Source of the DNA: Pseudofabraea citricarpa | Lineage: Eukaryota; Ascomycota; Leotiomycetes; Helotiales; Dermateaceae | Direction: 5' to 3' | DNA length: 64,000 nucleotides | Assembly (NCBI GenBank): GCA_029641185.1 | Contig: JAPWGK010000031.1 | Coordinates: 248,001-312,000, forward strand | Shown: positions 1 through 64,000 of the stretch, piece by piece | Numbering within the stretch: position 1 is the stretch's first letter | How the letters are laid out: every line of letters starts with the position of its first letter | The notes under the pieces: generated by a model | The model's database searches: none | Seen by the model: the letters and a program-made list of their open reading frames with translations, nothing else | Told to the model about the DNA's origin: nothing | Translations under genes and position numbers: made by a program

Positions 1-1471
1 TGTGAGAGATGGTATGGTGTAGACTCGAGAGAAGAATAAAGCCAGGAACAGGCGGGCACATAAGATGAGGTCCATGAGTCCCATGTCTGCTCCCTGTACC
101 TCGTACACTGTTCAGTGGGTGATACTGCCCGGGACTGCTGATCCGAAGACCATTGGATGAACTTTTCGGGGCAAAAGGGGGCCCAGCTTACAGGCAGTAC
201 AGGCAGTACACTACTACCGGGACAGTGGACTGACACCCACAGTACTGTAGCTACACTGAATAGTGGTCTTTGTGCTCAACTCAAGTCAACCCAACTCAAC
301 TCAACACTAACCACCTCGCTACTCGCTATACGGAACCAAGCCAGACATGTTCAATCACGAGAACTAGATCAAAGCTCGTTCGTCTAAGAATAACTTTTGC
401 ATTTCGTGTACAACTTGCACGGGGAACCTGACAATCCATCCTCGTGGGACCACCTTGCGGGCGTGGCGGTAACGTCTTTTTGGGCTGATTGGTGGGTTGT
501 CATTTTGCCAGCCTTATTGCAGCCAAGGCCAGCCCGGGTAGTCCAGGTAATCCAGGCAATCCAGGCATTCTTCCCCTGTCCGCAGGCCCAAAAATCCCCA
601 AGTACCGCCTACCGCCGCCTATCTGCACGCAATCGGGGTGGCCTTTCAGTGCGAGCACCTCACAGGCTCTCACAGGCTCTCACAGGCTCTCTCCCCCCCT
701 CTTAGCCCCGTTGCCTTTCCCACCTTCTGCATTCATAGCTGCGGTACAGTATTTTGCATTTCCCTCTTCATCGTCGTCGCCCATCTCCGCCCAAAGCAAC
801 GCATCCTACCTCCCTTTCTGACGAGTCGGCCAACTCTCCCTCTGCCTCTCCCTCTCCCCTCGCTCTGTCAGCTCCCTCCCTGTCAGCGCAGAACCACGGT
901 ATCCTATCCTATCGTTGCTGTCAAGCCCAACTCTTGTGCAACATATTTCGCCGACGTCGTCGCTGCAGTCGGCCCGTACTTCTGGTTGCTCCTGTATCTG
1001 TATCTGCATCAAGGATCCCCTCATGTGAAGCTGGTCTGCTCCATTCGTCCTTCAGTCGTGTACTCGTAGGGCATCAGCACGTTGCTGCACATCGTACATT
1101 GTTCCATGCTGTCATGATCGTGGCGTCCTGCGATACCACGCCCTCCGCAAGATTCAATTGTCGCAAGGCTGAGGGGACTCCCCACATCTCGATTGCACCC
1201 TTTGCCAGAGCCGACCGGCTTGTGCGTTGATTGCTGGTCAATGCTTGTCAAGGTTTCTCTCTCTCTCTCTCTCCTTTACCAACATCGGACGAACTGAGAT
1301 CCCCCCCTCCGTCTCTCCATCGTCTGTAAAGTTGGGCAATGCGCTCCTATTGCCACTGTTGACCATGTACTCGGTGTCGGGGTGGAATTGGGTGATAGCA
1401 GTCTTTGGAACCTCGTGGTTGCGATGTGTGTACAGCGTCGCGGCAGCGTTGAGTGTGACACCTTCGACGAC
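1..1471. other. Intergenic/5' region with low-complexity tracts
   Basis: No convincing coding exon is visible. The stretch is C/T-rich and contains three exact tandem copies of CACAGGCTCT (661-690) and a CT microsatellite around 1257-1274. Open frames here have neither recognisable motifs nor good splice signals. It probably contains the promoter and leader of the aspartic-protease-like gene, although an extra 5' exon of that gene could also lie here. Confidence 0.5.
661..690. repeat. Three 10-bp tandem repeats
   Basis: CACAGGCTCT is present three times head to tail, with a partial copy on the left (CCT/CACAGGC). It lies in a C/T-rich non-coding stretch. No function is visible. Confidence 0.85.
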
Positions 1472-4095
1472 ATGGTACATACTCTGACAGTCCTTCTCTG
1501 TGCGATACTGATTTGGAGTAGGATTGGGAATGATGGAAGTTGGTCGCCAGTTCAAATTCGAGTAGGCACTCCGCCACAATGGGTCTACGTACTGGTCAGC
1601 ACCGCGAGCTCAGAAACCTGGGTGATAGGGGATGGTGGTTGCGACGCCAGTGAGTACCCAATCTTATTCTATACGGCGCTGGAAAACAGAAGGCGTCGAC
1701 AATGGCTAGAGGCGCATTGGGTCGAAGCTCCCTTCTACTCTGGCTCCTGAGCAGAGTGTGTCGAGGAATCGCATTGGGATCTGAAGATAAAACTGATCTG
1801 GACTCTTGCTGACGCTGTTAGCTGCACTCTGTGCTAGTATGAGAGGGGGACTGTTCAATACAACACAATCTTCCAGCTGGCAGACTGAAGGCTTTTACGA
1901 TTTCCAGTTGGATGAGCATCTTGGATTCTCGGGGTATGGGTTTTACGGATGGGACGATGTTACTTTTGGGACAACAGGCGTCACTCTTTCGAATACCATC
2001 GTAGCCTCAGTCAACACAACGGAATACTGGAACGGATTCTTTGGCGTCGGCATAGTACCTGGAAATTTCACTTCCTCTGTCGCCATCAGTCCCATCAGTG
2101 GGTTAGTCGAAGAAGAGGGTGTAATATCAAGTCATAGTTACGGTTATACAGCAGGAGCAAGATATCGTAAGTTAGATATTAGACTGATGGCGCACCGATA
2201 CTGATAGCTATGATTTAGAACTAAAAGGAGAGCCTGTCTCGCTCACACTTGGTGGTTACGATGCCAACCGATTCGTTCCCCACGATATTCTGTTTCAGTT
2301 GGCCTCCGACCAGCAGCCACAAGTCTACCTTGATTCAGTTTCTGTTGTGTCGAGCGCGAGTTCCAATGATTGGTCTACTCCTGTAGACCTTTTGTATACA
2401 TCTGATCGGATATATGCTACAATTGATAGCTCGACACCTTATCTTTGGCTACCTCCATCGGTCTGCGAACGATTCGCCTCAAGCTTGGGTCTGTCTTACA
2501 ACAGCTCTTTGAACTTGTATACCTTTGATAGCAATTCTTCTCAGCATGATATTCTCCAAGATGCAGACTTAACTTTCACATTCAACATTTCCGACCTGGC
2601 TACATCTAGCGATTTTGTTAGCATCACTTTACCTTACGGTGCTTTTGATTTACAGCTTAGCTATCCAGCTATTCCTAATACGACATATGGTACATCCGAA
2701 GCTACGAAGAATTACTTTCCACTTCGTCAAGCTACGAGCGAAGATCAATATACTATTGGCAGAGCCTTCTTGCAAGAAGCTTATATCATTACAGACTATG
2801 AAAGAAACAGTTTCTCGGTCCACCAAGCTGTACATACCTCTGATCCTATTGGCAACACTAGCATCATTGACATCGAACGATACTCGGATAGCGATTTTTC
2901 TGATGTGCCTTTGGATGATGGCCCAACGGGTCTCAAGGCTGGCGCTATTGCCGGCATTGTCATTGGATCAACGGCTTTAGTCGCAATAGTAGCCTCAATA
3001 ATCTTCTTCCTACGTCGCCGCAGTCACCGAAAAATTTCCTCAGACGATGGCAAGAGTTCATCTTCGGTTCATCCACCTCAAACATTCCTAGGCCGGATGT
3101 GGCAACGGCGCAGGCAAAGCAATATCCACGAATCGCCTGGTAGCACGACATACCCCGTAGAAATGGCTATCGAATCCCATGAACGCTACGAACTACCAGC
3201 ATCTGTACCCAGAGAGCTTGAGAGTGAGTCAAATACACTCGCTGGAACTACTGATGACCACTCAATACATGCTACTCGGAGCATATCCGCCTACGAACGA
3301 GCGAGGCTTAAGCACGAACAACAAGCATCGCAACTTCGTTATCAACACGGATTACATCCTAATGATAGGAGTGAGACTGATGGAAGCCCACGAACCCAAT
3401 ATGGCTCTCCTTCAATCCCTGACATGCCTAGTCCACTTGTCAGTTCTGTGGTCGATGGCTCATATGGTGCCATGTCCGTTAGCGGGCAAAGCTCACAGCC
3501 GTCGCCCGTGAGTCCAGCTTTCCGGCCACAACCTGCATCACAGAATGAAGCTATTCCTCCCCCGATGTCCCCACCTCCAACATATCGACGTATCAGTCCT
3601 GGAAATGCAGTCTATGCTGGCCGAATACCTGACGACATCCAGCTGCCGGAGCATATGCCCAGAGTGGTTGGCACTGGTGGGAGAACAACGAATACGTTAA
3701 CTGAGCCAGCATCTAGTACTCTAGGGAGTAACTATACGGAGAATGAATATGACACTATGGGCAACATCTACGACGAGGACAGTATCGAAGTTGATAATAC
3801 ACACCACACGACCAGCGAGTATGATAGTCGAGGTCCAAATACTCGAGGGCCTAATTGGCCATTGGATGAAGAGCCAGTTACGAGAATCATAGGTGGAAGG
3901 GTGGTCCAAGATGAAGATGAGAGCAAATTCCGCCGAGAGGATATCCAAGCTTTACGGCAAGACATCCAATCGAGAGAAGTGACCACTCCTTACGAGGTTC
4001 AGCGGCGGCTTGATGGCGAAGATTTAGTTCATGTACCAATCCCTGCGGAGAACAGATTTTCTTGGGAAAGTGATGGCAGAGGCACTCGGATATAA
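1472..4095 (+). CDS. Membrane-anchored aspartic-protease-like protein (probable pseudoprotease)
   Basis: Three exons (1472-1649, 1822-2166, 2219-4095) give 799 residues. The introns use GTGAGT...TTAG and GTAAGT...TTAG and restore the reading frame exactly. Order: a short hydrophobic N-terminus (about 1-19) likely to act as signal peptide; a pepsin-like A1 domain (GSWSPVQIRVGTPPQ; SLTLGGYDANRFVPHD; WLPPSVCERFA) to about residue 390; one transmembrane helix (about 415-440) followed by RRRSHRK; and a Ser/Pro-rich cytoplasmic tail of some 360 residues. The first catalytic motif (normally DTGS) reads STAS at 43-46, so the first aspartate is absent; the second site keeps D244 (IDSST). Many fungal A1-like membrane proteins show such loss, so a sensing or scaffold role at the cell surface is likelier than proteolysis. 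The start is the least certain part: GTG/ATG codons further upstream are in frame. Confidence 0.8.
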
Positions 4096-4552
4096 TATAT
4101 GGAGGGGGCATTTGGTTTTGGCATTAGCGACGGTGTTCAGGTTTCGGGAATATTCACTATGGGAGATACGAAAATTCTGTCTAAATTCGCGCTTTTTGAA
4201 TATCAAAGCAGATATCGCATTATATAAAAATCAATCTAACCCAAATTTTACAATAACGGGAAAATTTGGTTGTCGCAGAGCCGCCTTCGGGTATTAAATA
4301 ACATCGCGGGTTGTTTTGATCCGAACCTCGGTACCCTTGTATTACTGGTGTGGGGTTTATCATCCCGAGGATGATTCAGTGACTTCATTGTCAACTTAGG
4401 AGCAGACTTTTGAAGCTGAAACACTTACATTAAGCATACTATTGTCACGTGGCACGTCATCACAATCCATACCTCTCACTTCATCACATACATACCTTCT
4501 CACTTTACTTATAAGCAACGATATCAAGACCCATCATCTACATTAACACAAA
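4096..4552. promoter_or_regulatory. Promoter region of the first enoyl-CoA hydratase gene
   Basis: Non-coding, AT-rich near 4200-4250. A TATA-like ACTTATAAG lies about 45 nt upstream of the ATG, followed by a C/A-rich leader, as in many fungal promoters. Confidence 0.4.
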
Positions 4553-5514
4553 ATGGCCAATTTCACTAAACCACCACCGTTATCCACGCCCTCGTCATTC
4601 CTGCTCACCTACCCCTCCAAGCACATCCTCCTCATAACCATCAACCGCGAGAAAGCCATGAACTCGCTGCCCATGGCAGCCCACTGGGAAGCCGACTCGA
4701 TCCTGGACTGGTTCGACACGGAGCCGCAGCTGCGCGTCGCCGTCATCACGGGCGCTGGGAGGAGAGCCTTCTCGGCCGGGCAGGATCTCATGGAGCAAGT
4801 CAGATTCCAGAGCGAGCCGCCGCCGCCGCAGGGGAGGAGACATCCGCCCTCTGGATTCCTGGGCATCAGCCGTCGCGCCGGCAAGAAACCCATCATCGCA
4901 GCCGTGAACGGCCTCGCGCTCGGCGGCGGGTTCGAGACGTGCTTGAACTGGTATGTACGTCTAGTGTAGCCGGTTGTGTCTTCTTGACATGACGGCCGGC
5001 ATCTGTCCCATTCAAAAGCCGCTCTTATTTTTATATCCTTTTTCTCTGGAAAGAAATCTGAAAGAAATACAGTGATCTCGTCATCGCGTCCCCAGAGGCT
5101 TCATTCGGTCTGCCCGAGACGAGCGTCGGTCTGTACGCAGCAGCAGGCGGTCTCCCTCGACTGGTGCGCAGCTGCGGTCTGCAGATGGCGTCCGAGATAG
5201 CCTTGACGGGACGACGAGTGGCGGCGGCCGAAGCGCTCGCTCTCCACGTCGTCAACAAGATCTCGGCGACGCGCGACTCGGTCGTCGACGAGAGCGTTGC
5301 CCTGGCTGAGAAGATTGCTGCCCTCTCGCCCGACGCCGTCATCGTCACCCGGCACGGGCTCAGAGAGGCCTGGAACGAGGGCAGCGTCGAGCGCGCCTAC
5401 CAGAGGACGTCGGACCGCTTCGACAAGCTGCTCTTCGAGGGCGAAAATACCCGTATTGGTATCCGCGCTTTTGGGTCCAAGGAGGTTCCGGTGTGGGTTC
5501 CTAGCAAGTTGTAG
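4553..5514 (+). CDS. Peroxisomal enoyl-CoA hydratase/isomerase family protein, copy 1
   Basis: Two exons (4553-4950, 5073-5514; intron GTATGT...ATACAG) encode 279 residues, the usual size of a single-domain crotonase. Visible family signatures are the N-terminal LLITINREKAMNSL strand, the oxyanion-hole segment (RRAFSAGQDL) and the NGLALGGGFE / ASFGLPE pair. E128 and E148 are 20 residues apart, the same spacing as the two catalytic glutamates of rat mitochondrial crotonase (Glu144/Glu164), so hydratase chemistry is plausible. The C-terminus is VPSKL, a perfect PTS1, placing the enzyme in peroxisomes. Likely role: hydration or isomerisation of an enoyl-CoA in beta-oxidation or breakdown of a specialised acyl chain; the substrate cannot be told from sequence. 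It is a same-strand paralogue of the next gene. Confidence 0.9.
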
Positions 5515-6570
5515 ATTCGAGGCGGGTTTTGCTACTTTCTCTGCTCGCCTAACTTGTGTCGGTCTCCGTACGATCGTGTATGTATGTATGTATATGTTGT
5601 GTTGTGTGTAAAGTCGAGTAGGTGGCTTGTTAATCTATACGCTGAGTCTTGATGGTTTAGCAACCTGTCTACCTTCTATGCTTTTCAGTAACTCGAATAT
5701 TTCGAGTGATTATCACAACCTAGTTTGTAAACTGGTACTCTTACTAGTCCAGGTGAGGTATGCTGGATTCGTATAAAAGCATCTCTACTTTCCATCGGCT
5801 CCATACTTCTCTTGCCTTGCTTGCGAGTATGTAGCCGAGCAGCTCCAGTCGATTGATTCTTTGATATTTTCTTCTTACTATGCTATACCACACTACAGTA
5901 TACAAGAAAGGAACCCTCCCTCGTCAAGCTTCTCGCCTACTCCGAATCCCCGAATCTCAACCCAGCACTTCTTCAAGTTCCCAGGTTGAACCCCATAACC
6001 CCATAGCCATACCCACACTGTTAACCGACCGGGTCCTCCCCAGTGGATGGGATGAGAGTCGGTCCGTGCCTCGGCTTCGGTCGGCTGCTCCCCGCATTAT
6101 CTCATCTTCTATCGATTGTCAAAACCAACGACACGCTTTCCTATCTTTCTCTACTTCACCTGTCTGTGAGGATCTACGGTAGCAAATCAGACTCGCTATC
6201 TCGGGTGCGGTATCGAACCTGAGCTAACCAGATCTAACCTGGCCTGGGCTGAGCTGAGCTGAGCTAGGGAGGTAGGTAGCTTTATCTCACAGACCTCAGG
6301 TTGATTGACACGAGTAGTTCTAGTGCAGAATTGAAGTCGGCCACAGAGAGAGAGAGGGTCAAACTCGGATGAATTATTAATCATAATCTTTCAATCAACG
6401 AGTCGAGTCGAATCGAATCAAATCAAACCAAGCCAACCCTTTCTCAAACCAGTTAACACCAGCCAAAACGAGATCTGGAATCCTGTTCCTTTTAAGGTCC
6501 ACCCACGAGCAAACTCATCCCACCAAGCAACAAAAAAAGAAAAAAGAGAAAAGAAAAAGAAAGAAAGAAA
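5515..6570. promoter_or_regulatory. Intergenic region between the two ECH paralogues
   Basis: No coding exon is supported. It contains a GAGCTGAGCTGAGCTGAGCT run (about 6248-6267), a direct GTCGAGTCGAATCGAATCAAATCAAACC series (about 6401-6428) and an A/G-rich leader immediately before the next ATG. It is probably the terminator of copy 1 plus the promoter and leader of copy 2. Confidence 0.45.
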
Positions 6571-7587
6571 ATGGCGGCGACGAGATACCCAACACAGACT
6601 CAACCGCCCCCGACGAAATCCGTCCTCATCCACATCCCGGCCCCGCACGTCCTGCTCGTGACCATCAACCGCGCCGACCAGATGAACTCGTTGCCGGTCG
6701 AGGCGTGCTGGGAGATGGACCGCGTGTGGAGATGGCTCGACGACGAGCCGGAATTGTACGTCGCACATCGTGTTATGTCACGTCACGTCGTGACAAGATA
6801 GGCATGATCGATGAACTGACATATCAAACAGGCGGGTAGGAATCATCACGGGAGCAGGAACGAAAGCCCTCTCGGCAGGCATGGATTTAAAAGGCACGTA
6901 TAGGTGTTTTTATAAATATATCAACACCCCCCATTCTTCCCACGCAGCTTTAGAAGAAGACCCTCTAACTCCTGTCTAGAAGCACAGTTCACAGACCCTA
7001 CACTCCGCACGCCGGGCACATTCGCACGCACGGCGACCTACCCAAGCAACGGCTTCGCGGGGCTCACGCGGCGGCAGGGCAAGAAGCCCATCATCTGCGC
7101 GTGCAACGGGCACGCGCACGGCGGGGGCTTCGAGATCGCGCTGAACAGCGACCTCGTCCTGGCGTCACCGAACGCCAATTTCCGGCTGCCGGATGTCCTG
7201 CGCGGGACGGCGGCCATCGCGGGCGCCTTCCCGCGCATCTGCAGGAACTTCGGGCTGCAGAGAGCCATGCTCCTCGCTCTGACGGGCTACACGCTCACGG
7301 CCGACGAGGCGGTCCGGTGGGGGCTGGTGCAGAGAGTCGTGCCGCAGGAGAAGCTGGTTGACGAGGCCGTCGAGATGGCGAGTCTCATTGCGAGCATGAG
7401 TCCGGATAGCGTCGTGGTGAGCCGGGCGGGAGTGAGAGAGGCCTGGGAGACAGCGAGTGTGGAGAGGGCTGCCCAGCTCACGCAGGACTCGTACGGCGAA
7501 AGATTAATGACGGGCGAGAATGCCCAGGAGGGATTTAGAGCTTTCAGGGAGAAGAGGATGCCGAAGTGGGTGCCTTCGAAATTGTAA
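6571..7587 (+). CDS. Peroxisomal enoyl-CoA hydratase/isomerase family protein, copy 2
   Basis: Three exons (6571-6755, 6832-6893, 6980-7587) give 284 residues. Intron 1 is GT-AG. Intron 2 joins in frame only if the donor at 6894 is GC (AAAAG|GCACGT) with acceptor CTGTCTAG, giving MDLK-EAQF; no GT donor nearby restores the frame. Crotonase signatures match copy 1 (VLLVTINRADQMNSLP; ITGAGTKALSAGMDL; NGHAHGGGFE). E134 corresponds to the first catalytic glutamate, but the second position is D154 (FRLPD), still 20 residues away, so activity may be isomerase-like or altered. The protein ends in VPSKL, a PTS1, so peroxisomal import is expected. Shared ends and the shared RRxGKKPII block show that the two genes are a diverged tandem duplication. 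Confidence 0.88.
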
Positions 7588-10500
7588 TATAAGGCGTGGC
7601 ATAGACGCGGCGACCTGGAGACGAGTGTTCTACCTTATCTGTGGCAAGGCAATGCTCAAAAGAAACAGGGAGGCAGATACTTACTGTATCGGCTGTCAGA
7701 CCGGTCGAGGGAGTTTTTCTGTTCTCCAAAATCATGTCGGTCTGGGAAACGAAGAGTAGAAGAAAGACGTGAGACTTCGTATCTATGTATGTATCACGAA
7801 TGTACAGGTACTGGAAATTTAACTGGATCCTGAACCGAGAAGGAAGAACCCTTATTGTCACCTCTCTTGAAACGTTACTTTAGTTCTCTAAACGAGCGAT
7901 GCAATCAACATCGCATCTCTGACCCCCCAAAAGCATACCACGAAGCCAGCGATGCACTCGTTTCGTGTGATATGTAGAATGCTTACTATACTTAAGTAAG
8001 CTGATCTGCACCAGAAAGGTATATCTGACATGCGCCGGATGGACTCCATCAAGAAACGATCGTCGCTGTACAGCAGATACACAATGCCGGCTTGGCAACC
8101 AATCGACGGAGAGCTGATGAGGAGAGAGAGCGGGAGGGAGGAGAGAGAAGGAGAGAGGGGAAGAGAGAGAGAGACTTTGGTGATATTGTATGCTACTTAC
8201 TACTTACTACCTGCAGTAACCGCATATCTCACCAGCAGGGTTCGGATCAATGGATGTTCGTGTACGTAAGATATGCGTCCATTCAGGCCCTGACGCAAGC
8301 CGAAATGATCGTGGTTGAGGAGTAGCCAACAGCCTTATAAGGAACCAAGTTTAGATATCTGTACCTTACTGCGCTTACTTCGCCGACTTTCGAAGCACAA
8401 GGCCAACAAATCAGCGAGCACAGCAGTGCCCTACGACCATAGCCCAACCCTGATATGGCGGAAGGCTCCATACGGATGTCTTCTCGAAGAGCAAATTGTT
8501 CTGCTGCAGCATGCACGGGTTCCCTCCCCGCATACCTTCAAACATATGATCGTCGCGCATATGGAGCAGCGGCATCGAATATTCGATGCAGGACTGTGCC
8601 ATTCACGCGCAGCGGCTCGTCCGATTGGATCAGCCCGAGATACCAAACGAGTGAAAAGGGCCTCAAGCAGAGGAGCAGGACATCGGTGCGAAGAAGAACG
8701 CGTTATTCCATTGCTTCCAGAGAGGCTTGGGGGCCGAGAGATTAATGAGTTTGGTATATGCGCTGCCACCTCGAGAGGAGGGCTGGATGAAACAGGCAGG
8801 TGGGAGCCAGTTGCATTCTTTTCCCCTTTCTGCCCATGCTGTGTGATGTTTTCAAATCATTTCCTCAGCTGAGAATTCTTCGTTGAGTGGCGAATCATGT
8901 CAAGCGAGGAGAGAGTGGTGTACAGTATATTGGCCAATGAGATCAACCGAGGGAGTCTCGAGAGCGATTGGAGAGGACCCGAGCAGCGTTGTTGTGTAAA
9001 TTTTCACCTTCCCTTGCTTGGTTTCGTGATTGTCCTCTCGGACGATTCTCTACTTCCAATTGTGCTGGTTTCAAGAAACGCGTCGGCGTGGTTCTGGTTT
9101 CCAAAGATGCTGGAAGCGACCGTATAGCCCTCTCGGAGCCGCCGTGCAAAACTCGGGCGCGTTGGGCCAGGGCGCGATAAGGCTCCGTAGGTAGTTATTT
9201 CTGAATTGATTTCTTAGCCCGTTTAAGCGTCCGTTGCAACACCAACACCGACGCACCAGGAGGGCAATTCTGAACGACGTGACGTTGGGGTGCATAAGGC
9301 TGTTGCGGTATATCAGGGTACTTAAGGCTGTCGTTCGATAACGCGGGACCTTGGAAGCAGTAGCGCGGCCGAACCACGTTTCTTGGATGCCGAACCCTCC
9401 AAGATGTGAGATGCGATGCGATGCAATGCTTTGCTTTGCTTTGCTTCTGCTCACGTTCTTCTCTTCCCGCTGCACCGTTCCACAAATATCTGCTCGGTAA
9501 CAAATCACAAAGTGGCTGGGGGCCGATGGAGATTTGAGATATGCTGCGTTCTTGTGCGAAAAGTGCACATGTCCATAGCCCCAGTGCCATTTGGAGAATG
9601 AGACGAATGAACAGCCACACCTCGAGATAACTCCTGCGTGTCACTTACAAATGCACCTCGGGGGCCGTTCAGTGATTTCCAAATACACTCGGACGAACAA
9701 CGGTCAAAGGTAGAGCCTCAATTTCTCCATTTTCCATAAAGCGTGACGAAAGAACTCCCAGCTTTTGCCAAACGACTCTCCATCGCAAAAAAATCGCTGT
9801 CTTTGCAAAGGAAATTGTGACTGCTTCTTGAAATCGGACTACCTGAGAATGGTAATCATCTCACCCTCACATCACCTACGCATTTGGCTACGTCCACCTA
9901 CCATCAGTGAGGTCCCTTATTCTAGGATGTTAGATCTCTACTGATGCATCAGACAGTCGAACATCATTATCACAGAGTTGGGTGAAGATGAATTCCAACC
10001 CATCTGCATCAATCCAAAAAGGGAAAAGCCCAGCAAAGTGGTATGTTTTTCTTCCTCTTATCCAATCGAGAGATGATATATCCATTCTCGTAACTCCAAG
10101 TCTAGTGGCTCAACGCGAGACTTATGTCGGGGAAAGCAGAGTACAAGTATAGATGGACGGTGGGTCAGGTTTTAAGCGATATGAGCCCAACAAATCCTGT
10201 TGTCAAACGATAGCACAGAACTGACGTGTTTTCTCAACAGTCCTAACTGTCAAACCCAAGACTGGTGCAGAAGTAAGGCCAGTGGGGTGCTTGAACGGTA
10301 CCTGGCAGACGTCCAAAGACACGAGGAAATTGCGTGTGGGGTATCCACCACACCCGAGAAGACCGGTCGAGCAAAGAAGAACATGAGAGAAAAGATAGTA
10401 TCAATGATGAAATCTTTCTAGGCTGCTCAGAAGCGGTGAGGGTATACGCGGGAAAGAAATGCAGGGAGGCAGTGTGTGGTGGTGGTGGTACGGCCGAGAA

Positions 10501-13500
10501 TGTATGTGGACAGCTGCTTCCAATTTGGTTGCCTCGTGTATCAACTTGTTTGAAAATTAAAGCAAAGCCTATTATAGACAGGCCTCACCGTCTTTTGAGT
10601 TGATAAGCTTTCGATTGACTGGAGTGCATCTACATGTATTATAGTATATAGAATAATGCGCTGGCGACTTGGCCGGTCAAGACGAAGTGTTCCCTGCATG
10701 GTGAGCAGGGGAGCTAGCGGATGGTCCCACGGCTGTGTCACGCTAAACATGAAGGCTTGATTTGTTGTTCCGCCGGGAGAGTCTAGCGGTGTGCTGCTGC
10801 GAACTGCTCATCGCAAAGGGTCTGTGGACAAATCGGAAGTGTAACGGGCAACCCTAACATGACCCGGGCACTGTACATGCCAAACATTTCCTTCCAGATG
10901 TCCCTGTAATCGTAAGGTCTTGCTCGATACAAGATGTAGTATCTGCGAATCTTTTGAGAAACAAGAAAGCGTACAACTCGCTTTCTTTGCTGTCTAGTGG
11001 AACGAACTTAGCAACTATATCAATGAACGAATTTTACACTCGCTTTACTAAAACCTCCAAAACTTGCCATTTCAACTAGATCCAATATCCAGGCTAAGTC
11101 TCAGCGTATATTCCAGTACAAGGTCTGCATACATGAACGAACGTGTCGGGGTGTGGCTGGTGGTGTCATGCGGGAAGTCGTTCATGATAAGCGATTAGAA
11201 GCTACTGGTCGGTTTGCGGTTGGCAGCCCCGTTTGCAAGCATCGTTTCTGGGTTATGGATTTCGACAGACTTGAATTCCTTTTGGGAGCTGCCGCGTTGG
11301 ATCTCTTTTCTTTTGTCTGAAGAATATGCAGTGCCCGCCGTGTTGGCCTACATAATTCCATGCGCACGCCCTGTACCTAACTCAAAGATCTGACATACGG
11401 TCGACTGCGGTATCGTGTGTAAAGATGACAGGTCGAATCTCGTGGCAATGATGCCAGACGATTACACCGTTGCATGCAAACTCCCTCTTTCAAAGCTCGA
11501 GGGTTGGGCTGTGGTGAGGCGTGCAAGATGTTGTGGTGGCCACGAACTTGAAAGTATTAACTGGGCACGCCAGAGAATCGTGTGTTGGAGAAAGGCCGAT
11601 CATTGCTGGGACAAGAGTTCACCGCTCATTCCCGGGCATGTCTGCTTGTGAAATCAGAAACTGCTCGTTCAATAAGGCCTCCAAATTCTGAGGCCCGGAT
11701 GCCATCTCAGCCTTCTGGTAGTGGTGGCTCCACTAACTCAGTGTGAATTGCTCGCATATGCTGATCCTTCGGAGAAAAGGTGTTGTGCTGGATTGGGTCG
11801 ATGGTGGATAGTGGATGAGCGTGATCCACTGTTGGAGGTGATGTGCATGAGGTATGCAAGCGCTTGCTGTAGGCATCACCCGCGGCAGAGTGCCTGCGAG
11901 GCAGCCCGCAGAGCAGGTTGCGAATTGACATTGGCGCTCCTGTTGTCTGGATTATTGGGACGAACGCGATGATCTACTCGCTGGCCATCTGCCAACGCAT
12001 TGATTGCCAGATCTCGCGACGGTTGAGACAGAAAAGATATGGCACAGCTCATATCGCACAACTGCCCCCAATTCGAGGATCGAAACGGAATCAATGAGTG
12101 AAATCTTATATGCAGCATGCATGTCTTGAGTCTGTAAGACTGCAAGTTGACGAGGAATGCCGTTGTCCTTGTGCAAGATTTTTTGCTGGAGGAGGATCCA
12201 AAAATAAAGGACTTTAGGACCTTAGGACTTTACACGTGGTCACATGATACGCTATCTCAAAATAATGTGGTCTGGCACGCTAAGTAAACCATCATCAAAA
12301 TACATAGTGACAACTCAATGCTCTGGCGATAGCAAGGTCCTCGGGGTTAGTCCCACCAGAAACCCCATCAATGGCATTGGCTGTCTATGGGAACAGTCCC
12401 ACGAGAGAGAACGGTCTTCATTTGGTCAAAGCGACACGTGCACCCCCTACGTCAGCCGGCTGCTCCAACGTCTAACGCTGAGAACTGCAAATGCGAGATT
12501 CGATCATAACCATAGCGAGGTATACGTTTTGTGCGACACACCAGCTCGGGTTGCAATAGGTACAAATATGGATCAGGTGGGTGCTTGCAGCATACGGTCG
12601 TACCCGCGGAGATCGGATCAGGATCATGAACGTTCAAGCCTTCTTCCTGGCCCTTTCACAGCCTTGTGCAAGACTGGAATCTGAGAGACTTGCTTCCCCG
12701 GATGGCAAATGTTACCATCACCGAGTAAGTAGTGTACCGGTGTGGCCCATTTTTCGAGGCACAGCATTGTCTCTTTTGTCTCCGGGGGGAGCGGGATATG
12801 CAAATCTGATGGGCAGAGAGCTGCAAGTAGCCTGGAGAGAACCCGCAAACGATGAATCTCCAGAAGGGCGGCGAGAAGCTCATACATTGCATTTCCATGG
12901 CCCTTACATATATGCAAGCTGCCTGTCTATATTCAGGAACCGACGATCCTGGGTATTGGGGTTGAAGTAATCGAGATTCACGAGTCAGCAGAAGCTGAAT
13001 CTTCAGTTGGCATCTTCGGATCTTTGGTTCTGTGGCTTCAGCCTTTGATCAAACAAATCCTACACGTACAAATGAGGAATTACCTCCGTTTTCAATCGAC
13101 CCCAATTGAGTCGCGTGCATTGCATCACGGCGCCTACGAATAAGAAGCGAGCTTGTTCCCCCCCCTCTAGAGTTCTATCCACAAGGCTCCGTCAACCCAG
13201 GATTTCAGCCGCAGTTTTCTTCATGAAATGAGGCCCCCGCGAGCAAAGCAAAGCAAACCCGTTCACAGATAGCCACAGCCGCAGCTATAATTGGGGCTAT
13301 ATAGCACATCCCGTCTGCTGGATGAGGTGAGCTCTTCTGAAGCTTCAGAGCTGCTCTGCACTTTACCCGACACTCGACCCTCGGCCCTCGACCCTCATCG
13401 GCGTCTATGGGAGTACGAACATAATTAGTTTTGTGTTTCAAGGTGCTCTCCTGTCAGCAAGTCTTGATTTCCTGAGTGGCCAGTCGTCTCTATTGCAACA

Positions 13501-14259
13501 GCTCCCCAAACTTTATTCTTGCTGGGTATATGCATCAAGCATCTTGCTATAAACGTGCCGCAGAAGGTACCTTTGATCGTCATGCCGATAGCACACCGCC
13601 AGTATGGTTCACGAATCTGGGGCCGAATCCAAGTCCATCCTGCCTTGTCCCTCCCATGTCCCTCCCATGCTGGCTATACTTGGTCCGCCGGTCAAAGGAC
13701 GACCCAAGCCCTACCTACACCATACATCCTCACCTTCACCTTCCGACCTTCATCCTTCACCGTCTCTTTGTCGCGCGTAATGTCTTTAAAGTGCGGCTGC
13801 TCGGCTGCAAGGCTGCCCACCACATCGGCAGGGACTTGTCCACAGAAGAAATAGTCGCAAACTGCTCCAGACACACTAGACAACCTTGCGTGGATTCGGG
13901 CACTCTCTTACCTTGACATGGAACGTGTACGGCAGCTTGCATTAGGGTCTCTTAGTTGTCAAAGTGCTGTGCTTTGGCGGCCGAGTTGACGAAGGAGTTA
14001 TAAATGTGAGAGCACATAACCCCCACCTCCTAACCACTCCTGCTATAAAGCCCAGTCTCTGCACTCATGCTATCTCCAACCTACATTCTATACAGATATT
14101 GTATTGCAGTTCAGTATAGCGGTTTCCATCTGGAGTTTTGTTTAGTCTTGCACGGTATATACGTCCGACGCTACCAGACACCGAGACTTTCAACACCGCT
14201 AATCGTCACACAGCAATACACAATACTACTCCTCAGAATTTGTCTCGTAATATCTTGCA
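7588..14259. other. 6.7-kb stretch without a supportable gene
   Basis: Many open frames up to about 185 codons occur, but none shows a recognisable domain, consistent codon periodicity or a splice partner. Visible features are a purine (GA-rich) tract around 8110-8180 and a GATGC/TTTGC short repeat run near 9410-9445. Base composition is mixed rather than strongly AT-rich. It could hold non-coding RNA, a very divergent gene or old relics. Confidence 0.5.
14044..14050 (+). promoter_or_regulatory. TATA box of the small basic-tailed protein gene
   Basis: TATAAAG lies about 210 nt before the ATG at 14260, followed by a pyrimidine-rich stretch. Position and sequence fit a fungal core promoter with a leader of some 170 nt. 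Confidence 0.45.
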
Positions 14260-14942
14260 ATGAAAACCAATATGGCATCAAAATCGCGTACCTCCTCCAT
14301 ACAAGCTCAGAACGCATCAGCCGAAAGGTGAGTGTTATACCTCAAAGTTGCTTTTACGCACTATACAAGGAAGACGATTGACATGTCTTCAACAACAGTT
14401 CTCTCGCTGCTACACCCACACCGACAGTATATCTTTCTGCTGTCAGCTATCAGCGCTATTATCACTCATCCACCAACGCGAATACATTCGAGACTAACGG
14501 CAACGACAACACTCCAGCCGACAACATCCACCAACTACCTCATCACACCGCTTACCAAGAGGCCTATTTCTATCCTGGGCAGTTTGATTCCACCGTCAAT
14601 TATGTCCCGCTGTCGTACCAGCCTGAGCTCGGCGATGATGATTTAGGCTTAACAAATGGTTACAATACTCCTGGCATCAATGCTCCAGATATCGTGCATG
14701 AACAGAATAACAACTACGGTCCCCCACCTCAAGTTTCCTATAAAGCTCAACCTGGTAGTTATGATGTCCAAATCAACGAAGCAGCGACGGATGACATGAC
14801 TCTGCGATGGTCGTCCGAGCAGTGGCCTCTCGAAGAGGCCACCGCTGGTATGCGGCGAAACGATAGCAGGCGACAACATAACAGGAAATTGAAGACTACC
14901 CTTGCCGATGTTGACCAAAAGCTCAAGGCGAAGAAGCGATAA
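14260..14942 (+). CDS. Hypothetical 203-residue protein with basic C-terminus
   Basis: Two exons (14260-14327 and 14399-14942) joined by a 71-nt intron (AAAG|GTGAGT ... CAACAACAG|T) give 203 residues. I do not recognise a family. The first two thirds are rich in Asn, Tyr, Pro, Gln and Ser and look disordered; the last 35 residues are charged and basic (MRRNDSRRQHNRKLK, then KLKAKKR at the end), resembling a nuclear localisation or nucleic-acid-binding tail. A TATA box sits at 14044. The exon junction preserves the frame and the downstream frame stays open, which supports the model; internal alternative starts are possible. The function is unknown; a nuclear regulatory protein is only a guess. 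Confidence 0.55.
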
Positions 14943-16057
14943 AGTAGAAGTGGCTGCATCCCGTTAGCTGGTGTTACAAAAAAAAACGTTGGAGTGTAGG
15001 ATTTGGGGAATACGAGGGTACACAAAAAGGGTATTACATGGGATGAAAATCGTTTTAATAATTGTCGTTCTTTTATTACTTTTCCTATCATTCATTTTTT
15101 CTTCCTCTTTTGTCTTCTTTTATGTTAAGTGTCTGTCTCTCTTGGTGCTCTTTTTGTTATTATTTTTGCTATCGTCGAGTTGTTTTTTGGTATTAATCTT
15201 GTATTGTTGTCGCTCTGCTATAAGGGCCAGATAGAAGCATATTGGGCTGCTCTGTCTATTACTGTTTATTATTTAGTGCCACTTTTCATAGAAGTAGTCA
15301 TTTTTTGTTTTTGTACATCAGTCTGCTTCCCTCAAATTAATTATGCGGCCTCGTCAAACTCATGGATCAACAAAGCCATGCTGAGTCTGACGTCAAATAT
15401 CTCTGTCGGCGCACAACATGTCAACAAGCATACTATGTCTATCACATGAAAATGTAATAGTAGCCCTTGCACAAGTCTGATGAGATCTGAAAGAGACTAC
15501 TATTTCGACCTCTGTGTATCGTTGCGCAGTGACGCACCGCCATTACGTTACGACACTCCTGCAACCCATTTCGAGATCCGGCTTATCTTAGCGATCGTGT
15601 AGCCATCCACGCATGCATTCACGCTGGACCTTGGGGTCCAAGTCGTCAAATCAGCAATTCTCGTTTTGTGCATGAGCGTAATACGGTACCGTGCGTGCAT
15701 GCGTGCCATGCAATGCAGCCTTGCGTAGCTAGCTAGATATGTTGGTTGGATGTTGGCTATCTTAGCGACGAACAGTGTTTATCCAACACTCTTTTCGTTC
15801 TTGGGGTACGAATGGGGAAGGAGGAGGTGGTATGGGAAGTAAGGAGATTGATCTTCACTTCATCAAGATGCGGTGTTCGATTTATTGCACAGATTCGTGA
15901 CGTTCATTTCATTTCATTTCTTGGTCTTCTGTGATACAGCCTTTCTGAGTACACCATGCTCGGACCTAACAAACTAGCAAAGCGAAACCAGTACCATTCC
16001 ATATCGGTTTACCAGCCCCTGGAGATGCCTGGGAACCACCACATGATTGATAGTAAT
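14943..16057. other. Intergenic, T-rich then mixed
   Basis: 15050-15330 is strongly T-rich and probably contains 3' UTR of the upstream gene. Around 15590-15740 there are short GCATGC/GCATGCGTGC and TAGCTAGCTAG palindromic words. No coding exon was supported. Confidence 0.45.
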
Positions 16058-16840
16058 TTAGGCATCGTTACCATCAAAGGCGTGGATAACGGGCTCAAGC
16101 ACATTGGTCGTGTATTGGTTAGGCTCGTTGCCAATGTCATACTCGCAGGTAAGGAAGACGCCAGGAAGGACATGGTTCTCATCAAGAGTACAGTCCACGG
16201 CAGCGCAACCAACTTGAGTAGCCGACTTCCAGATCAACTGGGTGAAAGCAGAGACCTGCACTGATATTAGCACCTTTCATGGGATACAAGCATAAGCATG
16301 CACACTTACGAGGTTGCCGAAGTAGTCAGTGGAGGGATCAATGGAATAGTCGTAGCTAAGAAAATTTGTTAGTTTTCATCTGATGCGAGGTCATGCACGC
16401 GTGTATGGACTATCAAACTTACGCATCGCCCATGCTATGCCACTTCTCAATTGCCTCGTCCGTCGTATTGGTGCCCATGTAGAAGTGCTGCTGGTATGGG
16501 GAGGTCTTGGTGGGGAAGTTACAGGTACCGCTAACAGTTGCTGCGTAGAGGGCCATGGTGTTGTTCCACACAAGCTTGGGAGCGCCGTGGAGTCCGCGGA
16601 AGTAGTTGAGGCAATCAAGAGTGTGGTTTGGGATGACTTCACGCTCAGCCCTATACGACACGCGCCATCAATGCATTAGCCTCGCGCGCAACATGGGAAG
16701 AGGGTTTGCCTTGGCATGTTGACCTGTACTTACTTGATCTCCTTGGAGACGACGCCACCCAGGGCGGGTTCGGTCAGGATCAGAAGCGAGATGATCGCGA
16801 CAAGGCCGGTAAAGGCTCCGAGGTTCTTGAAGAACATCAT
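16058..16840 (-). CDS. Secreted CAP-superfamily (SCP/PR-1-like) protein
   Basis: Four exons on the minus strand (16734-16840, 16423-16650, 16310-16355, 16058-16255) give 192 residues; all junctions are GT-AG and in frame. The start MMFFKNLGAF precedes a strong hydrophobic signal peptide ending near LTEPALG; an in-frame ATG at 16930 would add 30 residues ahead of it and is less likely. The CAP fold is shown by LNYFRGLHGAPKLVWNN, TDEAIEKWHSMGDAYDYS, FTQLIWKSATQVGCA and CEYDIGNEPNQY. Cysteines expected to form the sandwich disulphides are present. The residues of the usual CAP cavity are missing: the HN at the start of the domain, the GEN glutamate and the histidine of GHFTQ are all replaced (the latter reads SAFTQ). 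Family members in fungi bind sterols or act at the host interface; the role here is unproven. Confidence 0.85.
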
Positions 16841-17827
16841 GGCGTAGACAGCGAGGGTTTCTCGATGGGAAGATTGACTTGAGGTGAGGTTCAAAGGAGT
16901 GACTTGGTTGAAAAGGAGGGGTTTTGTCAAAAGAGTGTGGTGTTGTTGGTTGGTTGGAAGATTGAAGTTCTGGAATGCGGAGGCTTGCCCTAAGTTTAAG
17001 TCACACGTGCTCCCCCCTGATCTGGGGATTCACCCGGTTTAGCAACCACGCGCTCCTGCTTTGCCTGTCGTGTCTAAAGTCGCTACAGGCGAGAGACACT
17101 TTAGCGAGCATCTTCCGCATCTTGCTCCGTGACCCGTCGCTTATGTTGGTGCTTTCATCTCACTTTGAAGTTTGAAATGGATGTCCAAAGTTATGAATGT
17201 TGATTTGAAGTGGCTGATGTTTCTCTGATAGGCATTTGGTGCTAGAGAAGTAGATAAGTCAGTCTGTCACAGCTTCCCCCAATGTTAAACCAGCTGTTGC
17301 CATATCACAAGCTCACAGCCTATTATTCTGCTCTATTTAAGCACATAAGAATTTTATATGGAACATGCTACATAGGATAGGTACACCATAAAAATCGAAT
17401 CTACTTAAGATCCAAATGCTGCACAGCATCTAACTGGCTTTACACGAATCTTCTTGATTATCCTGTCGCTCTAGACGAGTGAGCCAAACCACCATCTCGG
17501 AGACAGCCGTGGAGACCCAGGTTAATGCCCCAGGGGTTTGATAAGCTATTCTTTAGTCCCAAGCCTGACGCATGGATCTTCCCGGGGAGCCGGACATCCT
17601 GTCATTGGAAATTTAGTTCCCCGTGCGCACAGGCTCTTGCAGATTATTTACACCGCCTTCACAACGACGCGGGACGCGTCTCGCATCGCGAATCATTACA
17701 CATATCCTATTACTACATCTAATTTTCGGAGACCGTCCATGTTCAGAATGAACGTACAGGCAATGGTGGCTCCTTTTCCCCGTCAGGTATATCCATCAAC
17801 CTTATCACTTGTTGTCCTTTCTACAGC
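16841..17827. promoter_or_regulatory. Divergent intergenic region
   Basis: Lies between the minus-strand CAP gene and the plus-strand coiled-coil gene and probably holds both promoters. An upstream frame (ATG about 17740) with a possible GTATAT...TACAG intron would enter the next gene out of frame, so I did not add it as an exon. Confidence 0.4.
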
Positions 17828-18844
17828 ATGCTGACAAGGCGAAAACAGCCATATCCTGAGGGGCTGATTTCAAGGCTGTATCCGCGAGAAATGCAGGATG
17901 ACAGCTTTCTAATGCGCCAGTTCTTCAAGACGAACTCTAATGATGGCATCTTCTTGACGTGTCGCACATGCCATCATAATGACCGTAACGTTAGATTTTT
18001 GGACGATCAGGTATCTCTGTTTCTTCAACATCTTGAATATCATGGCATCTTCATACCCAAACAAACACAAACACAAAACCAAGGCAGCTTTTCAACCTCC
18101 GGAGCTAGCACCAGTCATGTACAGTATGACGAGCCTCCACCTATCAATCCTCAGAATCAATATCTAGTTACACCCAGCAACTACTCATCCATCTATGCCC
18201 AACCTGTACAAGGAGCTGCACCCTTATCTCATCCACGAGATTTGAACCCTCCAATGCCACATCGTGTTGCAAAATCAGGACACAGTCATGCGCACCCCAA
18301 GGACAGTGGCTTTAAAAAGGCAAACGTAGCAATCGAGGGGCTTCAAGAAAGGGTTGCTTCCTGCGAGAAAATGGAAGGGGCTTGCATGGATAATGTCGTC
18401 CAACAAGAGAGCAAGATACGTGAACTTCAACAGATCAATATCGACCAAAGACAAAAGATATCTCTCCTAGCCTCTCAAGTTGACTCCTTGGTGAGAGAGC
18501 TTCAGGTCCAGAGAGACAGCCAGAGATTTCTCATGGAGAAATGGGGGAAGAAGGCGGAAATGGACACGCAATGCATAGAGGATCTTCACAAAATGCAAGC
18601 TGCTGCAGAGAAAATCCACATCGAAAGACTAGAGATCCTCTCCAAGTCAACCGCAACCCGGATGGAAAATCTGGGGGCAATAATTCAGGGCCAGCAAGCA
18701 CAGCTAGATTCATTTGCGCATAAACAAAACGAAACACAACGCCACCAGAAGCGGAAGTTGGACGAATTGGAGGACGATCAAATTGTCATCCTGGGAGAGT
18801 TGAAGAAACAAGATCGCAAGCTCGCAAAGCTTCGCCAAACTTGA
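17828..18844 (+). CDS. Coiled-coil protein with N-terminal CxxC...HxxxH motif
   Basis: A single open exon of 338 residues. Near residue 44 a CRTC pair is followed about 20 residues later by HLEYH, a spacing that could bind zinc like a divergent C2H2/BED-type finger. Residues 75-155 are Gln/Pro/Ser-rich and probably disordered. From about 165 to the end the sequence is heptad-like and charged (LQERVASCEKMEG, QKISLLASQVDSLVRELQVQ, KLDELEDDQIVILGELKKQD), giving a long coiled coil. I do not recognise a named family. The ATG is directly preceded by ACAGC, so a 5' exon cannot be excluded. The best guess is a structural or DNA-associated fungal-specific protein. Confidence 0.65.
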   Translation: MLTRRKQPYPEGLISRLYPREMQDDSFLMRQFFKTNSNDGIFLTCRTCHHNDRNVRFLDDQVSLFLQHLEYHGIFIPKQTQTQNQGSFSTSGASTSHVQYDEPPPINPQNQYLVTPSNYSSIYAQPVQGAAPLSHPRDLNPPMPHRVAKSGHSHAHPKDSGFKKANVAIEGLQERVASCEKMEGACMDNVVQQESKIRELQQINIDQRQKISLLASQVDSLVRELQVQRDSQRFLMEKWGKKAEMDTQCIEDLHKMQAAAEKIHIERLEILSKSTATRMENLGAIIQGQQAQLDSFAHKQNETQRHQKRKLDELEDDQIVILGELKKQDRKLAKLRQT

Positions 18845-20526
18845 GGGAATTCATATGTTAGACTTCAACTCCGTGCACATATTACGAATCACGATGGCGC
18901 TGGTGGGTTTGGACGTATATACTTGGGAGGCATCAGGCTTTTTTTTGTTTTTTTGCCTGTAAACAGGGAGTTTTTGAGTAGATGTATAATTTACATTGGC
19001 TGGGTGCTTATGCATATTTTATACGATGTAACTAGCAGTAAGCAATTCGTAGTACGTTGGGGATTATTAGATAGAAGGCCACCCTTTTCCTTGAGGCTAC
19101 TTTATAACCATGGACGTTCTGGTTACTATCCGGAGTATGATATCACAAAATGAAGGTATACTCACGTGACAGGCGAACTGAAGGTCATAGCTCCCTCGGT
19201 GTTTGCGTGTTCTCTTACATTCAACAATTAAACCTCGAGACCTCGGGGCTTGGAAATGTCCGAAGACCAATGGTTCGTCCTATGCCGGAGTCCATGAACA
19301 TACAGTACAAGTAGGAGAACGATCCAGGAGAAATAAGTCTCTACCGGGTCTCCCGTCACCCGACGCCCCCAGCATAGCCTGCAGAGAGTAGGTTCCAACT
19401 TCCAACTCCTTCAGAACCTTGTCTATGTTCTTACCGAACCCAACTGTTATATTAAAACGCACTGACCCAAAATAGATCTCGAGCGCGAGTAAACCAAATC
19501 GATGTGGGCGACATGAACGAGTACGAAGCCTTAAACAAACCTGTTTGTTGGGCCAATATCTGCCACCCAGTGACCACCCTGGAATGATTGGCACGAACCT
19601 TTTGGCTGTCTAATTTTCGAGGAATGTACAGTATGGTATCCAAATGTGGAGTTGCTACCGAAACCCAAATAAAGCATTGTCGATTAAGTATTATGATTGT
19701 TTGGGCCGATTCTTCGGCGCGAAATCGCAAGAAACGGCTTCGGGAACCACTACGAACTATATGCTTGTGCATTAATTGGTGGAAAATCAAACGTTCTTGA
19801 TTGCCTTTCGAAAGAAGCTTGCGGTTTTCTATATTCGGCTGTTGAATGGCTCTGGGAGTTGTGACGGTAAAGTGCAATCTAGATTTAATTCCACGACTTG
19901 TTTCAAACAACCAGCGAGTACGAGAGTGATATTCACTCAACAGTGAGAATTCTTAGGTCGCTTCGAAAACCCTTGATTGGAGAATCAAGCAATTGTTCAG
20001 AGGCTGTTCTGCCAGTCGAGTCGCCCAAAGGGCCTCAATAACGAGATACCAGCCAATGAGTGATAGTAGCCACTCAGGGGCTGTGGTTCAGAAGTTAGCC
20101 TGACGCGGATTGCCTGGGATTTACGGTGAACACATCAATTACTAGTTGTGGGAAATTATATCCAACATCGAAGATGGCAGGGTTTTGGATACGCAGCTCT
20201 CCGAGTCGGCATAATCATTGTTACAGCAGTGTGCTCATCCAGGCTGAAGATTGGCTGCCTGGATGGCGAATCCTAGTACCAGAAATTTTCTATGGGTCAA
20301 AAGTGTTTGCTGTTGGAGGTCCTCATGATCACAAGTTGCTAGGCGCCCATGGTAGGTGGGAGAAAAGAGTGTTGGTCCAACAAGGCACCACAGTAGTGGC
20401 TGAGCATTGATGAGGCGCAGCCTACGAGAGACGATATGAAAGAAGCCCCCATTCCTCACATATGCTTTGCAAACACTTTTAAAGTTTGACTAGTTCTTTA
20501 CTTGCCTCCCCAAAACTATTATCACC
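18845..20526. other. Intergenic, no gene seen
   Basis: Several overlapping frames of up to 160 codons occur on the minus strand (19280-19940) but have no recognisable motif and no splice logic. The last 100 nt probably hold the promoter of the next gene. Confidence 0.4.
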
Positions 20527-22422
20527 ATGTCTTTCGGATGGAGTGCGGGCGACATTGTCTCGGCTTGCATATTAGTCAAAGATATCGTCGACTCTCTTGA
20601 TGCGACAAGAGGCTCAGCAAGCCAGTACCAGCAAACCAAATTATTTTTGGACAATCTGAATGGCACTTTGAACATTTTGAAGATGATGACGGATTCTCAT
20701 TTCCAGGGAGAATGCGAGGAAAACATACGGAGACTCATTGAGAGTATGAATAAACCCATAAACGATTTACTTGCCATGATCAAGAACTACAGCAGTGCGT
20801 TAGGGAGAGACACGACAATGAGCGAATCCAGGAGCTTCCCAAGGAAGTTGAAGTGGCAATTGTTCGATTCGAAAGAAATAGCAAAACTTCAAGATGCTAT
20901 TGAAAGACAGATCAGCAATCTGAATACTGGCCTTGAAGTACTCATTCTGTGAGTAGATATCCTTTTCTTTAATGCAATGTTTAGTTCAATATTGAGCATC
21001 AGCTCTCAAAGACTATACATTCTCGACCAGGTGTGCATTCAACAGCTAATAAGTTCAAAGCAAAGCCTTAAAACTACTCCCAGCCCAAATTCAAACGATA
21101 GTTACGACTACTTTCGATGAAAAGATGAAAGATGTCGCCCAGAAGCCTGATGTGCAAGCCATAAATGTGGGTATCGCAAATATAAATCAGCATGGTGGTA
21201 CGCTTGTGCGCTATTTCAAGGAGTACATGACAACTACAGAAGCCAGTACACAAAACCTCGAAGAAGTCAGCCGCAATATTCTAGCTCGCACGCATCTTAT
21301 TCTGGAAACCTTGGAAAGGCAAAGAGAGACAACACTCCCGCAACGTGAGGCTTTAGAGCCAGTATTATCGAGGCGAAGCGGTTTTCCACCAACACATTTA
21401 ATACCGTCTATACATGACAAACAAACTGAGATCAGTCTCTGCCTCGCAGCTATAACACAAAGCAAATATTTATCAGTCTCGACAAAATTTGAGTCATTGG
21501 ATGATACATGGCGACCTGATGTAAGGCTGCATCGGAAGCTAAATACCTGGTGGACTTATGATTTGACGAGCTTCCTTTGGATCAAAGAACCGGCGTATCG
21601 TAGACTTTCGAAGAATGCTATTGCTGTCATAACTGCTGCAAACAGATCACGAGTTCCCACAATGCATTGCAGATTCCAAGCACGTTCAGATGATCAAAAT
21701 GTGGAATCTGGAGATTTACAGTCGATGGTGGAGGTCCTGTACTCTGCGATCTACCAACTTGGCATGGCTCTTCTCAAAGCAAAGAGTTCTGAATGGAATC
21801 TCTCTCCAGCAAGGTTTGAGCAACTGAATGGTACTCCAGAATCGATCCCTACAGCTCTAGCGTTAGTGCGCGATCTCATCGGAATCATACGTGGCAGACA
21901 AATCATAATTTTGTCTGGGTTCGAGACGTTCGACGACAAAGACAACGCCACTTTACGTGAGCATATCTCTGCTCTGCTTGAAATTCTTCGTCCCTCCAAC
22001 GAAATCATTGAACTAAATATCATTAAGACTTTGGTCTTCACAACCGGACCTGGCCCAACTATACTAGAAGAGTCTTTGGGAAACAATGAGAAATTGAATC
22101 TCTCTACCCCAACCAAACAATGCTCTTTCTACCCGTTGATTTTCCCTCACCAAACGTCAGAGATATCGAGCAGAGCAGAAGACTTGTACTAAAGGCCTAC
22201 CTACATCAGAAGCTAACAGAAGTTGCCAAGACCCTTACCTGCTATGCTATTTCTGTTTTTCTAAGCCAACAATGCAACAAGACTGTGGTTGTCGCACATT
22301 TGTCTACACCAAACCCTATTGCGGTTGCCGATAGTCACAAGAGAACAGATGGGTGGATTGCCAATACTTTAAAAGCCTGGGTTCATTATGGACAATGGAG
22401 ACAAGGCACATTGCCGATTTGA
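20527..22422 (+). pseudogene. NACHT_N/STAND-like gene with disrupted frame and lost Walker A
   Basis: Exon 1 (20527-20948) begins MSFGWSAGDIVSACILVKDI, the typical start of the fungal helical N-terminal domain found on NACHT/STAND proteins. A GTGAGT donor follows. The only acceptor that keeps the downstream frame is the weak TTCAAAG at 21060; the better CAG sites lead to stops. Exon 2 (to 22192) continues with a helical linker and a region resembling the entrance of a NACHT P-loop domain: SFLWIKEPAYRRLSKNAI stands where families have LWIxGxPGSGKS, so Walker A is gone, and QIIILSGFETFDD sits in the Walker B place. At about 22110-22190 the protein-like signal moves to another frame (LFLPVDFPSPNVRD...) and runs to 22422. 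Either a frameshift or an unrecognised small intron is present. No C-terminal repeat domain follows, so it is probably a decayed or stripped-down incompatibility-type protein. Confidence 0.6.
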
Positions 22423-24040
22423 GTTGGTGCCATATCTAGCGGCCCGTCGAGCCTTGAGCGAACCTGGTCGTTGGGTAGGCAGAGACGGCAGCTAGGTTAG
22501 TTTGTGACTGTAAAACAGCCTCGAACGTTCAGCATTCGCAGCCAAAACTTACAACGCTATGTGCATGGCGAGATTTATCCATTGGAAGGTATTTGCACTG
22601 CTCATTGGGCATTATAGGGTCGAGCAGAAACTTTCGCAGCATTCTTGACCTGCTGGTCCTCTTTCGTGACTAATGTGGAAAATACTGTTAATACTTTTCT
22701 ACCCACGTACTTGATCGGATACTGAAATCACTATATCATAGCATATAGAGTATTCATTCAAACTCACCCAAAGTTCTTGTTAGTCTGACTCGTGGGATAC
22801 TTTTCGATGCGCTACGGACTGCGTGTGAGTAGGCTTCGGTGTGGTGGATAGCTTACATGGGCCCGATCAGCTTGCTAATCGATAAGACTACTTCGTAGAG
22901 GACTCGTAGCTCGAGAATGAGGTACCTTAGTGGCACTCTATGAATACTTGTTCGTACCTGTCCGACTGTTTATCTACTGGTATCATTAGCTCCTTCGCAG
23001 ACTTCGTGGCCCTTCCAGCCATGTTTTGACACCTCTGACCGTGGGGAAACGGTAGACTTTTGTTTCCCATACGCGCATAAACGATCAATGCTCTGGGTGA
23101 TAAATCATACATATTTTGCATTGCTCGGCAAGCATGCCAATGTGACTTCTTGCGAGACATCAGTGCATTTTTCCCACGAACTTTTTGGGGAGGTCAACAG
23201 CAAACTCAATTTTAAAGTTTCCTGTCCGGGATGAAGCAGCCAAGCAGATCTCACGCTTTCCCCCATCCTCAGACGAAGATCCTGGTCTGTTTCCTTAAAT
23301 CCGAGAATGAAACGTAAAATATGTTCGGGCCACCAGCCTGAGAAGTTTCGATGCTGGGGCACCGTGCTTCCGGGTCTTGGTAACTTCTTCAATCAACGTA
23401 TCGGCCGAAAGTATCAAAGTTTCTAGAGCTTTACCGAGAGGCCTCGGTTGAAGCATGCAATGTTCGAGTAGAAGCTGTGCTCAGCTTTGTCAGAGTTGAG
23501 GCAGTCAAACATGAAATAACGCAATGACATCAGTCTTATTGATCACAATGTTTACTATACGTATAATGAAGCAGTAAGATGGGTCTCGTGCCTGCGGCCA
23601 AATGAGAGGCAAACCCCGCCTTTTCGGTATGTGTCGAAATGTGTATGGGAGAGTTTATTAAGCGAAGTGCATGAATGCACAGAGAAAGTTTACCGACACA
23701 AACTTTACCAGTCAGCGTGAGCAAGCTAATATGGTGGCAAAGCTGAGTGGTCAGATACCCTGAAAGAGAGGAGAATAAGGTTCATGGCTATGATACTGGC
23801 CCGCAAATTTAGTGTTGTCCCTAACCTTTCTTCAATGGTTCTCAACAATCTTAACTTATCACCAAGGCACAGTAGGCCTGAGAGCAGACAGGCTCTTGGA
23901 AGCTACTTATGCATACAAAGTCGCAGGAACCCCACTATCTCGAAAGGCAAGCAAGCAGCACTTTTACAAGGCATGTATTGTACTCCAGCTAAATCTCGAC
24001 AACTTCGTGGTTTTGTTCCATTTTCTTTAACATCAACCCA
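22423..24040. other. Intergenic, no gene seen
   Basis: Short frames only, without motifs or convincing splicing. It probably contains the 3' flank of the STAND-like gene and the promoter of the next one. A frame at 23784-24179 overlaps the following gene out of register and looks like chance. Confidence 0.4.
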
Positions 24041-24673
24041 ATGCACACAACTACCATGTACGAAGTCTACAATCTTGCTCGGGTTGCCCAGCAAAAATTG
24101 TTATCTGAGGTGTCAAAAAAGTCCCACAGCCTTCGGCGACTGTGCGGCCATGCCAATCTCTACGATTCCTTACTGCTAGACTTGAAGACCTCGAAACAAA
24201 AGGAAGCACGTGAATCGGAGCTTTTTTTTGCTCTGCACGAAAAGATGGAGGTTGATGAGCTTTCACCTGACGATCTCGAAATGGAAGACTACGCCGAGGA
24301 AGTTGAGGTTGAAGAAGATTGGGAGAAAAAGGAGGAATTGCCCGTTCAGGCTGAGTCCGGCTATGAGCAACCGACACAGGCTCCTGGTGATGCCGAAGGA
24401 TATGAATCTGATGAATCTGATTTGGATTTTGACGCAGACCAAGAAGGGCTCTGGGCAGGCTGGGAGAAAGATTATGCACTGTCTCATGCAGACTTTATGA
24501 GTGCTGTTATTCTCGCAATCGACAATAATATGAAGGCTTTAGAAGTGGCTCCTTCTGAAGTGGTGGCACCGCGATCGCTCGAGCTATCTGATTCCCAGCG
24601 GCAGAGTCCAGAGGTTTCGCGGCATCTTTCATTCGGCATAGATTGTACAGAAGGCATTCTAACGAATGGATAG
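24041..24673 (+). CDS. Conserved fungal acidic protein (HANLYDSLLLDL family)
   Basis: One exon of 210 residues. The N-terminus MYEVYNLARVAQQKLLSEVS followed by LRRLCGHANLYDSLLLDL resembles a conserved fungal hypothetical family that I recall as having an L-V-G-HANxLDSLM-L helix; its biochemical role is not known to me. The middle (about 75-140) is very acidic, with runs of Asp/Glu, and the C-terminus contains a Trp-rich patch (GLWAGWEKDYALSHADFM). No signal peptide or membrane segment is present, so a cytosolic or nuclear location is expected. The start could be either of two close in-frame ATGs (24041 or 24056). Confidence 0.7.
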   Translation: MHTTTMYEVYNLARVAQQKLLSEVSKKSHSLRRLCGHANLYDSLLLDLKTSKQKEARESELFFALHEKMEVDELSPDDLEMEDYAEEVEVEEDWEKKEELPVQAESGYEQPTQAPGDAEGYESDESDLDFDADQEGLWAGWEKDYALSHADFMSAVILAIDNNMKALEVAPSEVVAPRSLELSDSQRQSPEVSRHLSFGIDCTEGILTNG

Positions 24674-24982
24674 GCGGTTTTAATGGAGTATATCATCGGA
24701 TCATGTGAATTCGGAGTCTAGGGGGGATATGGCGTTCCGGATACTGCCAGCATGTTGTTATGTTGACTAATGGTGTTTGGATGGAATATCGTGGAATTGT
24801 AGGCGCAGAGGTTGAGAGCCAGGCTCAGCTAGCTAGCCACACTATTGGCAAAAAGTTAAAGAGGTGAAATCAAATATTTTATGACATATCCAACTATGCA
24901 AATAATTCTCACGATGTCTCGTGAACCGAGGTAGTTCTAATGTTGACACTGATATTTTGACTGTAAATACACCTTCAACCTT
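24674..24982. other. Convergent 3' intergenic space
   Basis: About 300 nt between convergent genes; AT-rich from 24860 on, consistent with 3' ends. Nothing else is seen. Confidence 0.4.
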
Positions 24983-26208
24983 CTAATTCACCGGGGTCTC
25001 AGTCTTGATATGAGAGCGACACTTCATAAGAGGTTGGATGCGTTTCCCAAAGTTATCTAATCCAATCAAGAAGTCATCGAAAATCAACATGATACCTTTC
25101 GTACCAGCAATCGAAGCAGCCTCGTCGAGAAGACCAGCGACCTTTTCAAAAGAGCCAATTAACGCGCCTCCATTCAGATTTACCGGGTTATCTGATCTGC
25201 TGATCCGGCTTGCGGTTGCCTTTGAATCTGCCTTGACATCCTTACTGGCTTGGCCTGCTACCCATGAAGTTGCATCCAAATCAACTCCCTCGCTATACCA
25301 GTCCCACTTAGCCCATGCCTCGTCGTCGGTCTCGTACGCGATAATCATAAAAAGTACCATGGCGCCAACATCACGGCCTGTCGTCTTAGCCGCTTCTACA
25401 AGTGCCAGATTCCCCTTCTCAAATGTTTTAGGAGTATTATGACCAGAGGCGCCACAGAAATTATAATCAGCGTACTCAGCAGCAAACTTGGTGCCTCTTT
25501 CACTCTGACCGGCAGCCACGATTGTGATCGGTTGAGATGGCTTAGGTGAGAGCTTACAGTCGTTCATGGTAAAGTGTTTTCCTTTGAAGTTGGACACGCC
25601 GTTCGTCCAGAGATCCTTCATCACTTGCACATACTCTTCGGCATAATCATATCGGTATCCGAAGTAAGCATTTCCTGGCCAGAGACCCATCTGCTCATAC
25701 TCGGCAGGCTGCCAACCGGTGACTATATTAACACCTGATTTCATGTCAGTCTTTCATCCTTTTGGCTGACCTGAGTTTTTGGACGTGTGGTTTCTGCTTC
25801 ACTTACCAAAACGGCCAGGGGCGATAGAGTCGATAGTGACTGCCATACGAGCACATAACGCAGGAGGCAGCGTCAGGATAGCAGTTGAAGCAAGGAGCTT
25901 AATCTTAGTTGTGACAGCAGCAAGACCCGCCACTATAAATCAAAACTGTACATCAGCACACTCTCGTCTCTATGATAAGCAAACGGAAAATACTGACTCA
26001 GAGTAAAGGATTCGAGGTTGTGATCCCAATGCTCTGTCCTGCCACCAAATCCTCGCAGCTTAATCATCGACAGAGCGAAATCCAACCCGTAGCCTTCTGC
26101 TTTCTGGACGATCTGCTTGTTCAGCTCGAAGCTTGGCATGTACGTTGGTGAGTTATCCGAGATCAACCAGCCGTTGTTCCCAATAGGGATGAATACTCCG
26201 ATCTCCAT
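24983..26208 (-). CDS. rutA-like: RutA-like FMN-dependent pyrimidine monooxygenase
   Basis: Three exons on the minus strand (25998-26208, 25807-25932, 24983-25734) give 362 residues, essentially the length of Escherichia coli RutA (363). Introns are GTCAGT...TTATAG and GTAAGT...TCAG. The bacterial-luciferase-like TIM barrel shows the RutA-diagnostic stretches [66 protein letters not shown] and [18 protein letters not shown]. In bacteria RutA opens the uracil or thymine ring with reduced flavin and O2, giving 3-ureidoacrylate (or its peracid), the first step of the Rut pathway; it needs a flavin reductase (RutF), which is not in this window. Role inferred: pyrimidine or related amide-ring breakdown as a nitrogen source in the cytosol. 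Closeness to the bacterial enzyme makes an ancient transfer plausible. Confidence 0.92.
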
Positions 26209-28929
26209 CTTGAATGCGTTGTGATTCTTTCGTTCTTTGATTGTTGCACTTGTGCCGTGATATAATCAAACTACAGTTTTATTGTGAGTTATTTGAAGGA
26301 GTTCGACAAATGGTACAGACATTGTCAATTGACTTGTTGATCGCATCTCCGATGCAAGTGTCCTCTAGATATGAACCTCATGGTATTACTGGTCTGCAGT
26401 GAGCTAGGAGATAGAGATAAGGCTTGTCGGACGATAGTAAGCCAAGGCAAGGGTGGGTGGAATGTTGAAAGTGGGGTGCTGCTTAGAGAGAAGGACACAT
26501 ATAAAAAGACAGGTCATTGCGCACCAAGCAGGTATCTCTATACACTTCATATAACTGTAGATTATTGTGAAATGAAGCCCATTAACTTTCAGCGAAACAA
26601 GAATGTCAATGGTGATTTTTTGAGTTTCGCTCAGCAAGTTAAGCGACATATGTTCGTAGTAAATAAATTTGAGGGATGCTCAACACGCAGAATTTCCGAT
26701 AGGAATTCCAGATTGAGGAACTGCTATTTGAATATGCGTCTATATCGCTAGGTGGTGCGATGGTTATCTAAATACCAACCCCCCAGAAGTTGTTATGCCT
26801 TTGGGTTAACTCCGGCCAGATATCAAGCTATTTGAAGACAATACAGAAGAAGCCTAAGGGCTGGGACAAACTGGTTTATGTAAATATACATATATTCCAG
26901 AGATATTATACTTGTTCATTGTTTGCCATATCCGAATGAACGTAACTTTTTGTATTCAATAAAAGCATTGCCAACTTCGGCAAAGTAAGTAATGTAGACC
27001 AGAGCCTTTTAGGAACAGATTACAAGTATCACTGTAAATATATTTGAGATGCCAAGCCGCGAATAACACGATGAACAGATTTAATTGTGTAACAAGAGAA
27101 CTCAAAATTAATATATATCTCGATGCTCCTCTCACACATCTTCTAAAACCCGTTGATATTTTAAGTTGCCAAAGATTTAGTCACTCAAGCTACTTTACCT
27201 AGGCATTTAAACTTATAACCAGCTTTACAGTTTTAGCTTAATGGAGTAGACTCTCTTTTCACGAGTCAAGGTTTGTGAAAAATGCCGGAGTAGTTAATGT
27301 TTACACGACCATTGCACCTTCTCTGAACACAATCTCGAATTATAATATAAACAATAATCATTTGGCAACAACCGCGAACTCTCCTCCCTCAAACGAAGTG
27401 AAGTTTCAATTTCAATTTTAGAAAATGTATACTCAGCCACAAACACCATGGCCGAACCAAAGTTCAAAATCTTAGCACAAATCGTGGGACCCATCTAGAA
27501 AACTTGATCAGCTGCAACCACTCCTTATCTCTTGTTAGAAAGCTACCCAGAGATTATAGAGTTAGTTACAACCTGATACTGTTCTTCAAGACCTATGAAA
27601 CACTGACAACAAGAGCTTCAATGACAATAGCACATATACACTTTGAAATATTCACTCGTTTTAAATTGCCTCGAGAAAGAAAACTTTGTGCAGAAAACGA
27701 AATAGGCCATCACATCGTCTCATAAGCAAGCAGAATCGATCATGTGCTGGTAGCTGATGCTTGGATTGATATCGAGTGGTGGTTTATCCTGGAGAAAACT
27801 CCTGTGAGAAATATCTTTAGTTAAGCGAGGAACGATTCGAGATGGAAGCCAGCTGGCTTGTAATTATTGACAATCTAGAGACTCTTAGTCAGTTTGTCAC
27901 GCATTGATTATATTGGTATGTCAGTTCTAGTGCTAATATAAAAGCCCTTGAGCTTAGTTGAAAGAGGAGTCATTAGGTCTCCTCATTAGCGATTTCGTTT
28001 CCGAATTTGGACCCCATTATGGATTTCAGTGACTTACAAATGCCACAGTTTACTTAACACTGGTTGCACCCTGGTTGTTCTGAATTTAATCATTCTATAG
28101 GCACTCAAGTAATTCTACAAGTCATCTATCAAACTTGATAGAGTTTTGAGAAGTGATTACCATTCGAGAAGAGATATCCCGTGATTGGTTTCAACAACGG
28201 ATCAATAAAAAATCCACAACGTTAGCATCTAGATAAAAGCCATGGTATTGGTGCGTAATAGTAAACAACAACAACTTCTATAGGCCCAAGTCAGGGATTG
28301 TTGACACTACACGTGACGCTTGACGACATGCCATTTTCGACAACTCGGAAGACATTCAAGACAATACTGTTCCCTGATTTTACACGAGTTATCAGGAGAC
28401 AGAGAAAAGTGTTGGATTATGATCAAGTGAAGCAGGTCCCGAGTTCGGATCAACAGTCCGGTTCTGTAGATGCATGCAGCAAGTGATAATGCAGCCATCC
28501 GAAAACGGCTTCGTCATCCCTGAACACGTAAAGTACCTGAACGCCATGAAACCACGAACCACGAACCGAGGTCCCAAGCCTGACTGGTACGGGATTTCAA
28601 TAGATCCTAACCAAGAGTTACACTGCAGCATGGATTTCAAAGCCCTTGGATGAGAGGCGGGGTAGCCGCGACGCTTTCTTCTTCGTCTGCACGTGGGGTA
28701 AAGATATGGAATCAATACGAACAAATATGCATCTATGCATGGTTTGGGAAGCTGGTGAGCTTCATATAAACCCAACTGCAGCTGAAGATGTCATTAAGCA
28801 GCGAGCTAGATGAGGTTGCAGGAACCCTACTATCTGTTGATATTAAGCACATATCAGAAGCAGACAATACAGCATTAGCACAAGAAACTTGCTAGCTCGA
28901 GTAACGGGTAATACTCTTGGCTTGACTTT
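26209..28929. other. AT-rich gene desert
   Basis: From about 26750 to 28300 the DNA is markedly AT-rich, with many short frames and frequent stops on all strands. No coding motif was recognised. The composition and position next to a decayed gene suggest old repeat DNA, perhaps affected by repeat-induced point mutation, but no terminal repeats or transposase motifs were found. Confidence 0.5.
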
Positions 28930-29740
28930 ATCTTAAGACAAATTATCAATTATCGAAAGACGATGTAGAGCGAGATCATTTATCCAGCGACCATTGGGTA
29001 TTCTTGTTGACTTTGATGCGGAAATGTAGTCTTCATATGGTAATGAAGCCCCACTGAGTATCAGCAGATACAGGGGATTGGGCCATCGAATATGCAACCC
29101 AGAACCCAGAAGAGATAGTGATAAACACTGATCTATCTGCAGTACAACCTCGGAACGGGTTGCCGGGTAGCTGTTTATTCCAGATCCAAGATGCACAGGA
29201 TGTATGGAAAGTCGCGGAGAAATTTGATTTATCCACGGCCTGATACTGAGGTGCCTCTTAGCCAGCCAGGCGAGGTCTTGAAGCATGCATCCGATGCACT
29301 ATACGGGGGTAGATACTTTGAAATGCAAGACGCCTATTTAGATTTCGAGGGAATAAATGGCACCGTTGAGGAAACCAAATTGGAGAAATAGAATGATAAA
29401 GTTATCATAGGCACCAGGAAGACCCACCATTGATACTGCCTTCTCAATTATGCGCATTGGTCCAGAGAGGCAGGTTTAGGAAGTGGAGAAGAAGTTTGCT
29501 TGGCCTACCAATACGCGACCGAAGGGTAAAAACCAAAAGATTTTGGGACGTTTGAGTATCAAGATGAATGTGGATGGTACCGATGCCACCTCCCTAGCTA
29601 TTATGAGAAGCATTCTGGGTCTGTCGCACGAGGAAGTGGAGAAAAGTGCTGCAGCAGCCGTACACGATCTGAAGAACGAGTCTATTCATGCCTGCTTCCC
29701 CATGGAAATTATATTTTACTGCCTTTTCTTTGCTACGCTA
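28930..29740 (+). pseudogene. Decayed UMTA/LaeA-type SAM-dependent methyltransferase
   Basis: Fragments of one fungal methyltransferase occur in order but in three frames. Frame A (from about 28953) gives DDVERDHLSSDHWVFLL, then the SAM-binding region GDWAIEYATQNPEEIVINTD followed by LSAVQP (29073-29159). Frame B (about 29245-29388) gives SQPGEVLKHASDALYGG and YFEMQDAYLDFEG, the usual post-motif block. Frame C (about 29480-29735) gives KFAWPTNTRPKGKNQKILG and LGLSHEEVEKSAAAAVHDLK, then NESIHACFPM, the characteristic C-terminus of UMTA/LaeA-like enzymes. In-frame stops lie at 29055 (TGA), 29241 (TGA), 29389 (TAG, where relatives usually have Trp) and 29477 (TAG, likely a former CAG). The stops and two frame changes show a pseudogene; C-to-T/G-to-A changes suggest RIP. 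Intact relatives methylate small molecules or regulate secondary metabolism. Confidence 0.85.
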
Positions 29741-32700
29741 TCTACGGCCGTAACCCCTCTTGAGTTATGTCAGCTATTGAGTCCAACCCCACCAACAACA
29801 CAGCGATAATACCCTCTTCATCATAACCACATGTCCCAATGTCCATCTCGCTTTAACCTTCTGGTTTAAGCCGAGAATTATTATTCACATTGCTTCAAAT
29901 CTTGCATTTAGGAATTTGGCATATATCGCTTACTTGATCGCTAAACGCCGATGTCCATCGTGTAACGAGTTAACAAAACCCCATACTCTAATCCACCAGT
30001 TGATTTCTTTCCTTTCTCGTTGGATTAAAACGAAGGATGTTAATCCTTTATAGTCATAGTGGCAAAGCGAAGACGTAACTCAAAGCTACCAAGTAAATAG
30101 AGTTTCTACGGTTGGATTTTGTGCGATGAAACAGTGTTCTGTCGTGAAACTAGATGTTCTAAGCATCTCACAGTAAATCTGCCTTTTAGATAACTTATTT
30201 CCTTCATGGTCTCGGCCCTCTGTATGGTCATATCTTATCAGATCCTATTTAGCCAGTTTAACCAGGGAGTATTACGCTACCACCCTGCTTCCCTTTAGGC
30301 TAAGTTGAAAGAACATAACTGCATGGAGCAAGAATAACCAAAGGATTAGATCATATGCAAAATTCCTAATCGATGGGCATTTGATAGACAATGAGTATGG
30401 CAGAATCCAAGCATAATGAATCCGACAGAACTAAGCTGAGTGCTTACGCGTAATATCTACCTACCCACCCGAAGATCAAGCAGAGTGTGATTCTTAGGAT
30501 TGGAGCATAGAGATCATCTTCCCCTGGCTCCAAAAACGCTCCCTAATGCTCACATAGGGATGACTGAGACATTCGACGATATGGATGCTCTCCCTGCCGA
30601 TGTTTTTGCATGTACTAGACTTAAGATTTGCCAGTTTTTAGAGAACAGCACACTTTGGCTACAGCAGCAATGCAGAAGGACCGAATATGAATGCGAAGTA
30701 CGAAGAATGTAAGAGCTGAGGTTACAATCTCAAAGCGTGACGTCAAATTTGACTTTTGCAAGGCTACTTCGTCCATCACAAAGGACTAGAGCCTCAAGGA
30801 TTTGTTTGGTACCGTGCTTGTTGGCAGGCGTTAAATGAGGTTTTTCGGAAACCACATGCCGGATTGACGCAGCACTGTACAGGATCAAACCATCACGAAC
30901 ATCTCTGAAACTCTTCGGTGAGCCATAATCCTGCAGCCTGCAGCCTGTTTGTAATCCCGAGAAAGCCAGCTAATTCCCGGTGTCGGCACGAGGTTACTGC
31001 CAAATTGTGGATGTGTAAGACGCTGGCCAGCTGGTAAGGTCAATGATCAGTGATCAATGGTCCAAATAGGCAATCCTCCCAACTCCAACATTCTACGAGT
31101 CAGTTGATTGCGAACGTCTGCTAGAAACTGGTCAGAGATGACTCCGAGCGAGATCTGTGTGCCGTGCTGTGCCACACCCCTGAGTCTTGACTTTTGAATC
31201 TTTTCACGAAGACGACCCCACTGGTTCCGCGTTGAAGACTCGTCTATCCGCACAGCGAGATTTAGCCATATCTCGGGAGCGAACAGACAAATTCCTCCCT
31301 CGCTGCCCTGACCTTGAAGTGTTTGGATAATCTGAAGATTAATCCCTTTCTCCAGACTCCACGAAGGGCGGTGACTTGATCAGTCCGATTTTGCGAGCCG
31401 TCCACTTGACTCTGGTTGCCCACCAAAAAAGCTGATCGCAACAACCCAGCGGCGATCTTGAGATGTACCGACCATCGAGGAGACTAAAGTATTCCTGAGC
31501 ATTCAAGACTTCCTTCTTAGCTCGTTCAAGTCGGAAGCAAACAATGCATGCGGTACTCCGTATCCAAGATGGCGCATTCAAATCCCAGTGCACTTCACCC
31601 AAACAAACTCTTATTCTGTAAGGCTTTCAGCCTCATAGCTTGATCAAACATCACAGCTCCCTCAATCGAGTTCAATGATATCATCTAGGCTATCCGATTG
31701 CGGGGACATCGATTCTCACAACACTTACAGTAGCCGCGACTTCGCCGACCGCACAGTCCTCGATTCACCCCTCGAAACATCTTCAGAAAATTGGGGGCCG
31801 GCAGCGAGGAGAGTTTCTAAAAATTGGTTGAACGGATGGATCTACCCACTATTTGACAGGCAATCGCTGTCTAAGGTCGACCCTGAATCCATGGAGTGGT
31901 AGTCGAAAAGAGTTTCTGGTAACCACTTAGCCCTGTGAGTATTTCGCGGAGAGGTTTATATCCATAGTCATATATTAAATGGGTTGAACGACAAAAGATG
32001 AATCCACGGAACAACATGAGCCCGGTATAGTTACTGGACGCTGTGCGACGACCCTACATCAAGAGGACCTCGAGGCCTTGTTCTTTTCGACCATTCGGAA
32101 TGAAAGCCTGAATCGTACCGATAAGGCACAGTCGCGCATCATCAGCCTCTACTCTATCCATGTCGAGCTCCGTTGATTTCCAGTTGGTTGTTGATCTCGG
32201 AGCAAGGTGGAACACAAAGTCTGCGGGCCGTAGCGGTTCTTCCTACTGTACAGTGTACGGTAGGAGTGCAATACTTGAACAAACTTGTCCCCTGAAATCT
32301 TCATTTCCAACTTCGGCAAAGGGAGAAAGAACACCAGGGGATCTGGCGAATCAGAATTGCTGGGTACCACTATTGTAATGTAGTGTACGAGTACAAACAA
32401 ACTTGAAGGCTGAGCCTGTCTTCAGGAGTCGGACACTATTGAAGCACTTAGTTGGGGTCTGGGGTCCGGATAAGGATTGGGATTGTTTCCGCGTCCTCGG
32501 TGTGTTTGTACTTGGAAGTTGGAAGTATGTGTGCTGCTTCACCATGAAAGAAGTGGCCTGAGAATATACAGTAATAGAGACTTGCATGAGACGATGACAT
32601 TTGCCGTTCCGGCACATCCAGCAACCATGTTTTTGGTGTCGCACAAAGATCTTGAATCCTTGAATCCTCAAATCAACTCTCGTGAGGCGACCCGGCACAG

Positions 32701-35700
32701 CCAGCTTACGCTCTATTCCAGATTCCAGAATGCTTCCTTTTGGCACCGGACGCGTGGGCGACAACTCAGCGCGTCGCACAAGAACGCGATGTCAGGGAGC
32801 TGGCTCGGGACTGGTGAGAATTCATTTATTTCCCTTGAGAAAAAGTCAAGCTTGATCGCTAGTCTGGCACATGCATCGGACGTGATAGCCCGAAGCATGT
32901 GGGAATCCCGGCCTCCTGGGAGCGGTCAATTTACCGATGCCTGTCTAGCTCTATGTGCTGCTAGGAAATGTCTCAGCGCCTCTTCTTATCCCTGGAAAAA
33001 GGTAAAGCACGGGGATTTCGAGGGTGGATCACGAACCTTCTTCGTCGCTTTCCTGGTACAGTAAATCGCAGATTCGCAGGACGGAGAGGAAACCGTGCTG
33101 GCTCCCGCTGCCCGCTGCCCGCTGGCCCTGAGATCGTACCATCATCATATATAAAAATAAAATTGGTGTCGCTTGTAATTTGGATCCCCTCATCCTCAGA
33201 TGATATCGAGTCGAAAGTTGGTTGCATCCGCCATCTTGAATAGTCGAGCCACGGATGCATTGCATGTACATGTACTCGTACTGCATTGGAACGGTTATGT
33301 AAATAATGGCTGAATTGCCCGACGCGCAGCTCCATCAAAATATACATTCAAACGATTTTTATACTTTCCCAGGGTCCCCTCAACAGTGGCTGCGAGTCTT
33401 GCGACATCTCAAATGAATTCAGGCCACTGTTAAACGTCCACGACGTCAGTCAGTGTCCACTCCCCCGCGTGAAAGTCGCCGATAGCATGGCCTTGCGGAA
33501 GAGAGGCCGCTGCTCTCCAAAATGAAATTTGAACATCTCAATGTATTGTTTCTCACATAAGACGTTGGGTAATTGTTTCCAAGTCCAATATTCCGGGACC
33601 GTTATCTCGATTCTTGATGACAATAAGGAGATGATACCGGCGACTGTGCCACTTTCGGCCAGGCTTTGCAAATCATCTTAACTTTTGAGTTAAAGTCTAT
33701 GTGGGTAGGTGTGCCCGAGGGAAATACAGCTGGTAAGTTCGTGAACGATGTGAGTTGATTTGGAGCAGGAAAGTCTGATAGCGCGAGCTGCATCCACCGG
33801 TCTCGACTTGGTGTCTTGCGTCCTTTGCCAATATCCGGGACTGGTCAATTGGGCATGAATATTTGGGTTTTCGTACTTTGGTAAGGCCCACGTTGTGGTT
33901 CTGTACACGGAGGTACAACCGTACGAGTTGACTCTGACGCTGTCCTCGTGGAGTTGGGCCTGATGAAGCTGCAGGACATCTGCCATGACTTGTAGCTTTG
34001 GAAATTCGAAATAGCCTGTGATCCCGGCAATCCTCGGACCCGGAAACATGACCTCTTGCTTCCTTTCATCACATATCACATCTCAAATGCCGACACAGGG
34101 TTTCAAGCTCTCTTTTGGGTTCACGAGAATTACACCACGCCGATTGTCCACGAGGCATTTTCTTGACCTGTCTCGACTGCCACTCTAGCTCTCTGGCCAT
34201 ATATTCGTCGGATCAATATTGTGCTCATCTTCTTTGGCGCCAAATGGCTGGCGTACCAGACTCTCTCCTGTCGTGTACTGTCGTGTCGGGAAAGTGCTAT
34301 TAATGTGGCGATACGTGTACCACGCAGGTCTCTCCGCAAACAGAAATCCAGTTCCGTGGTGACCTTCAGACGGCCGATCACATTGGCCCATAGATTTACC
34401 AAGGGCTGACAAGGGCTCGACATGCCCAGCAGGGTGGACAGGTATACGCGAGCCATGGCCTCCCAGCGCCCCCTAACGGGCTCCCAGCGGCATCAATCAG
34501 CACTCGTACCATGGGCAAGCTCCCCACAACTTTCCATTTCCACTTTAAATCCACCTCATTGCTTCGGTTCCAATGCCAGCTCCAGGCCCCAAACTTTCCT
34601 CTTCTGGGTCCAGCCGCAGTAGAATGGTAGTGGAGCCTCTAGTGTTGCTGCCAATGAGCCATGGGGCATGTCTGAGCATTTTGCTTGGGGATCGCGCCGG
34701 AAATGTCGAGATGGCCACTGAGAGCTCTGGGAAAGTCGCTACTGAGGAGGGCAGGGGAGGTGCTTGCAGCCCAGCACTTTCATATCCTTTGCGGCCCTGG
34801 TCGTCCCGGAGCTTGGGTCGAACTGTGACGTTTTGGCAGGATTTGGAGCGACGCCAAACGTACTGCAGGCCATTTATCCTTCGAGGCCAAACCTTCTTCG
34901 GGGCTTCGCACAGCAGGCCGCCCGCTGTGAATAGCCTGTAGCCGTTCTGTAGCTCCAGAGGCTGGCGCTGGCACTGGCACTGGACTGGCACTGGCACAGG
35001 TAACAGGTGACGGGGTAATTTGGCGCTGTAGCAGAGAAATAATATGCAGTTGACCTTCTTATTCCGGGCGCGCTGCATCCAAAATCCTTCTCTCCCTCCT
35101 CTCACTCGTCCTCTCTGAACCCCTTCTTGCAGTCCGTGTCTCCCGTAGCTTCCAAGAAGAGCGCACCGTACATACGGATAGCTGCCCCTTGCCCTCCCGA
35201 CGGCCGTTGATCTCGCTGCTCCATTCTGCTGCAGTGTTGGTGCTGCTGCTGCTTCTTACTCCAGCTCCTGCTTCTGCTCCAGCTCCTCCTCTGCGACATT
35301 GTGCATCACACTGTATCGTCCGTCCTGCATAACGTTGGCTGTCAACTTTGGGCTGGTTCTCCCGCTGCATGTTGCGTTTTGATTGCGCCGTCCGCCGCTC
35401 GCTGTCTTTCCAGAAGTCATCCCATTCCCGTGCTGGCTGCATGGTATGGGCAGGCATCGGTTCCACTTTCAAGACGAGCACTCGTTAGCGGTGACTATCA
35501 CATCACGTCTGGCCACTTCGCTCTTGCGGTGCGACTTGTCTCCTCATCAATCCTTTCTCCGCCAACAAAAACAACCGCATCTCGTCGGCGACATCAACAG
35601 CGACAACGACATCGAACACCGCGACACTAAGACAGCGTCAGAAGGGCTCGAGGAGGATATCGTTATTGTGTAGGAGGAGATCATCGTAATCGTCAGCCCG

Positions 35701-36279
35701 CGTTCGGTTCAGCAACTGCAGCAATCAACAACTGTGCAGTGAGTGTTGTTTGTTGCAACACCCAAGGCTCGTCCCGCCCGCTCGGTCTGTGGTTCGCTAA
35801 AGACGAAGACATCCTCAATTCACACTTGCCCCTTCTTCAACCTCGACCTCTCCCTGGTTCGTGCCTGCTCTCGTGCTTTATTAATTCATTGTACCTACCC
35901 CAGACCCCGAGCGAACGGAGGGAATTCCATGTCTGACACTGTCCGACAGAACCATAATCTAATATCGCATCAACCAGCCATCACTCAGCACGACCACCAG
36001 GCGTCGCACGCCTCGTAATTACCAGGAAAGTCCTTGGAAATTTCGACACATCACCAAGCCTATATCTTCGGGGTTTGATCCAGCTATTATCGTGACGATA
36101 TTATCACTAGAAAGTCGGTCCGAAGCATATGAGAGAGGCAGGAATCTAATCTTCAAAAAATACGCCATTACTGGAGTTGCTCAATACTGACTAGACGACA
36201 ATCTATGTTGACATAAGACTTCCACCTATTTATTTTTATTTTTTCACTTTGACGATTTCACACCCAATCTCTATTCAAA
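29741..36279. other. Gene-poor region and long leader of the zinc-ribbon gene
   Basis: No supportable protein gene. An open minus-strand stretch at 31047-31380 (GGICLFAPEIWLNLAVRIDE...) looks protein-like but matches nothing I recognise and has no clear start or splice partner; it may be another relic. A CTGGCACTGG short-repeat run lies around 34960-34995. From about 35100 to 36279 the plus strand is C/T-rich and probably contains the promoter and a long 5' leader of the next gene. Confidence 0.45.
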
Positions 36280-37404
36280 ATGAGCACTCCAGCAGGATCA
36301 GGACCACAGGTCCCAGGTGACGACAAGCCAAAGAGAGGGCTCAGCAAGTACGTAGCCAAGTTTAAGAAGGCATTGAAGAGTGATGGAACGTCAAAGAGAG
36401 CGTCTATAGCCGGACCATCCAAGACTGCCGCTGCACCAGCCGAAGCAAGGTATGTCGATCAGAAGTCGAGGGTTGTTTTGACACACCATACTAATATCAA
36501 GTATAGCACCAGCAAGCCTGAAGAGGCCAAAGCTGCACCAGAAGCAGCCGTGAAGACTCCCGCAGAACCTGAAATCAAGACATACTCTAGAGCTCAACTG
36601 GATGCTGATCGAGCCAAGAAATTGGGAGAAAGATTCAAGCTTAGCATCGAACCACACGAATGGACCATCACTGCAGCGAAAGATATGCAGGTACGACGTA
36701 TTGAGAAGCCAATTCGCATGCGTGTTCACAGAACATGCCACCGATGTGGTGCTTCGTTTGGGGCTAACAAGACTTGTGTGGGATGCGAACACACAAGATG
36801 TACAAAATGTCCAAGATACCCCAGCAAGAAGACAGAGAAGAAGTCTAAGGAGCCAGTTGCTGCTGCTGCTGCCACTGCTCCAAAGCCTGAGGAGGAGCAA
36901 GCGAAGGGTTTGAAGGAGAAGTACGTTTTGACTAAGCCAAGTCGGACTGGTGGACAACCTCTGGTTAGGAAGAAGCCTAGACAAAGAGTTAGGAGAACTT
37001 GCCATGCATGCTCAACATTGTTCACTGCTGGCACGAGAGAGTGTTCAAGTTGTGGGCACGTCCGTTGCGAAGATTGTCCTCGGGATCCGTAAGTTCACCT
37101 TCGCTTTTGATCAAGTATGAGCTGACAATTATGTAGAGCAAAGAAGGCCAGCTATCCCGATGGATACCCAGGCGATGAACCATCACCGAACTCCACGAGA
37201 CCAAAGAAATTCGTATGCGACGACTGCAAAATTCGCTTTGAGGTTCCTTTCGATACGAACACTGATCAACCACCCGAATGTACCGGCTGTGGCCAAAATA
37301 ATACCACTCGAGTAAAACCGAAAAAGGTGATACCGGCACCGGATCCAGAGGTACTGAAGAGCGTCGAAGCGAAACTAGCAGCATTAAAAATCTCGTCGGG
37401 ATGA
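36280..37404 (+). CDS. Zinc-ribbon repeat protein, fungal-specific
   Basis: Three exons (36280-36449, 36507-37088, 37137-37404) give 339 residues. Intron 1 is only 57 nt, in phase and stop-free, but has GTATGT, a perfect TACTAAT branch site and TATAG, so it is a true intron although reading through it leaves an open frame. The N-terminus (about 1-95) is basic and Ala/Pro/Lys-rich. Two related four-pair cysteine modules follow: RTCHRCGASFG...CVGCEHTRCTKCPR and RTCHACSTLFT...CSSCGHVRCEDCPR, each preceded by an Arg-rich strand (RVHRTC, RVRRTC). A third shorter module is FVCDDCKIRFE...CTGCGQ. These are probably zinc ribbons made by internal duplication. No signal peptide is present; a nuclear or RNA/protein-binding role is plausible but unproven. 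Confidence 0.82.
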
Positions 37405-39280
37405 TGTATGAAGGAGCAGTGTTGACTTGTAAGGTCAAGCGACGAAGGCACGATGATACATGATGGACGCGAGAGACGACGAGTGGGCTACCCTCCCCTC
37501 CATTCTCAAATTTTCTTTCTTTTTCGAAAAAGCTTCAGGTGTTTAGGGAGAAATTTTATGTTGGAATTCGAAGGAGTGGTGGAAAGGCAGGGCAGGGGAA
37601 AGAAAGGATAGAAGGGAGGAACCAAGCCCCGAACGATTTTCAAATCTTACCTACTATTCCCGAGCCAGAACCGTTCTTGGACACTCGACTAACTTGTCAA
37701 CACCAAACCCCCGGATGTTATGGATGAAGTGGATGATGAAGGTGTTATATATTGTTCTTGGACTTGGATTTGGATTCGATTCTCTGTTGGAAATTCGCGG
37801 CGCTATGGACACACGACCACCCTTTTATCCTTCTACGTTTAGCTTCTTGGATTCCTCATACTTGGCTTACTACCTTATGTCGTAGCTTTGGGGAACTTAC
37901 GTACTATAAATACCACTTCCTTCTACTTCTTAAATTCATTGTCCATGTTTAGGGTCTTGATTCTGTCATTGTATCTTGGATGCAGAGGATATTTGAAAAT
38001 GTGCTGGAGTTTAACAGATGCTCTCCTGTTCTTGTAATCAATTTACCCAGATATATTTGTATTTGATACAGAAATATAACATAAACACGGTCACAAACAA
38101 GATCTCGTACTACTTCATACTTAAATAGTCTTACATGTACTTGCTCCTTTGTATTATTAGCCCTTAAATTGATATAAATTCTCGGAGCATAAGCAACTAT
38201 GCATTTTACATTTAGCAAACATCAAAGAATTTTAGGCAAAGTCAGATAAACAAGATCAAAGGAACGAACTCGTAGAAATACACTTGTTTCTCCGAGAGCC
38301 GTCCAGTAGCTCCCGACCAAATACACCCATGTAAGAATATATAAGTTCATTGTCTTGTTGTTTTATTCAATTCGGCGGAATGTTGGCTTTTGAATATCCA
38401 GCTTGTTCAATTATTTTCTGACTTCTCAGGGCACCAGATAAAAATTCCTTTTCCCCCAGTCAAATAGCTATCAAAGACGAGAACTAAAATCCCCTACTTG
38501 CTTACGTGTTAGAACGAGCCTTCATCATATTTTTATATATGCATGCGTTCAGATATATATATACCAAGAACCAAGAAACTTTTCCGTGGTCCTTTTCCGA
38601 ACCAGCTTTTTCCAGACAAGGAGTGAACTGTCGGATGATTATAACCAATAGGTCGATAGGAACCGTAGTAAATGCTCGTATTCGAAGGTATTGATTTATC
38701 TAAGAAAGAGGATAACTACAAGAGGGAGGGGGGACTTTATATAGGTGGTAAGTAACACCCACGTGACTGTTCTTCTAACGTAGGCCCTTTATGCTCACAT
38801 ATAATTAATATCTACTAAAGAGAAAGAAAATACGACAGTGAGTCGGGACGATCTATGGATTTGTTATCTGCTCAAGTGGCATATACACGCCCTTTCTAAT
38901 AATGCCTGAGGCAAAGGACTATTCTGCTCTGCTATTGTTATGTACCTAGCTAGGTACCTATCTCACTCAATTGGGTTTATCCTTAGTAGAAATTCGGGCC
39001 GTGTAGCAAACTATAACTTGAGTGGATAAGAAAGTTTCCATCCATGCTAGTAAGAAAAAGGAGACTTTCAAGTGAAAAGGAGAAAAAAAAGAGAGCAGAG
39101 GTTTTCATGCTCGGTCGCTAACTAATTAATCTATTCGCTAAAATAAACCCTTCCTCCTTCGACTCGCTTGCTTCCGTTCTTCCCATCAGCAAGCAAGAAA
39201 AGCAAAAAAGGAATGAAGAAGGAAAAATTGAATCCTAACCAAATGACCATCACATCATGAGAAAAAATTTCAAAAAAGGA
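37405..39280. other. Intergenic, AT-rich
   Basis: No coding exon is supported. AT-rich between about 37870 and 38720, with a small inverted word TACCTAGCTAGGTA around 38943-38956. The 200 nt nearest the tRNA are A/G-rich. Confidence 0.4.
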
Positions 39281-39381
39281 AGGTCGTACCCGGGCTCGAA
39301 CCGGGGATTCGGGAAATCCTTATTCAGGAATGATCTTGATATTATCAAAATCCCACGTGCTAACCGCTACACTATACAACC
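39281..39381 (-). tRNA. tRNA-Gln(UUG) with intron
   Basis: The minus strand folds into a full cloverleaf: acceptor stem GGTTGTA/TACGACC (one G-U pair), D arm GTG...CAC with AGCGGTTAG loop, anticodon stem TGGGA/TCCCG, loop TTTTGAT with anticodon TTG, and T arm CCCGG-TTCGAGC-CCGGG, discriminator T. Between the base after the anticodon (37) and base 38 lie 29 nt (TAATATC...AAGGAT), the canonical position of a nuclear tRNA intron. The mature molecule is 72 nt before CCA addition. A and B box promoters are internal (GTGTAGCGGTTAGC-like and GGTTCGAGCCC). Confidence 0.93.
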
Positions 39382-39852
39382 GAGTAAACATGGTGATTGT
39401 TTGCTTGTTGGTTGGACCAATTCGGCACATTTGTCTATATATAGCATATTGTGAACGACCAGAACAACGGCCCTGGCCATCGTGAGTAGAAACAAATAAT
39501 ATTTCGTTCTTAGATCGTATAAGAAGAGATGTTCGGGTTCTAGTTGCATTTTTGAACCAAAAAGATTTAATTTTATCTGCTGGCTATCAAATATCATAAG
39601 TTAATGCTCATATGTGTAGCGACTCGTAAAATTGCGTCCTGTTAGAACAACTAATATTTTTCACTCATCAAACCAAATCAAGTTACCTCAAAGATTCCAG
39701 ACATCCAAAAAGAAGAAAAGAAAAAAAGAATTCAGTTGGCAGGTGGTATATGCATTTTTTAATCTATGGAAGATCTTCCTAAGACTTAGAAGTCTATCCC
39801 TTCTTGTACAACGCGCCTCCAGTTCCAGCCTATATTCCTGTCAGCCATTTCA

Positions 39853-40956
39853 TCACTTCTTATGTAAAATAGTAGCAGAAGCCTGCCCCAGTTAGTTCTT
39901 AGAGCCTAGAGATATGACACGACTAAAACAGAGGGAAGAATTTACCTGGTGATTTGGGAAAACCAAAGTATCTGCGACGACAACATTTTCTCTTCTTCCG
40001 GCAGTGAAGACAATAATCTCAGCGATGTCATCTGGGGTCAAGGGTTCGCATCCACTAGTCTTGTTAGCTATTAGAACGATATTGACCAACAGAAACTTAC
40101 GCGTAAACCGCATCGGCCTTCGATTTGTCACCATAGAATCTAACAACGGAGAATTCCTATGGAAATTAGTAACATCCATAAGGATATGTCAATCAAACAT
40201 ACCGTCTCAACCTGACCAGGATCAATTTCAATAACTCTTATTCTTGTGGCAATCAGCTCCCTTCGAAGAGATTCGGTAAAACTTCTAATGGCTGCCTTTG
40301 TAGCACAGTAAATGCTTCCTCCAACATATGGTTCTCGTCCAGCGATGCTGCCAATATTGATAATATCTCCAGCTCCTCCATCTGGTCTCTTTCGGAAGAT
40401 TGGAAGAACAGCTTGGGTCATGTTGATAAGCCCGGTAACGTTGGTTGCGAACATGACATTAATATCCTCCTCGGCAATCTCTGGGGCTTTGGCGACACCC
40501 TTGACAAGTCCGCTACATATTGTCAGTAGGACTACTGTGAGAGAATCAATGCACTCACGCATTGTTGACCAGGACATCAATTTCTCTCCATTCCTCGGGC
40601 AGGTTGGAAACAAAGCTTCTGACTTCTTCTGGTGAACTGACATCCAGCTTGAATGGTAGAACCTTGACACCCTCTCCGACCTCCTTCTTGATCTGCTCAG
40701 CAACCTCCTTCAAAGTATCAATTCGTCTCGCGGTAAGAATGAGCCGCAGGTTCTTTGGCGATGTGCGCGCAAACTCAATAGCTGTGCTCTTTCCAATTCC
40801 TGAAGATGCGCCGGTAATGACGATGGTCTTACCCTCAAGGCGTTTAGACATTGCTGAAGAAGCCATAGCTCTGATCGGATGCTTGCAAAAAGCGCTAGTA
40901 GATCTGCTAGAATTGAAAGTTCGGAGAAAGTTGGGCAAAGTTCGCAAAGAGAGCAT
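39853..40956 (-). CDS. NADP-dependent short-chain dehydrogenase (YdfG/YMR226C-like)
   Basis: Five exons on the minus strand (40559-40956, 40203-40512, 40101-40156, 39946-40054, 39853-39882) give 300 residues, every junction in frame. The last exon codes only ASATILHKK, matching the usual end of this subfamily after the TLVFPNHQ motif. SDR landmarks: TGASSGIG at 48-55 (cofactor loop), LVNNAG, the active-site Ser in [14 protein letters not shown] (catalytic Tyr/Lys) and IDPGQVET. The yeast and bacterial relatives oxidise L-serine, L-allo-threonine and 3-hydroxy acids with NADP+. The first 30 residues ([20 protein letters not shown]...) are Arg/Ser-rich without acids, like a mitochondrial presequence; a second in-frame start, [12 protein letters not shown], at 40866 would give the cytosolic form. 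Dual targeting is therefore possible. Confidence 0.9.
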
Positions 40957-41884
40957 ACGTGACGGACAGCAAAAAAAAGATGAAGGATGGATTATATTAC
41001 TGTGGTTGCTTATGAGTCTTGCGTGATCGCAAAAGTGGAGGAGCTCCCCCTTCTGCCCCTCCTTCCACGGCGAAACATTACTCCGGCCACCGGGACCGGC
41101 CGAATGAACAAGCCCGAGGAAAAGATGTGGCTTTGCCGAGCCACCGCCTGTACCTAAACAAAAATCAACCTCAGCTCAGGAGCTAGCTGAAGGAATAGTG
41201 TATAAAGAGGCGTTCGCTAGGCACTTTGATGCATGATCAAATGAGATGGACGATAAAATGTTTTCTACTCGTTATCATACGGAGCTTGGCAAAAGTCCAG
41301 TGCTTTACGAGTGCAGTAGCCGAAGTTTCTTGACGTTGAGACATGTTTCTTTTCAGCGAAACCTATTTCAGAATCACAGAAGAGTCAAATTCCTTACTCC
41401 TAATGATCCATCAAGAAAGCTTCGTCAAAGGATAGGATGGACCCTGCGATATCATTCTTTTGTTTGTGACGCAGATCCGCTTTGCGAAGAGAAATATTGA
41501 TTAGTAAAGCCAGCTGCTGAAACTATCACATTTGAGTTTGCACCTGAGCTGCCAAGGCCTCACATTCTCTGTGGAGGCAGCCAGTTTCTATTTGTTTTTT
41601 TGACTGGCGTTTTTTTGCCTTATCACAGTCGAGAATTGTCATACCCAAATAAAATATCTAAATTTGAGGCTGAAAGCAGCGCCTCAAAAAGGGCAAAGCA
41701 ATCTGTGGTGTCGCTTGTAAGTGGTATGTTGTGCTGCGGCTGAAAAGCCTCCAAATTTCCTTGCAGTAGGCAGACTGGTACTCAAAAAGACATGTATTTA
41801 AGCAGTGTTTCCCATTTTCCATCTTTCAATATTATCCTCGTCCTGTACCAAGTTTCAATCGTTGCCTTAATAATACATTTGATA
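40957..41884. promoter_or_regulatory. Divergent promoter region (SDR and GPI protein)
   Basis: Separates the minus-strand dehydrogenase and the plus-strand GPI-anchored protein. A TATTTAAG motif lies at about 41793, some 90 nt before the downstream ATG. No coding exon was supported. Confidence 0.45.
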
Positions 41885-42627
41885 ATGAAGTCAATCACTT
41901 ATTTGTTGCCAGTCCTTGGACTAGTAGGATGCACAATGGTATGTTTATACAGTGGTTTGGTGGTGTTTCACGAGCCATATTTTTAATCGTTGTCCACTAG
42001 GCTGCATCATGTTCATCATCAGTTGCGATTCCGCTCGACTCAGCTGTTGATGATCCGACTTTGAGTGCAGAAATCAACAGCCTCGCGAGTGATGTGGCAA
42101 GCGATCTCATCAAGGTGCGAGCCAAGCCGAAGCGTCAAGCTGGGCTTGATTGCACGTCTGCTGAGGGCTGTTTCAGTCTTGATGACTTGGTCTTCTGTTT
42201 TGATCCATCGTAAGAATTAGGACGGTCAACCTGAGCCACGTACTAATATTTAAACAGCTCGTATGATATCCGCATTGACGATGGCTCTTCAGCAAATCTT
42301 CTTACGGGCGACTACACACTGTCCGATGGCGAGACAGGAAACTTGTATACCGATGTCACATCCTCAGAATCTGGGACAAGCGAAGCTACTTCTACCCGCA
42401 ATACACTGTCTGCGCAAACAACGCGTGCTGGGGCCAGTACAACTAGTACAACCTCTCGTCCTTCTGCAAATGCGAGTCCAACGGCCACGTCAAATGTAGC
42501 CAATGGAAATTCTGCGGCGACATCTACCAATCCAGCCCCTTCCCCAAGTGAGAGTTCAAACTCTGGTGGAAAGTTTGCTCTGAATTATGGGTTTGTTCTT
42601 GCTGTCATCGGAGCATATTTTCTGTAA
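41885..42627 (+). CDS. Secreted GPI-anchored Ser/Thr-rich protein with Kex2 site
   Basis: Three exons (41885-41938, 42001-42209, 42258-42627) give 210 residues; introns are 62 and 48 nt. The first exon plus a few residues form the signal peptide (ITYLLPVLGLVGCTMAASCS). A propeptide of about 40 residues ends in KPKR, a Kex2-type dibasic site, before QAGLDCTSAEGCFSLDDLV. A small domain with Cys pairs (LDCTSAEGC, VFCFDPSSYDIRID) is followed by a Ser/Thr/Ala-rich stalk, likely O-mannosylated, then a small-residue patch (SSNSGGKF) and a C-terminal hydrophobic helix (YGFVLAVIGAYFL) as expected for a GPI signal. It probably resides at the plasma membrane or in the cell wall. The small Cys domain is one I cannot name. 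Confidence 0.82.
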
Positions 42628-45044
42628 TGCTTGATCTTGCAGGGCGTCGCCATTAGTCGAGGGAGAAAGAGACGATTGTGAAGGATCGAGTGGCTTTACT
42701 AAGAATTATGAAACCTGAGCATTGATGACGAAGCATAATTTGCGGCTCAGAAAGAACCTCAGGCTTTGATTGTATCAGGACATTCTATACCACTGGGGAA
42801 AAGCGATAAAGTATAATGCTATGATAATTATTTCTTGTGCAATAACAGAGTCTCGCATGACAGCACTGGGCACGTTCATGTAGATCTATTCCTCTGATCG
42901 TGAAGTTCGAGTTCATCTGGTCCTCTGTTGCCATGCCTACACAATCTATGACACCGTGCTTTTTTGCCAGTGCCGTGCTGCGTGCATTGGATATGGCGGA
43001 GGATGACTTCCCGCTACCAGGTCGAACTGAGATTCTCGGCATCCGAAGACATTTTTTGTCTTGGGTTACATTTTCAGTATCCTCCCCACACATCATCGCT
43101 ACCATCATAGCATCAAAGTGTTCATATAGCATTAAAAAGATCAGCAAGTGCCACTCAAGCACTGCACGCCAAGGATATACATCACTCCAGCACCCGAAGA
43201 AGGGCCCACTGCACTGATTGGAACCGTAGGAGTGAAGCACACAGAGTGTCATAGGAGAGCTGTTGAAGTTGGAAGAATAGAACAAGTCTTGGATGCAGGA
43301 GCGGTGTCTTCGTTCTCTGGTTACGAGGCGGGTAGTGGAGGACTTTAAGAGGCCAAAGTGCTCAACCGACCTGAGCCCAGAAGCGAGGCTGCATAAGGAC
43401 CAAATGACCGATGTCAAGGCTCTTGCGAGATCCGAATAGCCACCTTTCTCAGCTCCTTCCTCTTCTCCAGAGCGTGAAACCAGTATCTCATCCCGTTCAC
43501 GGTCCAACAATTTCCCCGTCGTCCCATGTTATTTTTCTTTTCCATCCTGGTTATGATCCTTCTTGTGGCGAGTTGCGGTAAGAATCTCCAAGAGAGCCAT
43601 GATCTGCAGGGGTCAAGGTATAAGGTTTCCTGCAGCTCATCTACTTGGTACGCTGGCTGTGGAATTCCTAGGCTCGTGCTGGTGCTTGTTCTCGTGGACC
43701 GTCCTATCTGCCAGATATGCATATCTTGCCTTGCGGAGAGGATTAATCAATTTAGATTGAAGAGGAAGCTTATGTTGACGTTGGAGCCTTTGAGCAATGG
43801 TGACAGCGGGAGCATTTGGCGACAATACGGACGAACACCGTTGGAAACATTGTACTAGACACGGCCGATCACAGATGCAGGGCTTGGACAGCTCTGGCGC
43901 GCCTACTGTCTTCATAGAGTTTTCAGAGAGTTTGAACTCTCAGCAGGTCATGACAACCCCACCCGATCTTAGCCAGGCGAGAGAGAGAGTTCCTTGGAAG
44001 GTGAGATGAGATGGAAAAAGGCATGAGCAACATCAGATGAATGACGACTCCCACAGGATCTGCGGTTAGGAGGTCGTTGGTTTCGAATGTGAAGCAGAGC
44101 GCTTGCGGGTCGACCTTCGAATTCTGTCACTGTCCCAGGTCGAGGCAGCTCCACGTGATCTCCGACCCCGTGGCCACGCTTGGATCCTCGACGAAGGCCG
44201 TTTTAAGATTCGGGCCCCTGCCGCACTGATACAAACTCTGTTCCCAACTCGCATCGTCCATCCGACATTTCTACCTCTTTGGCCTCATTCCGGACCAACA
44301 CCTCCAATCATGCTCCAGGGCTCGTCGTCTGAAAACGCAGTGAGCCGCATCCCAGATCCGATCATGGCATCAGATAGATTGCTCATGTTATTCTGCTGGG
44401 GTCCGTGGAAGGGCCACCTGGAATCAGAGACAGCTCACGCCTGAAAGCCGCTGCAATACCGGGGCTGTATGATTTCCAGGCTATTACGAGGAGGCTGCTC
44501 ACGTCGTGCAGCCAATCGGCTCTGCCAACCGATTCAACCTCGCTCCAAGCGACATCAGCTCACGGCGACTGGCACGTTGACGGTTGACGGTTCACCTCGT
44601 GCTGGATTCAGGACTGACGATGGGGTTCTGGAAGCACAGGCGCCGTCCCTGTATGATCTACCGTATATGCAGATTGCTGGGTACAATTTAAGGGACGACA
44701 GGGCCAGCATCCCATGCCCCCCATGCAAGATCCTCAATACCGAGTTTTGAGTGTGCGTCCAGCCGCGCGAGGTTTTGCGGCGTTGCTCTGGTTGAAGGGA
44801 CGATGGCAGGTAGGAGCCCGAGTATATAAGAAGCTGCCAGCCAACTTGGCATCAGACTTCTACTTCTCCCCATCGCATCTTCATTCCTTCTTTTAGCTGT
44901 TCACTCTATTCCTTCTTTTCGGTTCTGTGAACTTTCTGCATACACACTCTTTAAGACTTATTACATACATTCATTCTAGGCCGGTCCTTATTCACAGCTT
45001 TATATATCTACCTCGTCTACTTAAGTCTCTGCATTACCGCAAAA
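42628..45044. other. Intergenic, with promoter of the Ala/Thr-rich secreted protein
   Basis: No supportable gene: a 241-codon open minus-strand frame (42785-43510) was examined and set aside. A good core promoter is visible close to the next gene: TATATAAG at 44823-44830, then C/T-rich DNA, with the ATG 215 nt downstream. Confidence 0.45.
44823..44830 (+). promoter_or_regulatory. TATA box of the Ala/Thr-rich secreted protein gene
   Basis: TATATAAG is followed by a CT-rich initiator region (TTCTACTTCTCCCC...) typical of strongly expressed fungal genes; the ATG lies at 45045 in AAAAATGAAG context. Confidence 0.6.
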
Positions 45045-46466
45045 ATGAAGTACGAAACCGCAACCATCCTTTTGGCCTTCTTCGGCTTGACCGCCGCCGC
45101 CCCTACCCCAGAGGCTAAGAACAAGTTCAACGTCCCCACCTACAAGATCAGAGGACGTGAGGTTCCCCAGGAGCACAGTCACGAGAAGTTCCTTGTCAGC
45201 GTCAACACCAACTTGAAGCTTGACAACCCAGACAACATCCAAGATGCTGTCTTTGGTCTTCTCGGAAACGCCGCGGCTTCAGCTGGACAAGGTTCTATCA
45301 CCAACACCGACTGCCTGAAGAAGGAGACTGCCGATCGTGCTTTCACCAACGCAAAGGCTGCTGGTGATGTTGATGGCATGGTGAGCGCATTGGCATATGC
45401 CGCCCTCGAGAGAAACACTGGAGGTGTTGGAACTGCCAGCGTGATCTGCACAGACACCATGGTCAACCCAGAGATCCAGGCTATTGATGCTCATCAAGAT
45501 CCTGCCTCTACCGACGCTGCTGCCACCAACAAGGCCATCGTTCTTGAGCTTGCCAAGCAGATCGCATCTGTTGGTGGAGATCCCCAGGTTGCTCTTGAGA
45601 CTGGTACTTTCGCACCAGGAGATGTAAGTTACGCACCCAAGATACTGCTTCACAATGCTAATATCCTTTAGTTGACCGACAACACTGGCGCTGGAAACAC
45701 TTGCGACACTGCTGACGATCCAGTTGGATGTATTTTCACCCAAAACCTCTTGGTCGAGGATGCCACCGCAGCAGAAATCGATGCTGCAGCAGCTGGCGTT
45801 TCCGCAACCCCAGCCACTGGAGGAGCAAGCAACTCAACTGATACTGCCACTCCCGCCACAGGAAACGGTACTGCTGATGCTTCGTGCACTTCCGTTGTTA
45901 CCATGACCATGACCGTTGATGCCGGAGGTAAGCTTTGATTTTTCATATTCCCTCATACCTAGCCTTGCTCGCACTCCTTTCTCACGCTCCTTTCAGCTGC
46001 CGCAACTAGCGCTGCAACTGTAGAAAATTCAGAGGCCGGTGATGCATGTGCAGCCGATGTCACTTCCACCACCACTGTTGATGCTCGTGAGTTTGAGTTT
46101 TGGTTATAAAGTTATTTTTATTTTCTCATTTACTAACGTTTCTTTCTCTTAGCTGCCGCAACCACCGCTGCCGCAACTTCTGCTGCTGCAAGCGCTGTAG
46201 CAACCGGAGCTGCAAACAACGATGCCGCAACTGGAGGAGCTGCTACCGGATCCGCTGTTGGTGGAGTTGAGGCACCAGAGATCAAGGACTCCGGAAACGC
46301 TGACCGCCCATTCGAGGTCAACGGTAACACCTTCGTCAACGAGTCTGCTGCTAAGCAAAGAGCTTGTGACGTTCAATTCAATGCTTGCGCCAACGCTTCC
46401 CGAGGAGCCACTGATTTCAGCTTTGATGACTGCAGTGCTCAGAAGACCACTTGCGACGCCGCATAA
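45045..46466 (+). CDS. Secreted Ala/Thr-rich cell-surface protein
   Basis: Four exons (45045-45623, 45672-45927, 45997-46086, 46153-46466) give 412 residues. Signal peptide MKYETATILLAFFGLTAAAP is followed by a folded N-terminal region of some 170 residues, then a segment with Cys pairs (GNTCDTADDPVGCIF) and a low-complexity Ala/Thr/Gly region (about 220-350). It ends in a conserved-looking Cys module, AAKQRACDVQFNACANASRG...FDDCSAQKTTCDAA. Each of exons 2-4 ends or starts inside the Ala/Thr-rich section (TTTVDA|AAATT), suggesting that the low-complexity part varies by exon gain or loss. Similar fungal proteins are often abundant extracellular or wall proteins; some carry misleading names such as ribosomal protein s17. 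No enzymatic motif is seen. Strong expression is suggested by its TATA box and C-ending codons. Confidence 0.82.
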
Positions 46467-47688
46467 ACGACCATCTGATTTAATCAGTATAATTCAAGAT
46501 TTACCACTTGTACGAACAGGGCGATGAGGCGCGTTTGTGTTTTCTTTATTATTCTTCTCCAACGGTTACGAGGCGGAGCATTTGTTCTTCCATTGATGAT
46601 GGGATGAGACTTGGGCGAGCTTTATATATATTCGAACTTCTAAATTAAGGAAATGCAAAATGCTTTCGGGCAGGAATTTACCTGGTTCTAATTGATTTCC
46701 CCAATTTTGTGATTTGTCTTGGTGAATCGTATTATCATTCTTCAGCGGCGTGTTTGAATTCTGTATTTGCGTCGCTTCAGTTTCATGTATGGCTTGCCGC
46801 TTAAATTCCCATGAACTATTTTTAAATCCTCAAACTGGATTCCATCCTGCAAGAATCCCATTCCATTTCTTTTTGCATCTATTCTGTTTCACCCTTCTGG
46901 TTCTCTGCATGATCTTTACTCACATTCCCATGTATCCTATGATAAATATCTTGGCTTTTTGGGCCCGAGGGATTTTGAGCCGACTAAATAAATCATTTTA
47001 GTTTAACTAAGTGTGTTTCATATGGGCAGCAGCCACAAAAAACCAACAACTCCAACAGAGGTGCAAAATGTGACCTTAAGCGACCGACCAGCATTTCATT
47101 ATGCGATGTGAACTCGGATGAAAGTGACGTCAAGTCAAGCGAGAATAGTATCTCGACCAGCATCCAGAGTAAATACAATAATTGGACACGAGAATCAAGC
47201 CATAATAGTCAAAGGTAACAACGGCGCCATTTTCTCTTTCTTCTTGCTTTTTCGGTGATTTCTCATCCAACAGTTGGGCAGAAGTCCGCCCAGCCGTTGC
47301 GGAGCGGAGTTTGGTGATGCTTATGCTGGGTGGCGTGAAGTGGAGTGGAGTTTCATTATAGCCTTGTCAGCTTTATTACCCATCATCACTATATGTATAC
47401 GAAATTTAGAAGAAAGAAAAACTGCCGCTCCGCAAGCTTCTGAGGTAAGATAACTTGCGGAGTTGCGGACTTTTGGTGTCAGATGTTGTCGTATCTTGTA
47501 TGGTAATATCTACACTGATGTAGTTCTCCGCAGGGGCAAAAAGAGATATAAGAAGAAATGGAAGTGCATGTAGGAGTGTTTGTATCTCTAAATCCATCGC
47601 TTCACTTCTTCTTTTCAATACCTATATCTCGCGTATGAGCTCCAATCACCAGTGTCACACCTTATTTACCTAGAGCAAATCAACAGAC
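46467..47688. other. Intergenic, no gene seen
   Basis: 3' flank of the secreted protein and promoter of the fusion oxidoreductase. Around 47410-47470 there is an imperfect palindromic GCGGAG/CTCCGC theme (CGCTCCGCAAGC, TTGCGGAGTTGCGG, and TTCTCCGC at 47524). No exon was supported. Confidence 0.4.
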
Positions 47689-49032
47689 ATGTCTACCACT
47701 CAACTTTCGTCCTCAATCTCCAACTTCATCAATGGTATCAACGATAAGAATCTTGATATCCTCCTGACGGGATTCACTCAATCTTCTATCCTGACCGACG
47801 AAGGAAAGCAATACATTAGCCGGGAAGCAATTAGCAAATGGGCCAAAGAAGCTCTCCTCGGCCACCAAGCATCCGTAGCCATAAAAAAATCCAGCCAAAA
47901 TGGGAATACGACACATGTGCAAGTGACGATGGACGGGGATTTCACGGCCGATTATTCCATCACCGACCCATTCCCACTCTTCTTCGAATTCGAAGCTGAT
48001 GAGGACGACGAGGGAAAAATCAAAGCTCTGGTGATCACGGACTGGGATACAGCTTCGACCCCCTCCATGAAAGCAGTCTGGTCTAGTAAAACAGACCTGC
48101 AGAATCCGCTCGCCTCACTGCACATCTCCAACCGCCCGCAGCCAATCGTGCCTCCCGGATGGGTCAAAGTCAAGCTTCAAGCCGTAGGTTTAAATTTCCA
48201 CGACATCTTCACGCTCCGCGGCCTGGGATTACACAAACCGCAAACGCCTGTGATCATCGGCTGCGAAGGAGCCGGCACGTTGGAGGATGGATCTGAAATC
48301 GTGCTGTATCCTCTGATTGGTGATGGGGAGTTCAAAGGGGACGAGACGCTGGATCCGACTCGTCATGTACCGAGCGAAAAGATAAGTGGCACGCTTGCTG
48401 AGTATGTGATTGTGCCACGTAGGAATATCGTTCCAAGGCCCAAGGAGCTCGATGTTGTTAGTGCGTCGGTACTTGGAATCGCTTGGTTGACGGCATATCG
48501 CATGCTGTTTACCAGATCGGGCCTGCGTCCTGGCCAGACCATGTTGGTGCAGGGTTCCTCGGGGGGAGTCACGACGGCGCTGATTCAACTCGGTGCTGCG
48601 GCGGGGATGAGAGTCTGGTGTACGGGGCGTACGAAGGAGAAGCGCGAGTTGGGATTGAGACTGGGTGCCGAGAAGGCTTTTGCTGCAGGCGAAGAACTTC
48701 CTGTCAAGGCTGATGCTGTCTTTGATACCGCTGGTGAAGTGACATGGCCCCATACCATGGATTCTGTCAAGCCCGGTGGAGTCGTCGTTAATTGTGGTGG
48801 CCATGCTGGGATGACTGCCCCTTTGCCTTTGTTCAGTCTCTTCGTTCACCAAGTCGATGTCCGGGGTTCTTACCTTGGCACGCTGGACGAGTTCAAGGAT
48901 TTGATCTCGTTTATGGCTGCGAAGTCTATCAAGCCACATGTTGGCTTGGTGCTTCCGTTGGAAAAGGCTGATGAGGGTCTTCGATATATGTTAGAGGGAA
49001 AGACGGATGGGAAAATCGTTGTCACGTTTTGA
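47689..49032 (+). CDS. SnoaL-like (NTF2 fold) + MDR quinone/zinc-type oxidoreductase fusion
   Basis: A single uninterrupted exon of 447 residues holding two domains usually found in separate proteins. Residues 1-120 look like a SnoaL/NTF2-like pocket (SISNFINGINDKNLDILLTG, ILTDEGKQYISREAISKWAK, then strands ending VITDWD). From MKAVW at 127 a full medium-chain dehydrogenase/reductase follows: LKAVGLNFHDIFTLRG-type N-terminal barrel, VIIGCEGAGTLEDG, and the nucleotide-binding element LVQGSSGGVTTALIQLGAAA, then VFDTAGEV and VVNCGGHAGM. No structural zinc cysteine cluster is evident, so it resembles NADPH quinone/enoyl reductases. Inferred role: redox conversion of a small hydrophobic carbonyl, the SnoaL part perhaps binding, isomerising or hydrating the same substrate. 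The start ATG lies after a short leader; no intron is needed. Confidence 0.88.
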   Translation: MSTTQLSSSISNFINGINDKNLDILLTGFTQSSILTDEGKQYISREAISKWAKEALLGHQASVAIKKSSQNGNTTHVQVTMDGDFTADYSITDPFPLFFEFEADEDDEGKIKALVITDWDTASTPSMKAVWSSKTDLQNPLASLHISNRPQPIVPPGWVKVKLQAVGLNFHDIFTLRGLGLHKPQTPVIIGCEGAGTLEDGSEIVLYPLIGDGEFKGDETLDPTRHVPSEKISGTLAEYVIVPRRNIVPRPKELDVVSASVLGIAWLTAYRMLFTRSGLRPGQTMLVQGSSGGVTTALIQLGAAAGMRVWCTGRTKEKRELGLRLGAEKAFAAGEELPVKADAVFDTAGEVTWPHTMDSVKPGGVVVNCGGHAGMTAPLPLFSLFVHQVDVRGSYLGTLDEFKDLISFMAAKSIKPHVGLVLPLEKADEGLRYMLEGKTDGKIVVTF

Positions 49033-51166
49033 ATATGTCAGCCTCATCATGCCGTTGGTATTTTCTTTTCTGCCTTCATCCATTCGATTGAAGGAAATAA
49101 ACCGGAAAGAAAGATCGGAGGCTAAGAAGTATATAAAGTAGCATCTATCTTGCTGCAAAAGATAGAATCTCAGAGACAAATGTTAACTGCTTAATTCCAA
49201 CAATTTCATGCTTGTCTTGCAAGTTTCTGTGGATCTTGCCCGGGAATAGTCCCTGCGAAACCATTCAAGGTCTCATATTGCACCTGCAAAAATAGAATAC
49301 TCTATACACCTTGCTGGGAAATAATTTCTACGAAAGCGTTAAAGGTGCTATCTTGAATTTGTTTCTAACTTTTAGTATATACCTTTCTGTATATCTCAAC
49401 TAGCAGAATATGCTGGTATTGATAATCGGTGATTTCAAGGGTAGGGGATCTGATACTCGTACTTGAGAAGAGTACGATAAGCATACGTTCTATGACCGAG
49501 TGTGGGGCGTTTGTTCTGAATATTTTGATGCATCGTGCTAATGGATTGAAATCGATGTCCGGTGTAGAATTGAGCCTCCAGGAGAATTACTCAAAATAGT
49601 TCTTTCGTCAGATTCTGATACAATAGAAACGGAAAGCACTCCAGAGAGAGGATCTCGGTTTGCAACGTAATAAGGCATATGATATTCTCCTGTAGCTCAT
49701 ACCATTCCCGAATTTCCGTACAATTCTGTTTAGTTGACTTTCGGCGTTGCTCTTCCAGGTGGGTTCGTAAGTTTGCATTACATATGGGTATTATAGTAAG
49801 AGATAGCTATTCGCTGATGGACCCCAACGAAGTAAATTTTGTATTTTCCAGAAGGTCCGTGAATCTGACGTTGTTCAAGCAACCCCTTGTCCTGATATTT
49901 TTTGACGGAAGTATAATACTGATATTAGACTTTATTACCCGCGACGAATTCCCCGCTAAGGTCCTATCTCAAAAATCATGAGACGTCAATAACTCGACCA
50001 AGTTAATCAGTTATGTCTTCTTCCCATATGTTGTGCCAAACATCGGATGTTTAAATTCAGTACAGTGTACATGGCTTGCATGTAATGACTTCGCCTGCAG
50101 CTCAAGGACCACAAAATGGCGTGTACCTCCATGAGACGCATCTGCTTGGGTTATGTGTTTGCACCCCACGTATGAATTCCTCGTAGTCGTGTGTTGGCTT
50201 TGGTTTGAAGTGATCTGTGATAGTGAGGTGAGGTATTAGTATACTTCAGGTACGCATTTCTGTCCCGACTTTGGGCGGTAGATTGTATCGAAACCCTCGC
50301 TGCTATGTATTCAATCAACACACATCATCTCCCTTGCACAATTGATCTATCCATTGACTTATCGGCCCTCTTTAAAGCCATTATGTACAGTACTCAGTCT
50401 TGCAAACGAGCGCCGGACGGTGAAATTATTCGAAGCCAGAGAGACGCGTTGCATATTCATTCTCCGCATATCCAGAAGTTACCAAGGCATCCTAGAAAGG
50501 ACGGCATTCAGGTGTTGATCTAGCTGAATCAAGGTTCGGGTACTTCCGTGGAGAGTTTAGAGCAAAGTCTCCTGAGTCGGGTAGTGCTGGTGGTACGCTG
50601 ATCGTGGTGTGGTTGTATTGACGTTGGTTGTTGCGTAGCGTTATATTTTTATCGGGTTTCTTGTTGTCGGTTGACTCGACATTCTTTCTCATCGCTGGAG
50701 GGGTCAAGGTTCATATCGCAGAGCTCATCCGATTCGTTGGCAGCTATGGAATCTGAGTCAGTGAATATCTTCTTCTCTAGGAACGACAGTTGAAGAGATT
50801 TGGAGAACACAGGTGGACTTTTAAATGGACATATTCCCTGTATCATAATCTAAATCTTCATTTCTTTTTACCGTGCTGGTAATCGTCATCTTATTGCGTA
50901 CCGCCGAATTTTGGTACCCGATGTCCATTTTCGTCGGTATATTGTATGCGCCTGCAGAAAACTTGGTGGTGGATTGAGAGAAAGCAAGTTTGTGTTTAAA
51001 GCTCTTGGTAGCTGTGATTAACCACTTGTGTTTTATCTCGTTGCTCACTTGTACATCATCGAGCTTACCGTAAAGGATAAAAGTCAGGCGCTTAAGCCAA
51101 GTCATCAAATTCTTTCCAATCAATATATATAGAATTCCCTTCTATGTACCCTATGTATCCAATTTA
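49033..51166. other. Intergenic, no gene seen
   Basis: Frames up to 100 codons on both strands (49679-49981 plus; 50821-51123 minus) have no recognisable motif. The stretch is moderately AT-rich and flanks the 3' ends of the fusion gene and the rhamnosidase. Confidence 0.4.
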
Positions 51167-53501
51167 TCATACGTGTCCAAAATTCACGGTATGTTCGCCG
51201 CCAGAAACCTCGACACTCACGTAGCCATCTTCATATGTCACGCCGTCCTCCAAAGGCTTCACACCGTCCCAAACGAGCTTCGCATCCAAATAGACTGGAG
51301 TATCTTCTTTAGCCACTGGCACGGAGATCGTACCCTTACTTGAATTCGGCGACGATACAGTCAACGTGAACTTTTGGAAGTCATTGGTACTCGTCCAATC
51401 TACTGTGATAGGTCCAGTTGGAGTTGGGACCTGACCTCGGGCCCAAGTCACGTCTCCAGGAATAGGCTTGACGGTCCAGATAGCAAAGCCTGGTCTCGTT
51501 GGCTTTACGCCCAAGACGTAGTTCGTCAATGCAGGAACCACACCAGTCGACCATCCATGTGCAAGAGACGTATAATCACCCTCGTACTTGGATCCGTTCT
51601 CTCCAATACCCTCCCAGAATGTGATACCGGGATCCTGCGATGACATCCATCCGTAAAGTCTTCTGATTTCCTCCAGAGCAGTACCCGCGAGTCCAGTGAG
51701 AAAGCGAGCCTCGATCTCAAAGAATGAGATGAATGCGTAGACGCGCTGTGAAAAGCCAGCTCCTGTTGCGTCATTGTCGTAGAATGAGTTGCCATAGAAG
51801 CGTGCATTATTCTCGCTCAAATATGCTAGTACGGATTTGGCGCGTTCTTTATCGGCAGCTCCACTGACGATGCTGATGCTGTTACCATCTTGGGCATGCG
51901 AAATACCCGGAAGAGTATCGAAAAAGGCACCGGTACTCTCATCGAATAGGTATTTGTTGAGAGCGATTGAAACGATCTTGGCAAGTCTTGTCCAACGTTC
52001 GGCATCTCCTTCGTGTCCGCCAATAAAGTCGGCTATGGAAGCAGCATTGTTCAGTGCAAGAATGTACAGAGAATTGTAATATGTTACAGGTCCACTTCGA
52101 GGCAGGAATGCATAGTCACCATAGCCATCGGATGTTCCTAGTCCTTTGGTCACAAGGCCAGTCTCGGGATCAATGGTTGAAGGGTAATAGTCATCCAATA
52201 CCCGTACTATATTCGAATAATATGTCTGAATGTATGTGTTGTCTCCAGTATACATAAAGAGATCATAACCACAAATGACCCACCACAGAGGGTAATCGAA
52301 GAGAGCTAAAGTGTAGTTGTTGCTGTTTGATCATCAGTGCTGGTCATCACCACTGTAATCAAGGAATACTTACATGCTGGCAGGCGGGATCCAGCCATCA
52401 GCTCTCTGATGATCACCAAGATCAGCGAGAACATTTCGAACTGCTTCGCTAACATCGTGAGAGAGATATAGAGTACGGCCTGCAACACCGAGATCACCAA
52501 CATAAGGATCACGATCTCGCTTGGCACCATCATAAGCAACCAGCTTTCCAATAAGGCTGGGGCTTGCAGCTCCCCTCGGATCTGTGTCATTTTCACGGAA
52601 CGTATCTATACAAAGATCATTTGTATAAACAGCATCGTACCAAAATTGATTGAGCTCTGTATCTGAGCTCTCGAACCATCCCGTGAAGGTATCAGGTGTG
52701 CCAAGAAATGCGGTGAAATTCAGGCTCATTGAATCGATATAAACCTCACCATATGACGAAGTATACGGAGCATCCGCCTCAAGAGCATCGAGGTAGATTT
52801 TGAGGTATCGAAACCCGTGAAGGCCATCGGCACATACTTGGTTCCCATAGAGACAACCGTGATCATCTAACCACGTGACTGCCTTTGAAGGCACAGCAAA
52901 CTACAAAACATACTATTAGTACTAAGTAGATAAGGATAGAGTTAGGAAAGATATACCTGATCAGTTCCGGGTGTGATTGAATCGCCCTAGTCGAGATGTT
53001 AGAAACGGTACATGAAGCTGGTTGAGATGCCGAGCTTACATTGTATGAACGAGTAAAATCACTTAAATTTGTCAGATACTCCAATGATTCAGAGAAAGCC
53101 AATCTAACGCCAGGTGTATTGTTCGAGGCTCCAGCAAAAGATACCGAAAGAAAGCCAGCAATATTTTGGCCAAAGTCAATGACAATCGTTGGCGGGGTAT
53201 CTGTTTGGTTGGGTCTAGAAAGAATGGTAGACTTCCCGCCTGGCTTTAGCAAAGCCTCTGGGTTTGTTACATTGCCGAGAGTAAGATCAGAGACAATTGC
53301 AACGGGATAGACAGTTCTACTGCTTGGAGAGCGAACATATTGCAGCCATGTCTCTGACAACTTCTTAGATAGCACGGACTGTCTCTTGGGCGTTTGTTGT
53401 GGGTGATAATCCTGATATAGATTATGCCTAGTAGCTATTGAGCAATGTAACAATGTGAATAAGCAAAGCAAGCCCAGAGTCCTAGAGCCATGAGAGAGCA
53501 T
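51167..53501 (-). CDS. Secreted alpha-L-rhamnosidase, GH78
   Basis: Four exons on the minus strand (53040-53501, 52957-52986, 52374-52900, 51167-52322) give 724 residues. The second exon is only 30 nt (GDSITPGTDQ) and phase 0, yet it completes the RSYNGDSITPG motif. The signal peptide is MLSHGSRTLGLLCLFTLLHC. GH78 features: N-terminal beta-sandwich with TIVIDFGQNIAGFLSVSF, then the (alpha/alpha)6 barrel with DGAKRDRDPYVGDLGVAGRT (residues 288-294 onward), the fungal GH78 signature; also NNYTLALFDYPLWWV, FWEGIGENGSKYEGDYTSLA and a C-terminal beta domain. It removes terminal rhamnose from pectic rhamnogalacturonan or plant glycosides outside the cell. An upstream in-frame ATG (53579) would bury the signal peptide, so the 53501 start is preferred. 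An MFS gene with the same orientation lies just upstream. Confidence 0.93.
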
Positions 53502-54104
53502 GATTATAAAAAGACAAATCTGTTTTGCATTGAGAGAATGAATGCCATCGAGGGACTCTTCTTGATTTAAGGTACACACGCTCCACTTCCCCTCGGACCC
53601 CCTGTTTAGGAAGGCGGTGCGGGTGGTTGGGTGGAAAGGGAACGTTGAACAGACAACTTTAGCGCCCGGCTAACTGACCCCCACGACAACATCAAGATTA
53701 TTTCCCCTCGTTTACCGCAAGCGAGCATACATAACACATACATTTCGGCATTTGCCAACCTTATTTCCTGTCTCTCTTCCATGTCGAAATGCCGTCATGC
53801 TGTCTTGACTTACAGTATGACCGAGTCATCCTCTGCAACGACCCTCTCCAACCATCATCATGCGTCTGTCTTGGAGGGAACTGTTGTGTCCCTCTGATCT
53901 CTCAGGGATTGTTGCAGCACGCCGTCCCTGAATGCGCGTGACGCCGACGCGACTCGATGTCTTGCAGCTCGTCCATTATCACCACCACATGACCGAGTCC
54001 TCGGTGCATGGCAAACTGGTCTTGGAAAGGCCTTATGCAGGTTCAACTTCCCCTCACAGGGGCACTTGCATACGGTAATGCAATATTTTCCGCCATTTTC
54101 CGAC
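53502..54104. other. Intergenic between GH78 and MFS genes
   Basis: About 600 nt with the rhamnosidase promoter and the 3' end of the MFS gene. A GCCGACGCGACTCGATGT stretch and several CATCATC/ATGATG words are visible, but no exon was supported. Confidence 0.4.
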
Positions 54105-55865
54105 TCAAACCTCTGCATCTTGCTCTCCGGCCTTTAAATCCCCGGCCTTGAGATCTCTGTCCAAGCTATAGGCCTTAGTCCAGAAACTTGCTATTGCTGC
54201 CACACCAGCTAGTGCGCATCCAACACCCCAGACGACTGCTAAGGCATTGAGAATAGCCTGCTTGAGCTCCTGCTCCTCGACGGCTCCGACATCGTGGAGA
54301 CTCCGCAAAAGCCTCAACAACCCCTCCACAGTCGCTTCTGGTGCTGCATCCTTCATTTGTAACACTTCAGCAAGTTTGTACCGGAAAATAGTACCACCAA
54401 TGGCAACACCAACCGTTTGCCCGGCGGCCCGCAGGAGGTAGAACATAGCCATTGCTTGTGCTGACTCAGAAGTCTTTGTAGCAGCCTGAATTGAAGTTCC
54501 CCCTGCCGGTACAAGAATTCCAAGACCAAGTCCCGGCACGAGATTGATTAAAATCCAACTGTAGATTGGTGTTTTTTGCCTGAGCAGGCAAAGCAGACCC
54601 ATTCCCGTTGTTGTCAAGATCCATCCACACCAGAGTACAGGTCGATAGTTACCAGTTCGGCTGATAGCCAGACCTGTGACAATTGCTGCAGGCGCTACTG
54701 TAAAGGTCTCAGGAAAAGCTGCCATTCCAGCCTTGATCACAGAGTAGCCCAAGATACCTTCATAATACAGAGGCAAGTAGTACAGCAGCATCCAAAGAAG
54801 TATACCATGCACAAAGGTTCCAAAATGGCCAATGGTGGCGGATGAATTTGCAAATATCGAAAAGTGAATTACCGGGTTTGATGCCATCTTTTTCTGATGG
54901 ATGATGAAAATGACCAGGCCTATGACCCCAAGAAGTAGTGGGAGAATGATTCTCCACGAAGACCACGGACAAACGGTACCGGCGATCGTGATAGGGACCA
55001 GAAAAGCAGCAGCTGAGACGAGGAAAATCGTGATTCCAATATAGTCAATCCGTGCTAGCTTTGAGTGAAGTGAGCCGTCTGGAATATTCAGGTGGAGGAA
55101 AGCCAGTATACTAGCGAAGCTGGTCACCACAAGCGGGACATTTATCCAAAATATCCATCGCTGACATTTTCAATGAGAATCCAATCGACATTGTGGGAGC
55201 AGTGAAGACTCACCCAGTTTGTTGTGACAAATGCTCCAGCAACAATCGGGCCCGAGACCGATCCTATAGCCCACATTGCGTTTAGAAGACCTAGCCATTG
55301 TGCTCGCTGCCGTAATGGCACAAAATCAGTTACGACAATCACCGTGAGAGCAATGCTACCTGCAGCTCCAATGCCTTGCACAATACGACCACCTAGCAAA
55401 ACCACCACATTTTTAGCAGCACCACCAATGATAGCGCCTATAAGGAATAGGATCAAGGCCATCAATAAGACTGGTTTGCGTCCAAAAATCGACGACAGCG
55501 AGGAGAAGACTGGCTGGAAAATCGTTGATGCCAGTAAGAAGCTGGTTGCAAGACTGAAAGTTATCGTGGTACTGCTATTTAGGGACTGCGCAATAACCTA
55601 GTTCAAAGCTATGAGTCGAGTTTCCCACATGTCCATATCCCATACAAATTCTAGGTCCAGTCTGGTTTTGGGAACTTACGGGTAGAACAACTGCAATGGA
55701 AGTCGCATCCAAGGATTCCGTTAGAACAACCACACACATGGCTGCAAAAGCTGCGTAAACCTTTTTCTCCGCCCTCTTGGATGAAGGATGTTCAACATCC
55801 TCAGCCGCGGCCACGTCGACACGTTTCTCGGAAGATTTCAAGTCATCATGAACACTTATCACCAT
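54105..55865 (-). CDS. MFS transporter, DHA2-type (14 helices)
   Basis: Three exons on the minus strand (55680-55865, 55214-55597, 54105-55160) give 541 residues. After an acidic, charged cytosolic N-terminus of about 35 residues come hydrophobic helices with MFS landmarks: LTESLDATSIAVVLP in TM1 (the D of the DHA2 motif), SSIFGRKPVLL between TM2 and TM3 (motif A GxxxxRKP-like), GGRIVQGIGAAG (motif B, R-G) and GPIVAGAFVTTNWRWIFWIN (motif C followed by the conserved RWxFxxN). The number and spacing of helices fit the 14-TM drug:H+ antiporter subfamily. A C-terminal tail carries a DLKAG repeat. Substrate unknown: efflux of toxic compounds is typical, though the neighbour GH78 invites the thought of a link to plant glycosides or aglycones. 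Confidence 0.9.
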
Positions 55866-56577
55866 TCTGATTTCTATGCAACTTCCGCCTTATTGCTAAA
55901 GCCGTGAGGTTAAGTTGTAGTTAGGCTGAAGCAGTTGGGAGTAGAACGCAGAACTGTAAAAGCAACGCGTTACTTTTTACTCACCAGTCGGGTCTCTGCG
56001 ATTTATCGTGTTTGTCTCAAACAAGCTCGTTCAGCTAAATTCAAAGGCGCTCAGCTTATAGTCAGCTTACGGGTCAGGTCTTTGTTACATACCAAGCATT
56101 TCGAGGGTACACGTTACGTCTTTAGATACACTTTTCAACCCTGGGATACACTGAGTTCTCCACAAACTGCCAATTCTAGTTAGAACCAGCTGAAAGAAAT
56201 GCAGTCAGCTTATGCTTTCATAAGGGCCTCATTTTTTGTGCCGTCCCTGAGCAGTGTATAGGCGATGATCATTACTCGGTTTGTAATTCAAGACCGCATT
56301 TCATAGCTATGTAAGCTGCAATGTTGCTGACTTGACAATGTGCAGCCGATCTGGGGTGGTGGGGTGAATGAATGGTATGGAAACTGCTAACGAGTAATTC
56401 TTATCATTCAGCTGATCAAAGATACGATATATTATCTGATCTTTCTGCGAGCATTGAAGAATTTTTTTCGTTCAAATATCCACTGAAGTCAATGGAGTTT
56501 GTGAAAAGACATTTTTGCTAACACAAAGGGTTATTGCTCAACCCAAATCGCAACCACCACCACCATCCATCCTCATC
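55866..56577. promoter_or_regulatory. Divergent promoter, MFS and TLC/Lgt-like genes
   Basis: About 700 nt shared by the minus-strand MFS gene and the plus-strand TLC/Lgt-like gene. There are several AT-rich tracts (56420-56480) but no clear TATA box. A TTG codon at 56515 is in frame with the next gene but has no upstream ATG. Confidence 0.4.
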
Positions 56578-58407
56578 ATGGCATCTTCAGTCACTTTGGA
56601 AGGTGGTTCTCTATCTTTTTCAATGTTACTATTGTCCTTATCATTATACTTCATCATCGAGAAATTCTTTAGAAACTTATTTCGCTCGAAACATCCAGCT
56701 TTTTACGACAATTTGGCCAAAGAGAGAAAAGATATTCCATACTTCGCATTTATAATGGGAATAGTTTTGAACGTCGTTGCTACTCCTGCATGTTCCAAAG
56801 CTCTTTGGGACTCTTCAAACCAGGACGATTTGTCAAATGGTATTTCCTCAGCTGGACAAATGTGCCTTGCTTCCAAGGGAGTACTCTGGGTATCGGAGTT
56901 GAACCGACTTGATCATTCCAACATTTACATCATCCATCACCTTTCGTCTATTAGCTATCTCGTCTACCATATCCAAGTTGGACTTCCTCTGAGGATTCTT
57001 TATGCGTTCTACGTGTCGCTCGCGACAGAGATATTCTCCAACACGGCATGCATTGCCGCGTATCATAACCTCAAAGCTACGACATCGCCGCTAGTTTACC
57101 GCATCCAAGCAATCAATACCCTCCTACTTGTCTGTCTGCGCATCCCACCAATGATATACGCATCAACATTCCTCACTGCAAACCCAATTTCGAGCCCAAT
57201 ATTCTGGATCAATACTGGCTCGCTCTTTGTTTACGCACGCTTCATTATTAACAACATCATCGGCGCAGCTACTCGCTTGCAGCTTGTTCAATGCATCTTA
57301 CAACGACCCGCTCGTATTCGGGTTGCACAGAGATTCGATATTTCAATATATGGGTTATTCTTCGCAACTTCCTCCTTCTTTACAGCCATTCTAGCGGCAT
57401 ATATCTATCTGCACGACGCACAAGTTCATGTCAGTATTCCGCAGCTGTACACACAGCTTTTGATTACCGGTTTCACAAGTCTCTTCGGCGCTCGTGTGCC
57501 AGCCATTCTTGCTACCGGAAAGCCTCGAGACTTGCTTAGCAGCAAAGTATTTGCTCCAAATGGGTTATGGATTCAAGGAGCACTACTGATGGGGACCCTG
57601 AGCATTCTACTATCTCCAATTACCGATCGCTCTCGACTCTTGCTTTCGTTGATTGTTGCTTTGCCACTTGGTGAAGCGATTGGTCGCGTGGGCTGCCACT
57701 TTGCTGGCTGCTGTGCTGTTCCCAACCCGGGAAGAAGCTTGACAACTCAGCTGCAAGCAACTCTTCTAAACTTCTTGGCCGCGACCACAACTATTACTTT
57801 ATACATGACGGCTCACGTCTCTCTTGTTAATGCTGGAGGTCTTGCTCTTATTATAAATGCTCTAATCAGGTTATTCTTACGTCCGAATTTGTTTGCTTTT
57901 TGTCAATCAATGGCTGGTATCATTCTTTTAGCTGCAAACCTTGATCGACGCTTCGATACTTCTACCGCTGTGCTATCAGAGAACGTGGTCCTTGGTAATC
58001 TCAATGAGAGGCTGTTCTGGAGTCCATGGATAGCGGTTTTGGCTATGGCTGCATTTTCCGCCGGAGGATTTGTTCAAGGTTGTGCTTCTGGAATTGGAAA
58101 CCTGAAGCTGATTCAGGGCTGTGATAATGCAAATTTGGGCATCGCTCAAGGATGTAGAAAGGAATCTTTGGAAGCCATTCAAGGCTGTAGTGGAGCAGAG
58201 TCCCTAGGGATCTCCCAAGGCTGTGCATCAGGAAGAGCGGCACAGCTCGCATTGGTTCAAGATTACGCTTCGGGCAAGGAAGCAGAGACGGACCCAGTGC
58301 AGGGCTGTAGAAGTGAAGGGTCGGCCAGGCTAACAGTTGCCCAAGGCTGTTCTCACGACGGGGAAGCAGCTTTACGGGAAGTCAACCAGCCATCTCGGTT
58401 AATTTAA
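56578..58407 (+). CDS. TLC-domain + Lgt-like polytopic membrane protein with QGC repeat tail
   Basis: One exon of 609 residues from the ATG at 56578. Residues about 10-260 hold several helices with a TLC-like (TRAM-LAG1-CLN8) pattern, including WVSELNRLDHSNIYIIHHLS with the paired histidines H120-H121. Residues about 265-480 form a second helix bundle with GEAIGRVGCHFAGCC (R370, C373, C378-C379), the GRxGC..AGCC signature of bacterial prolipoprotein diacylglyceryl transferase (Lgt), then TTQLQATLLNFLAA like the QLYEALLN helix and ALIRLFLRPNLF like the late YGxxRFxxEFLR helix. From C502 the tail has eight units spaced 11-14 residues, seven ending QGC (502, 515, 526, 537, 549, 577, 591) and one changed to QDY at 563. 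Fungi have no bacterial lipoprotein pathway, so the substrate is unknown; a lipid- or acyl-transfer enzyme in the ER or plasma membrane is the inference. Confidence 0.8.
   Translation: MASSVTLEGGSLSFSMLLLSLSLYFIIEKFFRNLFRSKHPAFYDNLAKERKDIPYFAFIMGIVLNVVATPACSKALWDSSNQDDLSNGISSAGQMCLASKGVLWVSELNRLDHSNIYIIHHLSSISYLVYHIQVGLPLRILYAFYVSLATEIFSNTACIAAYHNLKATTSPLVYRIQAINTLLLVCLRIPPMIYASTFLTANPISSPIFWINTGSLFVYARFIINNIIGAATRLQLVQCILQRPARIRVAQRFDISIYGLFFATSSFFTAILAAYIYLHDAQVHVSIPQLYTQLLITGFTSLFGARVPAILATGKPRDLLSSKVFAPNGLWIQGALLMGTLSILLSPITDRSRLLLSLIVALPLGEAIGRVGCHFAGCCAVPNPGRSLTTQLQATLLNFLAATTTITLYMTAHVSLVNAGGLALIINALIRLFLRPNLFAFCQSMAGIILLAANLDRRFDTSTAVLSENVVLGNLNERLFWSPWIAVLAMAAFSAGGFVQGCASGIGNLKLIQGCDNANLGIAQGCRKESLEAIQGCSGAESLGISQGCASGRAAQLALVQDYASGKEAETDPVQGCRSEGSARLTVAQGCSHDGEAALREVNQPSRLI
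58075..58350 (+). repeat. Coding minisatellite: eight QGC repeat units
   Basis: Cysteine codons fall at 58081, 58120, 58153, 58186, 58222, 58306 and 58348, with a Tyr codon at 58264 where the sixth Cys would be. Spacings are 39, 33, 33, 36, 42, 42 and 42 nt, all multiples of three. Each unit centres on CAAGGCTGT-like DNA (CAAGGTTGT, CAGGGCTGT, CAAGGATGT). The sixth unit reads CAAGATTAC, which two G-to-A changes in CAAGGTTGC would explain. Confidence 0.85.
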
Positions 58408-59532
58408 ACCGACTCTCTGCCGAGAAGCCACTGACGGCGAGACCGTTATCAATGATCGATCAAGCAAAGGGCCAAGGGTGACGGCAAATGCTTCTCGCTA
58501 CTTGGCTTGGTCTTGTCTGCCAATTTCTCTTATCTTTTGGCGGGCACATTGGAAACGGCGTGGGATCTTGAGCTTCGTGGTCGGGAGGAACTCTTGAGAC
58601 GAACGGAAGATGAAAAGGAGGAAAAAGGGCTGAGGTGAAGGATGCGTTGCAATCTTATCTTAGCCACGTGATCTCAATCAAGAACCTCACTCGCTCGTTC
58701 AGTTCAACACCAACGACCAGCTCATCCTTTCTGAGAAGTGTTGAAGTTCTGTGATTGTCAACAAGCCCTGCCTTGGGAATAACAATGGTAATAGATTTTG
58801 CAAACTTCCTCGCTATCGTCAAGATACAACAGCACGGGCATACAGGCATACGTCAGTGCTCGGTTACAGTGGAGTCTGCATACATACGGTGTCTTTTTGT
58901 CTTCCCCCCTCCCGACTTTGGGTCGTGTGCTCAGTTGCCCGAATCAAATCCACCTGTATCTTCCCCGCGGGGCCCTGAACGATGAGCATCATCGTTTCCT
59001 GAACGGTCAGGAAGATTGAGACGGGTGCTCACGGCAACAGGCCCAAACCCCTGCATCTCCGTGTTCCTTGCAGCACGATAATCGAGGACCCTGCAAATTC
59101 GTGTTGATAGACAGGAACCGAAGTGCGAGGGCTGGGAAGCTCCGGAACACACCTCCATCTAATGACTCCATTCAGAAACTATCCCCAGATAACGCATGGA
59201 GGCACAGCCTTGCGACTCCATCCCAAGATCTTGGTACCTCTACCAGACCACGGGTTTCCCGTTGGAAATGCAGAGTTCATGGGATGGAGAGATAAAGATT
59301 TGAGGATTGCTAGGATTTCATACTTTCCGGATTTCACCCGCAGCTAGATTGCGAGGGAATCTTAGATGGACGATCTAGAGAACAAATTTTATGGAGAGTG
59401 GGCACGGGAGAAGGAGCCTACATAAGGACCGGGCTGTCTTCCATTTCTTCTCTTCCGTCATCGACTTCGCTGCCCTCGATATCGACCTCAAGACTTCATC
59501 TACATCGACAAGAATAAGCTAAAAGCTTCAAG
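58408..59532. other. Intergenic region before the acid phosphatase gene
   Basis: Overlapping 60-75 codon frames only. The last 100 nt (CTTCCATTTCTTCTCTTCCG...) are pyrimidine-rich, then CATCGACAAG..., a typical strong fungal leader. No exon was supported. Confidence 0.4.
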
Positions 59533-61246
59533 ATGGGTCTCTTCTCAGCATTCGTCGTCGCTCTGGCTGTTGCCAATGGAGTCGAGTCCGAAAAGCTTAA
59601 ACTGCTCAAGGATGTCAACAAGATCTCGGGTTACTGGGGTGAAATGGCTACTTATGCTGACAATGCCGACGACTACTTTGGTATCGAAAACGTCGGATTG
59701 CCAGACGGATGCCAGGTCGTAAGTTTACTAAAATTTGAAAGTGTATAACCCGATTAACAAGGTCTAGGAATCTGTTCAGTCTCTCCAGCGCCATGCTGAG
59801 CGTTATCCAATCCACTACCCGGATGATGGACTGAATAACGATCGCTTCGCCGAGAAACTATCCAACTTCAGCTCGAGCTTAAACGCGTCAGCATCCTTCA
59901 CTGGACCGCTGACCTTTTTGAACTCTTACAAATATATTATGGATAGCAGTGGACTATTAACGGGACTTGGTGCGACAACTGAGTTCAAGTCTGGTGTTCA
60001 TTTCTGGAATCAGTACGGCAGAATTCTTTACAACGCCACACAAGCCCAGCTGTCATACAACACAAGCTTCCAAAATGGCACCACCCGCCCAAAGATCACA
60101 ATGCGAACGACCAACCAGGCTCGAATTGAAAACAGCCAGATCAACTGGGCCCTTGGATTTTTTGGTAATACCTTCCAGGAGACCACCAACCCAACTTTCG
60201 CCAACGTCACAGATGCTTTCGACGTGGTGATAATTCCCGAGAGTGAACCTGAGAACAACACTCTTGCTTCTTATGATTCTTGCGACAATTCCGTGGATGA
60301 TATCATTGCCTATCTTGGAGATTTCGATGTCTTCGAATATATCCCCTTGTACTTGGGTCCAGCAACTGAGCGCCTAAACAAGTATGCACCAGCCGGATTT
60401 GAGTTCACCACCAACGATACTTATGCTATGCAAGATATCTGTGCTTATGAGCACGGATATATTGGCATGTCTGATTTCTGTGGTCTCTTCACCGAAGATG
60501 AGTGGGCCGGATTCGAAAATACTCTTGATATGGTTTGTAAGTAGTTCACCTTTCTTTATTCTTACCATTGCTAATAGGACTTAGACTACTATGATTATGG
60601 CTATGGCAATCCAACCGGCCGTGCCCAGGGAATTGGATACGTACAAGAGATGCTCGCCCGCTTAACAGGATCATACATCAACAGCTCTTCATCATCAGTC
60701 AACTCAACGCTAGACAGCAACCCCGAGACCTGGCCTCTGGACCAAAAATTCTACATTGATTTCTCTCACGACGATATTATCATCTCTGCGCTGACGGCCA
60801 TGTCAATGGATTACTTCCGCGATCCACCATCTCTGACCGAGTTCCCTCCCAACCCTGATCGCCACTTCATCCTCTCACACCTGACGCCCTTCGGTGCTCG
60901 TATGGTTACAGAGACTATCGGCTGCAGCTCACCAGATCCAGAAGAGGTTGAAGATTTCCGCACTTTCTACACCCCAGGCCAATACGGCTACGATGCCAAA
61001 AACGCACCTTACAAGTTCGTGCGCATGCGTCTGAACAACGGAATCCTGCCCCTCAACAGCATCCGCGGTGGCGCGTGCGGGAACTCCACCAGTGGCCGCA
61101 CCGATGGATTGTGTGCGCTGGATAACTTCCTCGATAGCCAGACGGACTCGGATTACCTGGCTAATTACCAGTATGCCTGCTTCGGAAACTATACCATTGA
61201 CGATCCCACCAGTGGCCAGGACTATGATGGTACGATTGGCTTGTAA
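59533..61246 (+). CDS. Secreted histidine acid phosphatase (phytase-like)
   Basis: Three exons (59533-59718, 59768-60536, 60585-61246) give 538 residues, close to fungal HAP/phytase length. The signal peptide is MGLFSAFVVALAVANGVES. Catalytic motif 1 is RHAERYP at 70-76 (family consensus RHGxRxP with Gly replaced by Ala; the nucleophile H71 and both arginines are kept). Motif 2 is SHDD with H380-D381, the proton donor pair. Numerous N-glycosylation sequons (NAS, NTS, NGT, NNT, NDT, NSS) and paired cysteines fit a secreted glycoprotein. It hydrolyses phosphate monoesters, possibly phytate, at acid pH outside the cell to acquire phosphate. Both introns are 48-49 nt. Such genes are usually phosphate-repressed, but I did not identify a clear Pho4-type site. 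Confidence 0.92.
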
Positions 61247-62886
61247 CGAGTTCATGATTGTGGAGTTTGATTTTCAATGATATGATACCTAATTCTTTTT
61301 TTTGGATATGGAGAAGAAAAACGTCTTAATTGTAGTGCTTAACTTGTAGTCAAGGGAGCGAGATAAGATATAATTTATAGACATTTTGGATCCTCATATT
61401 TTGGCTACTAATTTATTCGTGATGGCATGCACTTTATGGGGACACGTCAGATGATGCATCAAAATCTATGCTTGTAAATGGCATTACTTCCGAAATACGC
61501 ACTTTTCATGTCTCAATCTTAGGCGTTCCCTTGAAAATGGAGTATATGTTACACATGCTCGTCCTGCTAAAAGTATGAGGAGTCTATCTATCTATCAAGG
61601 TATCATAACTCTGCCTTTTACTTTACTAATCACTTATCTTCCAAAGAAACCCAGCGAAACCCAGCAAAACATTTCTTCATCCAAAAAGAAAATAAAATTC
61701 TGATTTCTTCTATCCCAGACAGAGACATTGCACTGCAGAGTAGTAATATCCATCAACTGCCTCCGGACAGCATACGACTCCTTGTATCTCGGTTTCGAGA
61801 GCATGTGAGAGGTACATTTAAAGTGCAAGAAAAAAGAAACCTAAAAAGGACGCTATTGTTTCCTCTCTGGCAACTAAGTGGCAACCTGTCTATATATTCT
61901 ACACAAGCTTCGTTACTAGTAGCGTCGAGATACACTACTTTGACAATTATCTTTGCCGTTGAAATACATCTTCTCCACGGAATTTTGTAGAAGATTGTCG
62001 CTCGTTTAAATAAGATGCATGTCTTTTCTTCTTTCTCCTTACAGAGTACAAGTAATAGAAACCCCTGATATCTAAAAGGAGTGTTGATGATGAACGAAAG
62101 AGAAAAAAGAGAACTCTTGCCTGCCTTATCTAGAGATTGTGGTGGACTTTTGATATAGATAGCTCATGATGGGCAGGTCTCTTGCATCCGCCAAATCCAT
62201 CCATGTACCCCGGATCACATTTGAAAGGTCCGGGTATACTGCTGTCTTGCATCTATAATGCTAGCTCTGTTTCTAGAACCGTCAAGAGATCTGTAGATCC
62301 GACTAAACCCCCCTCGGATATTCACCCCGTTGCCAGTTCTCGTCTCGTTGTTATTTCCCATTTCCTTGTGGAAATCGCTGGGTGCTTTGCTTTTCCTTCT
62401 AAAACGTAACACGGCGAGTTCGGGTTCTGATTTCCTCGCATTGAGATGGGAAGGATAGGGGGTTGGCATATTGGGTTTGTTTGAGTGACTTTGATGATAT
62501 CCTCGTTTTTCACATTCTAGACTACTGTTTTGTCTTAAGACTTTCTATCTTAGTATCTAGCCACTAGATTGATACCAGAGACAAGAAGGGTGGGCATGTG
62601 TTTTTTTGGCCTCTTTGAGTCGCTCGGCAAACCCTGGTTTGAAAATCATGTAGATCACCTGCAAGTAAATGAGTATTATTCATATTGTAAATCTGTATTA
62701 TGATATAGAAGGATGAAAAGAAGCTTTCGATCGAATTCAGTATTCGAGGTCTACAGATAGCATAGTGATATAGTTTGTATTGACAATATTATTACTTGTG
62801 CAACATTTCCTCTATTCCATCTAGTATTAAAGAAGCATTCATAAGGATGGATAAATATATCAATGTCAACATCTCGAGTTCGCTCT
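61247..62886. other. Convergent intergenic region
   Basis: 3' flanks of the acid phosphatase (plus) and the siderophore transporter (minus). No independent gene. A possible last exon of the transporter lies around 62570-62660 (see findings). Confidence 0.4.
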
Positions 62887-63953
62887 CTAAAATACCTGTC
62901 CCTTGGTCTGGTGAATATTAGCCACGTTGATGTTCTTCCACAAGAAGATGCATGCAAGAGCGACGGGCATGAAGCTAGCACCAGCAATAACCATCTTGCG
63001 CTGGGTATCTCCATATGCATGCACGATAGCATCACGGATCGGCGATCCAAAATCATACGAGAGCTGCACTGGAAGCGAGCCATAGATGGTCGTAATATTG
63101 GCCTTTGCATCCTCGGGGAGGTATCTCTCCAAGTACTCGGGCAACTCGTTGGTCCAGATGGAACCGGAGATGGAGCGACCGATGGAGCCACCAATGGAGG
63201 ATGAGAGACCGACGAGAGCGAGGACTACGGCTACTTCGTTATGGCCCACAGCAGCCATAACGGCCATCTGCTCGCAAAGAATTAGGGTTCCGCTTGCGGT
63301 GGCTTTGAAAATCTGGCACATGATGATGTAGCCGATTGGGGTGGAAGGCTGGCGGAAGTAGATCAAAAGTGCGGTTCCGAGACAGGCAATGGGGAGAGCA
63401 CACATGGCGATCCATTTGAAGCGACCACTTAAACGAATGAGACTGGAGAACTTTATGTTAGTAGGGAAATTAGAGGGAAGAGAAATAAGGGAAGACGTAC
63501 ACTCCAACAATAGGACCCCAGGTACATGAAGCGATGGTGTAAATGTTGATAATGTATCCAGCCTCGCGGATGCTTTGTTGGTGGACAACTTGCAAGTAGG
63601 ACGAGAAGTAAGAATCCCACGAACTAAAAGGAAGAAAATATTAGCTCTGCATCAAGCAAAATTTTCTTTTTTACTGTTATTCAGCATGGGTTAAACTTAC
63701 GAGTGACTAATAAAGAGTACACCAGCGAAAGCAGAAGCACCAAGGATCGTTCTATCTTTGAGGAACTTCCATGGGAAGAAAGGAACCGGAGCGAAGAATT
63801 TCTCCCACAGACCGAAGACGACCAGAAGCACGGCTCCAAGAATGAACATGGCGATGATGTAGGCGGATTTCCATTTGTTGATACTGCGCGATGCGAGACT
63901 GAGAGGGAGGAGTAACAGACTGAAACCAGCGACGATGAGGAACATGCCCATGA
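62887..63953 (-). CDS. Siderophore-iron transporter, MFS (SIT/ARN family), 3' part
   Basis: Partial gene: the N-terminal exons lie beyond the right edge. Visible minus-strand exons are 63701-63953, 63501-63623 and 62887-63442, with GT-AG junctions that keep the frame, preceded by an acceptor TTTAAG at 63954. Landmarks of the SIT family: GLWEKFFAPVPFFPWKFLKD and RTILGA, then SWDSYFSSYLQVVHQQSI (the classic WDSYFSSYLQVV) and LIRLSGRFKW, followed by the last helices with an extracellular loop (SIWTNELPEYLERYLPED). These H+ symporters import ferric-siderophore complexes across the plasma membrane or into vesicles; expression is normally iron-repressed through GATA factors. The ending is ambiguous: stop after GQVF, or splicing at CAG|GTATTT into a downstream exon. 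Confidence 0.9.
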
Positions 63954-64000
63954 CTTAAACAAAAAAAATTTATTAGCACATACTACTTGCGACAAATAAT

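What the first reader, a model, noticed from the sequence alone, without database searches (positions are those of the whole stretch)
56578..58407. Fungal TLC + Lgt-like fusion protein with lipobox-like QGC repeat tail
The second half has the GRxGC..AGCC core and downstream helix features of bacterial prolipoprotein diacylglyceryl transferase, an enzyme thought to be confined to bacteria, here fused to a TLC-like lipid-handling bundle in one intron-free gene. The tail then repeats [VIAS]-Q-G-C seven times, recalling a lipobox ([LVI]-x-[GA]-C). One speculative reading is an enzyme that carries its own acceptor-like cysteines, a self-lipidating or decoy system; another is a plain Cys-rich tail for palmitoylation. 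I know of no described protein with this architecture.
Basis: partly seen in the sequence, partly recalled or inferred. Interest (0 to 1): 0.95.

Follow-up and report, generated by a model that had tools for sequence, protein, structure and literature searches.

The report
Fungal fusion of two lipid enzymes
A fungal gene joins a ceramide-synthase-like membrane domain to a relative of the bacterial enzyme that puts lipid anchors on proteins, apparently turned inside-out so that it faces the cell interior, which makes it a candidate for a lipid-transfer reaction not yet described in eukaryotes.

The parts
56578..58407 (+). whole gene, 609 aa, one open frame: TLC-like half, Lgt-like half, extra TM helix, Cys-repeat tail
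   Evidence: 11 homologues
56617..57288 (+). N-terminal 7-helix TLC/ceramide-synthase-like domain, residues 14-237
56935..56940 (+). invariant His120-His121, candidate acyl-carrying His pair (CerS6 His211/His212)
   Evidence: 12 of 12 identical; CerS6 roles PMC11919693; mapping is mine
57028..57030 (+). invariant Glu151, candidate equivalent of TLCD1 E145 or CerS6 D242
   Evidence: 12 of 12; spacing argument only
57139..57141 (+). invariant Arg188, candidate equivalent of CerS6 R275 / CLN8 R204
   Evidence: 12 of 12; E-to-R spacing 37 against 38 in a TLC gene of the same genome
57277..57345 (+). Arg-rich linker, residues 234-256, with three predicted strands where Lgt has its N-terminal strand and arm-1
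   Evidence: judged too short to cross the membrane
57298..57954 (+). Lgt-like 7-helix domain, residues 241-459, without the head domain
57349..57351 (+). Tyr258, equivalent of E. coli Lgt Y26
   Evidence: Tyr in 12 of 12 fungal rows
57574..57576 (+). Gln333 at the place of E. coli Lgt H103
   Evidence: Gln in 12 of 12 fungal rows, (Gln also in 6 of 110 bacterial rows)
57682..57714 (+). GRVGCHFAGCC, residues 369-379, the Lgt signature with N146 and E151 replaced by Cys; Arg370 = R143
57868..57870 (+). Arg431, equivalent of E. coli Lgt R239
   Evidence: Arg in 12 of 12 fungal rows; hhalign against the short-head bacterial group
58024..58080 (+). extra helix after the seven of the Lgt half, residues 483-501
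   Evidence: AF2 helix; conserved AGxFVQ-like end
58075..58350 (+). seven QGC repeats and one VQDY, residues 500-591, in a tail of very low model confidence (likely disordered)
   Evidence: pLDDT under 50 for 501-609

Best explanation
A two-site membrane lipid enzyme. The N-terminal half is a TLC-type acyltransferase barrel that would take a fatty acyl group from acyl-CoA onto His120/121 and pass it to a lipid acceptor (inferred from fold and invariant residues). The C-terminal half is an Lgt-derived domain, one clade in the fungal family and most simply acquired from bacteria with the Cys-type signature. It keeps the two arginines that hold the phospholipid donor in Lgt (R370, R431) but has lost the head domain and several residues of the catalytic network, so it probably moves a diacylglyceryl or acyl group from a phospholipid to an acceptor other than a lipobox protein. 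The TLC half forces the Lgt half to insert with its active face to the cytosol, the reverse of bacteria, so both cavities and the Cys tail lie on the same side, probably of the ER. Shown: both folds at model level, residue conservation, charge reversal. Inferred: catalysis, substrates, orientation, membrane. The tail is most likely a set of S-acylation or membrane-association sites.
Confidence: 0.5

Rival explanations
1. Active TLC acyltransferase with a catalytically dead Lgt half that serves as a phospholipid-binding or dimer-forming part.
For: H103 to Q, Y235 to N, N146 and E151 to C, gaps at E243/R246, no head domain in 12 of 12 rows; several such positions do not tolerate change in E. coli Lgt (PMC4728403; N146A).
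Against: G142, R143, G145, R239 and Y26 and the three signature cysteines are invariant across proteins only about 40% identical, more than a mere scaffold would need; the Cys-type gene is the only PF01790 match in 6 of 13 bacterial genomes (draft assemblies); E. coli E151A and E243A grew like wild type in the later study, against the earlier one.
Confidence: 0.27
2. Self-lipidating enzyme: the Lgt half puts diacylglyceryl on the QGC cysteines of its own tail, helix 8 playing the part of a lipoprotein signal helix.
For: Seven QGC, all tail Cys in the motif; the first one fits a lipobox pattern recalled from PROSITE, as do the first ones of P0002, P0003, P0005 and P0006; helix 8 emerges on the same side as the Lgt active face, as a signal peptide does in bacteria (inference).
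Against: QGC is absent from 7 of 12 aligned family members (P0011 of these is cut short), and the Cys at the end of helix 8 from P0008, P0010 and P0013; the residue before that Cys is not conserved; H103, proposed to lie where the acceptor peptide binds, is Gln.
Confidence: 0.1
3. Ordinary Lgt activity: it lipidates lipobox-like secreted proteins in the fungus.
For: Homology with Lgt.
Against: Equivalog cut-off missed by far; head domain lost; active face predicted cytosolic.
Confidence: 0.04
4. Chance resemblance of an unrelated helix bundle to Lgt.
For: Foldseek E-values alone are modest.
Against: Pfam, hhalign and the VIA-align matches of two fold models agree.
Confidence: 0.01

Closest known systems
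Lgt, phosphatidylglycerol:prolipoprotein diacylglyceryl transferase (PF01790; E. coli 5azb)
   Same: seven-helix fold, strands before the first helix as in arm-1, GRxG signature with R143, R239 and Y26 equivalents
   Different: no head domain, H103/N146/E151/Y235 replaced, an extra helix, fused TLC half, active face predicted cytosolic
Cys-type bacterial Lgt homologues (GRxGC..AGCC; N146C, E151C)
   Same: the same three cysteines; hhalign probability 98.4-98.8. C at 146 and C/D at 151 in distant Lgts is in print (PMC13251419)
   Different: the 38 presumed bacterial proteins printed are 186-335 aa, too short for the fusion; of 110 rows 102 keep Y235, 110 R239, 110 E or D at 243, 109 R246; H103 is Y or F in 95 of 110, with Q in 6
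TLC-domain acyltransferases: CerS6, Lac1/Lag1, TLCD1, CLN8
   Same: seven-helix order, invariant HH, acid and Arg at similar spacing, cavity open to the cytoplasm in CerS6
   Different: no PF03798 match, about 10% identity in the structural alignment; fused to an Lgt half

Membership tests
PF01790 LGT superfamily | score over the Pfam cut-off | tested here: met
   37.3 against 24.9 bits; Zarea P0014 35.2, over; Hymenoscyphus P0013 20.1, under
PF01790 LGT superfamily | Lgt fold | tested here: met
Lgt in the strict sense (lipoprotein diacylglyceryl transferase) | NCBIfam equivalog cut-off | tested here: not met
   25 against 334 bits
Lgt in the strict sense (lipoprotein diacylglyceryl transferase) | Y26, R143 and R239 | tested here: met
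   12 of 12 fungal rows
Lgt in the strict sense (lipoprotein diacylglyceryl transferase) | H103, N146, Y235, E243, R246 and head domain | tested here: not met
   H103 itself is not absolutely conserved in bacteria
Lgt in the strict sense (lipoprotein diacylglyceryl transferase) | transfer of diacylglyceryl from PG to a lipobox Cys | not testable with these tools
   needs an assay
TLC (TRAM-LAG1-CLN8, PF03798) | PF03798 match | tested here: not met
   0 of 12 members at E up to 10; the gene is not among the 15 PF03798 matches listed for its genome
TLC (TRAM-LAG1-CLN8, PF03798) | ceramide-synthase fold | tested here: met
TLC (TRAM-LAG1-CLN8, PF03798) | catalytic His, acid and Arg | tested here: inconclusive
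   invariant H120 H121 E151 R188; equivalence rests on order and spacing, not on superposed coordinates; I see no clear counterpart of TLCD1 D98

The most novel reading that the evidence does not exclude
A bacterial diacylglyceryl transferase domain captured by a fungus, turned inside-out by fusion to a TLC acyltransferase, now makes diacylglyceryl thioethers on the cytosolic side of a eukaryotic membrane, on its own Cys-repeat tail or on a small thiol: a eukaryotic protein or metabolite lipidation of a kind not described.
Probability: 0.12. Interest if true: 0.95.

Novelty: new variant of a known kind. Interest (0 to 1): 0.72.

Why it matters
Lgt is treated as bacterial: the 2026 survey read in part here reports it in 12,956 of 13,512 genomes searched and absent from archaea, and the words eukaryot- and fung- do not occur in its main text. 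An Lgt-fold domain conserved in a fungal family, with its orientation apparently reversed and joined to an acyltransferase fold, tests how a periplasmic enzyme can be re-used at a eukaryotic cytosolic membrane face. It also bears on what the Cys-type Lgts do, which is unsettled.

Tried and rejected
PF03798 by sequence: no match. phmmer and profile search of PDB sequences: 0 hits each at E up to 10. hhalign of the TLC half against five ceramide-synthase-like exons of the same genome: only a 9-residue match, E 0.088. A second protein search with the full-length family profile found no new member. A paralogue in the genome: none at E up to 10; another protein with the QGC tail: none (residues 495-609). 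Tandem repeats at DNA level in the tail: none (score 30 or more), so the repeat shows in the protein and not as a recent DNA array. The bacterial donor group could not be fixed: fungal rows form one clade (100/100) on a stem of 3.21 changes per column; the forks around it have 88-93 bootstrap and 73-87 SH-aLRT support, a long branch (P0029) lies beside it, and the root is my choice of E. coli. Genome context gave no clue: an MFS transporter ORF upstream and histidine phosphatase ORFs downstream. Contexts of the short-head bacterial genes were not reached.

Selection to bear in mind: the hits share 5-residue words with the query and only the best 120 of 337 were listed; the bacterial rows were further picked by length and by a GRxGC filter, so Cys at 146 is there by construction. 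Many have no source name and are bacterial by presumption. 111 rows (110 plus E. coli) were aligned with 12 fungal rows; P0011 (cut short) and P0014 were left out, P0013 was put in. One search used 13 fungal rows (P0013 and P0014 in, P0011 out), 20 long-head rows with E. coli and 11 short-head ones. The tree used 50 rows (12, 15 and 23). Helix limits come from one model.

Full report
What is there. The frame from ATG 56578 to the stop at 58407 encodes 609 residues without a break. It lies in a 44.0 Mb assembly of 43 contigs with 15 exon-wise matches to the TLC family PF03798, ceramide-synthase-like ones among them, so the host is a eukaryote, and by its homologues a filamentous ascomycete (inference). 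The genome has one LGT match and no paralogue of the gene.

The family. A protein search returned 11 homologues of 40-47% identity, 11 of 11 with PF01790; the one named source is Coleophoma cylindrospora, order Helotiales. A search with the Lgt part added Hymenoscyphus fraxineus (P0013, Helotiales) and Zarea fungicola (P0014, Hypocreales). P0013 begins inside the TLC half and P0014 holds only part of the Lgt half; both may be shortened gene models. The family looks rare and patchy among named sources, but only the candidates sharing most words were scored and eukaryotic coverage of that database is not known to me.

Residues. On an alignment of 12 fungal rows, 110 bacterial rows and E. coli, Y26, G142, R143, G145 and R239 are kept in 12 of 12 fungal rows. 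H103 is Q, N146 is C, E151 is C and Y235 is N in 12 of 12; E243 and R246 face gaps in 12 of 12, and an Arg435-Pro-Asn invariant in 11 of 11 rows stands there instead. The bacterial rows, chosen by the motif, have C at 146 and at 151 in 110 of 110, and Q at 103 in 6 of 110. That distant Lgts have C at these places is in print, with presumed low activity for one of them in M. smegmatis (PMC13251419, section 13 read). In E. coli, mutants of Y26, H103 (including H103Q), R143, E151, R239, E243 and R246 failed to complement in one study (PMC4728403, passages read); in the later one Y26A, H103A, R143A, N146A, G154A and R239A failed, H103Q behaved differently from H103A, and E151A and E243A grew like wild type (PMC13251419, passages read). 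In 6 of 13 bacterial genomes with a Cys-type gene it is the only PF01790 match (draft assemblies, so absence is weak), which suggests that such proteins can serve as the Lgt.

Topology. With the helices of the model, K+R counts are higher on the side opposite the N-terminus in 12 of 12 members (P0010 only 14 against 12; P0011 cut short); for the TLC half the means are 11.9 against 2.3. The linker of 23 residues is unlikely to cross the membrane, so the first Lgt helix should start on that same, cytosolic, side. For the Lgt half alone, net charge of the active-face loops exceeds that of the other side in 11 of 12 fungal rows (10 of 12 without the signature loop and the stretch after helix 7), 12 of 24 short-head bacterial rows, 1 of 86 other bacterial rows and not in E. 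coli. In E. coli the head is periplasmic and the cytoplasmic side of the body positive. The fungal Lgt half therefore appears turned over, its cavity open to the cytosol like that of CerS6. If the short-head group, which shows no bias, was the donor, the reversal is less striking. C72 and C96, invariant and near the predicted lumenal loop, would suit a disulfide there.

The tail. Seven QGC and one VQDY follow the last helix; every Cys after residue 500 is in a QGC; shuffles of residues 501-609, which hold six, never exceeded three. Codons for Q and G vary between copies, Cys is TGT in all seven. Three or more QGC occur in P0001, P0002, P0003 and P0005 (7, 5, 7 and 3 copies), one in P0006, none in the other seven members of A1, of which P0011 is cut short. 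The Cys at the end of helix 8 is missing in P0008, P0010 and P0013. So the tail is a real but optional feature. Cysteines next to the membrane on the cytosolic side are a usual place of S-acylation (general knowledge), which is the simplest reading; self-lipidation is geometrically possible because helix 8 should leave the membrane on the Lgt active-face side.

Origin. The 12 fungal Lgt parts form one clade, 100/100, on a long stem (3.21 changes per column) inside Cys-type sequences when rooted on E. coli, with surrounding forks at 88-93 bootstrap. A single old acquisition from bacteria is the plain reading; the donor is open.

Literature. Searches for the fusion or for fungal Lgt gave no description in their listings; passages of PMC12419801 and PMC13161914 were read. 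The library holds open-licence papers only.

Noticed in passing
G000:C5:466957-469943 (L016, L019): Two ceramide-synthase-like genes with somewhat different motifs lie on opposite strands of the host genome, their matched exons about 1.6 kb apart.
   Followed up: no
L047 and L046 (Desulfomicrobium genomes): Weak PF01790 matches (35.2 and 40.2 bits) in genomes that each also hold two strong ones; the L047 frame has a GCCYG signature, a far-off branch of unknown role; the matching frame of L046 was not read.
   Followed up: partly
P0018, P0022, P0079 and kin: A bacterial group with a short head loop (a Candidatus Binatia and a Candidatus Rokubacteria record among the named ones), without the charge bias of other Lgts; I met nothing on its function in what I read.
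   Followed up: partly
window 51167-53579 (-): ORF 51167-52255 matches alpha-L-rhamnosidase domains; two neighbouring ORFs on the same strand (52370-52894, 52863-53579), not scanned, may belong to it as exons or decay.
   Followed up: no
window 24983-25744 (-): Luciferase-like monooxygenase (PF00296).
   Followed up: no
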